Origin: [Lactobacillus] rogosae
Lineage (GTDB): Bacteria; Bacillota; Clostridia; Lachnospirales; Lachnospiraceae
Reading direction: 5' to 3'
DNA length: 64,000 nt
Assembly (NCBI GenBank): GCA_900112995.1
Contig: FONU01000007.1
Coordinates: 62,001 to 126,000, forward strand
Part shown: piece by piece, positions 1 to 64,000 of the stretch
How the letters are laid out: every line of letters begins with the position of its first letter
Position numbering within the stretch: the first letter of the stretch is position 1
Notes under the pieces: model-generated
The model's database searches: none
What the model was told of the DNA's origin: nothing
What the model saw: only the letters and a program-made list of their open reading frames with translations
Program-made: the position numbers and the translations under genes

Positions 1-63
1 ATTTAGATAATTATATTATTATATAATTATTCCCTATAGAATACCATATATTCTATTATATCG

Positions 64-420
64 TCAATCTTGTTTCAGGTTCATCTCAAGACTAACCCTC
101 AATGCCTTGTCAACCTGATTAATTATCTCATTATCAAGATGACATACTTTATCTTTGAGTCTTTTCTTGTCTATTGTTCTTAACTGTTCCAGCAATATAA
201 CTGAATCTTTTACGATATCGTAATGACACGCATCAATCTCAACGTGCGTTGGCAGCTTAGCTTTATTCATCTTGGATGTTATAGCTGCACATATAACTGT
301 CGGACTATGCCTGTTGCCTGTATCATTCTGAATTATAAGAACAGGTCTTATACCTCCCTGTTCAGAACCTACCACAGGTCTTAAATCTGCATAAAATATA
401 TCCCCACGTTTAATTACCAC
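64..420 (-). CDS. mazF: MazF/PemK-family endoribonuclease toxin
   Basis: 118 aa, the usual length of MazF/NdoA toxins, which cleave single-stranded RNA at short sequence motifs. The N-terminal [19 protein letters not shown] and the following RPVLIIQND form the characteristic SH3-like barrel signature; the later [10 protein letters not shown] and [13 protein letters not shown] match conserved strands. The start is GTG, preceded by GGGAG. It lies downstream of alr on the same strand, as in Bacillus alr-ndoAI-ndoA, but the 134-bp gap to alr has no room for a normal ribbon-helix-helix antitoxin. Family is clear; cleavage specificity and whether it acts as a toxin here are not known. No convincing terminator is visible between it and the window edge. 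Confidence 0.92.
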
Positions 421-554
421 TTATATCACACTCCCAAAGCATTTACTTAATTGTTTATACTCAAAGTATTGCCAAGGTTTCTGACGTGTATTCAATTATT
501 TTGCAGGTTTGTTATTTAATAATTTTATGAAAATGCTGTATATTCCACTACTTC

Positions 555-1739
555 TTAATCTGTTATTAACTTCCAGTTCTCATGAAAATAATCATGACTT
601 CCAATATATTGTCCATTAAGATAATAATTTCTTGGAATTCTCTTGCCAAGGTCACACACAAATTCATAATTAAATGTTCCTGCTAAAGCAGCAATCTCTT
701 CAACTGTAATCTCTGCATCCTTGTCTTTTCCTACTAATGTTACAACATCACCACGATTTACAGGACCTATATCTGTAACATCTACCATCATCTGGTCCAT
801 ACATACCCTTCCTGTTATAGGAGCTTTCTTACCATTAATAAGCACATATCCCTTTGATGATAATGACCTTGGATATCCATCGCCATATCCCACTGTTACA
901 GTTGCAAGCACTGTTTCTCTCTTAGTTTCAAATGTTCCGCCGTAACCTATCTTTTCTCCTGCTGGAACTGTCTTTACCATAGCCACATGGCTTTTGAGCT
1001 GTAGTGCTGGTTTCAGTGCTACTGCTGACTTATCCACTTCATCTGATGGATACATTCCATATAAAGCAATTCCAAGTCGCACCATTCCATGATTAGCCTG
1101 TGGCATATCTATAATAGCTGCACTGTTGGATACATGCTTTATCTCAAATGATATACCTTCTTTCTTCAACGCATCGTCAAAAGCATCATACTTTGCAATC
1201 TGTCTTAATGCAGCGGTCTTATCCTTCTCATCAGCAGTTGCAAGATGTGTAAACAGGCCTCTTGCATTGAGTGCCTTTAAATTCTTTATCTTTTTAACTA
1301 TCTCAACACCACTTTCATCTGGCTCAAGACCTATTCTTCTCATTCCGGTATCAACCTTGATATGGCAGAAAGCTACCTTTCCAAGCCTTAAGGCAACATC
1401 ATTAAGTGCCTTGGCTGTCTCATAGTCAAATACTGTTGCATCTATTTCATTCTTAACCAATGCCTCATATTCCTCAGGCTCAACATAGCCTAATATAAGT
1501 ATTGGCTTATTAATTCCATTTTCTCTTAAATTAACAGCTTCATCCAGCGTAGCAACTGCATATCCATATACTAAATCTCTTACTGCCTTGGATACAGCCA
1601 CATCTCCGTGTCCATAGCCATCTGCTTTAACAACTGCAAGTGCCTTTGTTGAAGGTTCTGTCTTGCTCATAAGCTCAATACAATTAGCCCTGATTGCATC
1701 CAGATCTACATCTGCATATACTCTGTAATACTTACTCAT
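555..1739 (-). CDS. alr: Alanine racemase
   Basis: 394 aa PLP-dependent enzyme converting L-alanine to D-alanine for peptidoglycan. The PLP lysine lies in AVVKADGYGHG (K38), and the second catalytic tyrosine lies in the C-terminal beta-domain motif KIGYGGTF. The C-terminal GRVCMDQMMVDVTD block is also typical. Full family length. The ATG overlaps the stop of the upstream nnr gene by one base (TAATG), so the two are probably translationally coupled. It sits in a minus-strand operon rex / coiled-coil gene / nnr / alr / mazF. Confidence 0.97.
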   Translation of the reverse strand: MSKYYRVYADVDLDAIRANCIELMSKTEPSTKALAVVKADGYGHGDVAVSKAVRDLVYGYAVATLDEAVNLRENGINKPILILGYVEPEEYEALVKNEIDATVFDYETAKALNDVALRLGKVAFCHIKVDTGMRRIGLEPDESGVEIVKKIKNLKALNARGLFTHLATADEKDKTAALRQIAKYDAFDDALKKEGISFEIKHVSNSAAIIDMPQANHGMVRLGIALYGMYPSDEVDKSAVALKPALQLKSHVAMVKTVPAGEKIGYGGTFETKRETVLATVTVGYGDGYPRSLSSKGYVLINGKKAPITGRVCMDQMMVDVTDIGPVNRGDVVTLVGKDKDAEITVEEIAALAGTFNYEFVCDLGKRIPRNYYLNGQYIGSHDYFHENWKLITD

Positions 1740-3370
1740 TATTCACCTCTTGCTTTTATAAGCACATTTTTTATATTGTCAATAATATCGCCCGCAACCA
1801 TAGAATACTTACCATTACTTAAGGCAGCTTCATCTCCTGCACAGCCGTGTATATATACGCCAAGTGCTGAAGCTTCAAAAGTAGTAAGTCCCTGTGCCAT
1901 AAGTCCTGTTATTATGCCTGAAAGCACATCTCCCGAACCTCCTGTTGCCATTCCATCATTGCCTGACATATTAATATACACTCTTTCTCCATCAGAAACA
2001 ATAGTTCTTGCATCTTTTAATACACATACGCAATTATGTTCTCTTGAATATGTTCTTGCTGTATCTATAGGATTATTCTTTATCATCGCAATATCAAGTC
2101 CTGTAAGACGTGACATTTCTCCTATGTGTGGTGTAACGACAACATTCTTATCTGACATATCATCTTTATATGAAGCATTACCACTATTGCCGCCAGCTTC
2201 ATAGTCTACATCATCATTACTGCCATCAAGTTCAATTTTATATTGGGCGATTATATTAAGGGCATCTGCATCATACAGCTTTTTAATATTCTTCTTTGCT
2301 GACACACTTCTTACAAGCTTTACTGCACTTTCTTCCATAGACAGCCCCGGACCTATGCACACAACATCTGCCCAGCAGATACATTTATCCACTAATGTCT
2401 CTGTATTCTTAACAAAATCGCCACATTCCTCATCAGTATCATATGTATCAACAATACATTCCATATTGCCCGTTATAACTGCTGTACGGTTGCTTATATG
2501 CGTAAGGGTTCTTACAAGCCCTGCACCTATACGTGCCGCCGCTCTTGAACTTAATACTGCTGCACCTCCATAAAGCCTTGAACCAGCTATTACAAGTGCC
2601 TTTCCAAATGTTCCTTTATTGCCATCAGGCTTTCTTAGCGGAAGCATATCAGATATATCACTATAATCATATGTGAAAATATCCCTTGTCATATCCGGAT
2701 ATTGTGCAAAACCTATATCTTTTCTTATAATCTTCCCACAATATGAAGCTGCTGGATATAATATATGTCCGATTTTTTCAAATCCGAAGGTAACTGTTAT
2801 ATCAGCATTAACCGCAGATCCCATAACCACACCTGTCGATGCACTTATACCTGATGGTATGTCAACAGCCACAACAAGCCTGTTTCCATTATTGTCGCTA
2901 TTCTGTGTATACTGTGAACGCACTGATGTACTGCATTTATTAATTGTATCTACTACTATTCTGGCCTCTCCTGCCAGTTCTCTTGATAAGCCATTGCCAA
3001 ATAAGGCATCTACAATAACCCCATATTTAGAAAAATCCGGGCTATTAATACATTCTATGCCCAGATTCTTTATTATGTTCAATTGTATATCGAATTCTTT
3101 GGTAGAAGCGTGTGAGTTAATTATATACACATCCACATTGTAGCCCTTAAGATAAAGCTGTCTTGCCACCGCAAGTCCATCTGCCCCATTATTGCCACGT
3201 CCACATACGCATATAATGTCTGTATGTATATTTCCTTTAACCTTGCTTTCAATAGCTTCTGTCACTGAGAGTGCGGCTCTTTCCATAAGCACAACTGATG
3301 GTATACCAAGAGTATTAATTGAATAAGAATCCACATTCTTCATAGAAGCCGCATCTAATACATATCTCAT
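1739..3370 (-). CDS. nnr: Bifunctional NAD(P)H-hydrate repair enzyme (epimerase + ADP-dependent dehydratase)
   Basis: 543 aa. The N-terminal YjeF_N domain (about residues 1-220) carries the epimerase activity for R-NAD(P)HX; visible blocks are CGRGNNGADGLAVARQL and VVAVDIPSGISASTG. The C-terminal ribokinase-like dehydratase domain (about 235-540) has KGTFGKALVIAGS, the conserved VVTPHIGEMSRLTG and the GNDGMATGGSGDVLSGIITG nucleotide-binding block. It repairs hydrated NADH/NADPH. The start ATG overlaps the stop of the upstream coiled-coil gene (ATGA), and its stop overlaps the alr start. A stretch near residues 390-405 rich in D, G, N and S is probably a flexible insertion in the dehydratase domain. 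Confidence 0.95.
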   Translation of the reverse strand: MRYVLDAASMKNVDSYSINTLGIPSVVLMERAALSVTEAIESKVKGNIHTDIICVCGRGNNGADGLAVARQLYLKGYNVDVYIINSHASTKEFDIQLNIIKNLGIECINSPDFSKYGVIVDALFGNGLSRELAGEARIVVDTINKCSTSVRSQYTQNSDNNGNRLVVAVDIPSGISASTGVVMGSAVNADITVTFGFEKIGHILYPAASYCGKIIRKDIGFAQYPDMTRDIFTYDYSDISDMLPLRKPDGNKGTFGKALVIAGSRLYGGAAVLSSRAAARIGAGLVRTLTHISNRTAVITGNMECIVDTYDTDEECGDFVKNTETLVDKCICWADVVCIGPGLSMEESAVKLVRSVSAKKNIKKLYDADALNIIAQYKIELDGSNDDVDYEAGGNSGNASYKDDMSDKNVVVTPHIGEMSRLTGLDIAMIKNNPIDTARTYSREHNCVCVLKDARTIVSDGERVYINMSGNDGMATGGSGDVLSGIITGLMAQGLTTFEASALGVYIHGCAGDEAALSNGKYSMVAGDIIDNIKNVLIKARGE

Positions 3371-3990
3371 TCCTGCTTATCTCCTACATTGCCTTCATTA
3401 ATTCTGTCAACTGCACTACAATTCTCAGGTCCGATAATATCGTGTATAAGAGAATACATATTATTATTAACAGTTTCTTTATCCTGTTTTATAAGAATAT
3501 TCTTCTTAAGCTTGACTCTTGTAGCATTAATCCACTTATCAAGTACCTCTATATCCTCTGTATTGGCATTCATTCTGTCATAGCAGGCTTTAAGTGTCTC
3601 TGTAAGAAGCTTCTCGTTAGCCCTTGCCAATTCTCTTGGTACTTCTAAGAGTTCATCTTCAAGCGAAGCTATCTTGTCATTAGACTCCTGTATAAGTCTT
3701 TGGTTCTGGCTCATACGCTTCTGCTTCTGCCTGCTTGAATCATCATCTTCCATATTCTCAACAACATCATTGATAAACTGCTTTTTAAGCTTCTTGATAT
3801 CTTTAATGTCATTATTAATTCTTCCCTGCTTCTTAAGCAGTTCATTAACCTGTTTCTCCCAATACGCAATCTCATCTGTCTTATTCTTCTCGTTAATAAG
3901 GTGATACCATCGCTCATCAAGCGTAAGAATCGGAATATTCTTAAATACATCACTATTCTTTAACAATTCATAAGTTATCTTAGACACCAT
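3367..3990 (-). CDS. Conserved coiled-coil protein of unknown function
   Basis: 207 aa, charged, with no signal peptide or membrane segment. Heptad-like, Lys/Glu-rich segments cover most of residues 35-160, so a long coiled coil is expected. I do not recognise a named domain. The ATG is preceded by AAGGGGG with good spacing; a TTG one codon upstream is less likely. Its stop overlaps the nnr start by ATGA, and rex lies 26 bp upstream, so it is in the rex-nnr-alr operon. The context suggests nothing more specific than co-expression with redox and cell-wall housekeeping genes. The gene is clearly real (coupling, RBS, no competing frame), but the function is unknown. Confidence 0.85.
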   Translation of the reverse strand: MVSKITYELLKNSDVFKNIPILTLDERWYHLINEKNKTDEIAYWEKQVNELLKKQGRINNDIKDIKKLKKQFINDVVENMEDDDSSRQKQKRMSQNQRLIQESNDKIASLEDELLEVPRELARANEKLLTETLKACYDRMNANTEDIEVLDKWINATRVKLKKNILIKQDKETVNNNMYSLIHDIIGPENCSAVDRINEGNVGDKQE

Positions 3991-4016
3991 CAATTCCCCC
4001 TTTGGATTTAATATCT

Positions 4017-4652
4017 TTATGAGTGCTTATTGGCAATTGTGTAAGAAAGTCTCATAAGGCTTTCTGATAAATGTACATTCTCAACTATTACGTCATCTGG
4101 CAGATTAAGATCTGTATGTGCGAAATTCCATATAGCCTTAATTCCTGCATCTGCAACCTGCTTTCCGATTTCCTTAGCCGCCTGCTTTGGTATTGTCAGT
4201 GCAACTATCTCTATATCGTTCTTATGTATAAAATCGGCAAGTTGATCCATCATCATTATATCTATTCCGTGAATGCTTTCACCTTTAAGCTCTGGATTGT
4301 TATCAAATACGCCGCATATAACAAAACCACGCTTCTCAAAGTCTGTATAATTAACAATAGCACGTCCAAGGTTACCAGCACCTATTATTATCATATTATG
4401 CTTCCTGTCTATTCCAAGTATCTTGCCTATCTCATCATAAAGATACTTCACATTATATCCATATCCCTGCTGTCCAAAACCTCCGAAATTATTGAGGTCC
4501 TGTCTTATCTGTGATGCTGTAACTTTCATTCTCACACTTAAATCTTTAGATGAAATCCTCTGAACACCACTTTCTATAAGTTCGCCCAGATATCTGTAAT
4601 ATCTTGGCAATCTTCTTATAACAGCCGATGAAATCTTCTTTTTCTCTTCCAT
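4017..4652 (-). CDS. rex: Redox-sensing transcriptional repressor Rex
   Basis: 211 aa. The N-terminal winged helix (IRRLPRYYRYLGELIESG and MKVTASQIRQDLNNFGGFGQ) binds the operator, and the C-terminal Rossmann domain (IIIGAGNLGRAIVNY) senses the NADH/NAD+ ratio. Rex represses fermentative NADH-oxidising genes when NAD+ is high. The start with GGAG seven bases upstream is chosen; an ATG four codons earlier has no RBS. It heads a minus-strand run with the coiled-coil gene and nnr, so redox sensing and NADH repair may be co-expressed. I did not find a convincing Rex palindrome in front of it. Confidence 0.97.
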   Translation of the reverse strand: MEEKKKISSAVIRRLPRYYRYLGELIESGVQRISSKDLSVRMKVTASQIRQDLNNFGGFGQQGYGYNVKYLYDEIGKILGIDRKHNMIIIGAGNLGRAIVNYTDFEKRGFVICGVFDNNPELKGESIHGIDIMMMDQLADFIHKNDIEIVALTIPKQAAKEIGKQVADAGIKAIWNFAHTDLNLPDDVIVENVHLSESLMRLSYTIANKHS

Positions 4653-4691
4653 AACATTCTCCATTCCTGTGCAATACTGCTACGAAAAGGA

Positions 4692-4723
4692 GATGGGAAA
4701 CCTGTAATTACCAGCTTCCCATC
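4692..4723 (-). terminator. Putative terminator downstream of metH
   Basis: Eight-base arms GATGGGAA and TTCCCATC flank an inner CTGTAATTACCAG inverted repeat. On the minus strand this follows metH, but the T tract after it is short and broken by C, so termination may be partial and some read-through into rex is possible. Confidence 0.5.
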
Positions 4724-4782
4724 AGCCTTCAAAATTAATGTTAATTATATAACTATTTTGCTAAAAAGTAAAGAAATGTACT

Positions 4783-7239
4783 CTATCCAAGCACTCTCTT
4801 AGCAATATCCACAGACTCCTTTGCATCCTTTGAATAGAAATCTGCATGTATTTCCTTAGCATATTCAGGAGTAAGCACTGCTCCTCCTACCATAACCTTA
4901 CAATCAAGATTGTTCTTATGTATAAGTTCTATTGTCTTTTTCATTGAAACAAGTGTTGTTGTCATAAGTGCTGACAGACCACAAAGCTTCGCACCATTTT
5001 CTTTAATCGCATCTACAACAACCTGATATTCAACATCCTTTCCAAGATCAATAACCTCATAACCATAATTCTCAAGAAGTACCTTTACGATATTCTTTCC
5101 AATATCGTGGACATCTCCCTTAACCGTCGCAATAACAATCTTTCCCTTGCTTACAGGTGCATTATTGCTCATAATCATATGTTTTCTTATAACCTCAAAC
5201 GCTCCCTGTGCAACGCCAGCCGCCATTATAAGCTGTGGCAGGAATAATGTTCCCTTCTCGAACTCCTCACCTATCTTATCAAGTGCAGGAATCAAGGCAT
5301 TATTAACAATGTCCATAGAATCCATACCTGCAAGAAGTTCTTCTGTTATTGCTGCACCTTCATTTTTTAGACCTTTCTCTACTGCATAGAATAAGTCATC
5401 ACAGGTATAACTGCCCTTCTTATCCTTAAGATTAACACTTCCACCTGCCTGTGCTGTCTGACCACCCTGTACTGCATTTGCCGCTGTATTCATTGGATTA
5501 ATCTTGCTTATATTAGGCATTGAAGCATAAGCCTTAATATAATCAACAGAATTCTTATCTATATTGGCAAGAAGCTTATATGCCCTTACTGCCCCCATCA
5601 TCTCATATATGTTAGGGTTAATAATCGCAAGATCAAGACCATTCTGCATAGCCATTGTTAAGAAAATGTGATTGACAAGCACTCTGTTAGGAAGTCCGAA
5701 AGATATATTCGATACACCAAGCACCGTCCTTAAGCCAAGAGTATGCTTAACCTCATAAAGTGCATTAAGCGTTTCCATTACCCCCTCCTGTTCGGCTGAG
5801 GCTGTAAGTGTAAGACAGTCTATATATATATCCTCTTTAGGAATTCCTATAGCTATTGCCCTGTCCATAATCTTTCTTGCTATGGCAACTCTGTCTTCTG
5901 CTTTCTTAGGAATACCATCTTTATCAAGAGCAAGGCCAATTACTGCCGCACCATATTTTTTAACTATTGGCAGAATGTTATTAAGAGAGTCTTCTTCTCC
6001 ATTAACTGAATTGACAATCGGCTTACCATTATATACTCTTAATGCAGCATCAAGAACCTCAGGTATAGTTGAGTCAAGCTGGAGAGGCACATCCACAACC
6101 GACTGAAGTGCTTTCACAGTATCAACCATCATCTGTCTTTCATCAATTCCCGGAAGTCCTACATTGACATCAAGAATATCAGCACCCGCACCAGTCTGTT
6201 CTAATGCCTGTCCAAGTATATAATCCATATCATTATCTAAGAGTGCCTGCTTAAATACCTTTTTACCTGTTGGGTTAATTCTCTCTCCTACAACTCTTGG
6301 CTGGTCAACTATAACTGTGCTTGTAGCTGAGCATACAGCCGATGGCATTTTCACTGGCTCTTTTGCTAAATTGCCTTCTTTATGTAACATATCTGATAAG
6401 AACTTTATGAATTCAGGAGTTGTTCCACAACAACCACCGAATATTTTAATGCCATACTTTCTTAAATCCTTCATAAATTCAGCAAACTGCTCTGCTGTCA
6501 CATTATATTCATTAGTAACAGGGTCGGGAAGTCCTGCATTAGGCTTTACTATAACCGGAAGATTAGTCCAGCCTGTAAGTTCCTTAATAACCGGCTCAAG
6601 TTCCTTAGGTCCAAGTGAACAGTTGACACCTAAGGCATCAACTCCAAGTCCTGATATTGTAAGTGCAAATGAAGATATCTGACATCCTGTAAATGTACGC
6701 ATATTTTCTTCAAATGTCATAGTCGTCATTATTGGAAGCTGGCTATTCTCCTTTGCTGCAAGCACTGCCGCTTTCACATCTAACAGATCTGTCATTGTCT
6801 CAAATACAACAAGATCTGCACCTGCCGCCTCACCAGCCTTTACTATCTCAGCATACATCTCATAAGCTTCCTCAAAGCTTAATGTACCTGTTGGCTCTAG
6901 AAGCTGTCCTATAGGTCCTACATCAAGTGCTACAAGTGCTCGTGGATTCACATTGGCACACGCCTTCTTTGCATTTTTAATTCCCGCTGTTACAAGTTCA
7001 TCAACTGAATGCCCACATTCTTCAAGCTTATATCTGTTGCCACCAAATGTATTGGCATATATTATGTCTGCACCTGCCTTTAGATACTGCTCGTGTATGG
7101 AAATGAGAAGTTCCGGTTCTGTAATATTAAGCATCTCTGGTGTTTCACCCATCTTCATTCCTGCCGCCTGAAGCATAGTACCCATTCCACCATCAAGAAT
7201 CACATAATCCTTTTGTAAAAGTTCTTTTAATTTATTCAT
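4783..7239 (-). CDS. metH: Cobalamin-dependent methionine synthase (MetH without activation domain)
   Basis: 818 aa. Methylates homocysteine using methyltetrahydrofolate via cobalamin. Domains in order: homocysteine methyltransferase (about 1-300, zinc cysteines in GVNCSLGP and FGGCCGTTP), pterin-binding (about 325-590, GERINPTGKK, DVNVGLPG), B12-binding cap and B12-binding domain (about 615-818, DVHDIGKNIVKVLL with the axial histidine). The C-terminal AdoMet reactivation domain of E. coli MetH is absent and is encoded by the gene just upstream. The start used has AGGAGG eight bases upstream and overlaps the upstream stop by eight bases; the reading frame stays open 33 codons further upstream but those codons lie inside the preceding gene. 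Confidence 0.96.
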   Translation of the reverse strand: MNKLKELLQKDYVILDGGMGTMLQAAGMKMGETPEMLNITEPELLISIHEQYLKAGADIIYANTFGGNRYKLEECGHSVDELVTAGIKNAKKACANVNPRALVALDVGPIGQLLEPTGTLSFEEAYEMYAEIVKAGEAAGADLVVFETMTDLLDVKAAVLAAKENSQLPIMTTMTFEENMRTFTGCQISSFALTISGLGVDALGVNCSLGPKELEPVIKELTGWTNLPVIVKPNAGLPDPVTNEYNVTAEQFAEFMKDLRKYGIKIFGGCCGTTPEFIKFLSDMLHKEGNLAKEPVKMPSAVCSATSTVIVDQPRVVGERINPTGKKVFKQALLDNDMDYILGQALEQTGAGADILDVNVGLPGIDERQMMVDTVKALQSVVDVPLQLDSTIPEVLDAALRVYNGKPIVNSVNGEEDSLNNILPIVKKYGAAVIGLALDKDGIPKKAEDRVAIARKIMDRAIAIGIPKEDIYIDCLTLTASAEQEGVMETLNALYEVKHTLGLRTVLGVSNISFGLPNRVLVNHIFLTMAMQNGLDLAIINPNIYEMMGAVRAYKLLANIDKNSVDYIKAYASMPNISKINPMNTAANAVQGGQTAQAGGSVNLKDKKGSYTCDDLFYAVEKGLKNEGAAITEELLAGMDSMDIVNNALIPALDKIGEEFEKGTLFLPQLIMAAGVAQGAFEVIRKHMIMSNNAPVSKGKIVIATVKGDVHDIGKNIVKVLLENYGYEVIDLGKDVEYQVVVDAIKENGAKLCGLSALMTTTLVSMKKTIELIHKNNLDCKVMVGGAVLTPEYAKEIHADFYSKDAKESVDIAKRVLG

Positions 7240-7915
7240 TACAATGTCCTCCTGCTTCCCTGAATCTACATGTACCTTTAAGGTTACACGACATACAGCC
7301 TTTTTTCTTTGAACTGACCTCTCCGGTTGTAAGCCCAATAACTGCTGTTACAGACTTGGTTGGTGTCATCATATCAGTCTTTCCTATATTAAGCCCTATA
7401 AGCTTAGGTGCATTTAGTATTTTTAAGAATTCGCCCTGCTGTGACAAAGGCAGATCACCATATCCTATTCCAAACCTGAATGTCTGGTTATACTCTGGAA
7501 GTTCCTCTTTAATAACAGCCTCAACCTTATCGCATACCTGTTCAATTGCTGCACTTGCCATACTGTCTGATATTACAGCCCTGGCAAGGTCTGATGCCTG
7601 CATTATCCTTAACATCCTGTCTATTCCATCAGAGATTGTCACTGCTATAAGTGCCGCTTTATTACAGCCTTTAAGATGTTCTTTAATTGAGTTTCCTTTT
7701 AATGTAACAGAAGTTCCTTCAAGCCTTACGCCCTCATCAACCTGTGTCACATCCACTACCCTGTATACATATCTTGGAACTGCCGCTTTTAAGACCTCTG
7801 CCTCACATTCATCTATAAGGCTGTTTATTGTCTCATCTGCCCCTATTCCCTTGTATCCTAAGTATCTTAATACTTCTGCCCTGTTTATACTGCCTAATGT
7901 CACCTGTTTTTTCAT
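7232..7915 (-). CDS. Stand-alone MetH reactivation-domain protein
   Basis: 227 aa, matching the vitamin-B12-dependent methionine synthase activation domain, which rebinds AdoMet to rescue oxidised cob(II)alamin. The motif FRFGIGYGDLPLSQQ corresponds to the conserved substrate-binding block RxSPGYGDxPL, and MTPTKSVTAVIGL is the C-terminal block. A short cysteine-rich tail (CMSCNLKGTCRFR) follows; its role is unknown, perhaps metal binding. It sits directly between the DEAD-box helicase (stop abuts its start) and metH (8-bp overlap), which supports reactivation of the truncated MetH in trans. No cobalamin or SAM riboswitch is visible. Confidence 0.93.
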   Translation of the reverse strand: MKKQVTLGSINRAEVLRYLGYKGIGADETINSLIDECEAEVLKAAVPRYVYRVVDVTQVDEGVRLEGTSVTLKGNSIKEHLKGCNKAALIAVTISDGIDRMLRIMQASDLARAVISDSMASAAIEQVCDKVEAVIKEELPEYNQTFRFGIGYGDLPLSQQGEFLKILNAPKLIGLNIGKTDMMTPTKSVTAVIGLTTGEVSSKKKGCMSCNLKGTCRFREAGGHCNE

Positions 7916-9553
7916 TTATTTATTCTTTCTTGCTTTGTCCTTATGCTTGCCTTTTCCTCTGCCCTTGCCTCTTGACTGGTTAGCCTTCTCAACATTAACA
8001 CGGCGTCCCTTAATCTGCACGTTATCATTCATTGCCTTAAGAATTTTCTCTGCGTGTATAGCTGGTACATCAACAAATGTATAGTTGTCCATCATATCTA
8101 TCGCGCCTACAAGCTTGCCAGGCATACCAGATTCACCTGCAATAGCTCCAAGAATATTAGCTGGCTTTATTTTATCCTTTTTTCCAATATTAATAAAGAG
8201 TCTTACCATTCTTGAATCATCTTTATCTGTATCAAAATGGAATTCTTCTACTTCATCTTCTCTGTCAAGGGTATCACCTATAAGCATTTTTAAAAGTGCT
8301 GCTGCCATATCCATAGATGTATATTCTTCCTGATTAACGTGTTCTTCAACAAGATTAACCATATCTGTAAGTCCACCCTCTTCGATTGTCTGTCTGATTT
8401 TATCAAACATATTATCAAGCTTGGTGTTCTTAACATCATCCAATGATGGAACAGGCTTTGCAAGTATCTTAGTCTTACAGTAACGCTCGATATCCTTTAA
8501 CTTATACACTTCCTTGCCACTTATAAATGAAAGTGCCATTCCAGATCTTCCTGCACGCCCTGTTCTTCCAATTCTATGAACATAATATTCCTCATCCTGA
8601 GGAATGTCATAGTTAAATACCATATCTACATCATCAACATCAATTCCTCTTGCTGCTACATCAGTTGCTATAAGTATGTCTACCTTGCCGCTTCTAAAGT
8701 CATCCATTACTCTGTCACGCTGCTGCTGTTTCATATCACCATGTATTCCGTCAGCAAAATAACCTCTGCCCTTAAGCTCTGATATAAGCTCATCAACCTG
8801 TCTTTTAGTGTTACAGAACACTACTGAAAGTCTTGGATTGTATATATCAATAAGCCTGCACAATACTTCTGTCTTATTCTTAGGTCTTACCTCATAATAG
8901 AACTGTTCTATATTAGATACTGTAAGTTCTTTTCTTACTACCTTTATAATCCTGGCATCTTTCTGGAAGTTTCTTGCAATATCCATAATAGCCTTTGGCA
9001 TAGTAGCTGAGAACATTACTGTCTGTCTGTCTTCTGGCGTTTCTGTAAGAATTGTTTCCATATCTTCCCTGAATCCCATATCAAGCATTTCATCAGCTTC
9101 ATCAAGAATAACCATATTAATATTATCAAACTTAACAGTCTTTCTTCTCATATGGTCCATAACTCTTCCAGGAGTTCCAACAATAATCTGTACGCCCGTC
9201 TTTAATGACTTTATCTGTCTTACTATCTCCTGTCCTCCATATACTGGAAGAACTTTAATATCACTCATATATTTGGCAAGTTTTCTTATCTCCTCAGCCA
9301 CCTGTACAGCAAGCTCTCTTGTAGGGCAGAGTACGATTGCCTGAGGCTTTTTTATCTGTGGGTCTATCTTCATAAGCATAGGAATTGTGTATGCTGCTGT
9401 CTTACCAGTACCTGTCTGTGCCTGTCCGACAACATCAATACCTTCACATACAGCTGGAATTGCCTGTGTCTGTATAGGTGAAGTTTCCTCAAATCCCATA
9501 TCCTCAATAGCTCTTAATATTCTTTCATCAATGTTTAACTCGTCAAATTTCAT
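7916..9553 (-). CDS. DEAD-box ATP-dependent RNA helicase (DeaD/CshA type)
   Basis: 545 aa. Canonical motifs in order: Q motif with TSPIQTQAIP, Walker A AQTGTGKTAA, VLDEADEMLDMGF, MFSATMP, VVFCNTKRQVDEL, DVAARGIDVDDV and HRIGRTGRAGRSG. A C-terminal RNA-binding domain of the DbpA/DeaD type (about 440-525, FVDVPAIHAEKILKAM) is followed by a basic tail rich in Lys, Gly and Arg. It probably unwinds structured RNA in ribosome assembly or mRNA decay. A good promoter lies upstream, and the gene leads a tight operon with the MetH activation protein and metH. Exact paralogue (deaD, cshA or dbpA) cannot be fixed from sequence alone. Confidence 0.95.
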   Translation of the reverse strand: MKFDELNIDERILRAIEDMGFEETSPIQTQAIPAVCEGIDVVGQAQTGTGKTAAYTIPMLMKIDPQIKKPQAIVLCPTRELAVQVAEEIRKLAKYMSDIKVLPVYGGQEIVRQIKSLKTGVQIIVGTPGRVMDHMRRKTVKFDNINMVILDEADEMLDMGFREDMETILTETPEDRQTVMFSATMPKAIMDIARNFQKDARIIKVVRKELTVSNIEQFYYEVRPKNKTEVLCRLIDIYNPRLSVVFCNTKRQVDELISELKGRGYFADGIHGDMKQQQRDRVMDDFRSGKVDILIATDVAARGIDVDDVDMVFNYDIPQDEEYYVHRIGRTGRAGRSGMALSFISGKEVYKLKDIERYCKTKILAKPVPSLDDVKNTKLDNMFDKIRQTIEEGGLTDMVNLVEEHVNQEEYTSMDMAAALLKMLIGDTLDREDEVEEFHFDTDKDDSRMVRLFINIGKKDKIKPANILGAIAGESGMPGKLVGAIDMMDNYTFVDVPAIHAEKILKAMNDNVQIKGRRVNVEKANQSRGKGRGKGKHKDKARKNK

Positions 9554-9604
9554 TCATTTCCTCATTTCTTAAATTTAATACACTTATCTTAGTCTAACTT
9601 TTTA

Positions 9605-9633
9605 ATAATACATTATAGGAAGAAATAAGTCAA
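9605..9633 (-). promoter_or_regulatory. Sigma-A-type promoter for the helicase-metH operon
   Basis: On the minus strand TTGACT (9628-9633) and TATTAT (9605-9610) are separated by 17 bp, about 50 bp before the helicase start. It is back to back with the ABC-F promoter. Confidence 0.7.
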
Positions 9634-9638
9634 AAAAA

Positions 9639-9667
9639 TTGCAATTTATTCTTAAAGCAAGTATAAT
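9639..9667 (+). promoter_or_regulatory. Sigma-A-type promoter for the ABC-F gene
   Basis: TTGCAA (9639-9644), 17-bp spacer, perfect TATAAT (9662-9667), then AAAGAAAGGA before the ATG at 9704. Confidence 0.75.
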
Positions 9668-9703
9668 TCAACTAATTAATTTAAAGAAAGGAACACTGTT
9701 ATT

Positions 9704-11608
9704 ATGATTCTTTCCTGTAATAATATAAGTAAATCTTTTGGAACAGATGTTATTATCAAATCCTGTTCTTTTAATATTGAAGACCACGAAAAAGCAGCTA
9801 TCGTTGGTATCAACGGTGCTGGAAAGTCTACTCTTTTAAAGATTATAACCGGAATTGAACCTGCTGACACAGGACTTGTAACGTTAGCTAAGGACAAGAC
9901 TTTAGGTTATCTTTCACAGCAGCAAAATCTTAATTCAGACAACACCATTTATGATGAGCTTTTATCTGTGAAGCAATATATCCTTGATATGGAAGCACAG
10001 CTAAGAAGTATTGAGAACCAGATGAAATCAGCAGATGATACAGCTCTTGAAACACTTATGAAGAAATATTCAGACCTTAACCACGAGTTTGAATTAAACA
10101 ACGGTTACGCTTACAAAAGCGAGATAACTGGTGTTCTTAAAGGCCTTGGCTTTGCAGAAGAAGATTTCACACTTAATGTTAATACTTTATCAGGCGGACA
10201 AAAGACACGGGTTGCACTTGGCAGGCTTTTATTATCAAAGCCTGATATTATACTTCTTGACGAGCCTACCAACCACCTTGATATGGAGTCTATAAGCTGG
10301 CTGGAGAACTATCTGCTTAACTACAGTGGTGCTGTACTTATAGTTGCCCACGACAGATATTTCCTTGACAAGATAGTAAGCAAGATTATCGAGTTAGACA
10401 ATGGCAATGCAACTGTATTCTCAGGCAACTATACTGATTACGCTTCAAAGAAAGCTATCCTGCGCAATATGCAGCTAAAGGAATATCTTAACCAGCAGCG
10501 TGAAATCAAACATCAGGAGGAGGTTATAACAAAGCTTAAGCAGTTCAACCGTGAGAAATCTATTAAAAGAGCTGAAAGCCGTGAAAAAATGCTTAACAAG
10601 ATGGAATTTGTCGATAAGCCTGAAATTTTAAACGACAAAATGGATATTAAGCTTGAACCTAATGTAATAAGCGGTAATGATGTCCTTACTGTAGACAACC
10701 TTACTAAAGGTTTTGACGGAACTGTTCTTTTTGATAACATATGCTTCCAGATTAAACGTGGTGAACGCGTAGCACTTATCGGAAGTAACGGAACAGGCAA
10801 GACAACAATATTAAAATTAATTAATGGAATTATACCTGCCGATTCAGGCTCGATATATCTTGGTGCTAAAGTAAATATTGGTTATTATGATCAGGAACAC
10901 CACGTTCTTGACCCTGACAAGACTATTTTTGATGAAATCAGGGATGCTTACCCAGACCTTAATAATACACAGATAAGAAATACACTTGCAGCATTTTTAT
11001 TCACCAATGAAGATGTATTTAAGTATATAAAAGACTTAAGCGGTGGCGAGCGCGGACGTGTATCATTAGCCAAACTTATGCTCTCTAATGCCAACTTCCT
11101 TATATTAGATGAGCCTACTAACCACCTTGATATCACTTCAAAGGAAATTCTTGAAAATGCACTTAATAGTTACACAGGTACTGTCCTGTTCGTATCACAC
11201 GACAGATACTTTATTAATTCTACTGCAACAAGAATTATTGAGCTTGCCAATAAAACAGTTGTTAATTATATTGGTAATTATGACTATTATCTTGAAAAAA
11301 AGGATATACTAGGAGCAAAACCAATAACCAATAACACTTCTAAATCCAGCAGTTCAGCCATTTCAAAGCTTAACTGGCAGGAAGAAAAGGTAAAGCAGGC
11401 ACAGCAAAAGAAGATTAAAAACGAAATCAAGCGTACTGAAGAACGTATGGCTTTAATTGAGGCTGAGATTGAGGAACTTGATAATATGTACGCCGACCCT
11501 GCCATAAGCAGTGATACTGCCAAACTTATGGAAATACACACCAGGAAGGAAGCTCTTAGCAAAGAGCTTGATGAGCTATATGATAAATGGGGAGAATTAA
11601 CATTATAA
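9704..11608 (+). CDS. ABC-F family ATPase (ribosome-associated)
   Basis: 634 aa with two nucleotide-binding domains in one chain and no membrane segments. NBD1: GINGAGKSTLLK, signature LSGGQKTRVALGRLLL, Walker B IILLDEPTNHLD. The inter-domain linker (about 240-310) is charged and helical (P-site tRNA-interacting motif). NBD2: GSNGTGKTTILK, LSGGERGRVSLAKLML, FLILDEPTNHLD. A coiled-coil C-terminal extension (about 545-634) is present. ABC-F proteins act on ribosomes, relieving stalls or giving antibiotic resistance. The layout resembles housekeeping YdiF/Uup-type members more than resistance types, but the subfamily is inferred. Confidence 0.95.
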   Translation: MILSCNNISKSFGTDVIIKSCSFNIEDHEKAAIVGINGAGKSTLLKIITGIEPADTGLVTLAKDKTLGYLSQQQNLNSDNTIYDELLSVKQYILDMEAQLRSIENQMKSADDTALETLMKKYSDLNHEFELNNGYAYKSEITGVLKGLGFAEEDFTLNVNTLSGGQKTRVALGRLLLSKPDIILLDEPTNHLDMESISWLENYLLNYSGAVLIVAHDRYFLDKIVSKIIELDNGNATVFSGNYTDYASKKAILRNMQLKEYLNQQREIKHQEEVITKLKQFNREKSIKRAESREKMLNKMEFVDKPEILNDKMDIKLEPNVISGNDVLTVDNLTKGFDGTVLFDNICFQIKRGERVALIGSNGTGKTTILKLINGIIPADSGSIYLGAKVNIGYYDQEHHVLDPDKTIFDEIRDAYPDLNNTQIRNTLAAFLFTNEDVFKYIKDLSGGERGRVSLAKLMLSNANFLILDEPTNHLDITSKEILENALNSYTGTVLFVSHDRYFINSTATRIIELANKTVVNYIGNYDYYLEKKDILGAKPITNNTSKSSSSAISKLNWQEEKVKQAQQKKIKNEIKRTEERMALIEAEIEELDNMYADPAISSDTAKLMEIHTRKEALSKELDELYDKWGELTL

Positions 11609-11666
11609 TTCCAATACCAAAAACAGCGAAAAATGCCGAAATAAGGCAATTCTTAAGCGTTTTTTA

Positions 11667-11695
11667 TTGACAAAATTACCTATATGGAGTATAAA
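11667..11695 (+). promoter_or_regulatory. Strong promoter for HU
   Basis: TTGACA (11667-11672), 17-bp spacer, TATAAA (11690-11695). An ideal AAGGAGG ribosome binding site follows before the HU ATG, consistent with high expression. Confidence 0.8.
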
Positions 11696-11745
11696 TAACC
11701 TATACTTATTATTACTTATTTCATTTAAGGAGGATGTAGTTTATT

Positions 11746-12027
11746 ATGAATAAGACAGAGTTAGTTGCTGCAATCGCAGAGAAGGCTGAACTTTCAAAGA
11801 AGGATGCTGAGAAGGCTTTAAAGGCTTTCACAGAAACTGTTGCTGAACAGTTAAAGAATGGTGACAAGATTCAGTTAGTTGGTTTCGGTACTTTCGAAGT
11901 TGCTGAAAGAGCTGCTAGAACAGGTCAGAATCCTCAGACAGGTAAGGCTATTGAAATTCCTGCTTCTAAGGCACCTAAGTTTAAGGCTGGTAAGGCTTTA
12001 AAGGATACTGTTAACTCAGCTAAATAA
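11746..12027 (+). CDS. hup: HU-family DNA-binding protein
   Basis: 93 aa histone-like protein that bends and compacts DNA as a dimer. The sequence shows the standard HU features: [20 protein letters not shown] at the N-terminus, the [19 protein letters not shown] arm base and the [18 protein letters not shown] arm with its Pro. The codon choice (GTT, GCT, AAG, TTA) looks like a highly expressed gene. It has its own strong promoter and a strong terminator, so it is a monocistronic unit inside a run of plus-strand genes. Confidence 0.98.
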
Positions 12028-12051
12028 TTAATATTCGATAGTGGATATTGC

Positions 12052-12079
12052 GACTGTCACTTAGGTGACAGTCTTTTTT
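12052..12079 (+). terminator. Rho-independent terminator of HU
   Basis: Perfect 9-bp stem GACTGTCAC / GTGACAGTC with a TTAG loop, followed by six T. Confidence 0.92.
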
Positions 12080-12139
12080 ATATGTATTTATAGATACATA
12101 TAAATATTATCAATGAAATTCAGAAAACGGAGACACACT

Positions 12140-12592
12140 ATGGAAATAGAACGTAAATTCTTAGTTGCACAATTGCCAGATAATCTGGACAATTATAATT
12201 GCAGATATATTGAACAGGGTTATCTTTCAACTAAACCTGTAGTCAGGGTAAGACGTGATAATGATGATTATTATCTTACTTACAAAGGCAGTGGTATGAT
12301 GGCACGTGAAGAATACAATCTTCCACTCACCAAAGACTCGTATGAACATTTGATTAAAAAAGCTGACGGTAATATAATAACCAAAAAGCGTTATGAAATT
12401 CCAGATGGTAACGGATACACTATTGAACTTGACATATTTGAAGGAGCATTCAACGGCACTGTTATTGCAGAAGTTGAATTTAACACTATAGAAGAAGCTG
12501 ACAATTACATTATGCCAGAGTTTTTTACAGAAGATGTAACTAATAACCCTGAATATCACAACAGCAATATGAGTAAAAAGAAGTTCGACTAA
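12140..12592 (+). CDS. CYTH-domain protein (triphosphate tunnel metalloenzyme)
   Basis: 150 aa. Begins with MEIERKFLV, the ExExK signature of CYTH/TTM enzymes, which hydrolyse triphosphates (inorganic triphosphate, thiamine triphosphate) inside a beta-barrel tunnel. Alternating charged strands follow (VVRVRRDNDDYYLTYKG, IELDIFEGAFNGTVIAEVEF), as in the family. The ATG preceded by ACGGAGA is chosen; an in-frame ATG nine codons earlier lacks an RBS. It lies between HU and the ClC transporter with 31 bp to the latter, so those two may be co-transcribed. The substrate is not predictable. Confidence 0.9.
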   Translation: MEIERKFLVAQLPDNLDNYNCRYIEQGYLSTKPVVRVRRDNDDYYLTYKGSGMMAREEYNLPLTKDSYEHLIKKADGNIITKKRYEIPDGNGYTIELDIFEGAFNGTVIAEVEFNTIEEADNYIMPEFFTEDVTNNPEYHNSNMSKKKFD

Positions 12593-12623
12593 CGTAAACA
12601 CTCTAAGAAAAGAGGATAACCTG

Positions 12624-13913
12624 ATGAAAAAACTCTCTGATATATTAGATATAAGTCCTGATATTACTCTTGAAACACTTCAAAGAGCAAGAATGGCAGC
12701 CTTAACACTTATCAAATGGCTTCTCTGCTCTTTATTTACAGGAAGCTTTATAGGACTTATCGGAGCATTATTTTATAAAGCTTTACAATATGTAACAAGC
12801 TTTCGGATCCAACACCCTTACACTTTATTCTTTCTTCCTGCTGCCGGTATAATAATCGTTCTTATGTACCATTTTACGCACGAAGACAAGAATACAGGAA
12901 CTAATCTTGTAATAACAGCAATCCAGTCCAATGCAGAAGTTCCTGTCCGTGTTGCTCCTCTTATTATAATATCAACACTGCTTACACATCTTTGCGGTGG
13001 TTCAGCAGGACGAGAAGGTGCAGCCCTGCAGGTTGGCGGCTCCTTAAGCAATTTTATCGCCAAAATATTACATTTTGACGACAAAGATACAAGAATTATG
13101 ATTATGTGCGGAATGAGTGCCTGTTTCTCTGCTCTTTTCGGAACTCCTATAGCCGCAGCCATATTTTCTATGGAGGTTATAAGTGTGGGGGTTATGTATT
13201 ACGCCGCACTTGTTCCCTGTATTATATCCGCACTTATTGCTTCCGGCGTAGCTGGGTTATTCAATATAACACCAACTATGTTTATAATAAGCGAAATATG
13301 TGAACTAAGCATATCTACCGGAATAAGATTTATGATAATGTCAGTAATATTTGCCCTCGCAAGCATTGTATTCTGTTATATGCTTCATTCATCAGCCAAA
13401 ATATATTCTGAATACTTAAGCAACCCATATATCCGTATTATAATAGCTGGTGTGCTTGTTATTATTTTAAGATATATAACCGGTACTACTGATTATCTTG
13501 GTGCTGGTGCTCCTATGATTGCGGCAAGCTTTATAACAAGCTGTTCGTGGTATGTCTTTATTTTAAAAATGCTGTTTACAGCCATTACATTAGGTGGTGG
13601 ATTTAAAGGCGGTGAGATTGTCCCTACACTTTTTGTCGGTGCAACTCTTGGAAGCTTTTTGGCTCCTGTATTCGGACTTCCAATCGGCTTATGTGCCGCG
13701 TGCGGTATGGTAAGCGTATTCTGTGGCGTAACTAACTGCCCACTCACTTCTTTCATATTATCAATTGAAATGTTTGGTGCTGGTTCAATGAAATTCGTAA
13801 TTATATGCGTAGCAATAAGTTATATGCTCTCTGGCTACTACAGTCTTTATAACAGCCAGAAGATTGTTTACTCTAAATACAAGACAGAATATATTAACAG
13901 ACATTCACATTAA
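12624..13913 (+). CDS. ClC-family anion channel/antiporter
   Basis: 429 aa with about ten hydrophobic membrane helices. The gating-glutamate motif is GGSAGREGAALQVGG (Glu131), and GGGFKGGEIVPTLFVGATLG is the third anion-site block. The first selectivity block, usually GSGIP, is replaced by KNTGTN (about residues 89-94). This divergence, and a GREG motif not followed by Pro, recalls the CLC-F fluoride/proton antiporter branch rather than chloride transporters, but I cannot confirm this. There is no fluoride riboswitch in the 31 bp before the gene. No CBS domains; the C-terminus is short and basic. Confidence 0.9.
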   Translation: MKKLSDILDISPDITLETLQRARMAALTLIKWLLCSLFTGSFIGLIGALFYKALQYVTSFRIQHPYTLFFLPAAGIIIVLMYHFTHEDKNTGTNLVITAIQSNAEVPVRVAPLIIISTLLTHLCGGSAGREGAALQVGGSLSNFIAKILHFDDKDTRIMIMCGMSACFSALFGTPIAAAIFSMEVISVGVMYYAALVPCIISALIASGVAGLFNITPTMFIISEICELSISTGIRFMIMSVIFALASIVFCYMLHSSAKIYSEYLSNPYIRIIIAGVLVIILRYITGTTDYLGAGAPMIAASFITSCSWYVFILKMLFTAITLGGGFKGGEIVPTLFVGATLGSFLAPVFGLPIGLCAACGMVSVFCGVTNCPLTSFILSIEMFGAGSMKFVIICVAISYMLSGYYSLYNSQKIVYSKYKTEYINRHSH

Positions 13914-13920
13914 TTATAAT

Positions 13921-13984
13921 AAAAAAGGCAATTCATACAGAATTATCATATCTACCGATTTTTCTGCTAATGAATTGCCTTTTT
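13921..13984. terminator. Bidirectional terminator between convergent genes
   Basis: GGCAATTCA (13927-13935) pairs with TGAATTGCC (13971-13979); six A precede and five T follow, so it can end both the ClC transcript and the minus-strand binding-protein transcript. A run of TTTTACTGC-like repeats follows to about 14010. Confidence 0.85.
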
Positions 13985-14034
13985 ACTGCTTTTACCGCTT
14001 TTACTGCTTTAACTATGCATCATTCTTATATATT

Positions 14035-15060
14035 TTATTTGTAGAAATTGTCCTCTGGAAGCTTTCCACCAACTGAAGCTGGATTTGCTTCGTAAAGAAC
14101 ATTTAAATATTTGCTTATTTTGTCTTTGGCATCACTGCCTGTTATTATTGTTATGTTGCATTTAGGTATTGCCTGCTTTGCAACTGCGGCTTTTGTTATA
14201 CCATATTTTTCTACAAGTGTTGAAACCTCATCTACATTTGCATTAACATAATCTGCTGAAAGCTTATATTCCTCAAGGAACTTGTCAACCGCAGCCTTAT
14301 GGTTATTGTAATATTCTGTATTGACAACTATTACACCTGTTACTACTGTACTTCCGTCCTTTGATACATTTTCCCATTCCTTAGTAACATCAAGAGCTAT
14401 TCTTGCTTCCTTATTATTCATAAGAACTGTTGTAGCAAATGGCTGTGGAAGCATAGCTACAGTTTCTTCCTTCGCTGATGCCATAATAGCCGCAACCTCG
14501 GAAGCCTCTGACTTAAATTCAATGTGTACATCCTTATCAGGGTCAATTCCGTTGGTATTTAAAAGGTATCTTAATGTATATTCAGGTGTAGTTCCTTTAC
14601 CTGTTGTGTATATTGTACGTCCTTTAAGGTCGCTTACATTAGTTACCTCGCCCTTATTATCAAGTATATATAACACGCCAAGTGTATTAATTCCTACAAC
14701 AGATACCTTGCCATTACTCTTATTATAAAGTGTTGCCGCCGCATTACAAGGCATAGCTGCAATCTGGACATCGCCCTTTATAAGGTCTGCTGTAAATGCA
14801 TCTGCCGCCGCCTCTATCTGAAATGTGTAATTATTGGCTGTTTTATTATCCTCATTATCGCTCATAAGCTTAACCATTCCGATAGCTGTAGGTCCTTTAA
14901 GTGCAGCTACTTTTATGTCTTCGCTTACATACTCACTTGTACTTTCCTGTGTTGCATTGTCTGACTTATCACTGCTGTTACTGCCACAGGCTGTAAACAT
15001 TACGCTGACCATTACAAGCATAAGAATAGCAGCTGTCAGTTTCCTCATTCTCTCTCTCAT
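14035..15060 (-). CDS. Solute-binding lipoprotein, NMT1/SsuA-like
   Basis: 341 aa. A signal peptide with lipobox FTAC (Cys about residue 24) is followed by a low-complexity Ser/Asn/Asp linker and a type-2 periplasmic binding fold of the nitrate/taurine/thiamine-precursor class (KVAALKGPTAIGMVKLM region, DLKGRTIYTTGKGTTPEYTLRYLL). It should be anchored outside the membrane and deliver a small molecule to an ABC importer, but no permease or ATPase gene is adjacent. The start used overlaps the recJ stop (ATGA) and has AAGGAAA upstream; an ATG five codons earlier has poor spacing. The ligand is unknown. Confidence 0.88.
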   Translation of the reverse strand: MRERMRKLTAAILMLVMVSVMFTACGSNSSDKSDNATQESTSEYVSEDIKVAALKGPTAIGMVKLMSDNEDNKTANNYTFQIEAAADAFTADLIKGDVQIAAMPCNAAATLYNKSNGKVSVVGINTLGVLYILDNKGEVTNVSDLKGRTIYTTGKGTTPEYTLRYLLNTNGIDPDKDVHIEFKSEASEVAAIMASAKEETVAMLPQPFATTVLMNNKEARIALDVTKEWENVSKDGSTVVTGVIVVNTEYYNNHKAAVDKFLEEYKLSADYVNANVDEVSTLVEKYGITKAAVAKQAIPKCNITIITGSDAKDKISKYLNVLYEANPASVGGKLPEDNFYK

Positions 15061-16778
15061 ATTGTTTCCTTCCATTCCTTTATAATTATCTGTAATGACA
15101 TTATTCCGTTAAATGTATTGATATCCGGATAATATATTATAGAAATTCTCATTCCTGCCCTTGGAATATCATCTATATTATTAATTCCAAACTGTACAGC
15201 AGGTACATAAGTTCCGTCCTCTGTTTCTAACTGGCATCTAAGAACATTTTTGTTCTTTCCAATAACTGAAGCTGTCTTTACATATAAGTTCCTATCTGCA
15301 AATACCGGCTTTTCATTACCCTTTCCGAATGGTTCAAGCAGCTTTAACTGGTTAACCAGCCGGATATTGGCATACGATACAGGCATTGGAACATCAATCC
15401 ACATTTTAGGAATTAAATCCTCATCTGTAAGTATCGCATTATCATTCAGCATTTTTCTGAATATGTCAATATCAGATATTGCTAATGATAAACCAGCCGC
15501 CATAGGATGTCCACCATATTTAGTGAGAACATTTTTACATTTATTAATCTCTTCGTACATATTATAGCCTTCGATTGAACGTCCTGAGCCTTTTGCCCCG
15601 TCCTCAGCATTAGTAATAACAAATGTAGGCCTGTAATATCTTTCTTTAATTCTGCCTGCTATTATTCCAGCTATGCTCTCGTGGCAGTCCTTTAAATATA
15701 TAACAAGCACTCTATCCTTAAGAAGACCAGTATTCTCTACTAATTCTATTGCCTTCTGCGTCTCCTGCTCTGTCATTGACTTTCTTTCATTATTAAGGGC
15801 TATAAGCTCTTTTGCCATATTATGTGCCTTTTCATTATCCTTGCAAAGCATAAGTTCAATTGCCTGTCTTGCTGTATCAAGACGTCCACTGGCGTTAAGA
15901 CATGGTCCTATTACAAAGCCTATATGATATGAGCTTATATTATTAATATCAAGCTGGCACTCCTCTATAAGTGCCCTAAGCCCTGTATTTTTTGTATGTG
16001 CAATATGCTTAAGGCCATATTTAACTACTATTCTATTCTCGTCAATAAGGTCGACTATATCACCTACAGTGGCTATTGCCATAAATTCAATATAATCTTC
16101 AAGCTCTTTCTTATCAAGCCCTAATCTGTCATATAACAGGCTTATAAGCTTATATGCAACGCCTGCTCCACATAACAGCTTAAATGGATAATCACAATCT
16201 GCCTGTTTAGGGTTAATAACTGCATCTGCCGGAGGTACAATGTATACCTTTTTATCGTCCTTTATCTCAAATGGAACATCGTGGTGGTCGGTCACTATCA
16301 TTGTAATTCCATTATCCTTTGCATACCTGACCTGATTATATGCAGCTATTCCATTATCACAGGTAACAATTGTATCAATCCCTTCATTGATTGCATTGTC
16401 TATTAAATGCTCATTAATTCCATAACCATCATTTATCCTATGCGGCACAACATAATCCACATCTGCTCCTGCCGCCTTTAAGCCGCAGAATAATATATAA
16501 ATAGAACATATTCCATCAATATCATAATCTCCGATTATTCTTACAGGCTTATGTTCCTCTATTTTCTTAGTAATAATATCAACAAATTTATCGGCATCTT
16601 TCATACTATGAGGATTATGTATATCGTTAAGATTCCCATTAAGATACATATCTATATCTTTACTGCCGCATATATCCCTGTTTCTTATTATACGGGCAAG
16701 AACCTGATCTATTCCGTATTCAGAGGCTATCTGCTTAAAATCTGCTTTTTTGGCGTATACCATCCATTTGCTGTTCAC
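15057..16778 (-). CDS. recJ: Single-stranded-DNA-specific exonuclease RecJ
   Basis: 573 aa. DHH phosphoesterase motifs: RIIGDYDIDGICSIYIL (motif I), VTCDNGIAA, VTDHHDVP (DHH motif III), and the DHHA1 block KYGGHPMAAGLSL near residue 440. It degrades 5'-ended single-stranded DNA in repair and recombination. The C-terminal OB-like region (about 470-573) is present. Length is normal for Firmicutes RecJ. It is translationally coupled to the downstream lipoprotein gene by a four-base overlap, an unexpected partnership. Confidence 0.95.
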   Translation of the reverse strand: MNSKWMVYAKKADFKQIASEYGIDQVLARIIRNRDICGSKDIDMYLNGNLNDIHNPHSMKDADKFVDIITKKIEEHKPVRIIGDYDIDGICSIYILFCGLKAAGADVDYVVPHRINDGYGINEHLIDNAINEGIDTIVTCDNGIAAYNQVRYAKDNGITMIVTDHHDVPFEIKDDKKVYIVPPADAVINPKQADCDYPFKLLCGAGVAYKLISLLYDRLGLDKKELEDYIEFMAIATVGDIVDLIDENRIVVKYGLKHIAHTKNTGLRALIEECQLDINNISSYHIGFVIGPCLNASGRLDTARQAIELMLCKDNEKAHNMAKELIALNNERKSMTEQETQKAIELVENTGLLKDRVLVIYLKDCHESIAGIIAGRIKERYYRPTFVITNAEDGAKGSGRSIEGYNMYEEINKCKNVLTKYGGHPMAAGLSLAISDIDIFRKMLNDNAILTDEDLIPKMWIDVPMPVSYANIRLVNQLKLLEPFGKGNEKPVFADRNLYVKTASVIGKNKNVLRCQLETEDGTYVPAVQFGINNIDDIPRAGMRISIIYYPDINTFNGIMSLQIIIKEWKETI

Positions 16779-16815
16779 GTTTGTTCTCCATTCTTATGGC
16801 AATATTGCTTGTATT

Positions 16816-16849
16816 AAAAATGGTGCATCGTTTGATGATGCACCATTTT
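16816..16849 (-). terminator. Rho-independent terminator of secDF
   Basis: ATGGTGCATC / GATGCACCAT stem; on the minus strand it is followed by five T, 34 bp after the secDF stop. Confidence 0.85.
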
Positions 16850-16882
16850 ACTGCTTTACAAAGCCATTATATTAATTATTTA

Positions 16883-19123
16883 TTATACCTGAGCTCCGTC
16901 TTTACCTATGCTTTCTGCTTTTTTTCTTTTATTAACTGCTTCATCAATAACTCCTCTGTTCTTTCCACCAAGCATATACCAGAATGAACTTGTAAGGAAT
17001 ACTGATGAGTAGAAACCTACGATAATACCAACAATAAGTGGAAGTGAGAATTCCTTAACTGATGTTACACCGAGTATGTATAACATAACCAGCATAATAA
17101 GAGTTGTTATTGTTGTATTAATATTTCTTGTTAATGTACTTGTTATAGCTGAGTTAACAAGCTCTGTAATATTAGTCTTAGAGTTAGCACCCTTTAACAT
17201 TTCCCTGATACGGTCAAATATAATGATTGTACCATTAATTGAGTAACCTACTATTGTAAGCATACAGGCAATAAATGTGTTACCTACTGGCACTCTGAAT
17301 ACTGCATAGAATGTAATAACTACTAATACATCCTGTAAAAGAGCCATAACAGCTGCAAGCGCGAATTTGATATCCCTGAATCTTGCAAAGATATATATAA
17401 GCATTGCTATTGTAGCAAGAATTACTGAAAGAATAGCATTCTTCTTCATAGTACTGCTGACAGATGAGCTGATTGTGTCTGTCTCAACTATTGAACCATC
17501 TTCAATAGGGAACTTAGCTGTTACAGCTTCCTCAACAGCTTCTCTTTGCTCAAGTGAAAGGTCTGTTGTCTTAAATGAAACCTTAGTTGAGTTCTGAACC
17601 TTCTGCTGTTGTACTTCTGTTATACCTGCAGCATCCCTGATTACAGGAATAATATCATTCTCTATCTCTGACTGTGAATATTCTTTGTCAAATGTAAAGC
17701 TTGTTGTTGAACCGCCAACAAATTCAAGGCTGAAATTAAGTGCTCTGTTACCAAGTGCACTCTGTACTCCCATTGTTATAAAACCAATAACAATAAGAAC
17801 AATTGAAACCGTAATAGTCCATTTCTTAATTGAAAGAATATCATAAGTTCTTCTATGTGTTGTCTTTCCATACATCGATGGCTTAGTAAGACCAAAGTTA
17901 TAAAGAAGCTTCATAATAACCTTAGTAATTACAAGTGCTGTAAATATTGAAACTATGTTACCTACTGCAAGAGTTGTTGCAAATCCCTTAACAGGACCAG
18001 TACCGAATATATAAAGTACAATAGCTGCAATAAGTGTTGTTACGTTACCATCAACGATAGCTGATGTAGCTTTGTCGTAACCTGCAAGAATAGAATTCTC
18101 AACACTCTTTCCTGCGGCTATCTCTTCCCTGATACGTGTATAGATAATAACATTGGCATCAACCGCCATACCAATACCAAGTATGATACCGGCAATACCC
18201 GGAAGTGTTAATGTAAGATCATATACACTTACAAGGAATAATACTAATGTTGTGTATATAATAAGCGAAAGTGTTGCAACAACACCTGGTACTCTGTATA
18301 TAGCAATCATAAATACACATAACAATGCAAAACCAATAGCTGCTGCTATAAGACTTGTATGAATTGCATCGTGTCCTAACTGTGCACCTACGATATTAGA
18401 GCTTACTTCATTAAGTGTAAGAGGAATAGATCCAATTCTTATGTATGTAGCAAGATTATCTGCCGCATCAAATGTTTCCATACCTGTAATTGAAGCATTA
18501 CCACCTGTTATAGCCTGATTAACTGTTGGATAACTTACAACCGAACCATCATATACTATGTATATTCTGCTTCCTATATTGTTAGCTGTTGCCTCAGCGA
18601 ACTTATCTCCACCTTCATCTGTAAATGTAAGCGATACACCATATGGTGTGCTGTCTTTAGATGATGTATCTGTGTAAGCCTGTGCTGTCTTTACGTCAGA
18701 ACCTGTAAGAAGTGGTGTGTAATCCTCTCCCTGTGACCACGCTGTATAACCTGTGTAATCAAGGAATTCAAGTGAACCTGGTGTTCCTAATTCTGTAAGA
18801 ATTTCATTAGCATCTGTAACACCTGGAATTTCTACTGTAATTCTGTTCTCGCCCTCTTTGTAGACCTGAGATTCTGTACTTCTTCCCTCGATACGTTTCT
18901 CAAGCTTATATATAGTATCTTCTATATCCTGGGAACTTGGGTTATCTTCTTTAATCTCATAAGTAATACTGACACCACCTGCAAGGTCAAGACCTAAGTT
19001 GATGTCCTTAGCACTGCCATAGCCTTTGCCGTTCATTCCGAATATAGCTGTAAGCGAAAGTCCTACAAGCAATACAAGAATAATAATGCTATAGCTTATC
19101 TTCTTAGTTAAATTGTACTTCAT
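16883..19123 (-). CDS. secDF: Fused protein-export membrane protein SecDF
   Basis: 746 aa. The SecD half comes first: N-terminal TM, LGLDLAGGVSITYEI, large extracellular P1 domain, then GIAGIILGIGMAVDANVIIYTRIREE. The SecF half begins at about residue 435 (YDILSIKKWTITVSIVLIVI) and contains the matching TIVGYSINGTIIIFDRIRE block. Twelve membrane segments are expected. The complex uses the proton gradient to help SecYEG-translocated chains leave the membrane. The C-terminus is short and cytoplasmic (NKRKKAESIGKDG). The SD (GGGAG) is about 13 bases from the ATG, a little long. Confidence 0.97.
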   Translation of the reverse strand: MKYNLTKKISYSIIILVLLVGLSLTAIFGMNGKGYGSAKDINLGLDLAGGVSITYEIKEDNPSSQDIEDTIYKLEKRIEGRSTESQVYKEGENRITVEIPGVTDANEILTELGTPGSLEFLDYTGYTAWSQGEDYTPLLTGSDVKTAQAYTDTSSKDSTPYGVSLTFTDEGGDKFAEATANNIGSRIYIVYDGSVVSYPTVNQAITGGNASITGMETFDAADNLATYIRIGSIPLTLNEVSSNIVGAQLGHDAIHTSLIAAAIGFALLCVFMIAIYRVPGVVATLSLIIYTTLVLFLVSVYDLTLTLPGIAGIILGIGMAVDANVIIYTRIREEIAAGKSVENSILAGYDKATSAIVDGNVTTLIAAIVLYIFGTGPVKGFATTLAVGNIVSIFTALVITKVIMKLLYNFGLTKPSMYGKTTHRRTYDILSIKKWTITVSIVLIVIGFITMGVQSALGNRALNFSLEFVGGSTTSFTFDKEYSQSEIENDIIPVIRDAAGITEVQQQKVQNSTKVSFKTTDLSLEQREAVEEAVTAKFPIEDGSIVETDTISSSVSSTMKKNAILSVILATIAMLIYIFARFRDIKFALAAVMALLQDVLVVITFYAVFRVPVGNTFIACMLTIVGYSINGTIIIFDRIREMLKGANSKTNITELVNSAITSTLTRNINTTITTLIMLVMLYILGVTSVKEFSLPLIVGIIVGFYSSVFLTSSFWYMLGGKNRGVIDEAVNKRKKAESIGKDGAQV

Positions 19124-19154
19124 TTTACTATTAATACTCCCTTCAACATTCCTT

Positions 19155-20513
19155 TTAATCTTCTGCCATCGCAGCTCTTATCATAATTGCACATTCAATT
19201 CTCTTCTTCTGCATCTCACAGCCAACATCATATGCATCATTGATGTTACCATGGAAGTTGTAAGAATTAGCGGCACACCCACCACTACAGTAGAACTTGG
19301 CAAAACAGTTCTTACACTTTTCTTTTGAATATACATTACAACTCTTGAATTCATCTCTTATATCATTACGGGTTATGCCTTCATCAACATTACCCATAAG
19401 GAAATCTTCATTACCTACGAACTGATGACATGGATAGAAATCACCCCAAGGAGTAACAGCAAGGTACTCACATCCTGAGCCACAGCCTGATAATCTCTTA
19501 GCCACGCAAGGACCACCGTTAAGATCAATCATAAAGTGGAAGAAATTAAACCCATTGCCTGCTTTCTTTCTCTTAATAATTTCCTTGGCAAGCTTATCAT
19601 ACTGCTCAAATATAATTGGAAGGTCTTCTTCTCTTATCGCATAAGAGTCTGTAGGCTGTGCAACAACCGGCTCTACCGAAATCTGCTCAAAACCTTCGTC
19701 TGCTAAGTGAAGAACATCTTCTGAAAAATCAAGATTGTTATGTGTAAATGTACCTCTGACATAATAATTCATCTGGTTACGGCTTTCAGCAACCTTTTTA
19801 AACTTAGGCATTATAATGTCATATGAACTTCCGTGGTTATTTCTTGTTGGTCGCATAAGATCATTAATCTCTTTACGTCCATCTATGCTTAATACGATAT
19901 TGCTCATCTCTTTATTGGCAAAATCAAGTATCTCATCATTAAGAAGTATACCATTAGTTGTAAGTGTAAAACGGAATTTCTTATTGTGCTCTTCTTCAAG
20001 GCTTCTTCCATATTCTACAAGCTGCTTTACAACTTCAAAATTCATTGTTGGCTCACCACCAAAGAAGTCAACCTCAAGATTTCTTCTTGAGCCTGAATTA
20101 GCAACAAGGAAATCCAATGCCTTCTTACCAACTTCAAAGCTCATAAGAGCTCTTCTTCCGTGATACTCACCTTCTTCTGCAAAACAATATCTGCAGGCAA
20201 GGTTACAGTCGTGTGCAATATGAAGGCATAGAGCTTTAACAACTGTAGGTCTGTCCTTAAATGAATCTATATATGGCTCATATATATCTTCTGTGAAAAG
20301 CTGTCCTTCTTCTTTTAATTCTTCTATCTCCTGACAGGCTTCCCTGATATCTTCTTCCTTATATTTATCTTTAAGCTTATCTGCTATCTCATCAACACTT
20401 GAATTCTCATAAAGTGCGATTATATCATATACTATATCATCAACAACGTGTACAGAACCACTATTTACGTCTAACACGATGTTATATCCATTATTCTTAT
20501 ACTGATGTATCAT
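19155..20513 (-). CDS. scfB: SCIFF-peptide radical SAM maturase (SPASM)
   Basis: 452 aa. An N-terminal peptide-recognition region (about 1-90) is followed by a radical SAM core with CNLACRYC coordinating the [4Fe-4S] cluster (about residues 100-107), the FGGEPTMNFE block, and a C-terminal SPASM region rich in cysteines (CGSGCEYLAVTPWGDFYPC, KCKNCFAKFYCSGGC) for auxiliary clusters. Family members install Cys-to-Thr thioether crosslinks in the SCIFF ranthipeptide, and the substrate gene lies about 170 bp upstream. The ATG with GAGGATAATT in front is used; the ORF is open four codons further to a TTG. Confidence 0.96.
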   Translation of the reverse strand: MIHQYKNNGYNIVLDVNSGSVHVVDDIVYDIIALYENSSVDEIADKLKDKYKEEDIREACQEIEELKEEGQLFTEDIYEPYIDSFKDRPTVVKALCLHIAHDCNLACRYCFAEEGEYHGRRALMSFEVGKKALDFLVANSGSRRNLEVDFFGGEPTMNFEVVKQLVEYGRSLEEEHNKKFRFTLTTNGILLNDEILDFANKEMSNIVLSIDGRKEINDLMRPTRNNHGSSYDIIMPKFKKVAESRNQMNYYVRGTFTHNNLDFSEDVLHLADEGFEQISVEPVVAQPTDSYAIREEDLPIIFEQYDKLAKEIIKRKKAGNGFNFFHFMIDLNGGPCVAKRLSGCGSGCEYLAVTPWGDFYPCHQFVGNEDFLMGNVDEGITRNDIRDEFKSCNVYSKEKCKNCFAKFYCSGGCAANSYNFHGNINDAYDVGCEMQKKRIECAIMIRAAMAED

Positions 20514-20624
20514 AATTATCCTCAATTTCTATTGGCTGTATACAGCCATTTATTCTTAATCACAGTTAACTAATATACCTGTAGCTATCAGACATACACT
20601 AACTATGAACTGTCTTAACAGAAA

Positions 20625-20659
20625 TAAGAGAGTGTCTAAAATGCTTTAGCACTCTCTTA
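20625..20659 (-). terminator. Hairpin between SCIFF peptide and maturase genes
   Basis: TAAGAGAGTG / CACTCTCTTA arms with a nested CTAAA / TTTAG pairing. On the minus strand only a weak T-rich tail (TTATTTCTG) follows, so it may be a leaky terminator letting the peptide be made in excess over the enzyme. Confidence 0.6.
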
Positions 20660-20685
20660 CCCTTCACTAACCAATTAACTAATTA

Positions 20686-20832
20686 TTAGTTATTCTTATT
20701 CTCACAGCTCTGGTTACCAACTGTGCAAGATGTCTTACAAGCTGACTGACATGATGTCTGGCATTCGCCACATCCACCGTGCTTCATTGTATCCTTTAAT
20801 ACGCGATTGCTGATTGTCTTAATATGCTTCAC
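20686..20832 (-). CDS. scfA: SCIFF (six-cysteine in forty-five residues) ranthipeptide precursor
   Basis: 48 aa, found by reading the sequence directly: it begins MKHIKTISNRVLKDTMKHGG and continues CGECQTSCQSACKTSCTVGN, with six cysteines at residues 21, 24, 28, 32, 36 and 43. This is nearly the canonical SCIFF sequence conserved across Clostridia. The start is GTG with GGAGG in front. The precursor is modified by the neighbouring radical SAM protein to a thioether-bridged peptide; the family is linked to quorum-type regulation in Clostridia, but its role here is not shown. Confidence 0.97.
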   Translation of the reverse strand: MKHIKTISNRVLKDTMKHGGCGECQTSCQSACKTSCTVGNQSCENKNN

Positions 20833-20865
20833 AACAATACCTCCTTTTTGTTCATAACTATTAGA

Positions 20866-20894
20866 AGTATAACATATAGCTATTACATTTTCAA
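20866..20894 (-). promoter_or_regulatory. Promoter of the SCIFF unit
   Basis: Minus-strand TTGAAA (20889-20894), 17-bp spacer, TATACT (20866-20871), about 30 bp before the GTG start of the precursor gene. Confidence 0.7.
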
Positions 20895-20899
20895 CAACT

Positions 20900-21865
20900 T
20901 TATATCAAGCCTAATGCTCTTAAAATAAATATCCAGCCTGTTAATGTTATGCTTGATAATACTGTCGTCAAAACAATTATGCTTGATGATAATACCTCAT
21001 CATTATCCATACTCTTTGCCATAACATAGCTTGTAACTGTAGTAGGAGATGCAAGCATTATAAGAGCCGCCACAAGCTCCTGATTTCTAAAGCCAAGAAA
21101 TACTGCAACCGGAATAAACACTGCCGCAAGTCCTATAAGTTTAATAAATGTTGCTATAATAGTAGGCTTTATCTTCTTTAATGCTTTTCTCCCCTCAAAA
21201 CCTGCACCAATGCATATTAAAGCTATAGGTGTTGCTGTCTGTGCAAGGCTTTCTATAGTCTTATTAATAATTGCAGGATACTTCATATTAAGCATTGATG
21301 ATATAAAACCAAGAACTATACCTATAATAATTGGATTTTTTAATATATTAACAAATGCTTTTTTTATATTATTACCTCTTCCAGCCTTAACAGCTTCACT
21401 GCTGTCTGCCGGATGTGCCTTAAATGTAAGTACAACGACTGCAAATATATTAAATAACGGAACTGCTGCAACAATCATAAGCGGTGCCATTCCTGTATCT
21501 GAATACATATTCTGCACAAATGCCATTCCAAGAATTGCTGCACTGCTTCTGCACGAACCCTGCACAAACGCTCCCTTTTGTGTATCGTCTTTCATTAATA
21601 TCTCAGTTGCTATCCACACTAATGAGAACATAAGTATTGTTACTATACTGCAATACAATACAAACTGCGGGTCAAATTTACCTTTAAAATCAGACTTTGA
21701 CAAATCCCTGAACAGTAATGCTGGCAATGCCACCTTAAACACATATCTGTTAGCAACATTGGCAAAATGGTCATCAATAAGGCCTATCTGTTTAATAAAC
21801 CACCCTATAATCATCACAAGAAATATAGGAACTGTTGCATTAATACTATATATAAAACTATCCAT
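20900..21865 (-). CDS. AEC-family membrane transporter
   Basis: 321 aa with about ten hydrophobic segments in the auxin-efflux-carrier fold. N-terminal SINATVPIFLVMIIGWFIK and RYVFKVALPALLFRDL blocks and the repeat-2 block ALICIGAGFEG plus SPTTVTSYVMAKSM are typical of bacterial AEC/malate-permease-like carriers. It probably moves an organic acid or amino acid; the substrate is unknown. The ATG with TAGGAG upstream is chosen over a GTG six codons earlier. It lies 24 bp behind thiD and is likely co-transcribed; a vitamin-precursor role is possible but unsupported beyond position. Confidence 0.9.
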   Translation of the reverse strand: MDSFIYSINATVPIFLVMIIGWFIKQIGLIDDHFANVANRYVFKVALPALLFRDLSKSDFKGKFDPQFVLYCSIVTILMFSLVWIATEILMKDDTQKGAFVQGSCRSSAAILGMAFVQNMYSDTGMAPLMIVAAVPLFNIFAVVVLTFKAHPADSSEAVKAGRGNNIKKAFVNILKNPIIIGIVLGFISSMLNMKYPAIINKTIESLAQTATPIALICIGAGFEGRKALKKIKPTIIATFIKLIGLAAVFIPVAVFLGFRNQELVAALIMLASPTTVTSYVMAKSMDNDEVLSSSIIVLTTVLSSITLTGWIFILRALGLI

Positions 21866-21889
21866 TATCAATCTCCTATCCACACCATT

Positions 21890-22690
21890 TTACTTATCAA
21901 GCACATACATATGATTAAGAGGACCACTTCCCTTACCTATGTTAAGTCCAGCCTTAAGAGCACCTGTTATGTATTCCTTCGCCCTTGCAACCGACTCCTT
22001 AACACTATACCCTTCTGCTATATTACATGCAATAGCAGATGACAGCGTACAGCCTGTTCCGTGTGTATTAGGATTATCTACTCTTTCTGCCTCAAACCAG
22101 CTTGTTCCAATCTCTGTATACAGATAATCATTAGCACAATTAATGGAATGTCCGCCTTTTACAAGAACTGCCGGTCCTTCATCATTAATATTTATCTTTT
22201 TATAGATGATTTCTGCCGCTTTTTCCATATCATATCTGTCATTAATAGTTATACCTGACAGACTTTCAGCTTCTGGAATATTAGGTGTTATAACTGTTGC
22301 AAGCGGCATAAGCTTCTTAATAAGCACTTCCTCTGCTTCTTTAGTGATGAGCTTCTTACCACTTGTTGACACCATAACCGGATCTAACACAATATTAACC
22401 GCTTTGTATTTTCTTAATTCTTCTGCTATCTCCTCTACTATGTATGGTTCAGACACCATTCCAATCTTTACCGCATCTGGTCTTATATCCTCAAATACCG
22501 CATCTATCTGGCTTGCTGTAAAGCCTTTCTTACAATTCATTATTCCATATACGCCCGTTGTATTCTGTGCTGTAAGTGATGTAATAACACTCATTCCATA
22601 TACACCGTGTGCGGCAAATGTCTTTAAATCTGCCTGTATTCCAGCACCTCCGCTACAATCACTTCCCGCTATTGTCAATACTTTTTTCAT
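21890..22690 (-). CDS. thiD: Hydroxymethylpyrimidine/phosphomethylpyrimidine kinase
   Basis: 266 aa ribokinase-fold enzyme phosphorylating HMP and HMP-P for thiamine synthesis; some relatives phosphorylate pyridoxine. Visible motifs: [50 protein letters not shown] and the anion-hole block [14 protein letters not shown]. Length is normal. No TPP riboswitch precedes it, and no other thi gene is in the window, so pyrimidine salvage is as likely as de novo synthesis. Confidence 0.93.
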
Positions 22691-22877
22691 AATATCCTTA
22701 TTTCCTTATTTATCATTTTTTATATTTTACCAATTAATATTCTGTGTAATATATTATTATTTTCCTATAAATACACTTAACCTTTTATATAAGACACTGA
22801 TGCCTTTGCATAAACAGATATTTTCATAATCACAATCTGCATACATATTTACTTTCTATATCTATATATTGATATAG

Positions 22878-22903
22878 AAAAAGGGAAGCCTGACCAGCTT
22901 CCC
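22878..22903 (-). terminator. Terminator of tRNA-Leu(AAG)
   Basis: GGGAAGC / GCTTCCC stem followed on the minus strand by TTTTT, directly after the tRNA 3' end. Confidence 0.88.
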
Positions 22904-22912
22904 TCAATAAAG

Positions 22913-22997
22913 TGCAGTCGGCGGGACTTGAACCCGCACCCAAGCAATATGGACTAGATCCTTAGTCTAGCGCGTATGCCAATTCCGCCACGACTGC
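22913..22997 (-). tRNA. tRNA-Leu, anticodon AAG
   Basis: 85-nt class II tRNA. Acceptor arms GCAGTCG and CGACTGC pair perfectly; the D-arm has TGGCGGAATTGGCA; the anticodon stem CTAGA/TCTAG encloses loop CTAAGGA (anticodon AAG, A34 probably edited to inosine); a variable arm precedes GGTTCAAGTCC in the T arm. Discriminator A; CCA is not encoded. It has its own promoter and terminator. Confidence 0.95.
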
Positions 22998-23033
22998 TTA
23001 TTTAGTTAATCGCTGTTTCCCAACGACTTGATT

Positions 23034-23062
23034 ATATTATCATCTGCGTAACACTTTGTCAA
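23034..23062 (-). promoter_or_regulatory. Promoter of tRNA-Leu(AAG)
   Basis: Minus-strand perfect TTGACA (23057-23062), 17-bp spacer, TAATAT (23034-23039), about 37 bp from the tRNA 5' end. Confidence 0.8.
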
Positions 23063-23224
23063 CTGCTTTTTACAATTTTTTCAATTATTTTTTAATTCGT
23101 CTTTAATTTTGTTGTATAACTGTCACTTTTTAAAAATAATATTAAATCTATCTTCAAATTCTTACTATTGATTTTTAATCTTTTTTAAATTAAGTGTGTC
23201 TGCTAACTAGTACTTCTTTATGCC

Positions 23225-23253
23225 TTGACAAAATCCCTGCCTTAGAATACAAT
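23225..23253 (+). promoter_or_regulatory. Promoter of tRNA-Leu(CAG)
   Basis: Perfect TTGACA (23225-23230), 17-bp spacer, TACAAT (23248-23253), ten bases before the mature tRNA 5' end. Confidence 0.85.
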
Positions 23254-23263
23254 AATATAGTTA

Positions 23264-23346
23264 GCGGAAATGTCGGAATGGCAGACGAGCAAGATTCAGA
23301 TTCTTGTGTGGGTTACCACGTGTGGGTTCAAGTCCCATTTTCCGCA
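23264..23346 (+). tRNA. tRNA-Leu, anticodon CAG
   Basis: 83-nt class II tRNA. Acceptor arms GCGGAAA and TTTCCGC pair (one G-less A-T closing end); anticodon stem CAAGA/TCTTG encloses TTCAGAT (anticodon CAG); a variable arm is followed by GGGTTCAAGTCCC in the T arm. Discriminator A, no encoded CCA. It is transcribed divergently from the tRNA-Leu(AAG) gene. Confidence 0.95.
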
Positions 23347-23363
23347 TTAATTAATATTTTTAA

Positions 23364-23400
23364 AGGTGTGATAAGATTAATTCCTATCACACCTTTTTTT
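23364..23400 (+). terminator. Terminator of tRNA-Leu(CAG)
   Basis: Perfect 10-bp stem AGGTGTGATA / TATCACACCT followed by a run of T. Confidence 0.92.
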
Positions 23401-23413
23401 ACATTTCATATTT

Positions 23414-23455
23414 ACAATTGTAATCAAGACCTGTAACACAGGTTATTACAATTGT
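23414..23455. repeat. Long inverted repeat downstream of the cyclophilin gene
   Basis: Outer arms ACAATTGTAAT / ATTACAATTGT and inner arms ACCTGT / ACAGGT form one extended hairpin. A third half-copy, GGTTATTACAAT, lies at about 23474-23485. No clear T run follows on either strand. Confidence 0.7.
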
Positions 23456-23517
23456 TACCCAAATCTATAACTCTGGTTATTACAATCCATTGTTATTTCT
23501 ATAATCCGATATTATTC

Positions 23518-24126
23518 CTAATCAATAACTGCTATCTTAGTTATAACCGGCTGGTTATTCTTAGCAACCGTACCATTGTCATCTGTTGCCTTAACATTGG
23601 CACATATCTTATCTACAATATCCATACCATCTGTTACATAACCAAAACAGGCATAATTACCATCAAGGTATGTACTGTCTTTATGAACTATAAAGAACTG
23701 TGAACTTGCACTGTCATTATTACTTGAACGTGCCATTGAGATTGCTCCTCTTGTATGCGAGAGATTATTCTCAATTCCATTATTGCTGAACTCGCCCTTT
23801 ATCTTATTATCCGAGCCACCTGTTCCATTGCCAAGTGGATCACCACCCTGTATCATAAAACCTTTGATTATTCTATGAAATGTAAGTCCATCATAAAATC
23901 CATCATTAGCAAGATTAATAAAATTAGTCACTGTAATAGGTGCCACGTCAGCATCTAATTCCACATTAATATCACCATAATCCTGCACTGTAATTGTAAC
24001 GTGATGTTTTCCTGATAAAAGATTATCCTCTTCTTTAGTCTGTGTCTGGCTGTCAGCAGCTTTTCCACAGGCCATTAAAGACACTGATAACATCATTGCA
24101 ATTAATATACTTAGTATCTTCTTCAA
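23518..24126 (-). CDS. Cyclophilin-type peptidyl-prolyl isomerase, lipoprotein
   Basis: 202 aa. A signal peptide ending in lipobox LMAC (Cys about residue 20) predicts attachment to the outer face of the membrane. The cyclophilin domain covers about 45-200: TVTNFINLANDGFYDGLTFH, RIIKGFMIQGGDPLGNGTGG, GAISMARSSNNDSASSQFFI with the FFI/H core and YACFGYVTDGMDIVDKI. It should isomerise prolyl bonds in exported proteins. A TTG start with GGAG six bases upstream is chosen; an ATG four codons earlier has no spaced RBS. Confidence 0.93.
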   Translation of the reverse strand: MKKILSILIAMMLSVSLMACGKAADSQTQTKEEDNLLSGKHHVTITVQDYGDINVELDADVAPITVTNFINLANDGFYDGLTFHRIIKGFMIQGGDPLGNGTGGSDNKIKGEFSNNGIENNLSHTRGAISMARSSNNDSASSQFFIVHKDSTYLDGNYACFGYVTDGMDIVDKICANVKATDDNGTVAKNNQPVITKIAVID

Positions 24127-24162
24127 TTCTTTCTCCATTCCAGTCCAAGAAATTCTGCTTCC

Positions 24163-24399
24163 TTAATACTGCATAAATTCGTTAATATCTCTTAACACAT
24201 CTTCAATCTCACTCTCGCCGCCATTAACTGTCAGCTGGAGTGGTCTGCTTATATCAAGGCTGAATAATCCAACAAGAGACTTACCATCAACACAGCTATT
24301 GCCACATTCGACATCGAATCCACACGAATATCTGCTTATTTTGCTCACAAATCTTTGAACTTTCTCAACTGAATCAAGTAAAATTGTTACTGTCAACAT
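24163..24399 (-). CDS. HPr-like protein lacking the phosphoryl-accepting histidine
   Basis: 78 aa. The segment VDGKSLVGLFSLDI aligns with the HPr block around regulatory Ser46 (here Ser41), and the overall size and strand pattern fit HPr. The conserved HARP active-site region near residues 10-18 is DSVEKVQRF, with no histidine. It therefore cannot act as the normal PTS phosphocarrier. Bacillus Crh is a precedent: His lost, Ser kept, used for catabolite signalling through HPr kinase and CcpA. That role is inference. An AGGAGG precedes the ATG. Confidence 0.8.
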   Translation of the reverse strand: MLTVTILLDSVEKVQRFVSKISRYSCGFDVECGNSCVDGKSLVGLFSLDISRPLQLTVNGGESEIEDVLRDINEFMQY

Positions 24400-24604
24400 A
24401 TACTAATAATCCTCCTGTAAATTATCCTACAATTCTTCAAATGTAATTAATCAACCCACAACACCAACAACTATACTACTTTTCATAAATAATTACAACC
24501 AGTTTAATATATCTGTCACTGCGATTATCTGACTTTTTATAATATTCCAGCTGTTACTTTTTATGCCATACCAGTTGTTACTGCATAATGTGCATCTTTA
24601 ATAA

Positions 24605-25192
24605 TTACTGCCCGATGTAGCCCTCTATTGTATTCCACAGTTCATCAAGCCCCTGCTTTGTCTGTGAAGAAAATGGTATGAGTATATCATCTTCTTTAAG
24701 ACCAAGACCTGCTCTTACAGCTTTAACGTGCTTTGCTATCTGGCTTCTCTTTAATTTATCAAGCTTTGTTGCAATTATAACCGGTCTGAAGCCGTTATCA
24801 ACAATCCAGTTATACATCATCTTATCATTCTCTGATGGGTCGTGTCTTATGTCAACTAATAAGAACACCTGCTTTAGATTAGCAGACTGTCTTAAATATT
24901 TCTCTATCATCTTACCCCATTTTGCCTTTACCGCAGGACTGGCATTGGCATAGCCATATCCCGGAAGGTCAACAAGATACATCGCATCATTAATATTGTA
25001 GAAATTAATAGTCTGTGTCTTACCAGGCTGTGACGATGTTCTTGCATATGATTTTCTATTCATAAGAGCATTAATCAAAGATGACTTACCAACATTTGAT
25101 TTGCCCGCAAATGCTACCTCTGGAAACTCTGTATCTGGTATAGCACTTGTCACACCTATTACTATATCAAGATTAACCTTTTTAATTACCAT
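24605..25192 (-). CDS. engB: Ribosome-biogenesis GTP-binding protein EngB/YsxC
   Basis: 195 aa TRAFAC GTPase: G1 GKSNVGKSSLINAL, G2 with RTSSQPGKTQTINFY, G3 VDLPGYGYA, G4 ATKLDKL. It assists assembly of the large ribosomal subunit. The ATG with GAGGATAAAT in front is chosen; the upstream in-frame ATG four codons earlier has no RBS. It is the last gene of the clpX-lon-engB run, 21 bp behind lon, an arrangement common in Firmicutes. Confidence 0.96.
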   Translation of the reverse strand: MVIKKVNLDIVIGVTSAIPDTEFPEVAFAGKSNVGKSSLINALMNRKSYARTSSQPGKTQTINFYNINDAMYLVDLPGYGYANASPAVKAKWGKMIEKYLRQSANLKQVFLLVDIRHDPSENDKMMYNWIVDNGFRPVIIATKLDKLKRSQIAKHVKAVRAGLGLKEDDILIPFSSQTKQGLDELWNTIEGYIGQ

Positions 25193-25213
25193 ATTTATCC
25201 TCATTTCTATGCT

Positions 25214-27562
25214 CTATAATACAAGTGCATTATTAAGAACCTCTGACATATCCTTTACATATACAAGTTCTAAGCCGTCAGTTATCTCTGCATCTAACTC
25301 TTCTACATCAGATACATTTTCTTCTGGCACAAGCACTTTCTTCATACCAGCAAGCTTGGCCGCAAGAAGCTTTTCCTTAAGCCCGCCTATTGCAAGTACC
25401 CTTCCTCTAAGAGTCACCTCGCCTGTCATAGCGACATCTGGTCTTACCGGTATACCTGTAACTGCCGACAACATAGCCGTTGTCATTGTCACTCCTGCTG
25501 ATGGACCATCTTTAGGAACTGCTCCTTCTGGTATATGAAGATGAAGCATATGTTCATCAAAATACTTCATATCAACTTTATATTTTCCACTCTCAGTAAT
25601 AGCTCTCACATAAGAATACGCAATCATAGCAGACTCTTTCATAACATCTCCCATATTGCCTGTGAGCCTCAAATCATCACTTCCCGGCATTGCATTAACT
25701 TCTATTTCAAGAGTTTCACCACCAACGCTTGTCCATGCAAGTCCTCTTACAATTCCTACCTGTGGCTTCTTGTATGCTTTGTCAGTCTTATATTTAATAT
25801 TGCCAAGATAATCAGTCAAATTCTTGTCCGTTATTCTTATGCACACCTTGACTTCTTTGTTTCTTGTGCCATCAGCATTAAAAACTCCTGCCTCATACAG
25901 CTTGGTTACTGCTTTTCTGCATATTTTGGCAATCTGTCTTTCAAGCTCCCTCACACCTGACTCTTTAGTGTAACCAAGAATTATATGCTTTAATGCTGAG
26001 TCTGATATCTTTAAAAGTGATGTGGCAAGCCCGTTCTTACGAAGCTGCTTGCCAACAAGGTGTTCCTTTGCTATATGAAGCTTCTCATTAACACTATAGC
26101 CAGATACTTCTATAATCTCCATTCTGTCAAGCAGCGGTCTGCTGAGTGTTGATAAATCATTAGCCGTTGCTATAAATAATACCTTAGATAAATCTACAGG
26201 CATTTCTATATAATGATCCGTAAAATGTGAATTCTGCTCGCTGTCTAACACTTCCAGAAGAGCCGAGGCTGTATCTGATTTATAATCATTGCTCACCTTA
26301 TCAATCTCATCAAGAAGCATTAATGGATTGGCTGTTCCTGCCTTCTTTAAACCCTCTATTATTCTTCCCGGCATTGCACCGACATATGTCTTTCTATGTC
26401 CTCTTATCTCTGCTTCATCTTTTACTCCGCCAAGACATATCCTTACATATTCTTTATTAAGGGCAGCCGCCACCGAACGTGCTATTGAAGTCTTTCCTGT
26501 TCCCGGAGGTCCTGCAAGACATAATATCGGAGCATCTGTATTAGAAGTTATATTTCTTACAGCAAGTGCCTCTATTATTCTGTCTTTAATATCTTTCATT
26601 CCATAATGGTCATTATCAAGCACTTTTCTTGCATTAATAATATCATTGTTATCCTCTGACATATTATTCCAAGGAAGTTCAAGACAATTCTCAATATATG
26701 TTCTTTCAACATTGACCTCTGATGAACCCTTAGATAAGTTCTTAAGCCTTTTTACCTCCTTATGAAGCTTATCCTTTACTTCATCAGAAGCATTAAGCTT
26801 ATCTATCTTTTCTTCTAATTCATTAGTTTCAGAATATTCATCCTGCCCAAGCTCCTTATTAAGAATTTCAAGCTGTTCTTTTAATATATATTCTCTCTGG
26901 TTCTCATCTACTTTAGCCCTGACTTTACCAGATATTTCTTCTTTAATACTATACGCTTGCGTCAGCTCTATAAGTATCCCTGCAATATATTCATACATAT
27001 CAAGTATATTATTCATCTCAAGGAACTTCTGACGGTCAGTATATTCCATAGGAAAATCACAGATTACACTGCTCATAAGTTCTCTGGCATTGTCAATCGC
27101 CAGCCAGTGATTAAGCATCTCCTTATTACATCTTGGATTAGCAGCCGCATATTGTCTTAATAATTCATTCATTCCAATGACAATAGCTTTATCTGATACT
27201 TTATCCGTTTCTTCTATAAATGTACTGCACTCCTGTACATCTGCATATATGTAATCACCCTCAGTATTAATGTCTGCGGCTACAGCCTTCTTAAGTCCCT
27301 CAACCTGCACTCTTACTAACTTATTAGGCATTCTTATAACCCGCTTAACAGAAGCTATAGTTCCTGTCATATATAAATCTTTAGCTGTAGGACTTTTAAC
27401 TGCTGAGTCGGTCTGTGTCAACAGCAGCACCTTCTCATCATTTTCCATAGCAGCTTCTACTGCTTTAATTGATATTTTTCTGCTTATATCAAAATGTATG
27501 ACCATGTCGGGTAACACGGTCATACTTCTTAACGCAATTACTGGTATTGTAATCATATTCAT
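25214..27562 (-). CDS. lon: ATP-dependent protease Lon
   Basis: 782 aa. N-terminal substrate-binding domain (about 1-200, starting IPVIALRSMTVLPDMVIHFD), coiled-coil region, AAA+ module (Walker A GPPGTGKTSIARSVA, Walker B LMLLDEIDKVSND) and C-terminal serine protease domain with catalytic Ser in PKDGPSAGVTM and Lys in the GGLKEKLLAAKLAGMK block. It degrades misfolded and regulatory proteins in the cytoplasm. The ATG begins two bases after the clpX stop codon, so translation is probably coupled. Confidence 0.97.
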   Translation of the reverse strand: MNMITIPVIALRSMTVLPDMVIHFDISRKISIKAVEAAMENDEKVLLLTQTDSAVKSPTAKDLYMTGTIASVKRVIRMPNKLVRVQVEGLKKAVAADINTEGDYIYADVQECSTFIEETDKVSDKAIVIGMNELLRQYAAANPRCNKEMLNHWLAIDNARELMSSVICDFPMEYTDRQKFLEMNNILDMYEYIAGILIELTQAYSIKEEISGKVRAKVDENQREYILKEQLEILNKELGQDEYSETNELEEKIDKLNASDEVKDKLHKEVKRLKNLSKGSSEVNVERTYIENCLELPWNNMSEDNNDIINARKVLDNDHYGMKDIKDRIIEALAVRNITSNTDAPILCLAGPPGTGKTSIARSVAAALNKEYVRICLGGVKDEAEIRGHRKTYVGAMPGRIIEGLKKAGTANPLMLLDEIDKVSNDYKSDTASALLEVLDSEQNSHFTDHYIEMPVDLSKVLFIATANDLSTLSRPLLDRMEIIEVSGYSVNEKLHIAKEHLVGKQLRKNGLATSLLKISDSALKHIILGYTKESGVRELERQIAKICRKAVTKLYEAGVFNADGTRNKEVKVCIRITDKNLTDYLGNIKYKTDKAYKKPQVGIVRGLAWTSVGGETLEIEVNAMPGSDDLRLTGNMGDVMKESAMIAYSYVRAITESGKYKVDMKYFDEHMLHLHIPEGAVPKDGPSAGVTMTTAMLSAVTGIPVRPDVAMTGEVTLRGRVLAIGGLKEKLLAAKLAGMKKVLVPEENVSDVEELDAEITDGLELVYVKDMSEVLNNALVL

Positions 27563-27564
27563 AT

Positions 27565-28836
27565 TTATTGTGCTTTCTTAACTTCATCAGTTCTATACTC
27601 TATAACAGGCTTTCCTGTTCCCATAACTGCATCCTTAGTTATTGTACATCTTGCTATCGTTTCATCAGATGGCACTTCATACATAACTTCGTTCATAACA
27701 GCTTCTAATATAGAACGTAATCCTCTTGCTCCAGTCTTTCTTTCAAAACTCTTATGTGCAATAGCCTTAACTGCATCATCATCGAATTCCAGATCCACTT
27801 CATCAAGGCTTAATAATGCCTTATACTGCTTAAGTATAGCATTCTTAGGTTCTCTAAGAATTCTTACAAGTGACTCCTCATCTAATGAATCAAGTGCAAC
27901 AACAACAGGTACTCTTCCTACAAATTCAGGAATAAGACCGAACTTAATAAGATCCTGTGGAAGTGCCTTATGGAACATCTCTCCAACATCTTCAGTTGCT
28001 GTCTTATCTTTAATCTGTGAATTAAATCCGATTGTACTCTGATCCATTCTTGCTTCTATAATCTTCTCAAGTCCGTCAAAAGCACCACCACATATAAAGA
28101 GAATGTTAGTTGTGTCAATCGGAATAAGCTCCTGCTGTGGGTGCTTTCTTCCTCCCTGTGGTGGAACAGAAGCAACAGTTCCCTCTAATATCTTAAGAAG
28201 TGCCTGCTGTACGCCCTCGCCGGATACATCTCTTGTTATAGATACATTTTCCGACTTCTTAGTTATCTTATCTATCTCATCAATATAGATAATTCCATAT
28301 TGTGCCTTTTCAACATCATAATCAGCCGCCTGAATAAGCTTTAATAAAATGTTCTCTACATCCTCACCTACATAACCTGCTTCTGTAAGTGTTGTAGCAT
28401 CTGCAATTGCAAATGGTACATTAAGAAGCCTTGCAAGATTCTGGGCAAGAAATGTCTTACCTGAACCTGTAGGTCCTAACATAAGAATATTACTCTTCTG
28501 AAGCTCTACATCGACATCTTTGGCTGATAATATTCTCTTGTAATGATTATATACAGCAACTGATAATACCTTTTTGGCCTCATCCTGTCCAATCACATAA
28601 TCATCAAGAAATTCTTTAATTTCTTTAGGTTTTAAAAGGTTGATATTCATACCCTCAGCATCTTCCTGAATATCTTCCTCATTTTCAAATTCTTCGTCAA
28701 GAATGTCAGCACATATTCCTACACACTCATCACATATATATGCCCCATTAGGGCCAGCTATAAGCTTCTTAACCTGATCCTGTGTTTTATTACAGAATGA
28801 GCATCTTAGCTTTTCATCTACATTTCTGCCTGCCAT
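27565..28836 (-). CDS. clpX: ClpX, ATPase subunit of the Clp protease
   Basis: 423 aa. Zinc-binding domain with CSFCNKT and CDECV pairs at the N-terminus, AAA+ module with Walker [16 protein letters not shown], Walker [11 protein letters not shown], the IGF-type ClpP-contact loop (STIGFNS) and a C-terminal ClpB-D2-like domain. It unfolds tagged substrates and feeds them to ClpP, whose gene is just upstream. GGAGG precedes the ATG. It is followed without a gap by lon. Confidence 0.97.
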
Positions 28837-28908
28837 ACTTCCTCCACAATTACTATAACAGCTTTATACACCTGATTAACAAATGTATCCACTGTATTAT
28901 TGTCTGAA

Positions 28909-29036
28909 CAAAGAGTCACTTTGTGACTCTTTGCGCGCCCATGTGGGCACGCAAGTGCATCTTCATCTCCACATGGGTCGCATCCCCGCGGAGCGTTTTT
29001 ACTTTATAGGAAATGCAATTTCCTATAAAGTAAAAA
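28909..29036. repeat. Cluster of palindromes between clpP and clpX
   Basis: In order: perfect 11-bp hairpin CAAAGAGTCAC/GTGACTCTTTG (28909-28933); GCGcGCCC/GGGCaCGC hairpin (28933-28952), whose CCCATGTGG also matches CCACATGGG at 28969-28977; and a perfect 19-bp hairpin with a 3-base loop (28996-29014 with 29018-29036, core ACTTTATAGGAAAT). The first lies about 70 bp before clpX, the last directly abuts the clpP terminator. It may be a dispersed intergenic element; it encodes no ORF I can support. Confidence 0.8.
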
Positions 29037-29067
29037 ACGGGACTGTGCGAAAAGCTACAGTCCCGTT
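29032..29067 (-). terminator. Terminator of clpP
   Basis: Perfect 11-bp stem AACGGGACTGT / ACAGTCCCGTT, followed on the minus strand by six T, seven bases after the clpP stop codon. Confidence 0.9.
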
Positions 29068-29073
29068 AAGCAA

Positions 29074-29655
29074 CTATCTCTTTTCAACAACACTATCAAT
29101 CAAACCATATGCAACAGCTTCCTGTGCAGTCATATAATTATCACGTTCTGTATCTCGAGAGATTTCTTCTACTGATTTACCTGTATTAGCTGCAAGTATT
29201 TCATTCAATTTGTTTCTTGTCTTTAAAATGTTCTCTGCAACTATTCTGATCTCTGTTTCCTGTCCTCTTGCACCACCTGATGGCTGATGAATCATAATCT
29301 CAGCATTAGGAAGAGCAAGTCTTTTGCCTTTAGTTCCGCCTGAAAGAAGAAATGCTCCCATACTAGCTGCCATACCAATACAGATTGTAGACACATCGCA
29401 CTTAATGTACTGCATAGTATCATATATTGCAAAACCTGCAGACACAGAACCACCTGGGCTGTTAATATAAAAATGTATATCCTTGCTTGGATCTTCTGCT
29501 TCAAGGAATAACATCTGCGCAACCACAAGATTTGCAGACACATCTGTAACCTCTTCACCTAAAAAAATAATTCTGTCTTTTAACAAACGTGAATAAATAT
29601 CATAAGATCTTTCTCCACGGCTGTTCTGTTCAATGACATAAGGTACAAAACTCAT
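29074..29655 (-). CDS. clpP: ClpP, proteolytic subunit of the Clp protease
   Basis: 193 aa. Ser-His-Asp protease: catalytic Ser in [13 protein letters not shown], His in [12 protein letters not shown], Asp in the [15 protein letters not shown] block. N-terminal [19 protein letters not shown] is the usual start of clostridial ClpP, with GAGGATTAAG in front. The frame is open 45 codons further upstream, but that extension is cysteine-rich, unlike ClpP, and crosses an inverted repeat; it is not used. It lies between tig and clpX. Confidence 0.97.
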
Positions 29656-29707
29656 CTTAATCCTCATTTCTGCGCACAGATTATATAACATATTGCGCAT
29701 ATAAACC

Positions 29708-29730
29708 TGTGTCAAGTGCGCACTGACACA
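29708..29730. repeat. Inverted repeat in the tig-clpP intergenic region
   Basis: TGTGTC and GACACA flank the perfect palindrome AGTGCGCACT. GCGCA boxes recur at about 29673 and 29693. It could be a terminator for tig (weak T tract) or an operator for clpP. Confidence 0.55.
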
Positions 29731-29829
29731 AATTCCGCATACAGACAGGCAATAGCTGCTTATATGCCGTAGCACACAGGCAGCCTGCACTTAAATCCGT
29801 CTATATTGCTTTCGTATATTAAGTATTAA

Positions 29830-31119
29830 TTACTTTTCTACTACTGAGTTAACGATAACATCAACAGCCTTCTGGATTGCGATATCTTCCTTAATCTGCT
29901 TTTCTTCGTATTCACCCATAAATTCTTTAACTTTTTCGATTTCCATCTTGTACTGCTCAGCCATCTTGTTAAGCTCATCCTGGAATTCTTCTTCTGAAGC
30001 TGTAAGACCTTCTGCCTTAACAACTGCTTCAAGAACAAGTCTTGACTGAATTCTCTTAACTGCTTCTGGCTTCATATCTTCGATAATCTTCTCAGCAGTT
30101 ACACCTGTATACTGGAAGTACTGTTCTACTGATAATCCCTGCATCTGTAATCTCTGAGCGAAATCTTCTAACATTCTGTTAACCTGTGTGTTAACCATAG
30201 CTTCTGGAATATCCATCTTAGAAGATTCGATAATCTTAGCGATTGCTTCGTCTTCCTTCTTAGCCTTAGCTTCGTTAGCCTTACGTTCTGCTATTGTCTT
30301 CTTTAAATCATCCTTGTATTCTGCAAGTGTATCAAAGTCAGATACGTCCTGAGCGAAATCATCATCAAGTTCTGGAAGAACCTTTTCCTTAATCTCGTTA
30401 ACCTTTACCTTGAACATAGCTGGCTTACCCTTTAATTCTTCAGCGTGGTATTCTTCTGGGAATGTTACGTTGATTTCTTTCTCATCACCAATGTTCATAC
30501 CTATAATCTGCTCTTCGAAATTATCAATGAATGAATGTGAACCGATTGTAAGTGGATAGTTCTCACCCTTACCGCCTTCAAATGCTACACCATCAACAAA
30601 TCCTTCAAAGTCAATTGTTGTCATATCGCCATCTTTAACAGCTCTGTCTTCAACAGTAACAACTCTTGAATTCTTATCCTGAACCTTCTTTAATTCTTCT
30701 TCAACATCAGCATCTGTAACTTCTGTATCACACTTCTCTACTTCTACACCCTTGTACTGTCCAAGTTCTACTTCTGGCTTAACAGCTACAACAGCTTCAA
30801 ATATGAAAGGCTTTCCAGCTTCAATCTGAACTACATTAATCTTAGGCTGTGAAACTATCTCTAATTCGCTTTCATCTGCTGCCTTAGCATAAGCATCAGG
30901 AATAATTGCATTAGCTGCATCTTCGTAGAAGATTTCTGTTCCGTAAAGCTTTTCTACCATCTTTCTTGGAGCCTTGCCTTTTCTGAAACCAGGAACACTA
31001 ATCTTATTCTTATTCTTATTAAAAGCTGTATTAAGACCTGCTTCGAATTCTTCAGCTGTAGCCTCGATTACAAGCTTGACCATATTCTTTTCTTCCATAT
31101 TCTCAACTTTAAAACTCAT
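29830..31119 (-). CDS. tig: Trigger factor (ribosome-associated chaperone and prolyl isomerase)
   Basis: 429 aa. The ribosome-binding N-terminal domain has the signature PGFRKGKAPRKMVEK; the FKBP-like domain (about 150-240) has DGDMTTIDFEGFVDG and FEEQIIGMNIGDEKEI; a helical C-terminal domain forms the cradle. It binds nascent chains at the exit tunnel. AAGGAGG precedes the ATG, and codon usage looks like a highly expressed gene. A palindrome GTACAATGTAC (31168-31178) lies in the leader just after the predicted transcription start. Confidence 0.97.
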   Translation of the reverse strand: MSFKVENMEEKNMVKLVIEATAEEFEAGLNTAFNKNKNKISVPGFRKGKAPRKMVEKLYGTEIFYEDAANAIIPDAYAKAADESELEIVSQPKINVVQIEAGKPFIFEAVVAVKPEVELGQYKGVEVEKCDTEVTDADVEEELKKVQDKNSRVVTVEDRAVKDGDMTTIDFEGFVDGVAFEGGKGENYPLTIGSHSFIDNFEEQIIGMNIGDEKEINVTFPEEYHAEELKGKPAMFKVKVNEIKEKVLPELDDDFAQDVSDFDTLAEYKDDLKKTIAERKANEAKAKKEDEAIAKIIESSKMDIPEAMVNTQVNRMLEDFAQRLQMQGLSVEQYFQYTGVTAEKIIEDMKPEAVKRIQSRLVLEAVVKAEGLTASEEEFQDELNKMAEQYKMEIEKVKEFMGEYEEKQIKEDIAIQKAVDVIVNSVVEK

Positions 31120-31188
31120 TGTTAATAATTCCTCCTTAAATATATATATGAAGTCTCTTTTCTATTCGTACAATGTACATACTAATGA

Positions 31189-31218
31189 ATTGTATCACAT
31201 CAGGTATTAATTTGCCAA
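31189..31218 (-). promoter_or_regulatory. Promoter of tig
   Basis: Minus-strand TTGGCA (31213-31218), 18-bp spacer, TACAAT (31189-31194 region), about 70 bp before the tig start. Confidence 0.65.
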
Positions 31219-31249
31219 TATATTTTTTATAATTTATATTTATTTATGT

Positions 31250-31675
31250 TTATTTTAATATTTCGTCCTTGGCATCAACTTCTTCCTTTGCATTATTATC
31301 ATCATAATCATTCTTGCAGAAGAAGAACTTTCTTGTAGCAAATAACACACATATAGATAATACACCTAATGCTGTGTTAAGTGCCGAATCATGATGTGTA
31401 ACCATCTCCCTTGCTATTGCAAACATAAGCACTTCAACAACTGTTGCCGGCGTATGCTGTGATAACATCTTAATAAGCTCAACTCCAACCGCCAGCGTCA
31501 TTATATCTGCAACAAAAGTTTCAAAGAATTCCACTGGTGCACTATCAAACATTCCACCAAGATCAAACACAAACCTCACACACATAACTGCAACGACAAC
31601 CACAAGAATTGCCGATATTATCCATTCAAGTATATTGCATACTTTTCTGAATATTCCATTTACTTTGTTCTTCAT
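31250..31675 (-). CDS. Small membrane protein, PsiE-like
   Basis: 141 aa with about four hydrophobic segments (near residues 15-35, 50-66, 80-90 and 97-112) and a short acidic, charged C-terminal tail. The segment ELIKMLSQHTPATVVEVLMFAIAREMVTHH resembles the conserved core of the phosphate-starvation-inducible PsiE family, but the match is by eye only. Function unknown; PsiE itself is poorly characterised. It lies upstream of tig and has its own region; a strong terminator (31866-31904) separates it from gltD. Confidence 0.75.
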   Translation of the reverse strand: MKNKVNGIFRKVCNILEWIISAILVVVVAVMCVRFVFDLGGMFDSAPVEFFETFVADIMTLAVGVELIKMLSQHTPATVVEVLMFAIAREMVTHHDSALNTALGVLSICVLFATRKFFFCKNDYDDNNAKEEVDAKDEILK

Positions 31676-31866
31676 ATATCTCTGACCTTTCTATTTATTT
31701 ATTCATATTCCATTACTGGTATCCAAACCCGCAGTTTAGTCCAATAACCTGAACAACACTCATCCCTGCAATATATAAATTTAATTATATATCGAATTAC
31801 AGGCTTTAATTTAAACAATATTAAGTATACGAAAAAATCCCACATATAGCAATACAACTTCACTTC

Positions 31867-31904
31867 AAAAAGCCCACAAAGACCATACGCTAGTCTTTGC
31901 GGGC
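31867..31904 (-). terminator. Terminator of gltBD
   Basis: GCCCACAAAGAC / GTCTTTGCGGGC stem (one mismatch) followed by five T on the minus strand, 55 bp after the gltD stop. Confidence 0.9.
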
Positions 31905-31959
31905 TTCTTACTTATTTTAATAGTTTTATAAAATGTAATCTTTACTTACAGACTAAGAA

Positions 31960-33444
31960 TTACAGATTAGTATATCCCATAAGATACTTATCAACTTCCC
32001 TAGCGCAGTCCCTGCCCTGTCTGATAGCCTTTACAACAAGTGACTGGCCTGTGTGGCAGTCGCCGGCAGCGAATACTCCTGCTACATTAGTAGCGAACTT
32101 GTCTACATCTGTCTTTATGTTAGTTCTCTCATTAACCTCAACACCAAATGCATCTGTAAGATACTTCTGTGTTCCAAGGAAACCAGCAGCTATAAGAACA
32201 AGCTCACAAGGAAGTTCTTTTTCTGTTCCCTCAACCGGAACCATCATTCTTCTTCCTGTCTTCTCATCAACCCTAGATTCAAGCTGGACAGTTACAACCT
32301 TTTCAAGATTGCCCTTCTTATCCTTCTTAAATTCCTTAACTGTTGTTGTATATATTCTTGGGTCGTGTCCAAATACTGCTATAGCTTCTTCCTGACCATA
32401 ATCAGTCTTGCAGACTAAAGGCCACTGTGGCCAAGGATTAGTATCTCTTCTTACATCTGGTGCTTTTGGCATCATTTCAAGCTGTGTTACCGACTTACAG
32501 CCGTGTCTTATACAAGTTCCGACACAGTCATTACCTGTATCACCACCGCCAATTACAATAACATTCTTATCTTTGGCACTTATATACCTGCCATCTGTAA
32601 GATCTGAATCAAGAAGACTCTTAGTTGTAGCTGCGAGGAAATCTACTGCAAAATGTATTCCATTGGCATCTCTTCCAGGTGCATTGATATCTCTAGGATT
32701 AGAAGCACCTACAGCAAGCACAACAGCATCATAATCTTCCATTATCTTCTTAGCTTTAATATTCTGTCCAATATTAGCTTCTGTTATGAATTCAATTCCT
32801 TCTTCCTTCATAACATCTATCTTTCTGTCAATTATATGCTTTTCAAGCTTCATATTAGGTATTCCGTATCTTAAAAGACCGCCTACCCTGTCAGCTCTTT
32901 CATATACTGTCACAAGATGACCTCTCTGGTTTAACTGGTCTGCTACTGCAAGTCCTGAAGGGCCTGAACCTATTACAGCAATTCTCTTTCCTGTTCTTGC
33001 CTTAGGTGGCTTAGGACCAGCAAGTCCATTGGCATATGCATGCTCAATTATAGCCATCTCATTTTCCTTAGTACATACTGGATCACCATTAAGTCCACAG
33101 GTACAAGCCTTCTCGCAAAGTGCAGGACATACACGGCTTGTAAATTCAGGAAAATTGCTTGTCTTATGTAATCTGTTATAAGCCTGCTCCCAGTTGCCCG
33201 TGTATACAAGGTCATTCCATTCAGGAATAAGGTTGTTAAGAGGACAGCCACTTGTCATTCCTTTTATATTCATACCTGACTGGCAGAATGGCACGCCACA
33301 ATCCATACAGCGGGCACTCTGGCATCTCTGCTCAGCTTCTGAAAGTGGTGTATGAAATTCATTAAAATTCTTTATTCTTTCTTTTGGTGAAACTGCTTTA
33401 GCTTCCACACGTTCATATTCTAAAAATCCAGTTGGTTTTCCCAT
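31960..33444 (-). CDS. gltD: Glutamate synthase (NADPH) small subunit
   Basis: 494 aa flavoprotein that feeds electrons from NAD(P)H to the large subunit. N-terminal [4Fe-4S] cysteines in ARCMDCGVPFCQSG, GCPLNNLIPEWND and VCPALCEKACTCG, then FAD-binding IAVIGSGPSGLAVADQL (about 150) and NADP-binding NVIVIGGGDTGNDCVGTCIR (about 285), and a C-terminal GVFAAGDCHTGQSLVV. Standard beta-subunit length. It lies 90 bp downstream of gltB. Confidence 0.97.
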   Translation of the reverse strand: MGKPTGFLEYERVEAKAVSPKERIKNFNEFHTPLSEAEQRCQSARCMDCGVPFCQSGMNIKGMTSGCPLNNLIPEWNDLVYTGNWEQAYNRLHKTSNFPEFTSRVCPALCEKACTCGLNGDPVCTKENEMAIIEHAYANGLAGPKPPKARTGKRIAVIGSGPSGLAVADQLNQRGHLVTVYERADRVGGLLRYGIPNMKLEKHIIDRKIDVMKEEGIEFITEANIGQNIKAKKIMEDYDAVVLAVGASNPRDINAPGRDANGIHFAVDFLAATTKSLLDSDLTDGRYISAKDKNVIVIGGGDTGNDCVGTCIRHGCKSVTQLEMMPKAPDVRRDTNPWPQWPLVCKTDYGQEEAIAVFGHDPRIYTTTVKEFKKDKKGNLEKVVTVQLESRVDEKTGRRMMVPVEGTEKELPCELVLIAAGFLGTQKYLTDAFGVEVNERTNIKTDVDKFATNVAGVFAAGDCHTGQSLVVKAIRQGRDCAREVDKYLMGYTNL

Positions 33445-33534
33445 GATTATCTCCTTTCAAATACACATTTTCACAAATATGTACCAGCAGACTTATAATC
33501 TGCTAATACATATCTGTTATTGTACATTTCTATC

Positions 33535-36500
33535 TTACTTAGTTGCTGCATAAAATGCTTCAATCTGAGCCTGTTCACTGCTAAGACCTTTTTCTTCCAT
33601 CTGAACAATCATATTAAGCATCTTCTTATAATCATGTGGCATAATCTTCTTAAACTTAGGAAGATATTCGCCAAAGTTGTCTAACACTTCTTTACCCTTC
33701 TTAGAATTAGTATAAGCAACGTGTTCTGTAATCATCTGCTTAAGTTCAAGTACATCATACTTGTTAGTTACAGGTTCAAGTGATACAAGCTGCTTGTTGA
33801 CTCTCTTATAAAGTGTTGTGTCATCATCAAGAACATATGCAACACCGCCGCTCATACCTGCTGCGAAGTTCTTACCAGTTCTACCAAGTACAACAACCCT
33901 TCCGCCTGTCATATATTCACAACCATGGTCGCCAGTACCTTCAACAACTGCTGTTGCACCAGAGTTACGTACACAGAATCTCTCACCTGCTACACCATTG
34001 ATAAATGCCTTGCCACTTGTTGCTCCATAGAGTGCTACGTTACCGATGATGATATTCTCATCTTCCTTATAAGATACACCTGTTGGTGGATATACAATAA
34101 GCTTACCACCTGAAAGACCTTTTCCGAAGTAATCGTTGCTGTCACCGACAAGTTCAAGTGTAAGTCCCTTAGGGATAAATGCACCGAAGCTCTGTCCGCC
34201 AGCACCTGTACATTTAACTGTATAAGTATCTTCTGCAAGGCTCTCACCAAATCTTCTTGTTATCTCTGCACCAAGAAGTGTTCCTAATGCTCTATCTGTA
34301 TTAGTTACATCAACCTCAACACTTCTCTTCTGCTTCTTATCCATAGCATCCGAAAGCTTCTTAATAAGAATCTTCTCATCTACTGTCTTCTCAAGTTCAA
34401 AGTCATATACATTCTTCTTATCATACTTAATTGAAGAAGCTTCCTTAACATAAGGATTGTTAAGTATATTAGAAAGGTCAACCTTTGAAGCTCTTCCGCT
34501 TCCCTCTACATCTTCTCTTGCTTCAAGGAAATCTGTTCTTCCTACAAGTTCATCAACAGTCTTAACACCAAGCTTTGCCATATATTCACGAAGCTCCTGT
34601 GCGATAAATCTCATAAAGTTGACAACATATTCAGGCTTGCCTGCAAATCTCTTTCTAAGCTCAGGATTCTGTGTAGCAATACCAACTGGACAAGTATCAA
34701 GGTTACATACTCTCATCATTACACAGCCCATTGTTACAAGTGGAGCTGTTGCAAAACCGAATTCTTCTGCACCAAGCATAGCTGCTATTGCAACATCACG
34801 TCCGCTCATAAGCTTACCATCTGTCTCGATTATAACCTTATTACGAAGTCCGTTCATTGTAAGTGTCTGATGAGCTTCTGCAAGTCCTAATTCCCAAGGA
34901 AGTCCTGCATTATGTATAGAACTTCTTGGAGCTGCACCAGTACCTCCATCATAACCTGATATAAGGATAACCTGTGCACCTGCCTTGGCAACACCAGAAG
35001 CTATAGTACCAACACCTGCTTCTGATACAAGCTTAACTGATATTCTTGCATTCCTGTTGGCATTCTTTAAATCATATATAAGCTGTGCTAAATCTTCGAT
35101 AGAATAAATGTCGTGATGAGGTGGTGGTGATATAAGTGATACACCTGGTGTTGAAAGACGTGTCTTTGCAATCCAAGGATATACCTTCTTTCCTGGAAGA
35201 TGTCCACCTTCACCTGGCTTAGCACCCTGTGCCATCTTAATCTGGATTTCCTTAGCACTTACAAGATACTTGCTTGTAACACCAAAACGTCCTGAAGCTA
35301 CCTGCTTGATAGCTGAACATCTGTTAAGTCCGTCAGCACCTACTGTAAGTCTGTCTTCATCTTCTCCACCTTCACCTGAGTTAGACTTGCCGTGAAGCAT
35401 ATTCATAGCAATAGCCATAGTCTCGTGTGCTTCCTTAGAGATGGAACCGTATGACATGGCACCGGTCTTAAATCTCTTAACGATAGAATCAACACTCTCT
35501 ACCTGATCTATATTTATTCCCTTCTTAGGGAACTTGATATCCATAAGTCCTCTTAAGTTCTTAACGCCCTCTTCTTTATTAACAAGAGCTGTATATTCCT
35601 TAAATGTATTATAATCACCTGTACGTGCTGCAAGCTGTAAAAGATGTATTGTCTGTGGATTGTAAAGATGTTCTTCTTTTCCACTTCTCATCTTATGAGC
35701 GCCCTCACTGTCAAGAGTTGTATCTGTTGAAAGTCCAAGTGGATCAAATGCCTTAGAATGAAGTGTTTCCACATCTTCCTGAATATCCTTAAGTCCGATT
35801 CCTTCAATTCTTGATACAGTACCAGTGAAGTACTTATTAATTACATCTGAGTTAATACCAATTGCCTCAAATATCTTAGCACCCTGATATGACTGGATTG
35901 TTGAAATACCCATTTTAGCTGCAATCTTAACAATACCACTTATAATAGCATTGTTGTAGTCATCAACTGCTGCATAGTAATCCTTGTCAAGCATATTAAG
36001 GTCGATAAGCTCCTGTATGCTCTCCTGTGCAAGATATGGGTTGATAGCTGATGCACCATATCCTAAAAGTGTTGCAAAATGATGTACATCTCTTGGCTCA
36101 CCACTTTCAAGTATAACTGCCATACTTGTTCTCTTCTTAGTCTGTACAAGGTAATGCTGTACAGCACCTACTGCAAGAAGTGATGGAATTGCAACGTGAT
36201 TCTCATCAACACCCCTGTCTGAAAGGATAATGATGTTAGCACCTTCTCTGTGTGCCCTGTCAACCTCTACGAATATATGGTCAATAGCCTTTTCAATTGA
36301 TGTATTCTTATAATATGTAATAGGAATTGTCTCTACCTTAAAGCCTTCAACTTTCATATTCTTAATCTTTAAAAGATCTGTATTAGTAAGAATAGGATTG
36401 TTAATCTTTAAGTTCTTACAGTTCTCTGGCTTTTCCTCAAGCACATTTCCATCTTTACCAAGATATACAGTAGTTGAAGTTACAATCTTTTCTCTTATCG

Positions 36501-38076
36501 AATCAATAGGTGGATTAGTAACCTGTGCAAATAACTGCTTAAAATAGTTAAATAAAGGCTGGTGTCTGTTAGAAAGCACCGCAAGTGGTGTATCTATACC
36601 CATAGCTCCAATTGACTCTGCTCCATTAAGTGCCATTGGAAGTATTGATGTTCTGAAATCTTCATATGTATAACCGAAAGCTTTCTGTAATCTTGCTCTT
36701 TCTTCCTTAGTATGTGTTGGAACTTTCTTGTTAGGAATCTTTAAATCACAAAGATTTATAAGATTGTTATCAAGCCATTCACCATAAGGCTGCTTAGTTG
36801 CATACTGCTCTTTAAGCTTGTCATCATCAATAAGCTCTCCCTTAACTGTATCTACAAGAAGCATTTTTCCTGGATGAAGTCTGTCCTTAACTTTAATTCT
36901 ACTCTCATCTATTGGAAGTGCACCTACTTCTGATGAAAGAATAAGATAACCATCATTAGTAATATAGTATCTTGAAGGACGAAGACCATTTCTATCAAGA
37001 ACTGCTCCCATAATATCTCCATCTGAGAAGAGGATTGAAGCAGGTCCGTCCCAAGGCTCCATCATTGTTGCATAATACTGGTAGAAGTCTTTCTTCTCCT
37101 GCTCCATAGCTTTATTATTGCTCCAAGGCTCTGGAATTGTAATCATAACAGCAAGTGGAAGTGGCATACCATTCATTACAAAGAATTCAAGAGTATTATC
37201 TAACATAGCTGAATCTGAACCGTTAGTATTAACAACTGGTGTTATCTTAGACATTTCATCTTCAAGATATGGAGAAACCATAGTTTCTTCTCTTGATAAC
37301 ATTCTATCTGCGTTACCTTTGATTGTATTAATCTCACCATTATGAACAATAAATCTATTAGGATGAGCACGTTCCCAGCTTGGGTTAGTGTTAGTTGAAA
37401 ATCTTGAATGAACAAGTGCAATAGCTGACTCATAATCTTCATCTACAAGATCCTTAAAGAATGTTCTTAACTGTCCAACAAGGAACATACCCTTGTATAC
37501 AATAGTTCTGCTTGAAAGCGAACAGACATATGTATCTTCTGCTGTCTGCTCGAATACACGTCTTGCAACATAAAGCTTTCTATCAAAGTCAATTCCCTTA
37601 TTAACATCCTTAGGTTTCTTTACAAAGCCCTGCATAATGTATGGCATACAGTCAACTGCCTTTTTACCAAGTACATTAGGAAATGTTGGAACTTCTCTCC
37701 AGCCTAAGAACTCAAGACCTTCTTTTTCAACGATGATTTCAAACATCTTCTTAGCACGGTTTCTTGCAAGTTCGTCCTGTGGGAAGAAGAACATACCTAC
37801 ACCATACTCTCTTTCCTCACCAATCTTAATTCCAAGAGGTTTAACTGCTTTCTTAAAGAATTTATGTGATATTTGAAGAAGGATACCTACACCATCACCA
37901 GTCTTTCCCTCTGCATCTTTACCTGCTCTGTGTTCGAGGTTCTCAACGATGCTTAATGCGTCTGATACTGTCTGATGTGTCTTTACTCCCTTGATGCTTA
38001 CAACTGCACCGATGCCACAGTTATCGTGTTCAAACTGTGGGCTGTAAAGTCCAGGCTGATTATTTTGATTTTCCAT
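33535..38076 (-). CDS. gltB: Glutamate synthase (NADPH) large subunit
   Basis: 1513 aa. Glutamine amidotransferase class II domain with nucleophile Cys in EHDNCGIGAVVSI (Cys20, so a 19-residue propeptide must be removed), central domain, FMN/2-oxoglutarate synthase domain (KPGEGGHLPGKKVYPWIA, SGYDGGTGAAPRSS) with the [3Fe-4S] cysteines in CVMMRVCNLDTCPVG, and the C-terminal beta-helix GXGXG domain (GAGGQSFGAFI, GGVAYVLDDD). It converts glutamine plus 2-oxoglutarate to two glutamates. Transcribed with gltD. Confidence 0.98.
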   Translation of the reverse strand: MENQNNQPGLYSPQFEHDNCGIGAVVSIKGVKTHQTVSDALSIVENLEHRAGKDAEGKTGDGVGILLQISHKFFKKAVKPLGIKIGEEREYGVGMFFFPQDELARNRAKKMFEIIVEKEGLEFLGWREVPTFPNVLGKKAVDCMPYIMQGFVKKPKDVNKGIDFDRKLYVARRVFEQTAEDTYVCSLSSRTIVYKGMFLVGQLRTFFKDLVDEDYESAIALVHSRFSTNTNPSWERAHPNRFIVHNGEINTIKGNADRMLSREETMVSPYLEDEMSKITPVVNTNGSDSAMLDNTLEFFVMNGMPLPLAVMITIPEPWSNNKAMEQEKKDFYQYYATMMEPWDGPASILFSDGDIMGAVLDRNGLRPSRYYITNDGYLILSSEVGALPIDESRIKVKDRLHPGKMLLVDTVKGELIDDDKLKEQYATKQPYGEWLDNNLINLCDLKIPNKKVPTHTKEERARLQKAFGYTYEDFRTSILPMALNGAESIGAMGIDTPLAVLSNRHQPLFNYFKQLFAQVTNPPIDSIREKIVTSTTVYLGKDGNVLEEKPENCKNLKINNPILTNTDLLKIKNMKVEGFKVETIPITYYKNTSIEKAIDHIFVEVDRAHREGANIIILSDRGVDENHVAIPSLLAVGAVQHYLVQTKKRTSMAVILESGEPRDVHHFATLLGYGASAINPYLAQESIQELIDLNMLDKDYYAAVDDYNNAIISGIVKIAAKMGISTIQSYQGAKIFEAIGINSDVINKYFTGTVSRIEGIGLKDIQEDVETLHSKAFDPLGLSTDTTLDSEGAHKMRSGKEEHLYNPQTIHLLQLAARTGDYNTFKEYTALVNKEEGVKNLRGLMDIKFPKKGINIDQVESVDSIVKRFKTGAMSYGSISKEAHETMAIAMNMLHGKSNSGEGGEDEDRLTVGADGLNRCSAIKQVASGRFGVTSKYLVSAKEIQIKMAQGAKPGEGGHLPGKKVYPWIAKTRLSTPGVSLISPPPHHDIYSIEDLAQLIYDLKNANRNARISVKLVSEAGVGTIASGVAKAGAQVILISGYDGGTGAAPRSSIHNAGLPWELGLAEAHQTLTMNGLRNKVIIETDGKLMSGRDVAIAAMLGAEEFGFATAPLVTMGCVMMRVCNLDTCPVGIATQNPELRKRFAGKPEYVVNFMRFIAQELREYMAKLGVKTVDELVGRTDFLEAREDVEGSGRASKVDLSNILNNPYVKEASSIKYDKKNVYDFELEKTVDEKILIKKLSDAMDKKQKRSVEVDVTNTDRALGTLLGAEITRRFGESLAEDTYTVKCTGAGGQSFGAFIPKGLTLELVGDSNDYFGKGLSGGKLIVYPPTGVSYKEDENIIIGNVALYGATSGKAFINGVAGERFCVRNSGATAVVEGTGDHGCEYMTGGRVVVLGRTGKNFAAGMSGGVAYVLDDDTTLYKRVNKQLVSLEPVTNKYDVLELKQMITEHVAYTNSKKGKEVLDNFGEYLPKFKKIMPHDYKKMLNMIVQMEEKGLSSEQAQIEAFYAATK

Positions 38077-38583
38077 AGTCTGCTCATCCTTTCATATATA
38101 ATCTGTAATGCAAGTCTTATCGTATGATTTGTATAATTAACAATCGTCTGATTTAACCCACAAATGTGGTAGACTTGTTTTTCTTGTGCTTAATATACTC
38201 CTATTTTTTTATCTTGTAAACTTTTTATTTGGTTAAATTATCAGATTATTCAATTATTTGTAATTTAATACATTATTATCTGACTATTTCATTGAATCAG
38301 CACTTAAAATATATTATACGCAAACATATTAATACATTTTATATATCAAGTCATCTTTCTATCAGCCCATATTCCAACATCACTTTATCATAAAATTTAA
38401 AATTGTGTCTAAATTGTTTATCTTTTAAGTTCCATTTTCTGCCCTTAAAACTAAAGTTGTAAAAAAATAAAGTGATAAAAGCCATATACCCTTGCTGATA
38501 GCTTTTATCACTTTAATTATTTAATATTTCGACATATTTTTTACAAACAATTATTAATTTAATTAACTTTATCAATCCGCTTA
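38077..38583. other. 507-bp intergenic region upstream of gltB
   Basis: A+T-rich, with no ORF I can support. It contains the gltB leader, a CCACA-AA-TGTGG inverted repeat at 38158-38169 that could be an operator, and the lipid-kinase terminator at its far end. I see no clean sigma-A promoter, T-box or known riboswitch motif. Confidence 0.6.
38461..38514 (-). terminator. Terminator of the lipid-kinase gene
   Basis: Perfect 14-bp stem AAAGTGATAAAAGC / GCTTTTATCACTTT (38469-38482 with 38501-38514), followed on the minus strand by TATTTTTTT. It lies 70 bp beyond the kinase stop. Confidence 0.9.
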
Positions 38584-39513
38584 TTAATTTAATAAATCTT
38601 TTTCTTCTTTTTTCCTTCTTTTCTTAACTATGAAATCCACCGCTTTCTGGCAGACTTTTAAGTTGACATTATTATGTATGCCTCCAAATTCTCCGTCAAG
38701 TGTCCACTTAACTTCTTCCTTTGACTCAAATGTTATATCCTTGGTCTTAAATGTATATACCATATCGCAGTCATCTATCTTCTGTGTTATAAAAGCATTA
38801 ACTATTGCCTGTAAATCCATAGGATTCTTAATCTCCCTTATAAGGGTAACTTCAAACATTCCGTCCTGATAATCAACTCCTTCTGCTATAAGGCCTTTCA
38901 TTCCGCCTATTGAGCTTGCGTTGCTAACCATTCCATATATAAATGAATCTTCCACATTAAGTTCATCGCTCTTAATCTTCATTCTGCAAGCCTTAAGATT
39001 AGATAATCTCTTAACACCCTCAATAACATACGCCTGATGACCTAACACATTCTTAAGATCCTGCGGTGTTTCGTAGGCAACATCTGTAAATGCACCAAAA
39101 GCTGCCACATAATTAAAATATTTATGGTCATTGGCAATTCCTATATCGCATGGAAAGCTTTCACCATTGATTATATTGCAAGCAGCCCTGATCTTATCTG
39201 ACGGTATTCCAAGACTCCTGGCAAAATCATTAGTAGAACCGCTTGGAATATAACCTATCGGTGGTTTAACTGTACTATATCCTGCTACAGCACTGACAAT
39301 CTCATTAAGAGTACCATCGCCGCCACTGCATACAATAACATCATATCGTCCTTCATCAGCTTTAACTCTCTCAAATCCGTCCAGTGCTGCTTTCGTAGGA
39401 TACACAGTAACCTCATAGTCCGCATTGGAGAATATCTGAATAATCTTTAACAAAGAATTCTTAATCTGAGCCTTACCAGAATTAGGATTGAATACAAAAA
39501 GCATTTTTTTCAT
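38584..39513 (-). CDS. Diacylglycerol kinase-family lipid kinase (YegS/DgkB/BmrU type)
   Basis: 309 aa. N-terminal FVFNPNSGKA and the DAGK catalytic motif VIVCSGGDGTLNEIVSAVAG, then IPSGSTNDFARSLGIP, all typical of the soluble family. It probably phosphorylates diacylglycerol or another lipid in phospholipid recycling. The ATG with GGAGATTATT upstream is chosen; four extra codons in frame lack an RBS. A basic C-terminal tail (FIVKKRRKKEEK) may touch the membrane. Monocistronic: it is followed by a strong terminator. Confidence 0.92.
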   Translation of the reverse strand: MKKMLFVFNPNSGKAQIKNSLLKIIQIFSNADYEVTVYPTKAALDGFERVKADEGRYDVIVCSGGDGTLNEIVSAVAGYSTVKPPIGYIPSGSTNDFARSLGIPSDKIRAACNIINGESFPCDIGIANDHKYFNYVAAFGAFTDVAYETPQDLKNVLGHQAYVIEGVKRLSNLKACRMKIKSDELNVEDSFIYGMVSNASSIGGMKGLIAEGVDYQDGMFEVTLIREIKNPMDLQAIVNAFITQKIDDCDMVYTFKTKDITFESKEEVKWTLDGEFGGIHNNVNLKVCQKAVDFIVKKRRKKEEKDLLN

Positions 39514-39617
39514 AATAATCTCCATTCTTATCTAATCGCTTAAATTATATATAATTATATTATTAATAATAATTTACTATTATTATATTTATAATTATTT
39601 CATCTTAAATTATTCTC

Positions 39618-41231
39618 TTATCTGTCCCATTTATCGCAAAGTGAATTAATCTGGTCTGTAAACTTCGCAAGATCCTTATTCGCACCGCCCTCATTGTGTG
39701 CAATAACACTCATAAGTCTCTTACCAGCCGCAACAAGCCTGTCAAATACGCTCTTATTACGCTTATTAACTGTTGTTCTTCTGCTCTTCTTCTCCTTATT
39801 GCCCTCAGCAATCATCTGTCCTGTAATCAGGTCAAATGAAGTGCCGGTATATGGAGCATACGCATCAAAACCATATTCTTCTTTAAGACATTGTGTAAAT
39901 TCTTCACACACACTGTCCTCACCGTGTACAACGAATACCTTTCTTGGCTTATTGGTAAATGCATTCACCCAATGAATCAGACCGTCTTTATCAGCGTGTC
40001 CGCTTGAACCCGGAAGCTGTGCAATCTCTGCTTTTACCTGAATTGGCTCACCAAATAACTTAATCTCGTCAATTCCGTCAACAATAATTCGTCCTGTTGT
40101 ACCATTGGCCTGATAACCTACAAAAAGTATCGTACACTCTGGTCTCCACAGATTGTGCTTTAAATGATGTCTTATTCGTCCGGCCTCACACATACCAGAT
40201 GCTGATATGATTACCTTAGGATTAGTATCAAAATTAATCATCTTGGACTCTTCACTTGATATGGCATATTTAAGCCCCGGAAAAGATAAAGGATTAATCC
40301 CCTGTCTTACAAGTTCAATCGCATCTTCATCAAAGCACTGCTCTACATTCTTACTAAACACCTCTGTAGCTTCAATTGCAAGAGGGCTGTCGACATACAC
40401 ATCAAAATCCCTGTCCATAAGTCCATCCGCTTTTATCTTTCTTATATGATATAAAAGCTCCTGTGTTCTTCCAACCGCAAATGATGGTATAACAACATTA
40501 CCGCCTCTGTCAAATGTACGCTTGAATACTTTGACAAGCTCAGCCACATAATCAGGTGTTCCATTATGGCTTCTGTTGCCATAAGTTGACTCCATAACAA
40601 CATAATCTGCATCTGCAACTGTTGCAGGGTCCTTGGTTATCGGCTTATGAACATTGCCTATATCTCCAGAGAATACAAGCTTTCTTTCAACCCTGCCCTC
40701 TGGTGTATCTTCTGATGCCCATACTTCAATACTGGCAGAACCAAGCAGATGTCCTACATCTCTTAATCTTATGCTCACATTATCATCAATCTTTACAATC
40801 TTCTCATATTCAAGACCAACGAACTGCTTCATAACCTCATATACTGCTTTTGCATCATATAATGGAATAAATTCCTTTAAAGTGCCATTAGAACGCTTAG
40901 CCTTTCTGTTACGCCACTCAGCTTCAAACATCTGTATATGTGCACTATCTCTTAACATTATGTCACATAGCTGTACTGTCGCCTCTGTACAGTATATCTT
41001 TCCCCTGAAACCATTCACATAAAGAAGTGGAATAAGTCCTGAATGGTCAATATGTGCGTGGGTAAGAAGCACATAATCAACATCACACGCTGGAATTGGA
41101 AGCTCCTGATTCTCATACACATCATTGCCCTGCTCCATTCCGCAATCAATTAAAATGTTCTTGTCTGCCACCTGTAGATAATGGCAGCTTCCTGTCACCT
41201 CGTGATCTGCTCCTAAAAATGTTATTCTCAT
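39618..41231 (-). CDS. Beta-CASP metallo-hydrolase, putative ribonuclease
   Basis: 537 aa. Metallo-beta-lactamase fold with LTHAHIDHSGLIPLL and GHLLGSASIEVW / FSGDIGN metal ligands, a beta-CASP insertion (about 200-400, GGNVVIPSFAVGRTQELLYH, KVIISASGMCEAGRIRHHL) and an RMMBL-type C-terminus (AEIAQLPGSSGHADKDGLI, VFVVHGED). The closest named relatives are archaeal-type CPSF and the bacterial YSH1/TTHA0252 RNases; it is not RNase J. A basic tail of about 60 residues follows. The ATG with GGGGGT upstream is chosen; the longer frame has no RBS. Confidence 0.92.
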   Translation of the reverse strand: MRITFLGADHEVTGSCHYLQVADKNILIDCGMEQGNDVYENQELPIPACDVDYVLLTHAHIDHSGLIPLLYVNGFRGKIYCTEATVQLCDIMLRDSAHIQMFEAEWRNRKAKRSNGTLKEFIPLYDAKAVYEVMKQFVGLEYEKIVKIDDNVSIRLRDVGHLLGSASIEVWASEDTPEGRVERKLVFSGDIGNVHKPITKDPATVADADYVVMESTYGNRSHNGTPDYVAELVKVFKRTFDRGGNVVIPSFAVGRTQELLYHIRKIKADGLMDRDFDVYVDSPLAIEATEVFSKNVEQCFDEDAIELVRQGINPLSFPGLKYAISSEESKMINFDTNPKVIISASGMCEAGRIRHHLKHNLWRPECTILFVGYQANGTTGRIIVDGIDEIKLFGEPIQVKAEIAQLPGSSGHADKDGLIHWVNAFTNKPRKVFVVHGEDSVCEEFTQCLKEEYGFDAYAPYTGTSFDLITGQMIAEGNKEKKSRRTTVNKRNKSVFDRLVAAGKRLMSVIAHNEGGANKDLAKFTDQINSLCDKWDR

Positions 41232-41333
41232 AAGCATACCCCCAGTCCAATATTCAATTAACACAATCCTGTTTAATATATGAAACACAGCCTTCTTCTA
41301 TGTTCTATATTTTGTTAGATTTATTATAACATT

Positions 41334-42764
41334 TTATTCATTCTTTGTATATTTAATATTAGAAAATATAACATCTGCATTTCTTGATACGAACATTCCT
41401 ACATATACATGAGCCGGGTCAATTGCAGTAAGCTTAAAATCATATCCGCCTGTAATAACATCACCCTTTCCAAACTTAGCCGCATATCCGTCAGAAGAAG
41501 ATGAAAGCATAAGCTCATACTCCCCACCTTCTTTTATAACCTCATTCGTATCTTTTCCAAGCACAAGCTGTCCGCTTCGTCTTGCAAATGTAGCTGTCGC
41601 CTTCTCACCCTTTGTTATAAATAATGGTGCGGCGGCAACATAATCTCCTAATATGTCAGGCATATTCTTATCAATATAGCAGTCATCTCTTACCATAAGC
41701 CCAAAAGATACCTGGTCATTAGCAAATATTTTATTAACCTTAACTGTTGCTGTAAGAGTAAAATGCTCTGTTATATCAACTTTTTTATAATACATAGCAA
41801 TGCCGTCTGTTACAGCAGATATCTTGCCTCTGTTATTTCTGACAGCTATATTCATATCACCATTATCATCTTCTCCAAGAGTAAAGTCTTTATCATCAAC
41901 TTCTCCTAATACATCACCAAATACAGCCGCCTTGTACTCTCCATAATCCTTAAACAATCTGCTGTCTGGAAGCTTATCGCTGAATACAACTGGAACATAA
42001 TCTTTATTAGATACAAGAAACTTTTCTTTATAATCTAATGGGTTGTTATCAATGTTCACAACATTTTCCGACAGACCACTTATATTAAGTTCTTTCACTG
42101 CTGACATTATCATATAAGCATTAACCCTTGCTCCCCATATGTTAGTATGTGTATTATCAACGCTCAGCTTATTATTAGATGGCCACGCATGAAGATATAT
42201 TGTATTATCAGATCCTAACTTTTCATATTCATCCCTGGTAAGCTGTGTCATATCTATAACCGGAACGCCAACGGCTTTTCCTAATTCTCTTACTGCAAGT
42301 GCATAATCTCCGCCTTTATACTGTGCAACGTCCTGTGTAATATGAAGTTCTGTGGCTTTCCATTCGCCAGATGCACTTCTTCTTACAATAGGAGTACAAA
42401 GTATAGGATAACAGCCTGCATTCCTTGCTTTCCTGATATAATTAACATATAAAGTATTAGCAAATGTTCCTTCTGTCATATAGTCACCAACAGGACTTGT
42501 ATATCTTTCCTTCTCTGTCTTTTCATCATTGTGTCCAAAACCTATTAAAAGATAATCACCCTGCTTCATTCCATTAATAAGCGTATTATATTCAGGCTCT
42601 GAAAGATAACTCTTACTGCTTCTGCCAGATAATGCAATGTTGACAACCTTGACATTATCATTAAGGTACTTATCAAGCATTGTTCCATAACCATATCTTG
42701 GATAGTAGTATTTATCCTCAAAACTGCTTACTGTTGAATCTCCTATAACCCATAATGTACTCAT
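41334..42764 (-). CDS. GDSL/SGNH acetylesterase, rhamnogalacturonan-acetylesterase-like (CE12)
   Basis: 476 aa. SGNH blocks in order: IGDSTVSSF (Ser9 region), ALSGRSS (Gly), GFGHND (Asn) and DNTHTNIWGA (catalytic Asp/His). This arrangement matches CE12 esterases that deacetylate pectic rhamnogalacturonan. The C-terminal half (about 250-476) looks like a beta-rich carbohydrate-binding module. There is no signal peptide, so it is predicted to be cytoplasmic and to act on imported oligosaccharides. It follows the GTPase-NYN gene by 25 bp, possibly in the same transcript. Confidence 0.88.
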   Translation of the reverse strand: MSTLWVIGDSTVSSFEDKYYYPRYGYGTMLDKYLNDNVKVVNIALSGRSSKSYLSEPEYNTLINGMKQGDYLLIGFGHNDEKTEKERYTSPVGDYMTEGTFANTLYVNYIRKARNAGCYPILCTPIVRRSASGEWKATELHITQDVAQYKGGDYALAVRELGKAVGVPVIDMTQLTRDEYEKLGSDNTIYLHAWPSNNKLSVDNTHTNIWGARVNAYMIMSAVKELNISGLSENVVNIDNNPLDYKEKFLVSNKDYVPVVFSDKLPDSRLFKDYGEYKAAVFGDVLGEVDDKDFTLGEDDNGDMNIAVRNNRGKISAVTDGIAMYYKKVDITEHFTLTATVKVNKIFANDQVSFGLMVRDDCYIDKNMPDILGDYVAAAPLFITKGEKATATFARRSGQLVLGKDTNEVIKEGGEYELMLSSSSDGYAAKFGKGDVITGGYDFKLTAIDPAHVYVGMFVSRNADVIFSNIKYTKNE

Positions 42765-42789
42765 AATCCATAACCTCGATTTCCATTAA

Positions 42790-45396
42790 TTAATATGTCC
42801 TGTTAAGGTAATCGCTGCGGATATGCTCCTCCATAGCTTTTACCTCTTTCTCAAATTCTCTTGCTGAATACAAAAGACAGCCTGCTCCACGGATAATAAC
42901 CTGCTCAAGTCCATCTGATGTAGCAACTGTTATATTATATTTCTTTCCATTCTCATGTGCAAACTTTTCTATATAATGGTCTGCCGTTTCTGCCTCTTTC
43001 GTGTATACAACGTGAATATTATGATAGTCCATATATTCTTCATGATGTCCTGATACCCTGTAAGCATCAAATACAACGATAAGCTCACACTTCTTCATAC
43101 CCTGATAATTGCACATTATATCAAGAAGCTTATCCCTTGCACTGTCCATATTAATTCTTGACAATTCCTCAAGCTCGCTCCACGCGTGTATTATATTATA
43201 GCCGTCTACAAGAAGATACGATATTGAATTTGTCTGCTTCTTAGACTGCGAAGCTTTATACTGTCCATTATTATAGCTTCCACTGCCAGAGGCTGTTACA
43301 TATCTTCCCATTTCATCAGAGGCTTTTCTTTTAGACATATTACGTCTTTCATTATCACCCCTGCTGTTAGCAAAGTACGTCTGTGCCAGTATTCTGTCAA
43401 CTTCATCTGTTCCAATCCATTCATCAGATACCGTTCTTGCTGCTTCTTTTGGTGTGAGAACTACATTTTCATTAGTTCCCACTGGATTAAGCACGCTGTC
43501 AACGTGTGCATAATCTTTGACTTCATACCAAGGCACATTAAAACCTGAACCGTGCGCACAGAATACTGAATCTGCTGGATTTCTTGTATCTCTCTCGGCT
43601 TCATATCCGATTTGTTCAATAACCTCATCTGTATTATGACAAGGTCTGTAGCCAGACATTTTAAGTCTTAATACTCCCTTTCCCCTAGTGTACGCATTAA
43701 CCTCTGCCTGATAGTTACCAACAGTGGCAACAGGACCAGCACCCTTTATTACTGCTTCATCACCATTATCGTTAATCTCAAACTGTGCACCCATTCTCTC
43801 AAAGTCAGTCATAGCCCTGCCTATATACTGTCTGTCAAGTATTAGAGTGAATTCATAAAATGGCTCAAGCAGTACACTCTCTGCCTGCATAAGTCCATTT
43901 CTTACTGCCCTGTATGTAGCCTGCCTGAAATCTCCGCCCTCTGTATGCTTGTTATGTGCTCTGCCTGCAACAACCGTTATCTTAACATCAGTAAGTGCTG
44001 AACCTGTAAGCACACCCTTATGTGTCTTTTCACACAGATGTGTATATATAAGCCTCTGCCAGTTCTTGGCAAGCATATCCTCACTGCAATCAAGCTCATA
44101 CTGCATACCGCTCCCAGCTTCACCCGGCTCTAATATAAGATGCACCTCCGCATAATGTCTTAAAGGTTCAAAATGTCCGATTCCTTCAACTTTATCAGCT
44201 ATGGTTTCCTTGTATACAATGCTTCCTTCAGAAAATGTCACATCACAATCGAAACGTTCCTTAATAATATTCTGAAGGACTTCTATCATAACAGGTCCCA
44301 TAACCTGCACATGTATTTCTTTAAAGCTCTCATTCCATTCAATGTGAAGCTGTGGTTCTTCCTCCTCAATCATCTTAAGTTTAGGAAGCATCATAAGCGG
44401 GTCTGTTCCTGCTGGAAGATTAATCTTATAATTAAGCACAGGGGATAACACCGGTGCATTATCATTATTCTCCCTGCCTAATGCCTGTCCTGCATAGGTG
44501 CCCTCCGGCCCTGTTATTGCACATATACTTCCACATACAGCTTCATTTACCGAAGTGTACTTCTCACCTGAATATATTCTGATCTGGTTAATCTTCTCAC
44601 CATTAATAAGCTGTTTAGCTTTAAGGCTTCCGCCTGTAACCTTAATGTGTGTAAGCCTTTCACCCCTGTCATCTCTTGATATTTTATATACTCTTGCTGA
44701 CATATCCGACTGCTTATCATCACCATTTTCAGATACCTCACAATATTTATTCATAATATCAAGAAGTCTGTCCACTCCATCAAGTCTTAATGCAGAGCCG
44801 AATATTACAGGAAATACTTCTCTTTGGCTTATCATATTTCCTATAAGCTTATCATCAACAATGCCTTCATCTAACACCTGCTCTAATGCTTCTTCATTGC
44901 ACACAGCAAGCTCTTCATAATCAAGCCTGTCAAAATCCACACATCCTGATGATAACTTATTCTTTAATTGTTCTAATATTCTATGCTTGTCTGTTCCCTG
45001 CTGGTCCATTTTATTGACAAATATAAACACAGGGACTTTTAATCTCTTTAAAAGTCCCCAAAGTGTCTCTGTATGTCCCTGAACCCCATCCATTCCGTTA
45101 ATAACAAGAACAGCATAATCAAGCACCCAGAGCGTTCTCTCCATCTCTGCCGAAAAATCAACGTGTCCGGGTGTATCAAGCAATGTAACATCTAAATCTT
45201 TGTAGGTAAATACTGCCTGCTTGGAAAATATCGTTATTCCACGCTGTCTTTCATAATCATTATTATCAAGAAACGCATCTTTGTTATCTACTCTTCCAAG
45301 CTTTCTTATAGCTCCCGATGTATACAATATGCTCTCAGATAATGTTGTCTTACCTGCATCAACGTGGGCAAGCATACCTATAACAAGTTTCTTCAC
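42790..45396 (-). CDS. Tet(M)-like translational GTPase fused to a YacP/Rae1-like NYN domain
   Basis: 868 aa. EF-G-like GTPase at the N-terminus: G1 AHVDAGKTT (about 10-18), RGITIFSKQ, DTPGHVD, NKMD; then domains II-V up to about residue 640, then a Ser/Lys-rich linker (about 660-720), then a PIN-like NYN domain (about 724-868; DNA 42790-43227) with acidic residues in LLVDGYNI, VVFDAYRV, AETADHYIE and TSDGLEQ. The domain-IV loop that in Tet(M) displaces tetracycline (SPVSTPADF) reads HNKHTEGGDF here, so drug resistance cannot be assumed. The NYN part resembles Bacillus YacP/Rae1, a ribosome A-site endonuclease. Start: GTG with GGAG upstream; a TTG five codons earlier is possible. It follows aguB by 16 bp. 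Confidence 0.9.
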   Translation of the reverse strand: MKKLVIGMLAHVDAGKTTLSESILYTSGAIRKLGRVDNKDAFLDNNDYERQRGITIFSKQAVFTYKDLDVTLLDTPGHVDFSAEMERTLWVLDYAVLVINGMDGVQGHTETLWGLLKRLKVPVFIFVNKMDQQGTDKHRILEQLKNKLSSGCVDFDRLDYEELAVCNEEALEQVLDEGIVDDKLIGNMISQREVFPVIFGSALRLDGVDRLLDIMNKYCEVSENGDDKQSDMSARVYKISRDDRGERLTHIKVTGGSLKAKQLINGEKINQIRIYSGEKYTSVNEAVCGSICAITGPEGTYAGQALGRENNDNAPVLSPVLNYKINLPAGTDPLMMLPKLKMIEEEEPQLHIEWNESFKEIHVQVMGPVMIEVLQNIIKERFDCDVTFSEGSIVYKETIADKVEGIGHFEPLRHYAEVHLILEPGEAGSGMQYELDCSEDMLAKNWQRLIYTHLCEKTHKGVLTGSALTDVKITVVAGRAHNKHTEGGDFRQATYRAVRNGLMQAESVLLEPFYEFTLILDRQYIGRAMTDFERMGAQFEINDNGDEAVIKGAGPVATVGNYQAEVNAYTRGKGVLRLKMSGYRPCHNTDEVIEQIGYEAERDTRNPADSVFCAHGSGFNVPWYEVKDYAHVDSVLNPVGTNENVVLTPKEAARTVSDEWIGTDEVDRILAQTYFANSRGDNERRNMSKRKASDEMGRYVTASGSGSYNNGQYKASQSKKQTNSISYLLVDGYNIIHAWSELEELSRINMDSARDKLLDIMCNYQGMKKCELIVVFDAYRVSGHHEEYMDYHNIHVVYTKEAETADHYIEKFAHENGKKYNITVATSDGLEQVIIRGAGCLLYSAREFEKEVKAMEEHIRSDYLNRTY

Positions 45397-45412
45397 TACG
45401 TTTATCTCCAAT

Positions 45413-46279
45413 TCAGTTATATATTTCCGGTCTTCTATCTCTGAATAACCCCCACGATAATCTGTCTGTCATATATTCATCTAAATCAAACTGTGCAACA
45501 AGTACTTCTTCTGTATCTCTTCCTGCTTCACATATGACTTCACCTGTATTATCTGTTATAAATGATGAACCATAGAACTTGAGTGAACTTTTCTGTCCAC
45601 CATTTGCCTCGCAAGGGTCTACTGTTTCTATTCCAATTCTGTTAGCTGCCACCACAGGAACAAGATTACAGCCGGCGTGTCCCTGCATACACCTTCTCCA
45701 ATGAGGCATACTGTCACATTCAAGTATAGGCTCACTTCCTATAGCTGTAGGATAGAATAATATCTCTGCACCCTTTACCGCTAATGCTCTTGCCGTTTCA
45801 GGGAACCACTGATCCCAGCATATTCCTATACCTATATTGCCAAACCTTGTATTAAACACCTTAAATCCTGTATTACCCGGCGTAAAATAGAATTTCTCCT
45901 GATAATAATGGTCATCTGGAATATGTGTCTTTCTGTATATTCCAAGATTGCTTCCATCAGCATCAATAACCGTAACTGTATTATACAACACATTTATGTT
46001 TTTTTCATAAAAACTTACAATTATAACAACTCCAAGTTCCTTAGCAGTCTGTGTAAAATGCTGGACAGCATCATTTTCTTGTACGCTTTTGGCATAGGCG
46101 TAATATTCATATCTTCTCTCCTGACAGAAATACTGTCTTTCAAATAATTCTGGCAGAAGAATTATATTAGCTCCCTTTTTTACTGCTTCTCTTGTCATTT
46201 CATCAGCTTTTTTTATATTATCGCCGACATTATTACTGCACCGCATCTGAATTGCCGCAGCTTTTACTTTTCTGCTCAT
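45413..46279 (-). CDS. aguB: N-carbamoylputrescine amidase
   Basis: 288 aa nitrilase-fold enzyme that hydrolyses N-carbamoylputrescine to putrescine, CO2 and ammonia. Catalytic Glu in ILLPELFERQYFC, Lys in YRKTHIPDD, Cys in GIGICWDQWFPE. The stretch KFYFTPGNTGFKVF is typical of AguB. It lies 127 bp downstream of aguA in the polyamine operon; the GTPase-NYN gene follows directly. Confidence 0.96.
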   Translation of the reverse strand: MSRKVKAAAIQMRCSNNVGDNIKKADEMTREAVKKGANIILLPELFERQYFCQERRYEYYAYAKSVQENDAVQHFTQTAKELGVVIIVSFYEKNINVLYNTVTVIDADGSNLGIYRKTHIPDDHYYQEKFYFTPGNTGFKVFNTRFGNIGIGICWDQWFPETARALAVKGAEILFYPTAIGSEPILECDSMPHWRRCMQGHAGCNLVPVVAANRIGIETVDPCEANGGQKSSLKFYGSSFITDNTGEVICEAGRDTEEVLVAQFDLDEYMTDRLSWGLFRDRRPEIYN

Positions 46280-46406
46280 ATTACCTCATTTCCGTGTCTG
46301 TCACACTAAAACCAATCTATAACCTATTACGCTTTGACTTCTTTTTATACCTTAATTGTGCCAGCAGCACTAATCCGTAACATATATACCACTTTAATAT
46401 ATCCTG

Positions 46407-47564
46407 TTATTGCGGTATCTGCTGTGTAATACAATGTATATTGCCTCCACCAACAATTATATCTCTTGCATACACACCAATAACCTCATACTCTGGCATA
46501 AGATTCTGAATAAGATCTACTGCCTGCTTATCTTTAACATCGCCAAACTGTGGAACAAGCACAATATCATTGGCTATATAGAAGTTAGCATAACTGGCCG
46601 CAAGCCGCTCTCCCGCTTCACGCATATCTTCTCCTGCTTCAAACACAAGACCCTTTAAATCATTATCAGTTATGCACACTGGGACATCCGGTATATGCAG
46701 TTTATGAACATTAAACTTACGTCCTCTGGCATCAGTTTCTCTTTCAAGCACCTTCATATCAGCCAAAGACATTGCATATTGAGGATCTTCCTCATTATCC
46801 GTCCACGCAAGAACTACATTAGCTGGTGAGGTAAATGCACACACATTATCAACGTGTTCATTAGTTTCATCATTATATATTCCATATGGAATCCATATAA
46901 TTTTCTTTGCCCCTAGATATTTCTTAAGATTATGCTCAATCTGTTCCCTGCTCATATCTGGATTTCTTCCCTTGCTTAAAAGACAGCTGTCAGTTACTAT
47001 AACCGTACCTTCACCATCACTGTGTATAGAACCTCCCTCAAGCACAAACGGATTGGCATCATAGCAATCATATCCTGTCATATTACAGAATTGCAGAGCT
47101 GCTTTATCGTCCTTTTCCCAATTCTTGTAAAGTCCGTCATAATCGCCACCCCACGCATTGAATTTCCAGTTAATCCCACGTACATCACCTGTATGTCCGT
47201 TTTTTACAAACGTGGGACATACATCTCTTGCCCACGCATCATCTGTTTCGATGCAGACTACTTCAATATTCCAGGCAGCTTTAATATCTTCACTGGCTTT
47301 ATTACATTCTCCTGTTACAGCGTCTTTTATTTTCATAAATCTTGCTTCTGCCTGTGCATAGTGCTTCTCATCTGCTAATATATACACTTTTTCGTGTCTG
47401 GATATTATATGTGCAATATCCACAAATACATTCTGTGCAGCTACAGCATTATAAGGCCACGAGCCTGTCCTTACAGGCCATATCATAATTGTAGCCTTGT
47501 GCCTGTCATATTCTGCCGGCATATAATAGCCATCTTCTATAGGTGTAGTATCTGTTATTCTCAC
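46407..47564 (-). CDS. aguA: Agmatine deiminase
   Basis: 385 aa guanidino-modifying enzyme converting agmatine to N-carbamoylputrescine. The N-terminal MPAEYDRHKATIMIWP, active-site VLEGGSIHSDGEG and catalytic Cys in GGGNIHCITQQIP near the C-terminus are characteristic. The GTG start is chosen because GGAGG lies six bases upstream and it overlaps the nspC stop (GTGA); an earlier GTG four codons upstream has no spaced RBS. It acts between speA and aguB. Confidence 0.96.
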   Translation of the reverse strand: MRITDTTPIEDGYYMPAEYDRHKATIMIWPVRTGSWPYNAVAAQNVFVDIAHIISRHEKVYILADEKHYAQAEARFMKIKDAVTGECNKASEDIKAAWNIEVVCIETDDAWARDVCPTFVKNGHTGDVRGINWKFNAWGGDYDGLYKNWEKDDKAALQFCNMTGYDCYDANPFVLEGGSIHSDGEGTVIVTDSCLLSKGRNPDMSREQIEHNLKKYLGAKKIIWIPYGIYNDETNEHVDNVCAFTSPANVVLAWTDNEEDPQYAMSLADMKVLERETDARGRKFNVHKLHIPDVPVCITDNDLKGLVFEAGEDMREAGERLAASYANFYIANDIVLVPQFGDVKDKQAVDLIQNLMPEYEVIGVYARDIIVGGGNIHCITQQIPQ

Positions 47565-48778
47565 GAAAGCCTCCACTTAAAATCTTCATAACCAAATTCT
47601 TTAATAACCCGCACTTCTTTATCTTTCATTACCGCTATAGCTGGAAGTGGTATTCCATTAAATGTATTATTCTTTACCATTGAGTATATCGCCATATCCT
47701 CAAATACAAGCCTGTCCCCTATATTAATCTTACTGTCAAACTTATAATCACCTATAATATCTCCTGCAAGACAGGTATATGAAGACAGCCTGTATACATT
47801 TTCTCTGTATTCTTTTTTATCTTTATACTTCATAATATCTTCATTTTCCTGAATATCTTTACCAGCAGTAACATCTTTATATTCTTTGATATTTTTAATT
47901 ATCTGTGCCCCCCGAAGTGGTGGTGTATATGGCATTTCGAGGACATCTGGCATATGGCACGCGGCAGAAGCATCAAGTATAAGCGTTTCGATTCCATTAT
48001 CAACCTTATCTAACACCTCTGTAACAAGATAACCGGCATTAAGAGCAACAGCCTCGCCCGGCTCTAAATACACCTGTACATTATATTCACTCTTTATGTG
48101 ATTAACGCAGCCAATAAGTGTATCTATATCATAATCTTTTCTTGTTATATGATGTCCACCGCCCATATTAATCCACTTCATATTCTTCATAATATGCCCG
48201 AATTTATCTTCAACTGCTTTAAGTGTAATTGCAAGTGCATCTGAATTCTGCTCACAGAGAGTATGAAAATGAAGTCCCTCAACTCCATTAAGAACTTCCT
48301 CATCTGCCTTGTTTAACATATCAATAGTTACTCCAAGCCTTGAACCATACGCACAAGGGTCATATATTGCATTATCACCCTGCGTAGATATTTCCGGATT
48401 AATTCTAAGTCCTATGCTGATACCGCTTCTTATACATTTTTCCTTATAACGCATAAGCTGCCCTATGGAATTAAATATTATATGGTCACATATTTTTACA
48501 AGTTCATCTATATCCTTTTCTTTGTAAGCAGGAGCATAGACGTGATTTTCTTTATTCATCTCTTCCCTGCCAAGCCTTGCCTCATACAATCCACTTGCTG
48601 TTGTGCCACTTATGTATCTGCCAATTAACGGATATTCATAAAATGCTGAAAATGCTTTCTGTGCAAGCAATATTTTACATCCTGTTTTGTCTTCAACATA
48701 TTTTAAAATTTCAAGATTATGAACCAGAATATTCTCATCTATAATATATGCTGGTGTTGTAATATCATCTATTGTCAT
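47561..48778 (-). CDS. nspC: Carboxynorspermidine/carboxyspermidine decarboxylase
   Basis: 405 aa alanine-racemase-fold, PLP-dependent decarboxylase. The PLP-lysine block is LLAQKAFSAF (N-terminal), followed by GLRINPEIST, LHFHTLCEQ and the C-terminal TCLAGDIIGDYKF (catalytic Cys and Asp). It decarboxylates carboxyspermidine (or carboxynorspermidine) made by the neighbouring dehydrogenase, giving spermidine. A charged insertion of about 25 residues (near 310-335, rich in E, D and K) is not usual and may be a surface loop. Overlaps aguA by four bases. Confidence 0.94.
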   Translation of the reverse strand: MTIDDITTPAYIIDENILVHNLEILKYVEDKTGCKILLAQKAFSAFYEYPLIGRYISGTTASGLYEARLGREEMNKENHVYAPAYKEKDIDELVKICDHIIFNSIGQLMRYKEKCIRSGISIGLRINPEISTQGDNAIYDPCAYGSRLGVTIDMLNKADEEVLNGVEGLHFHTLCEQNSDALAITLKAVEDKFGHIMKNMKWINMGGGHHITRKDYDIDTLIGCVNHIKSEYNVQVYLEPGEAVALNAGYLVTEVLDKVDNGIETLILDASAACHMPDVLEMPYTPPLRGAQIIKNIKEYKDVTAGKDIQENEDIMKYKDKKEYRENVYRLSSYTCLAGDIIGDYKFDSKINIGDRLVFEDMAIYSMVKNNTFNGIPLPAIAVMKDKEVRVIKEFGYEDFKWRLS

Positions 48779-48793
48779 CAACTCTTATATCCT

Positions 48794-50053
48794 CTATTCT
48801 ACAAGCTGTGGATTTTCCTCAACTACCCAAGGAAGTCCCCATTTATTAAGTGCTTCCATATATGGATCAGGATCAAATTCTTCCACATTGTATACACCTG
48901 CTTTATTCCACATTCCTGTGACAACCATCATTGTTCCTATCATTGCAGGAACTCCTGTTGTATATGATATTGCCTGTGATTCAACTTCCCTGTAACATTC
49001 CTGATGGTCACATACATTATAAATATATATTGTCTTTTCTTTTCCATCTTTTCTTCCCCTGAATATACAGCCAATGTTAGTCTTTCCTACTGTTCTTTCT
49101 CCAAGTGTAGCAGGATCTGGAAGAAGTTCTTTTAAGAGCTGTATAGGAACAACTTCAACACCATTGACTTTTACAGGGTCAGTTCTTAACATTCCAACAT
49201 TCTCAAGACATTTCATATGTGTAAGGTAGCTCTGTCCAAATGTCATAAAAAATCTTATTCTTTTAACTCCCGGAATGTTTTTAGCAAGCGATTCTATCTC
49301 CTCGTGATGTAAAAGATACATATCCTTCATTCCAACCTGTGGGAAATCATATTCTCTCTTTATAGACATAGCTGGTACTTCTACCCAGTGTCCATCTTCC
49401 CAATATGAGCCAGGTGCTGATACTTCTCTTAAATTAATCTCAGGATTAAAATTAGTCGCAAACGGATAGCCGTGATCTCCGCCGTTGCAGTCAAGAATAT
49501 CAATTGTGTCTATTTCATCAAAGTAGTGCTTAAGTGCATATGCTGAAAATACACTTGTTACACCAGGATCAAAGCCCGTTCCTAAAAGTCCCATTATTCC
49601 AGCTTCTTCAAATTGCTTCTTATAATTCCACTGCCAAGAATAATCAAAATAAGCTGAAAAACCTTCTTCCTTACATCTTTTTTCATATATAGCTCTCCAC
49701 TCAGGATCTTCGGTATCTTCTGCTTCATAGTTAGCAGTATCAATATAATGCACCTTTGTCTTAAGGCAGGCATCCATTATTGTTAAATCCTGATATGGAA
49801 GTGCAAGGTTAAGCACTGCCTCTGGTTTATAGCTTTCAATAAGCTTCACAAGTTCTTCTACATTATCTGCATCAACCTTTGCTGTTGTAATTACTGTCTT
49901 TGTATCAGGCTGTAATTTATCCTTTAAAGCATCACATTTGCTCTTAGTCCTGCTTGCTATACATATCTCTGTAAATACTTCACTGTTCTGACAGCACTTG
50001 TTAATTGCCACTGTTGCAACTCCACCACAACCTATTATTAATACTCTGCTCAT
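48794..50053 (-). CDS. Carboxynorspermidine/carboxyspermidine dehydrogenase (saccharopine-dehydrogenase family)
   Basis: 419 aa. Rossmann motif VLIIGCGGVATVAINKC at the N-terminus; IDTANYEAEDTEDPEW and GTGFDPGVTSVFSAYALKH are typical of the CASDH branch of the LYS9-like family. It condenses putrescine (or diaminopropane) with aspartate semialdehyde using NADPH. It lies directly upstream of nspC (15 bp gap), whose product uses this one. Together they bypass decarboxylated SAM. Confidence 0.95.
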   Translation of the reverse strand: MSRVLIIGCGGVATVAINKCCQNSEVFTEICIASRTKSKCDALKDKLQPDTKTVITTAKVDADNVEELVKLIESYKPEAVLNLALPYQDLTIMDACLKTKVHYIDTANYEAEDTEDPEWRAIYEKRCKEEGFSAYFDYSWQWNYKKQFEEAGIMGLLGTGFDPGVTSVFSAYALKHYFDEIDTIDILDCNGGDHGYPFATNFNPEINLREVSAPGSYWEDGHWVEVPAMSIKREYDFPQVGMKDMYLLHHEEIESLAKNIPGVKRIRFFMTFGQSYLTHMKCLENVGMLRTDPVKVNGVEVVPIQLLKELLPDPATLGERTVGKTNIGCIFRGRKDGKEKTIYIYNVCDHQECYREVESQAISYTTGVPAMIGTMMVVTGMWNKAGVYNVEEFDPDPYMEALNKWGLPWVVEENPQLVE

Positions 50054-50129
50054 AATTATCCTCCATTCTTTAAGCCCTGTTTATTAATTATCTTAACGCT
50101 TTCTTTTTAAACACTGTCTATTACTCTTT

Positions 50130-50996
50130 TCAGGCTTTCTTCTCATTTTCTTCTTCTTCAAGCATCTGCTCTACATAACCCGGAAGCATAAATGCTCCCC
50201 TGTGAAGATTAGTTGTATAATATCTTGTCTTTATACCTAACTTCTTCCATTCCTCCGGTCTGAAATCATCAAGCGGATGATATTTCTTGGAAGCAAATCC
50301 AAACAGCCAATAGCCTGATGAACAAGTTGGTATATGTGCCTGATATACACGGCTTACAGGAAATGCCTGATATGCCTTTCTGTGCATTTTCACACATTCA
50401 TCTTTATCTTCTGAATAAAATGGACTTCCATGCTGATATACCATAATGCCATCACTTTTAAGTGCTTTATAACAGCTTCCATAAAATTCTTTGGTGAATA
50501 AACCTTCTGTATATCCAAATGGATCTGTCGCATCATTAATTATCAGGTCATAATCACCCGTCTTATTTCTTAAAAATCTTAATGCATCCTGAATATACAC
50601 ATTAACCCTGTCATCATCCAGTCCACAGGTAAGCTCAGGAAAATGCTTTCTACATACTTCAACAAGCATTTCATCCGGTTCAACAACATCTATTCTTTCT
50701 ATACATTTATAATTGATAAGTTCTCTTGCAACTCCACCATCGGCTCCACCAATTATTAATACATTCTTTACATCAGGGTGGACTGCCATCGGAATATGGG
50801 TTACCATCTCATCATATATAAACTCGTCTTTTTCAGAAAATAGTATCTCTCCGTCTAATGCAAGAAATTTACCAAATTCATCTGAAACAAGCACATCAAT
50901 CCTCTGACAGTCACTCTCCACCGAACACAATTGTTCTTCTATTCTCATTGAAAGCTTCACATTGCTTGTATGAAGCTCTGAAAACCACATCTCCAT
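50130..50996 (-). CDS. speE: Spermidine synthase-like aminopropyltransferase
   Basis: 288 aa. N-terminal beta domain, then a methyltransferase-like fold with EMVTHIPM, GGADGG (83-88; the first binding motif, usually GGGDGG) and NDATDPFG (catalytic Asp about 155). The enzyme family transfers aminopropyl from decarboxylated SAM to putrescine. No speD lies in the window, and the same operon encodes the alternative carboxyspermidine route, so the actual donor and product are uncertain. GAGG with long spacing precedes the ATG. Acidic tail at the C-terminus. Confidence 0.93.
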   Translation of the reverse strand: MEMWFSELHTSNVKLSMRIEEQLCSVESDCQRIDVLVSDEFGKFLALDGEILFSEKDEFIYDEMVTHIPMAVHPDVKNVLIIGGADGGVARELINYKCIERIDVVEPDEMLVEVCRKHFPELTCGLDDDRVNVYIQDALRFLRNKTGDYDLIINDATDPFGYTEGLFTKEFYGSCYKALKSDGIMVYQHGSPFYSEDKDECVKMHRKAYQAFPVSRVYQAHIPTCSSGYWLFGFASKKYHPLDDFRPEEWKKLGIKTRYYTTNLHRGAFMLPGYVEQMLEEEENEKKA

Positions 50997-51054
50997 ATTA
51001 AATAATCCTCATTTCCTGTATATACTTTCATATGGCTCTTCCACAATTATCTGT

Positions 51055-52500
51055 CTATACCAGAACCTTTAATTTATTAACGCTCTTGTCTTCTGTTCCC
51101 TGCATTGAACAGCCTTTTTCTTTAACATACAGAATATACTGTATAATCTCGTCTGTAATCATCTCTCCCGGTGCTAATATCGGAATTCCCGGAGGATAAC
51201 ACATAACAAATTCTCCTGATATTCTTCCCTCAGTCTTCTCAACTGGCAGGGACTCCTTGGCAGAATAGAAAGCTTCCTGAGGTGATCTGGCTACTATTGG
51301 ACTTATGAATTCTCCGCTTAACATTCCAGTACTGTCTTTTTTATATATTCTGGCTATATCTGCCAGAGCTCCGACAAGTCTTTCTATATCCTGTAATCTG
51401 TCTCCGATAGATATATAAGCAAGGATATTGCTTACATCTCCGAATTCTATCTGGATATCATATTCATCTCTTAACAGATCATATACTTCAATTCCAGCAA
51501 GTCCCAATCCAAGCGTATGAACTGACAATTTGGTGACATCATAATCATATACGCTTGTTCCATTAACAAGTTCTTTTCCATACGCATAGTATCCGCCTAT
51601 TTCATTAATCTCCCTGCGTGCATATTCTGCCATATCCATTACCTTTGCAAATGACTCTTCACCCCTTAAGGCAAGATTTCTTCTTGAAATATCAAGACTG
51701 GCAAGCAAAAGATATGAACCACTTGTCGTCTGCGTAAGATTGATAATCTGTCTGACATAATCAGCATTAACACCTTTATTCGTAAGAAGTATCGAACTTT
51801 GTGTTAAAGAACCACCCGATTTGTGCATAGATACTGCCGCCATATCAGCCCCTGCTGCCATAGCAGAAACTGGTAATTGCGGCTGGAAATATAAATGTGT
51901 TCCGTGTGCCTCATCAGCTAACACTTTCATTCCGTATTCGTGTGCCAGCTTCACTATTGAACATATATCAGAGCATATTCCATAATATGTAGGGTTATTT
52001 ACAAGCACTGCAACCGCATCAGGATTTTCTTTTACAGCTTTTCGTACTGACTCCAGATTCATACCAAGTGAAATACCAAGCTGATGATTAACCTCCGGAT
52101 TAACATATACAGGAATTGCACCGCATAACACTAAAGCATTAATGGCACTTTTATGCACATTCCTTGGAAGTATTATTTTATCTCCTCTCTTACAATTCGA
52201 TAATATCATCGCCTGCACAGCAGATGTCGTTCCACCTACCATAAGAAATGCGTTCTCTGCACCAAATGCCCTGGCCGCTAATTCTTCTGCATCCCTTATA
52301 ACTGATACCGGATGACACAGATTATCTAATGGCTTCATAGAATTAACATCTATTCCAACACATTTTTCTCCTAATAATTCCACTAATTCAGGATTGCCCC
52401 TTCCTCTTTTATGACCCGGAACATCAAATGGTACTACTCTTTTTCTTCTAAGCTTTTCCAGTGCTTCATATACTGGTGCTCTTGTCTGATCATTAGACAT
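51055..52500 (-). CDS. speA: Arginine decarboxylase, fold-I PLP (Orn/Lys/Arg decarboxylase family)
   Basis: 481 aa, the short clostridial form without the N-terminal wing domain. PLP-lysine motif VSMHKSGGSLTQSS; also VPFDVPGHKRGRG near the start and the PPGIPILAPGE block at the C-terminus. Arginine is the expected substrate because agmatine-using genes follow in the operon; lysine or ornithine cannot be excluded. The ATG preceded by GAGGTAAGGG is used; the frame is open 30 codons further upstream without RBS. First gene of the polyamine operon. Confidence 0.94.
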   Translation of the reverse strand: MSNDQTRAPVYEALEKLRRKRVVPFDVPGHKRGRGNPELVELLGEKCVGIDVNSMKPLDNLCHPVSVIRDAEELAARAFGAENAFLMVGGTTSAVQAMILSNCKRGDKIILPRNVHKSAINALVLCGAIPVYVNPEVNHQLGISLGMNLESVRKAVKENPDAVAVLVNNPTYYGICSDICSIVKLAHEYGMKVLADEAHGTHLYFQPQLPVSAMAAGADMAAVSMHKSGGSLTQSSILLTNKGVNADYVRQIINLTQTTSGSYLLLASLDISRRNLALRGEESFAKVMDMAEYARREINEIGGYYAYGKELVNGTSVYDYDVTKLSVHTLGLGLAGIEVYDLLRDEYDIQIEFGDVSNILAYISIGDRLQDIERLVGALADIARIYKKDSTGMLSGEFISPIVARSPQEAFYSAKESLPVEKTEGRISGEFVMCYPPGIPILAPGEMITDEIIQYILYVKEKGCSMQGTEDKSVNKLKVLV

Positions 52501-52636
52501 CTCCCTTACCTCACATACATTAAAAATAATTTCTTTAAGCACTGCCAGAAAATTTCCATAATTATGTAAAATCTTATAATTAAACTTCATAAACAGTGCA
52601 GTTTTTCTTAATCACACAAAGCTTCCTAAATTACAC

Positions 52637-52671
52637 AAAAAAGGTGGCAGTGCTTACACACTTACCACCTT
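52637..52671 (-). terminator. Intrinsic terminator 136 nt upstream of speA
   Basis: AAGGTGG / CCACCTT outer stem with nested AGTG / CACT, followed by six T on the minus strand. It ends the upstream transcript or acts as an attenuator in the speA leader. Confidence 0.88.
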
Positions 52672-52864
52672 ATTAGTCATAATATAATATCAACATCATT
52701 ACATTAAAATATATCTGTAACTATACAATATAATGTCATAATATATACGAAATCAGCGAATATATTTCATAGACGACTTGTCTATGTCATACAAATATGC
52801 GTCACTCTTTATTGACCGTTTCACAAGATGATGTGCTTGGCACAGATTATAAAGTAATCAACTT

Positions 52865-53035
52865 AAAAAACAGAGCTTAATGCTCAATCAATAATAATAA
52901 TGTGGTTCTACCACACCGGCAACCGACCCGCCTGTCCGTTAGGCTTAACTTTATCCTGATATGCTGTATAACTACTGCACACCTAAGATACAAGTGGTCA
53001 TATTTGTATGAAATCATATACTTCCTGACTCACAC
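52865..53035 (-). ncRNA. Candidate structured small RNA or leader
   Basis: About 170 nt from the predicted start to a T6 tract after a short GAGC/GCTC hairpin. Small hairpins visible: ATACAA/TTGTAT (52988-53009), GCCT/AGGC (52930-52944), CGG/CCG (52917-52925) and TGTGGT/ACCACA (52901-52915). The middle is more G+C-rich than its surroundings. It matches no riboswitch, 6S, SRP, RNase P or tmRNA motif that I know. Confidence 0.4.
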
Positions 53036-53041
53036 GAATAA

Positions 53042-53071
53042 ATAATATCATATATTAATGTTATATGTCAA
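53042..53071 (-). promoter_or_regulatory. Promoter of the non-coding transcript
   Basis: Minus-strand perfect TTGACA (53066-53071), 18-bp spacer, TATTAT (53042-53047). No ORF begins downstream for more than 500 bp. Confidence 0.7.
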
Positions 53072-53108
53072 TTATTATCTGACAATCTTTTGTCTATCTT
53101 TTATCTAT

Positions 53109-53696
53109 TTATAATATTCCTACAGCTTTCTTAGCCAGCCTGTCGGCTTCCTCATTACCTTCAACACCTGAATGTCCCTTAACTTTAACAAAATTAATGG
53201 CTATCTTATCTTTTACTGACTGCATATAATCATAATAAGCTATAGTACCTTTCTTATTACGCTTCCACTCTCCAAGTGCCCACGCTCTTATTCCCATATA
53301 ATCAAAATATATATCTACACTTTTAACGCCAAGTTCTATTGCTTTCTCTACTGCCGCCATACTTCCAAGAATTTCACCGGCTACATTACGCATTGAAGCC
53401 ATTTCACTATCACTGCCACTTCCTGTAATGATATATTTTTCATTATTATATACAAGAAATCCGCCATATCCATAGACACCCGTTACTATATTAAAAGAAC
53501 CATCAACATACGCATAGCTCTCACTCTGGACATCATTATTCTTAAGCCTGCCAATATATTCAAGAGCTTCCTGTTCAGTTGTAAAGCTTTTATATTCAGC
53601 TCCGGCATATTGGAACACCTGACTTTTACATTCATCCCATGTTCTATATATTCCTGTATTTCTGCCTTTTCTTACTGCATAATATTTAGCCGCCAT
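53109..53696 (-). CDS. rnhA: Ribonuclease HI with N-terminal hybrid-binding domain
   Basis: 195 aa. The N-terminal RNHBD (KYYAVRKGRNTGIYRTWDEC ... FTTEQEALEYI) grips RNA/DNA hybrids. The catalytic RNase H domain (about 60-195) shows the first Asp in YAYVDGSFN, Glu in GEILGSMAAVEKAIE, Asp in IYFDYMGIRAW and a C-terminal VKGHSGVEGNEEADRLAKKA. It removes RNA from R-loops and primers. The ATG is used rather than a TTG two codons earlier. It lies 23 bp behind hom. Confidence 0.95.
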   Translation of the reverse strand: MAAKYYAVRKGRNTGIYRTWDECKSQVFQYAGAEYKSFTTEQEALEYIGRLKNNDVQSESYAYVDGSFNIVTGVYGYGGFLVYNNEKYIITGSGSDSEMASMRNVAGEILGSMAAVEKAIELGVKSVDIYFDYMGIRAWALGEWKRNKKGTIAYYDYMQSVKDKIAINFVKVKGHSGVEGNEEADRLAKKAVGIL

Positions 53697-53719
53697 TATC
53701 AACTGCCTTTCTGTTAATC

Positions 53720-55003
53720 TTAATACACTCTTATAACACCAGCTATATTCTTAACTGCTGAAAGTCCCTTAAATACAGCCATAGCATCATTAAAGTTCTT
53801 CTCAAGAACTTCTGCTGTTATAATAACAAGTTCAGCAACTCCGTCTTTGCCGCTCTTCTGAACTACCTGTGCTATGCTTACACCGCTGTTACCAAGAACG
53901 CTTGCAATATTGGCAAGAACGCCCTGCTTGTCTGCAACTTCAAGTCTTAAGAAGAATTTGCTCTTAGTATCTGTTATATCCTTCACTTCAAGATTCTTAT
54001 AACAGCAACAGCCAATTCTTCCGCAGGAATCGTGTACTATATTTCTGCATACATCAATTATATCACCTACAACTGCACTGGCAGTCGGCATCTGTCCTGC
54101 ACCTCGTCCCATAAACATTGCATCATCCATAGCCTTACCGTGTACAAATACAGCATTAAAAGCATCATTAACATTTGCAAGAGGATGATTATTAGGTATG
54201 AGCATTGGGTGAACCTTTACTTCAATTCCGTCCTCTGTATTCTTGGCAACACCTAAAAGCTTGATTACATAGCCAAATTCCTTGGCATACTTAATATCAT
54301 CTGCGGAAATCTTAGTAATACCTTCTGTGTATACATCAGCAAATGTTACTCTTGAGTTAAATGCAATAGAAGCCATAATAGCTATCTTTCTTCCTGCATC
54401 GTATCCTTCCACATCTGCTGTCGGGTCTGCTTCTGCATAACCTAACTCTGTAGCCTTTGCCAAAGCTTCTTTGTAATCCATTCCACTCTCTGTCATCTTA
54501 GTAAGAATATAATTAGTCGTACCATTAACAATACCCATAATCTCTGTGATATGGTTACCAGTCATACTCTGCTTTAATGGTCTGATAATTGGTATTGCAC
54601 CAGCTACAGCCGCCTCAAACTGAAGGTCTGCTCCTGCTTTATTAGCCGCATTGCCAACTTCCTCTCCATACTCAGCAATAAGATCCTTATTAGCTGTAAC
54701 AACCTGCCTGCCAGCCTTAAGTGCCTCAAGAACATAATCCTTAGCTGGATGAATTCCACCCATAAGCTCAACAACAATGCTGATATCCTTGTCATTAATT
54801 ATATCTTCCCACTTATCTGTAAGAATTTCATCTGGAATACCTTCTCTTTTCTTAGATAAATTTCTTACAAGAACCTTCTTAATAACAAGTGTTGCTCCTG
54901 TCTTATGCTTTATCTCATCACTCATAGCCTCACATAATTTGTATGTTCCAAGTCCTACTGTTCCTGCTCCAAGTATAGCTGCATATATTACTTTATCCGA
55001 CAT
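53720..55003 (-). CDS. hom: Homoserine dehydrogenase
   Basis: 427 aa. NAD(P)-binding AAILGAGTVGLGTYKLC at the N-terminus, catalytic-domain blocks VVTANKDLIAEYG, VNGTTNYILTKMTESGMDY and GYAEADPTADVEGYDAGRK, and a C-terminal ACT domain (about 350-427) for threonine feedback. It reduces aspartate semialdehyde to homoserine; the same intermediate feeds the polyamine dehydrogenase nearby. The start with GGAGGAAATAATTAAA upstream is used; two earlier in-frame starts lack an RBS. Confidence 0.96.
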   Translation of the reverse strand: MSDKVIYAAILGAGTVGLGTYKLCEAMSDEIKHKTGATLVIKKVLVRNLSKKREGIPDEILTDKWEDIINDKDISIVVELMGGIHPAKDYVLEALKAGRQVVTANKDLIAEYGEEVGNAANKAGADLQFEAAVAGAIPIIRPLKQSMTGNHITEIMGIVNGTTNYILTKMTESGMDYKEALAKATELGYAEADPTADVEGYDAGRKIAIMASIAFNSRVTFADVYTEGITKISADDIKYAKEFGYVIKLLGVAKNTEDGIEVKVHPMLIPNNHPLANVNDAFNAVFVHGKAMDDAMFMGRGAGQMPTASAVVGDIIDVCRNIVHDSCGRIGCCCYKNLEVKDITDTKSKFFLRLEVADKQGVLANIASVLGNSGVSIAQVVQKSGKDGVAELVIITAEVLEKNFNDAMAVFKGLSAVKNIAGVIRVY

Positions 55004-55172
55004 TTTAATTATTTCCTCCATATTTTTACATTTATAAGGCCTGGCTGCCGCCACAGCAATATAATTTCATTATAATAATTCATTAATAACAGCAGTTACG
55101 ATTACCACTTCAATAATTGTATTAATCTTAATTATGCCAGAGACAAATTCTATTCCGCCTCCCGACAATACA

Positions 55173-55724
55173 CTATCCTCTTAAATTCTTAATAAACGAA
55201 GATATTCTTATAATAGATATAAGGTCACTCAGGCCCTCAACCATAAGCACAATTCCAACAAACATCATAAGTACAGTTGATGAACCAAATGGGTTAAATA
55301 ATGCAACAACACCCATAACAACCATTAATGCTGCAACAATTGCCTCTATCCACCAGCGCTGTGCTTCCATATGATAGAATTCTATTGCATACTGAAGCTT
55401 TAATATACCGTCAATAATAATTATTATGGCAATAGCTGTTCCAAAAAATACTGCAATAGCTTCTGGTCTCATAACAAAGAATATTCCAAATGCAAGTAAT
55501 GATATGCCCTGTACAAGTCCGAATGATACGAATACATCTTCCCTTGACATTCTGAAATATGTCATAAGCCTTAACACTCCCCATACGCATAATGCAATTC
55601 CTACTGCCCTGCATATGATAATCTGTGATACCTCAGGAAATATTGTAAGGAAAAGACCTAACACAAATAACGCTATTGATATAATTATAAGTTCGATTTT
55701 AATTCCCCTAATCTTTTTAATCAT
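55173..55724 (-). CDS. HdeD-like (DUF308) membrane protein
   Basis: 183 aa with six hydrophobic helices in two triplets, matching the DUF308/HdeD fold. Typical features: an N-terminal ISIALFVLGLFLTIFP helix, RPEAIAVFFGTAIAIIIIID, and a C-terminal FVGIVLMVEGLSDLISIIRI helix. HdeD is an acid-resistance membrane protein in E. coli; the role in Firmicutes is unknown. The ATG with GGAGGCACATT is chosen over one seven codons earlier. Probably monocistronic. Confidence 0.85.
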   Translation of the reverse strand: MIKKIRGIKIELIIISIALFVLGLFLTIFPEVSQIIICRAVGIALCVWGVLRLMTYFRMSREDVFVSFGLVQGISLLAFGIFFVMRPEAIAVFFGTAIAIIIIIDGILKLQYAIEFYHMEAQRWWIEAIVAALMVVMGVVALFNPFGSSTVLMMFVGIVLMVEGLSDLISIIRISSFIKNLRG

Positions 55725-55835
55725 AATGTGCCTCCATTCCTGCACCAGTCAAAGGTGCATATTAATATTATTAGTATAGCACAGCAAAGTATTCTTTAGC
55801 AACTTACTATATAACTACGGCAATAATTATAATGC

Positions 55836-55884
55836 AAAAATACCTTTCTGTTGTTAAGGATTGTCCCTGCAACAGAAAGGTATT
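55836..55884 (-). terminator. Terminator of the DUF5692-like gene
   Basis: Perfect 15-bp stem AATACCTTTCTGTTG / CAACAGAAAGGTATT; on the minus strand it is followed by TTTTT. It lies about 115 bp beyond the stop codon. Confidence 0.9.
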
Positions 55885-55999
55885 CTTATCTTCATATAAT
55901 CATTGTATTTTGTTGTTTTATCTTTTGATACTTAATGTATCCATATATATCAATATCTATATATAATTATCACAATACTGATATATTAACCCGCATATA

Positions 56000-57049
56000 T
56001 TATGCTCTATCCATAGCCTGTTCAAAATCTCTAGTTCCTGCAAAGATTTCGTTCTTGTATGGATTCTTCTTCTGTTCAATAGCTCTCTTAATGATAACTG
56101 AGATACAGATTACGTTAGCTACTACTGCAAGAATAGCCATTACACCCTGAGCAACTGGATATGCACCTGCGGCATTCATCTGCTCTAATGTATAATGTGT
56201 AAGTTCCATTCCTGACTTAGCTCCTGTGTACTTGTAAAGGACTGGAAGTGTAGCAAATATTCCGTCAACCTGGAATAATGGAACTACCTGTGCGAACATA
56301 CACCATATTGCAAGTGTATTAGCACGGTTCTGAATCCAGCCACCCTTGTTCCATAACGCATTAGCAAATGTAGGAGCAAGAAGTAATGCAACACCACAAT
56401 ACCAAGTATGTGTTGGAAGGTTGTTATATGTATATGTGAAGTTCCATATATCATATGCAACAATGAACCATATTGTCATATCTGGCCATAACATATCATC
56501 CTGCTTCTTTGATGAGTAAATCCCCCACCAGCCTGTCATACAGAAGATATTGATTAAGCCTGCGATACCGTTAAGCCAGTTCCACCAGCCACCGTAAAGC
56601 CATACACCCTCGTTAGAGAACCACCAGCCGCCATTAATTCCACCTTTGATTGCTGATTCAAAATCACTACAAACAGCGATAAGAATATTAATGGCAACGA
56701 TTAAGAATGGGAATACTTTAAACCATTCTGTCTTACCTATGCTCCACTTATACTTAAGCATCATAAATCCGATACAGCCTGCTGTAGCGGCATAAAGCTT
56801 AGCATAATGGAACCATCCATTCATATATCTATATGTAGTATTATTAAGTGCCCATGAAGCACCCTGTGCAGCTCCTATCTGGATAGCCACAAAATAGATT
56901 GTAAGTGCGATTGGAATTATAATAAAGAATAACAATCCACCAAATTTAGAACGTCTTGCAAGTTCGTTACAGATAACGAGTCCTGCAAAGACAAGAACAC
57001 AGCCTAATAACTGGTAAATGGCACCTTCGCCATAAATCTGAAACAACAT
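56000..57049 (-). CDS. Multispanning membrane protein, DUF5692-like
   Basis: 349 aa with about nine or ten hydrophobic helices and a striking tryptophan/glycine content in the middle (GGINGGWWFSNEGVWLYGGW, near 135-155). I believe this is the DUF5692 family, common in gut Clostridia and some Bacteroidetes; no function is known to me. Conserved-looking polar spots are NNTTYRYMNGW and YNNLPTHTWYCG. GGAGG precedes the ATG, and a monocistronic unit is implied by its own promoter and terminator. Confidence 0.8.
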   Translation of the reverse strand: MLFQIYGEGAIYQLLGCVLVFAGLVICNELARRSKFGGLLFFIIIPIALTIYFVAIQIGAAQGASWALNNTTYRYMNGWFHYAKLYAATAGCIGFMMLKYKWSIGKTEWFKVFPFLIVAINILIAVCSDFESAIKGGINGGWWFSNEGVWLYGGWWNWLNGIAGLINIFCMTGWWGIYSSKKQDDMLWPDMTIWFIVAYDIWNFTYTYNNLPTHTWYCGVALLLAPTFANALWNKGGWIQNRANTLAIWCMFAQVVPLFQVDGIFATLPVLYKYTGAKSGMELTHYTLEQMNAAGAYPVAQGVMAILAVVANVICISVIIKRAIEQKKNPYKNEIFAGTRDFEQAMDRA

Positions 57050-57091
57050 ATTACACGCCTCCGATCAAATAATTGATTATATGTTATCAAT

Positions 57092-57119
57092 ATTTTACAA
57101 CATTTTAATATTTTTTCAA
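57092..57119 (-). promoter_or_regulatory. Probable promoter of the DUF5692-like gene
   Basis: Minus-strand TTGAAA (57114-57119), 16-bp spacer, TAAAAT (57092-57097), about 45 bp before the ATG. The surrounding DNA is very A+T-rich, so chance matches are likely. Confidence 0.45.
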
Positions 57120-57187
57120 CAATTTAATCGTTTTTTCGTATAATTTTCGATAAATTTATAACAATCATTTTGTACATCCAAATACTT

Positions 57188-58675
57188 TTATTCTTCTATT
57201 TCCATTTTCTCTGATGTAATTCTAATATTGCCAACAGCTTCTTTAACCTGCTTTGCATACTCAAGGTTCTGTTCACTCATATTATGTACCTGCTCGGCAT
57301 TGACTGTTACTTCCTGCGTAACTGCTGATAACTGTGAAATATTCTCTACAATCTTATTATTAGAGTCTGAAAGACCTGCTATTTCTTTATTAACAACATC
57401 AATATGCTCTATAAGTGTTTCTATATTCTTGTTAAGCTGTTCAAATGTATGTGCCGCTTCAATTATTCTCTCGCCCTGCTCTTTAGTTGCCTCAACGGAA
57501 GAATTAACAGATACAACAACTTCATCTGCATTATCATTAAGTTCATTAGTTATCTTAGTAATATCTTCTGTAAAATTCTTTGTCTGTTCTGCTAACTGTC
57601 TTATCTGCTCAGCAACAACCGCAAAGCCTCTTCCTGCTTCACCAGCTCTTGCACTTTCAATTGAAGCATTAAGTGCTAAAAGGTTAGTCTGGCTTGATAT
57701 ATTAAGTATCATTCCAGCAATATTTTCCACGTTCTTAGTCTTTTCCTGTAATCTCTGCATAGACTCAGTAACAGACTTATTAGTATCTGTTATCTGCTCA
57801 GACTGCTTTCTTAATTCGTCCATAACAACAATATTCTTCTGTATACTGTCGTTAGAATTAACAGCCAGCTCAACCATCTGATCAGAAGCCTTTCCTGTAT
57901 GTTCAATAGCCTCCTGTATAGTTGTTGTCATACTGCTCTGCTCTTCTATGCTTGTCGCTGTCATATTAGTTGCCGCAGATATCTCTTTCATACTGTTAGT
58001 TACTGTATTAGTTGTATCAACGAGTTCATTGATAAGCTTATCACTCTTCTTAGTTTCATTGCTGACAACACCTGATACCATAATTATATTATCTAAAATC
58101 TCTTTTATTCTGCTATGTTCATCTTTAGCCGAATTAACAGCATCATCATTAAACAGAATTGTTAATTTACCAACTTCCAATATAACAACACCTATAAGCA
58201 CTATCATAAATATTGAACATACTGCATTAACGTCCTGTCCATATATTCCCTTTGAAGCCTGCACAGCAGTTACAATTATGTATAAAATCAACATTCCTGC
58301 CGCAGTTCTTTTCAACGACTTCTTCTCATAATAAGGAATCTGAAGTATAAATATTCCAAGAATAGCATAACTGATAAAGCTTGCATCTGTCTGCACACCA
58401 ATTAACAGATATTCTATTCCAATCTCAATAGTTGACATAACCTTTAAATATCTTGTCGCTGTATTCTTTCTGTAAACTATGACATTAACAGCTACAAATA
58501 CAGCAATAAGTGCTGTGTTACAATACACAACTACTGATGGAATATTGTGATTAAACTGCTTCATCCACAGATAAAAAAGAAACATCAAACCAAGTAGAGA
58601 AGTCGCCACTATATAGAACCTATTCATTCTTCTGTTTCTTTCACTCACATCTGTGTATTTATATTTATCCTGCAT
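57188..58675 (-). CDS. Methyl-accepting chemotaxis protein
   Basis: 495 aa. The first 185 residues hold about six hydrophobic helices and no large extracellular sensor domain, so sensing is probably within the membrane. The cytoplasmic part is a long helical hairpin with the conserved tip [20 protein letters not shown] / [20 protein letters not shown] that contacts CheA and CheW. No HAMP domain is clear. The ATG with GGAGGAGG is used. Together with the second receptor it flanks aroK. The stimulus is unknown. Confidence 0.93.
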
Positions 58676-58772
58676 TAAAAAAATACCTCCTCCGTATGTT
58701 ACTATCTTTAATAGTACCACAAAAGGAGATATTTTTCTATAGTTTTATAATTATTTCAATTATTTCTCACTT

Positions 58773-59282
58773 TTATATCAGCTTTGTAAGCTTCTTATAC
58801 ATATCCTCAACAATCATTCTTATATCACGGCCCTCCTGAACAATTGTTATATCTGCATATTTCTCATAGAGCCTTTTTCTGTCCTCAAAGATTTCTTCTA
58901 CTGTAGACTTGCCGTTGGATACAACACCTCTTTCTTTAAGGCTCCCTAATCTGCTCTCAAGCTCTTTTTCTGAAACTTTTAAATATATAACTGTTCCTAT
59001 CTGCTTAAAATGCTCCATAGCCTCATCTCCATATACAGCACTTCCACCTGTTGCTATAATTGTATGCTCTGGAGATATTAAACAATTCACATCATTCTCA
59101 ATCTTAATAAAGCCAGTATCGCCATTTTCTTCTATAAGCTGCTCAAGCGTCTTTTTATATGTATCCTGAATCACAATATCAGAGTCTATAAATGAATATC
59201 CTATCTTCTTGGCAAGTACAACTCCAAGTGTGCTTTTACCGCTTCCCGGCATACCTATAAGTATAATATTGTTCTTTGACAT
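58773..59282 (-). CDS. aroK: Shikimate kinase
   Basis: 169 aa P-loop kinase phosphorylating shikimate in chorismate synthesis. Walker A LIGMPGSGKSTLGVVLA; shikimate-binding FIDSDIVIQ (Asp pair), FIKIENDV (the usual FRxxE is FIKIE, so the conserved Arg is replaced), ATGGSAVYGDEA (GGG motif reads GGS). These substitutions raise the possibility of a divergent or different small-molecule kinase. Start chosen at the ATG with AGGAG; it lies between two chemoreceptor genes. Confidence 0.85.
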   Translation of the reverse strand: MSKNNIILIGMPGSGKSTLGVVLAKKIGYSFIDSDIVIQDTYKKTLEQLIEENGDTGFIKIENDVNCLISPEHTIIATGGSAVYGDEAMEHFKQIGTVIYLKVSEKELESRLGSLKERGVVSNGKSTVEEIFEDRKRLYEKYADITIVQEGRDIRMIVEDMYKKLTKLI

Positions 59283-59333
59283 TTTACTCCTCGTTCCTTC
59301 CTGCAACTTAACTCAGCGTTACAGTACTATTCT

Positions 59334-60842
59334 CTATTCGTCTTTACTGTCTATTATCATCTGCAAAATGCTGACTTCTTTCATTACATCATCTAAAAGA
59401 TTATTAATATTCCTGCTTCCATTAATAGTCTTATTACTGAGTTCCTGTGTATTCTCTGTGTTGGCAAGAAGCTCTTCACTGAATGCACTAAGGCTTTCTA
59501 TCTGCTGTGTAATCTCATTGTTGCTTGTTGTGATATTATCCATATAATTGTATTCTTCGTCTATCTTTACCTGAATATCCCTTATGTCATCTCTTATCGC
59601 ATCAAATGATTTCTTTGACTGGTTCACTAATTCCATCTGGTTCTCATTGGCCGAAAGAAGATTATTAACACTAAACCCAGCTTTCTCAGCCTGCTCTGCC
59701 AGTGCTACGATAATATTCTCTATCTCCTCTGTTGACTTTTGTGTCTCCTCTGCAAGCTGCTTAATCTGCTGTGCAACTACTGCAAAACCTGCTCCTGCCT
59801 CACCTGCTCTCGCAGCTTCTATGCTTGCATTAAGTGCAAGGAGTGCTGTCTGTCTTGTAATTCCGTTAATCATTCCAAGAATCACTTTAGCTTCTTCTGT
59901 CTTAGCTGTAAGCTCATTCATAGCACCACTTACATCACTGCCAATATCACTGCTGTTCTTTGATACATTTTCAAGCTGTTCCATATTGATATTGCCTGTC
60001 TTAGTAATATCTGTTGTTGTATCGAACTGCTTCTTGATATCCTCAATAATCGTTCTTGCATTCTCTGTAAGCTCCCCAATACTCTCTGTCATCTCAAGCT
60101 GGTTCTGCACTGTTCCTGCAAGCTCATTAGCACCTGATACCATCTGTGATACTGCAAGCTGGCTTCCTTCCGCCTGTTCCTGCATATTCTTTGACTCATC
60201 ATTGATATTGTCAATCTCTTTGCAGAGGTTATCATTAGCTTTGATTATCTTATCAAGCATATCATCAGTCTTAGCCTTCTCTGCTTCAATTGTCTCAAGC
60301 TTATAAGCTGATATATGTCCAAGTACATCTGTTGTAATATAAGAAAATGCTACAACAAGTGTCATAAATGCAATCTGTATTTCATAATCAACCATATCAC
60401 TGCTTGTTATTCCAACATTAACATATTGGATAATAATATATACAATATTAATAAGTGCACTTGCAATACCAACCTTTAAGGTATACTTTTTATCTGCAAA
60501 CATAGATATTGCAATTATCATAGGAATTGCATAAGTAAATGAAAGAATACTTACTGATGTCCATAATACAAAGGCATATAATATTCCATAGCCTATTGCC
60601 GTAATTGACCTGACTATTTTACTCTCAGCATTTTTCTTATATGCGAATGCTGCCATAATAACCGGCACAATAAGAATAATCGAAAATACAAACACATATC
60701 CTGCCGTTCTATTTCCCTTAACAAGTTCCATTATATATGCCGCCAAAAGTACCATTGATATAATCAAGTAGCACTGCAGCAACTTTTTATTAACATAGCT
60801 TTTTTCGTTTAAATTGTTACCATCCTTAGTGTCTTTAGCCAT
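59334..60842 (-). CDS. Methyl-accepting chemotaxis protein
   Basis: 502 aa. N-terminal half: six or so hydrophobic helices (about 25-175) without an extracellular domain, the same architecture as the other receptor. Cytoplasmic signalling hairpin with the tip [20 protein letters not shown] / [20 protein letters not shown]. No HAMP seen. The ATG with GGAGG eight bases upstream is used; another ATG five codons earlier overlaps that RBS. It is 51 bp upstream of aroK on the same strand. Confidence 0.93.
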
Positions 60843-60893
60843 GAGAAAATCCTCCATATTAATTGGCGTGAAGTTAAAAGTTACCAGTTAAGT

Positions 60894-62201
60894 TTATCTG
60901 TCTGCAGGAATTATAAATATCCATATAAGCGAGCTTATAAGAAGCATCATCGGATAGAAAAGAACCGGAAGTATCTGAAATGCTGACATCTCATAACCAA
61001 GCTCATTAACCGCTGATATAGCAACAAGCATCTGTGCTCCATAAGGAATAATCCCCTGAAATACACACGAAAATGTATCAAGAAGCGAAGCTGCTTTTCT
61101 ATTGGATATTCCATAATCTGCTGCCATCTCCTTAGCGATTGGATTAGCCATAACTATCGCTACTGTATTATTCGCTGTTGCAATATCCATAGCCCCGACC
61201 AGAAGCCCCATACCAAGCTGTCCGCCTTTCTTTCCTTTAAAGGTTCTTTTAACCCAGCCTAGAAGTGCCGTAAATCCGCCATATTCCCTTATTAAGGCAC
61301 ACATAGCAGACACAAGAATGGCAACCATACAGGTTTCAAACATTCCAGATACGCCCGAACCCATACTTGTTATTAATTCAAATACACCAATATGACCTGT
61401 CACAAGCATAATAAATGTTCCTGTTACAATTCCTATCAGCAGCACAACGAATACATTTATTCCTGCTATTCCACCAATAAGCACGAATACATATGGTATT
61501 ACCTGAACAAGATTATACTCGTGTGTTACTCTTCCTGAAATATCTGTTCCAAATGAAAGTATAAGTATAATTACAAGTGTGACAACCGCTGCCGGAAATG
61601 CAATCCAGAAGTTCTCCCTGAACTTGTCTCTCATAGCACAATCCTGTCCATTGCACGCCGCAATTGTTGTATCTGATATAAATGATAGGTTATCACCAAA
61701 CATCGCACCGCCCATAACAGATGCAACACATAGTGCCATATTAAATCCAGAAGCCTCTGATACCGCAGCCGCAATCGGTGTTATAAGCGTTATCGTCCCA
61801 ACTGATGTACCCATCGCTGTTGACACAAAACATGCAACAATAAAAAGCACTGCAACTGCAAACTTAGCTGGTATAAGATTAAGCATAAAATATGCCACAC
61901 TTTCTGCACTGCTTCTTCCAACAACACCTACAAACACACCTGCTGTCAGGAATATAAGAAGCATAGTTATAATATTCTTATCAGCAAGCCCGCCTGCCAT
62001 AATCTGTAACTTTTCATCAAAAGATACATCTCTGTTCTGTATACACGCTACAAGTATTGCCGCAAGAAATGCTACAATAATAGGTATGTTATAAAATCCC
62101 ATTGGTATCTTACATATATATTCAAATATAATGCCAAGTCCAAGGTATAGCACCAGAAATACTAAAACCGGCAATAATGCTGTTGCATTAGACTTTTTCA
62201 A
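60894..62201 (-). CDS. NhaC-family Na+/H+ antiporter
   Basis: 435 aa with eleven or twelve hydrophobic helices. The blocks FVSTAMGTSVGTITLITPIA, GGAMFGDNLSFISDTTIAA and AMDIATANNTVAIVMANPIA are the signature of the NhaC superfamily, which exchanges Na+ (or an organic acid) for H+. The start is TTG with GGAGG nine bases upstream. The leader holds a long inverted repeat that includes part of that RBS. It is followed by the second chemoreceptor 51 bp downstream. Confidence 0.92.
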   Translation of the reverse strand: MKKSNATALLPVLVFLVLYLGLGIIFEYICKIPMGFYNIPIIVAFLAAILVACIQNRDVSFDEKLQIMAGGLADKNIITMLLIFLTAGVFVGVVGRSSAESVAYFMLNLIPAKFAVAVLFIVACFVSTAMGTSVGTITLITPIAAAVSEASGFNMALCVASVMGGAMFGDNLSFISDTTIAACNGQDCAMRDKFRENFWIAFPAAVVTLVIILILSFGTDISGRVTHEYNLVQVIPYVFVLIGGIAGINVFVVLLIGIVTGTFIMLVTGHIGVFELITSMGSGVSGMFETCMVAILVSAMCALIREYGGFTALLGWVKRTFKGKKGGQLGMGLLVGAMDIATANNTVAIVMANPIAKEMAADYGISNRKAASLLDTFSCVFQGIIPYGAQMLVAISAVNELGYEMSAFQILPVLFYPMMLLISSLIWIFIIPADR

Positions 62202-62212
62202 AATAAAAATCC

Positions 62213-62269
62213 TCCAAACGTAATATATAGTTAAATTATCTTAATCTAAACTATTATATTACATTTGGA
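62213..62269 (-). promoter_or_regulatory. Leader hairpin overlapping the NhaC ribosome binding site
   Basis: Arms TCCAAACGTAATATATAGTT (62213-62232) and its near-complement at 62249-62269 differ by one mismatch and one extra base. In the minus-strand RNA the 3' arm ends in TTTGGA, the first bases of the GGAGG ribosome binding site. Confidence 0.7.
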
Positions 62270-62322
62270 AGATTAAGTATAGTGTGAAGCTGCTATATAT
62301 TAAATTTATATATTAGAATTTC

Positions 62323-62469
62323 TTAAATACCCTTGGTACTTTCATCTATTGTAGTTGAAATATCACTAATCCCTGAATTCATCTTAGCCATTGTGTTCTT
62401 TAAAGTTCTGGCATTTTCTGCGAAATTCTTTAATATTTGTGGAAAATTAATGAACTTCTTCTATAGAAA
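62323..62469 (-). pseudogene. Remnant of a chemoreceptor signalling domain
   Basis: One frame, open for about 48 codons and ending in TAA, reads near its end ARTLKNTMAKMNSGISDIST then TIDESTKGI, which is the style of the C-terminal flank of clostridial methyl-accepting chemotaxis proteins. There is no start codon with RBS and an in-frame TAG closes it upstream, so it is a fragment, left perhaps from a third receptor gene next to the two present ones. Confidence 0.6.
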
Positions 62470-62556
62470 AAGCAGGTATTCTATAGTATAATAAACTCAT
62501 ATTAAGCTAAGATTTGACATTTAATTAAGTATTTATATTAGGAATTGGGGAGTAAT

Positions 62557-63654
62557 ATGATTACTAGACATTTTATGAGAACCAGGCAGCTTAAACCAGG
62601 AATGAAGCTTGACCAGACAATTCTGGACCGTACAGGACGAAACCTCGTTATGAGAGGTTCTATTCTTGACGATTATGTAATTGACTCTCTTTTACGAATG
62701 GGCATTATGAACGTATACATACAGGAGGGTGAACCTGAACCTGATAATATCGAGCAGATGATAACTCCTGAGGCTAAGAAACATATTGAACAACTCCACA
62801 AAGATGACCCTGCCAAGGTAAAGCTTTCTGACAGTGTCAAGAAACGTGTCGCTGAAGGAATTCAATACATATATGCTAACACAGAATCTGAAAAACTCTC
62901 AGACACTGCTGACAGCATCGCTTCTAACCTGATGGACGCTATTAATGCCAACAACGCAATAGCAATTGATATAAGCACACTCAAGACAAGTGATGAATAC
63001 ACTTTCAAGCACAGTGTTGACGTGGCAACTATGGCTATGATTATCGGCAAACAACAGTGTCTGCCTGATAAGCAGATATATGAGCTTGGTGTATCCGGAC
63101 TTCTACACGATATCGGAAAGACTAAAGTACCAGCTTCAATACTTAACAAACCTGCCAGACTTACAGATGAAGAATTCGCTGTTATGAAACAGCACTCTGT
63201 ATTTGGATACCATATGTTACAGGAATGTAATGAATTTAATAACGATATATGTATGGCTGTCCTACAGCACCATGAAAAGATTAACGGCAATGGATACCCT
63301 CTTGGATTTGACGCTCCAAGAATAACTCCTTATGCAAGAATACTTGCAGTTGCCGATATATATGATGCACTTGTCACAGAACGTCCTTACAAGAAAGCAT
63401 TTTCCCAGAAAGATGCAATCGAGCTTATTATGTCTATGACAGAGGAGCTTGACATCAAGGCTATGAAAAGCTTTCTTGAGAGTATTATTCTGTACCCTGT
63501 TGACTCAATCGTGGAATTAAGCAATGGCGAGAAAGCCAAGGTTGTAAGCAACAACAACAGCTATATACTGCGCCCTACTGTAGTCGGCATAACAAGCGGT
63601 CGTGTATACAATCTTGGCGAAGATATGGATTGTGCTAATATTGTAATTATTTAA
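62557..63654 (+). CDS. HD-GYP domain protein, putative c-di-GMP phosphodiesterase
   Basis: 365 aa. N-terminal region (about 1-100) resembles DUF3391-like flanks; the HD-GYP domain (about 125-300) shows SGLLHDIGKTKVP (HD), HSVFGYHMLQ, LQHHEKINGNGYPLGF (GYP) and ADIYDALVTERPYKKAF. HD-GYP enzymes hydrolyse cyclic di-GMP. A beta-rich tail (about 310-365, VELSNGEKAKVVSNN) follows, as in clostridial members. The ATG with GGGGAG in front is used rather than an upstream TTG. Sits next to chemotaxis receptors, consistent with motility or surface control. Confidence 0.94.
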   Translation: MITRHFMRTRQLKPGMKLDQTILDRTGRNLVMRGSILDDYVIDSLLRMGIMNVYIQEGEPEPDNIEQMITPEAKKHIEQLHKDDPAKVKLSDSVKKRVAEGIQYIYANTESEKLSDTADSIASNLMDAINANNAIAIDISTLKTSDEYTFKHSVDVATMAMIIGKQQCLPDKQIYELGVSGLLHDIGKTKVPASILNKPARLTDEEFAVMKQHSVFGYHMLQECNEFNNDICMAVLQHHEKINGNGYPLGFDAPRITPYARILAVADIYDALVTERPYKKAFSQKDAIELIMSMTEELDIKAMKSFLESIILYPVDSIVELSNGEKAKVVSNNNSYILRPTVVGITSGRVYNLGEDMDCANIVII

Positions 63655-63899
63655 TATAGCCACTTTGTACGATAAGTCTCATTTAATATACAATAATTAA
63701 TATATAATAATGCAAAAAGGTCTGACATTATGCTATGTATTCTTTCCACTAGCTACAATAGAGTCTGCCTTTTAAAATGATTACTTTTTATTAAATATAA
63801 AAAAGACCAGTAAACTACTAAGAATTTACTGGTCTGATATACATTTATAAATATATATTCATAGATATATTTATAGATGTATTAATAGTTGTATTTCAA
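63655..63899. other. Non-coding region after the HD-GYP gene
   Basis: Contains an imperfect AAAAGG/CCTTTT stem (about 63714-63775) that may end the HD-GYP transcript, and the minus-strand terminator at 63798-63835. No ORF is supportable. Confidence 0.5.
63798..63835 (-). terminator. Terminator for a minus-strand gene entering from the right
   Basis: Perfect 11-bp stem AGACCAGTAAA / TTTACTGGTCT; on the minus strand six T follow. Confidence 0.85.
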
Positions 63900-63974
63900 T
63901 TAAGCTGTCTTACGTCTTTTTACAAATACGATTACACACATAGACACAACTGCAATTACTGCATATATTACAAC
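63900..63974 (-). pseudogene. C-terminal membrane-anchor fragment at the window edge
   Basis: Minus-strand frame ends VVSMCVIVFVKRRKTA before TAA: one hydrophobic helix then a basic stop-transfer tail, as at the end of many anchored surface proteins. Going upstream, the same frame hits a TAA after 25 codons, so the rest of any gene is in another frame or missing. It could be a frameshifted gene end or chance. Confidence 0.35.
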
Positions 63975-64000
63975 TTGTTATTATATATTTTATTCCTCAC

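Follow-up and report, generated by a model that had tools for sequence, protein, structure and literature searches.

A Tet(M)-like translational GTPase fused to a Rae1-type nuclease in gut Clostridia appears to have repeatedly displaced free-standing rae1

Is a protein that joins a Tet(M)-like ribosomal GTPase to a nuclease of the YacP/Rae1 type a tetracycline resistance determinant, a ribosome-directed mRNA endonuclease, or an accident of one assembly? The question is raised by a gene of [Lactobacillus] rogosae (Lachnospiraceae) in what is here called the window, i.e., the whole stretch of 64,000 nucleotides that was analyzed. The fusion gene (42790..45396; this and all following coordinates refer to the minus strand) is one unbroken frame of 868 amino acids (aa) that begins with GTG at 45396, 16 nt from the stop of the upstream gene. 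A TTG at 45411 could also serve as the start, although GGAG, a likely ribosome-binding site read from the sequence (45406..45409), lies 9 nt ahead of the GTG.

The encoded protein belongs to the EF-2/EF-G superfamily, with Pfam matches for the GTPase (G) domain GTP_EFTU (residues 5 to 219; 44740..45384; G1 to G5 intact), domain II (EF-G_D2, residues 232 to 305; 44482..44703), domain III (EFG_III, residues 319 to 389; 44230..44442; 25.1 bits, just below the cutoff of 27), domain IV (EFG_IV, residues 392 to 505; 43882..44223), and domain V (EFG_C, residues 508 to 588; 43633..43875). The alignment adds a conserved C-terminal extension of the GTPase (residues 586 to 631; 43504..43641), in which C586, C613, and H631 are near-invariant. 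A linker follows (residues 638 to 723; 43228..43485) that is predicted to be disordered (AF2 pLDDT of <50) and varies in length across fused proteins, with 71 to 156 aa (median, 87) between H631 and D731, and the chain ends in an NYN_YacP (Rae1) nuclease domain (residues 728 to 865; 42802..43215; Pfam E 1.2e-51). Mean identity to the window's protein among 126 other fused proteins is highest in domain IV (74%), followed by the NYN domain (64%), the G domain (59%), and the linker region (25%, residues 633 to 724).

Both active sites are intact. The G-motif residues K16, D74, N128, K129, and D131 are each present in all 127 aligned fused proteins. The NYN domain scores 175.4 bits against PF05991 (curated cutoff, 24.6), and its catalytic-type acids D731 (DGYN; 43204..43206), D777 (VFDA; 43066..43068), D806 (ETAD; 42979..42981), and D828 (ATSD; 42913..42915), placed by alignment, occur in 131/131 fused and 44/44 free-standing sequences. 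An earlier note, made from the DNA alone, had described a single frame joining an EF-G-type GTPase with intact G motifs to an NYN domain with the expected acidic residues; each of these points is borne out, and a search for orthologues lacking the acids, which the note had named as grounds for doubt, found them to be invariant.

The nuclease half resembles Rae1 of Bacillus subtilis (PDB 5mq8 and 5mq9) in its fold family and in its four acids; the match to 5mq9 (E 2.9e-26) aligns 134 aa and keeps all four acidic positions. It differs in being covalently joined to a translational GTPase and in its C-terminal tail, since the window's match ends at profile position 140 of 166 and lacks the complete Rae1 tail. 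In a sample of 147 genomes of the class, the Pfam match reaches at least profile position 159 in 46/46 free-standing but only 19/53 fused copies (one copy at a contig end, G130, was omitted from the fused count). Similarly, the arginine aligned with R166 of B. subtilis is found in 38/44 free-standing and 18/131 fused sequences, the remaining fused sequences having a gap (62) or other residues at this position. R166P is grouped among loss-of-function rae1 suppressor mutations in PMC6613710. The tail is thus kept in free Rae1 and seemingly dispensable in the fusion, which suggests that targeting is now done by the GTPase, and relaxation of the R166-type arginine fits such a transfer of the targeting role.

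Many gut Clostridia carry this GTPase-Rae1 fusion. When the window's genome was searched together with 60 relatives (61 in all), a YacP domain was found in 51 and was absent from 10; it lay in a frame of at least 300 aa in 35 and was free-standing in 16. The 35 include four genomes with broken or contig-cut frames (G006, G007, G017, and G018), one of which (G007) has no GTPase match. The window's genome has a single YacP domain, the fused one, and 34/60 relatives have the NYN domain in a frame of at least 300 aa, mostly at full length. The class sample (the class being taken as Clostridia on the basis of named relatives) of 147 genomes, scored as fused or free-standing by frame length and including one broken frame (G104), contained 54 fused and 46 free-standing YacP domains; 47 genomes had none, and none had both kinds over the cutoff. 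Fused and free-standing copies over the cutoff were likewise never found together within two families, one with 7 fused and 4 free-standing copies (f47, 0/11) and one with 11 fused, 5 free-standing, and 6 lacking YacP by frame length (f42, 0/22). An assembly artifact or local accident, with separate genes in all close relatives, is ruled out by the occurrence of the fusion in 35/61 and 54/147 genomes. Further copies come from the best 80 of 591 confirmed candidate loci, which are fused by construction, the query spanning both halves. Both halves lie in one frame in 75 of these 80 (three, L085, L092, and L106, stop at a contig end); three others are cut by a contig end and start within the GTPase, and two are frame-broken. 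Three fused genomes of family f47 (G179, G209, and G210) have a second, sub-cutoff NYN-like frame of ∼165 aa (21 bits). Two near-complete genomes (G013 and G025; 99% and 100%), one of them from the window's genus, have neither the GTPase (at E 1e-60) nor a YacP domain.

The GTPase also occurs without the nuclease. A GTPase search of the same 147 genomes gave matches in 64, namely, the same 54 fused copies, 8 unfused orthologues in frames of 655 to 729 aa (G085, G088, G113, G119, G127, G165, G187, and G204), and more distant relatives in two further genomes (G102 and G189). Free-standing YacP accompanies the unfused orthologue in four of these eight genomes (G119, G165, G187, and G204) and is absent from the other four. 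Among the 61 genomes, an unfused orthologue was found in five: together with free-standing YacP in G042, G046, G049, and G059 and without it in G047 (77% complete). The copy of G059 is split over two frames, and that of G046 was flagged as containing stops, although its 669-aa frame is open. Unfused copies in genomes without YacP (G047, G085, G088, G113, and G127) mean that the GTPase has work that does not need the nuclease. All GTPase matches of at least 50% identity in the 147-genome search are fused (G104 being frame-broken), and no fission was therefore seen.

Where did the free-standing gene go? Free-standing rae1 (yacP) sits between frames read as rlmB and sigH. Of 52 genomes searched for sigH, 50 yielded a locus for examination (34 fused, 10 free-standing, and 6 without YacP); G028 gave no sigH match and G202 gave no locus. 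In genomes with the free-standing gene, yacP lies directly before sigH in 10/10, with rlmB in the stretch in 9/10. An intact rae1 beside sigH was absent from all 34 fused genomes examined. rlmB lies within the fetched stretch of 1.5 kb in 27 of these; it is missing from that of the other seven, where the ancestral gene order can only be presumed. In seven examined genomes of the window's family, the gap between rlmB and sigH (aligned ends) is 3 to 41 bp, and it is 3 bp in the window's genome, where the fusion, unlike free-standing rae1, lies outside the rlmB-sigH cluster.

Decayed rae1 remnants were detected at the sigH slot in 8/34 fused genomes, with E values from 6.5e-17 to 2e-3: G082 (E 6.5e-17, with pieces in two frames), G220 (E 9e-11, with two stops), G056 (E 7e-10), G175 (E 2e-6), G037 (E 5e-6, adjoining sigH with no rlmB in the stretch), G195 (E 6e-5), G156 (E 1.5e-4), and the weak G134 (E 2e-3). 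A shuffled control of 20 rounds over the 34 loci gave 1 match in 680 (E 0.005). No remnant was found at the other 26 fused slots or in any of the six examined genomes without YacP. The mutual exclusion of fused and free-standing copies is strong when kinship is ignored (Fisher's exact test, p 5e-12 in the class sample and p 1.3e-4 in families f47 and f42). Phylogenetically independent pairs on the sigH tree all run in the expected direction, with the trait differing in 3 to 5 of 6 pairs, but with so few pairs the sign test is not significant (p 0.06 to 0.25). Loss of rae1 is also common without the fusion (47/147 genomes lack YacP). Taken together, the fusion appears to have displaced free-standing rae1 repeatedly, and we infer that this displacement means functional replacement. 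The fusion seems to have the same genomic role as free-standing Rae1. The displacement supports a Rae1-type role for the fusion.

Phylogenies of both halves were built by quick search without bootstrap. In the GTPase tree (69 sequences with SH-aLRT support; the split G059 copy was omitted), all 50 fused sequences form one clade (SH-aLRT, 100) that is separate from the 13 unfused sequences, the two more distant ones, and three Tet genes. In the NYN tree (174 sequences, after removal of identical rows from 181; 44 are free-standing, including 9 of the 16 in the relatives' set), 129/130 fused domains lie together, alongside free-standing YacPs from the order to which the window's genome belongs, and the fused/free label needs two changes. 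The free-standing domains of G028 and G036, from the window's family, lie unresolved among the fused ones. A second fusion origin, suggested by one oddly placed NYN domain (L233, from G061), was rejected on finding its GTPase half inside the fused clade, and the placement is more likely a long-branch error. Copies from Desulfosporosinus, Clostridium punense, Fusibacter, and Anaerovorax cluster inside the fused clade on short branches, joined by those of families f2, f21, f30, f42, f43, f47, and f70; the GTPase node has 16 sequences (SH-aLRT, 99), and a similar NYN node has 29 (98). This pattern points to horizontal transfer of the fusion from Lachnospiraceae-like bacteria, and displacement of rae1 probably followed such transfer.

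What distinguishes the GTPase half is the tip of domain IV. Its tip loop (residues 405 to 416, G-GHFEPLRHYA; 44149..44184) and loop III (residues 478 to 491, GRAH-KHTEGGDFR; 43924..43965), both defined by alignment, are near-invariant: across 127 fused and 13 unfused proteins, few exceptions occur at any one site, and H408 and H414 are present in 127/127 fused proteins. Loop III, which is private to the subfamily, reads AH-KHTEGGDF in fused and unfused members and YYSPVS in the three Tet proteins. The resemblance to EF-G extends to the five domains, the G motifs, and the histidine of loop III, and the structural match to EF-G is high (best Z of 35.4 and rmsd of 23.4 over 576 aligned positions; VIA-align, the rows listed covering the EF-G part). 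However, the genome has its own separate EF-G (1,112.6 bits), with which loop III of the fusion has the histidine and a few other positions in common; the other tip residues are mostly unlike, and the fusion adds the extension and the nuclease. C586, C613, and H631 of the extension are kept in fused and most unfused proteins and fall in gaps in the three Tet proteins. We assign the GTPase half to a separate subfamily of the EF-G/Tet superfamily, one that also occurs unfused. The four near-invariant histidines of the two tip loops in fused and unfused proteins (H408, H414, H481, and H484) are a possible RNA contact or metal site, and the two cysteines and the histidine of the extension could form another metal site.

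Resistance labels on this subfamily are difficult to reconcile with its scores. The window's protein reaches 409.4 bits against NF012153 (cutoff, 775) and 294 bits against the TetM/W/O/S model (cutoff, 1,100), whereas three true tet genes, used as a positive control, pass both (819 to 854 and 1,275 to 1,311 bits). Two unfused orthologues, the plasmid-borne fusion of Agathobacter rectalis, and a Ligilactobacillus salivarius megaplasmid protein also fall below 775, the range including the window's protein being 379 to 468 bits. Two plasmid records carry the whole fusion: the A. rectalis copy (389 bits) is annotated as TetM/TetW/TetO/TetS family, and the Monoglobus copy is annotated as a translation factor GTPase family protein. 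The earlier note had suspected that such fusions sit in databases under Tet(M)-type labels, as the A. rectalis copy does, and had argued that the loop that dislodges tetracycline is not conserved and that a resistance annotation would probably be wrong; the private motif in place of that loop and the scores below the tetracycline protection cutoffs agree with it. Since the fusion also seems to have taken over from the separate rae1 gene, the tetracycline resistance label on some fusion copies is probably wrong. If so, some common gut bacteria would lose an erroneous resistance label, a correction that matters for resistome surveys. The L. salivarius protein (L311, NC_017499.1) is an unfused orthologue with ∼47% identity over residues 1 to 637 that adjoins an rpsN gene; it is labeled TetM family at 379 bits. 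Usable susceptibility data for this unfused GTPase were not found in the literature searched.

The fusion architecture itself has been in print since 2015. Atkinson 2015 (PMC4342817) reports proteins from ten species of Clostridiales that carry a YacP-like NYN domain, places these proteins in the Tet subfamily, and suggests an RNase-based resistance mechanism. As described there, the architecture is the same as that found here, a Tet-like GTPase with a C-terminal YacP-like NYN domain; the reading differs, in that the private tip and the displaced rae1 here favor a Rae1 role rather than resistance. The present analysis adds the evidence for displacement, a single GTPase clade with unfused relatives, a domain IV tip motif private to the subfamily, relaxation of the Rae1 tail, and hence a different functional reading. 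That paper was the sole mention of the fusion, and no functional study of it was found, in a literature search that did not take in Leroy 2017, Condon 2018, and three Tet(M)/Tet(O) structure papers.

We consider it fairly probable that the fusion is a Rae1 A-site mRNA endonuclease that carries its own translational GTPase and serves in housekeeping rather than in drug resistance. Domain IV of EF-G-type factors enters the A site. The fusion would bind there with mRNA as its substrate: its histidine-rich domain IV tip would probe the decoding center on ribosomes with an A site that lacks normal service, and the NYN half, on its linker of ∼87 residues, would cut A-site mRNA, as proposed for Rae1 in B. 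subtilis. The competition of domain IV and Rae1 for the A site counts against this reading, since the two cannot fill one A site together and a hand-off is needed. We hypothesize that the GTP-bound factor docks first, that hydrolysis then withdraws domain IV, and that this lets the tethered nuclease move into the vacated site or act on a neighboring (the next) ribosome; a linker of 71 to 156 residues would permit either. The earlier note's suggestion of a GTP-driven factor that loads the nuclease onto stalled or drug-bound ribosomes is likewise hypothetical. A bolder proposal, which we advance only tentatively, is a GTP-gated cleavage machine in which the H408/H414/H481/H484 tip recognizes a particular state of the A site and hydrolysis hands the site to the protein's own Rae1 domain. 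On this view, the partner factor that free-standing Rae1 has been missing would be an unfused member of the subfamily, in some other Clostridia and possibly in Bacilli (e.g., Ligilactobacillus) as well.

The two halves might instead have independent functions on one chain, a specialized elongation or recycling GTPase and a self-acting, tethered Rae1, with fusion raising local concentration and GTP playing no gating role. A long, variable linker of predicted disorder, two intact active sites, and the GTPases of the five genomes without any YacP are what this arrangement would produce. We nevertheless regard it as rather unlikely, given the absence of fission among GTPase matches of at least 50% identity and the relaxed Rae1 tail of fused copies, which suggest coupling but do not prove it.

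Protection against tetracycline or another A-site drug, with the RNase as a new resistance mechanism as suggested in PMC4342817, seems very improbable. The nearest solved relatives by sequence are indeed TetO (E 1.8e-74) and TetM, with the same EF-G-like five-domain layout, and some database copies carry the TetM family label. The fusion nevertheless misses both family cutoffs that true tet genes pass, has a private motif in place of the Tet tip loop, adds an extension and a nuclease, and stands with its unfused relatives apart from the three tet genes in the tree. In addition, G017 and G035 carry Tet genes as well as the fusion, as does G026 judging by similarity, and a resistance gene would not be expected to displace a housekeeping RNase. 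Also very improbable, in our judgment, is maturation of rRNA or tRNA by the NYN domain, with the GTPase bringing it to preribosomes. This role was the first proposed for YacP (cited for the domain family in PMC4342817), and free-standing yacP adjoins a gene read as rlmB, an rRNA methylase. B. subtilis Rae1, however, is described in PMC10100781 and PMC6613710 as a translation-dependent mRNA endonuclease, and the conservation of domain IV suggests action at the A site of mature ribosomes.

If the A-site endonuclease reading is right, the fusion shows one means of recruiting Rae1 to ribosomes and draws attention to a translational GTPase subfamily for which no functional study was found. The chimera makes Rae1 action testable, as its two active sites are separable within one protein and as genomes with the fusion, with the unfused GTPase, and without the nuclease form a natural set for comparison.

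A conserved gene neighborhood was sought and rejected. A polyamine-type gene run (45413..50053, by Pfam) precedes the fusion in the window and consists of a carbon-nitrogen hydrolase, a PAD_porph (agmatine deiminase-type) enzyme, a pyridoxal phosphate (PLP) decarboxylase, and a saccharopine dehydrogenase-like enzyme; these neighbors recur in up to seven compared loci, apparently all from the window's genus. The commonest neighbor elsewhere, a transporter-like frame, occurs at 18 compared loci on either side and either strand. Carriage by phage was also rejected, on the evidence of the best of 12 matches in a phage collection. This match, a “Bacteriophage sp.” record (L309, MT835514.1), has an 890-aa fusion frame together with frames resembling fur, gltX, and glpK; it reads as bacterial chromosome and is probably mislabeled as phage.
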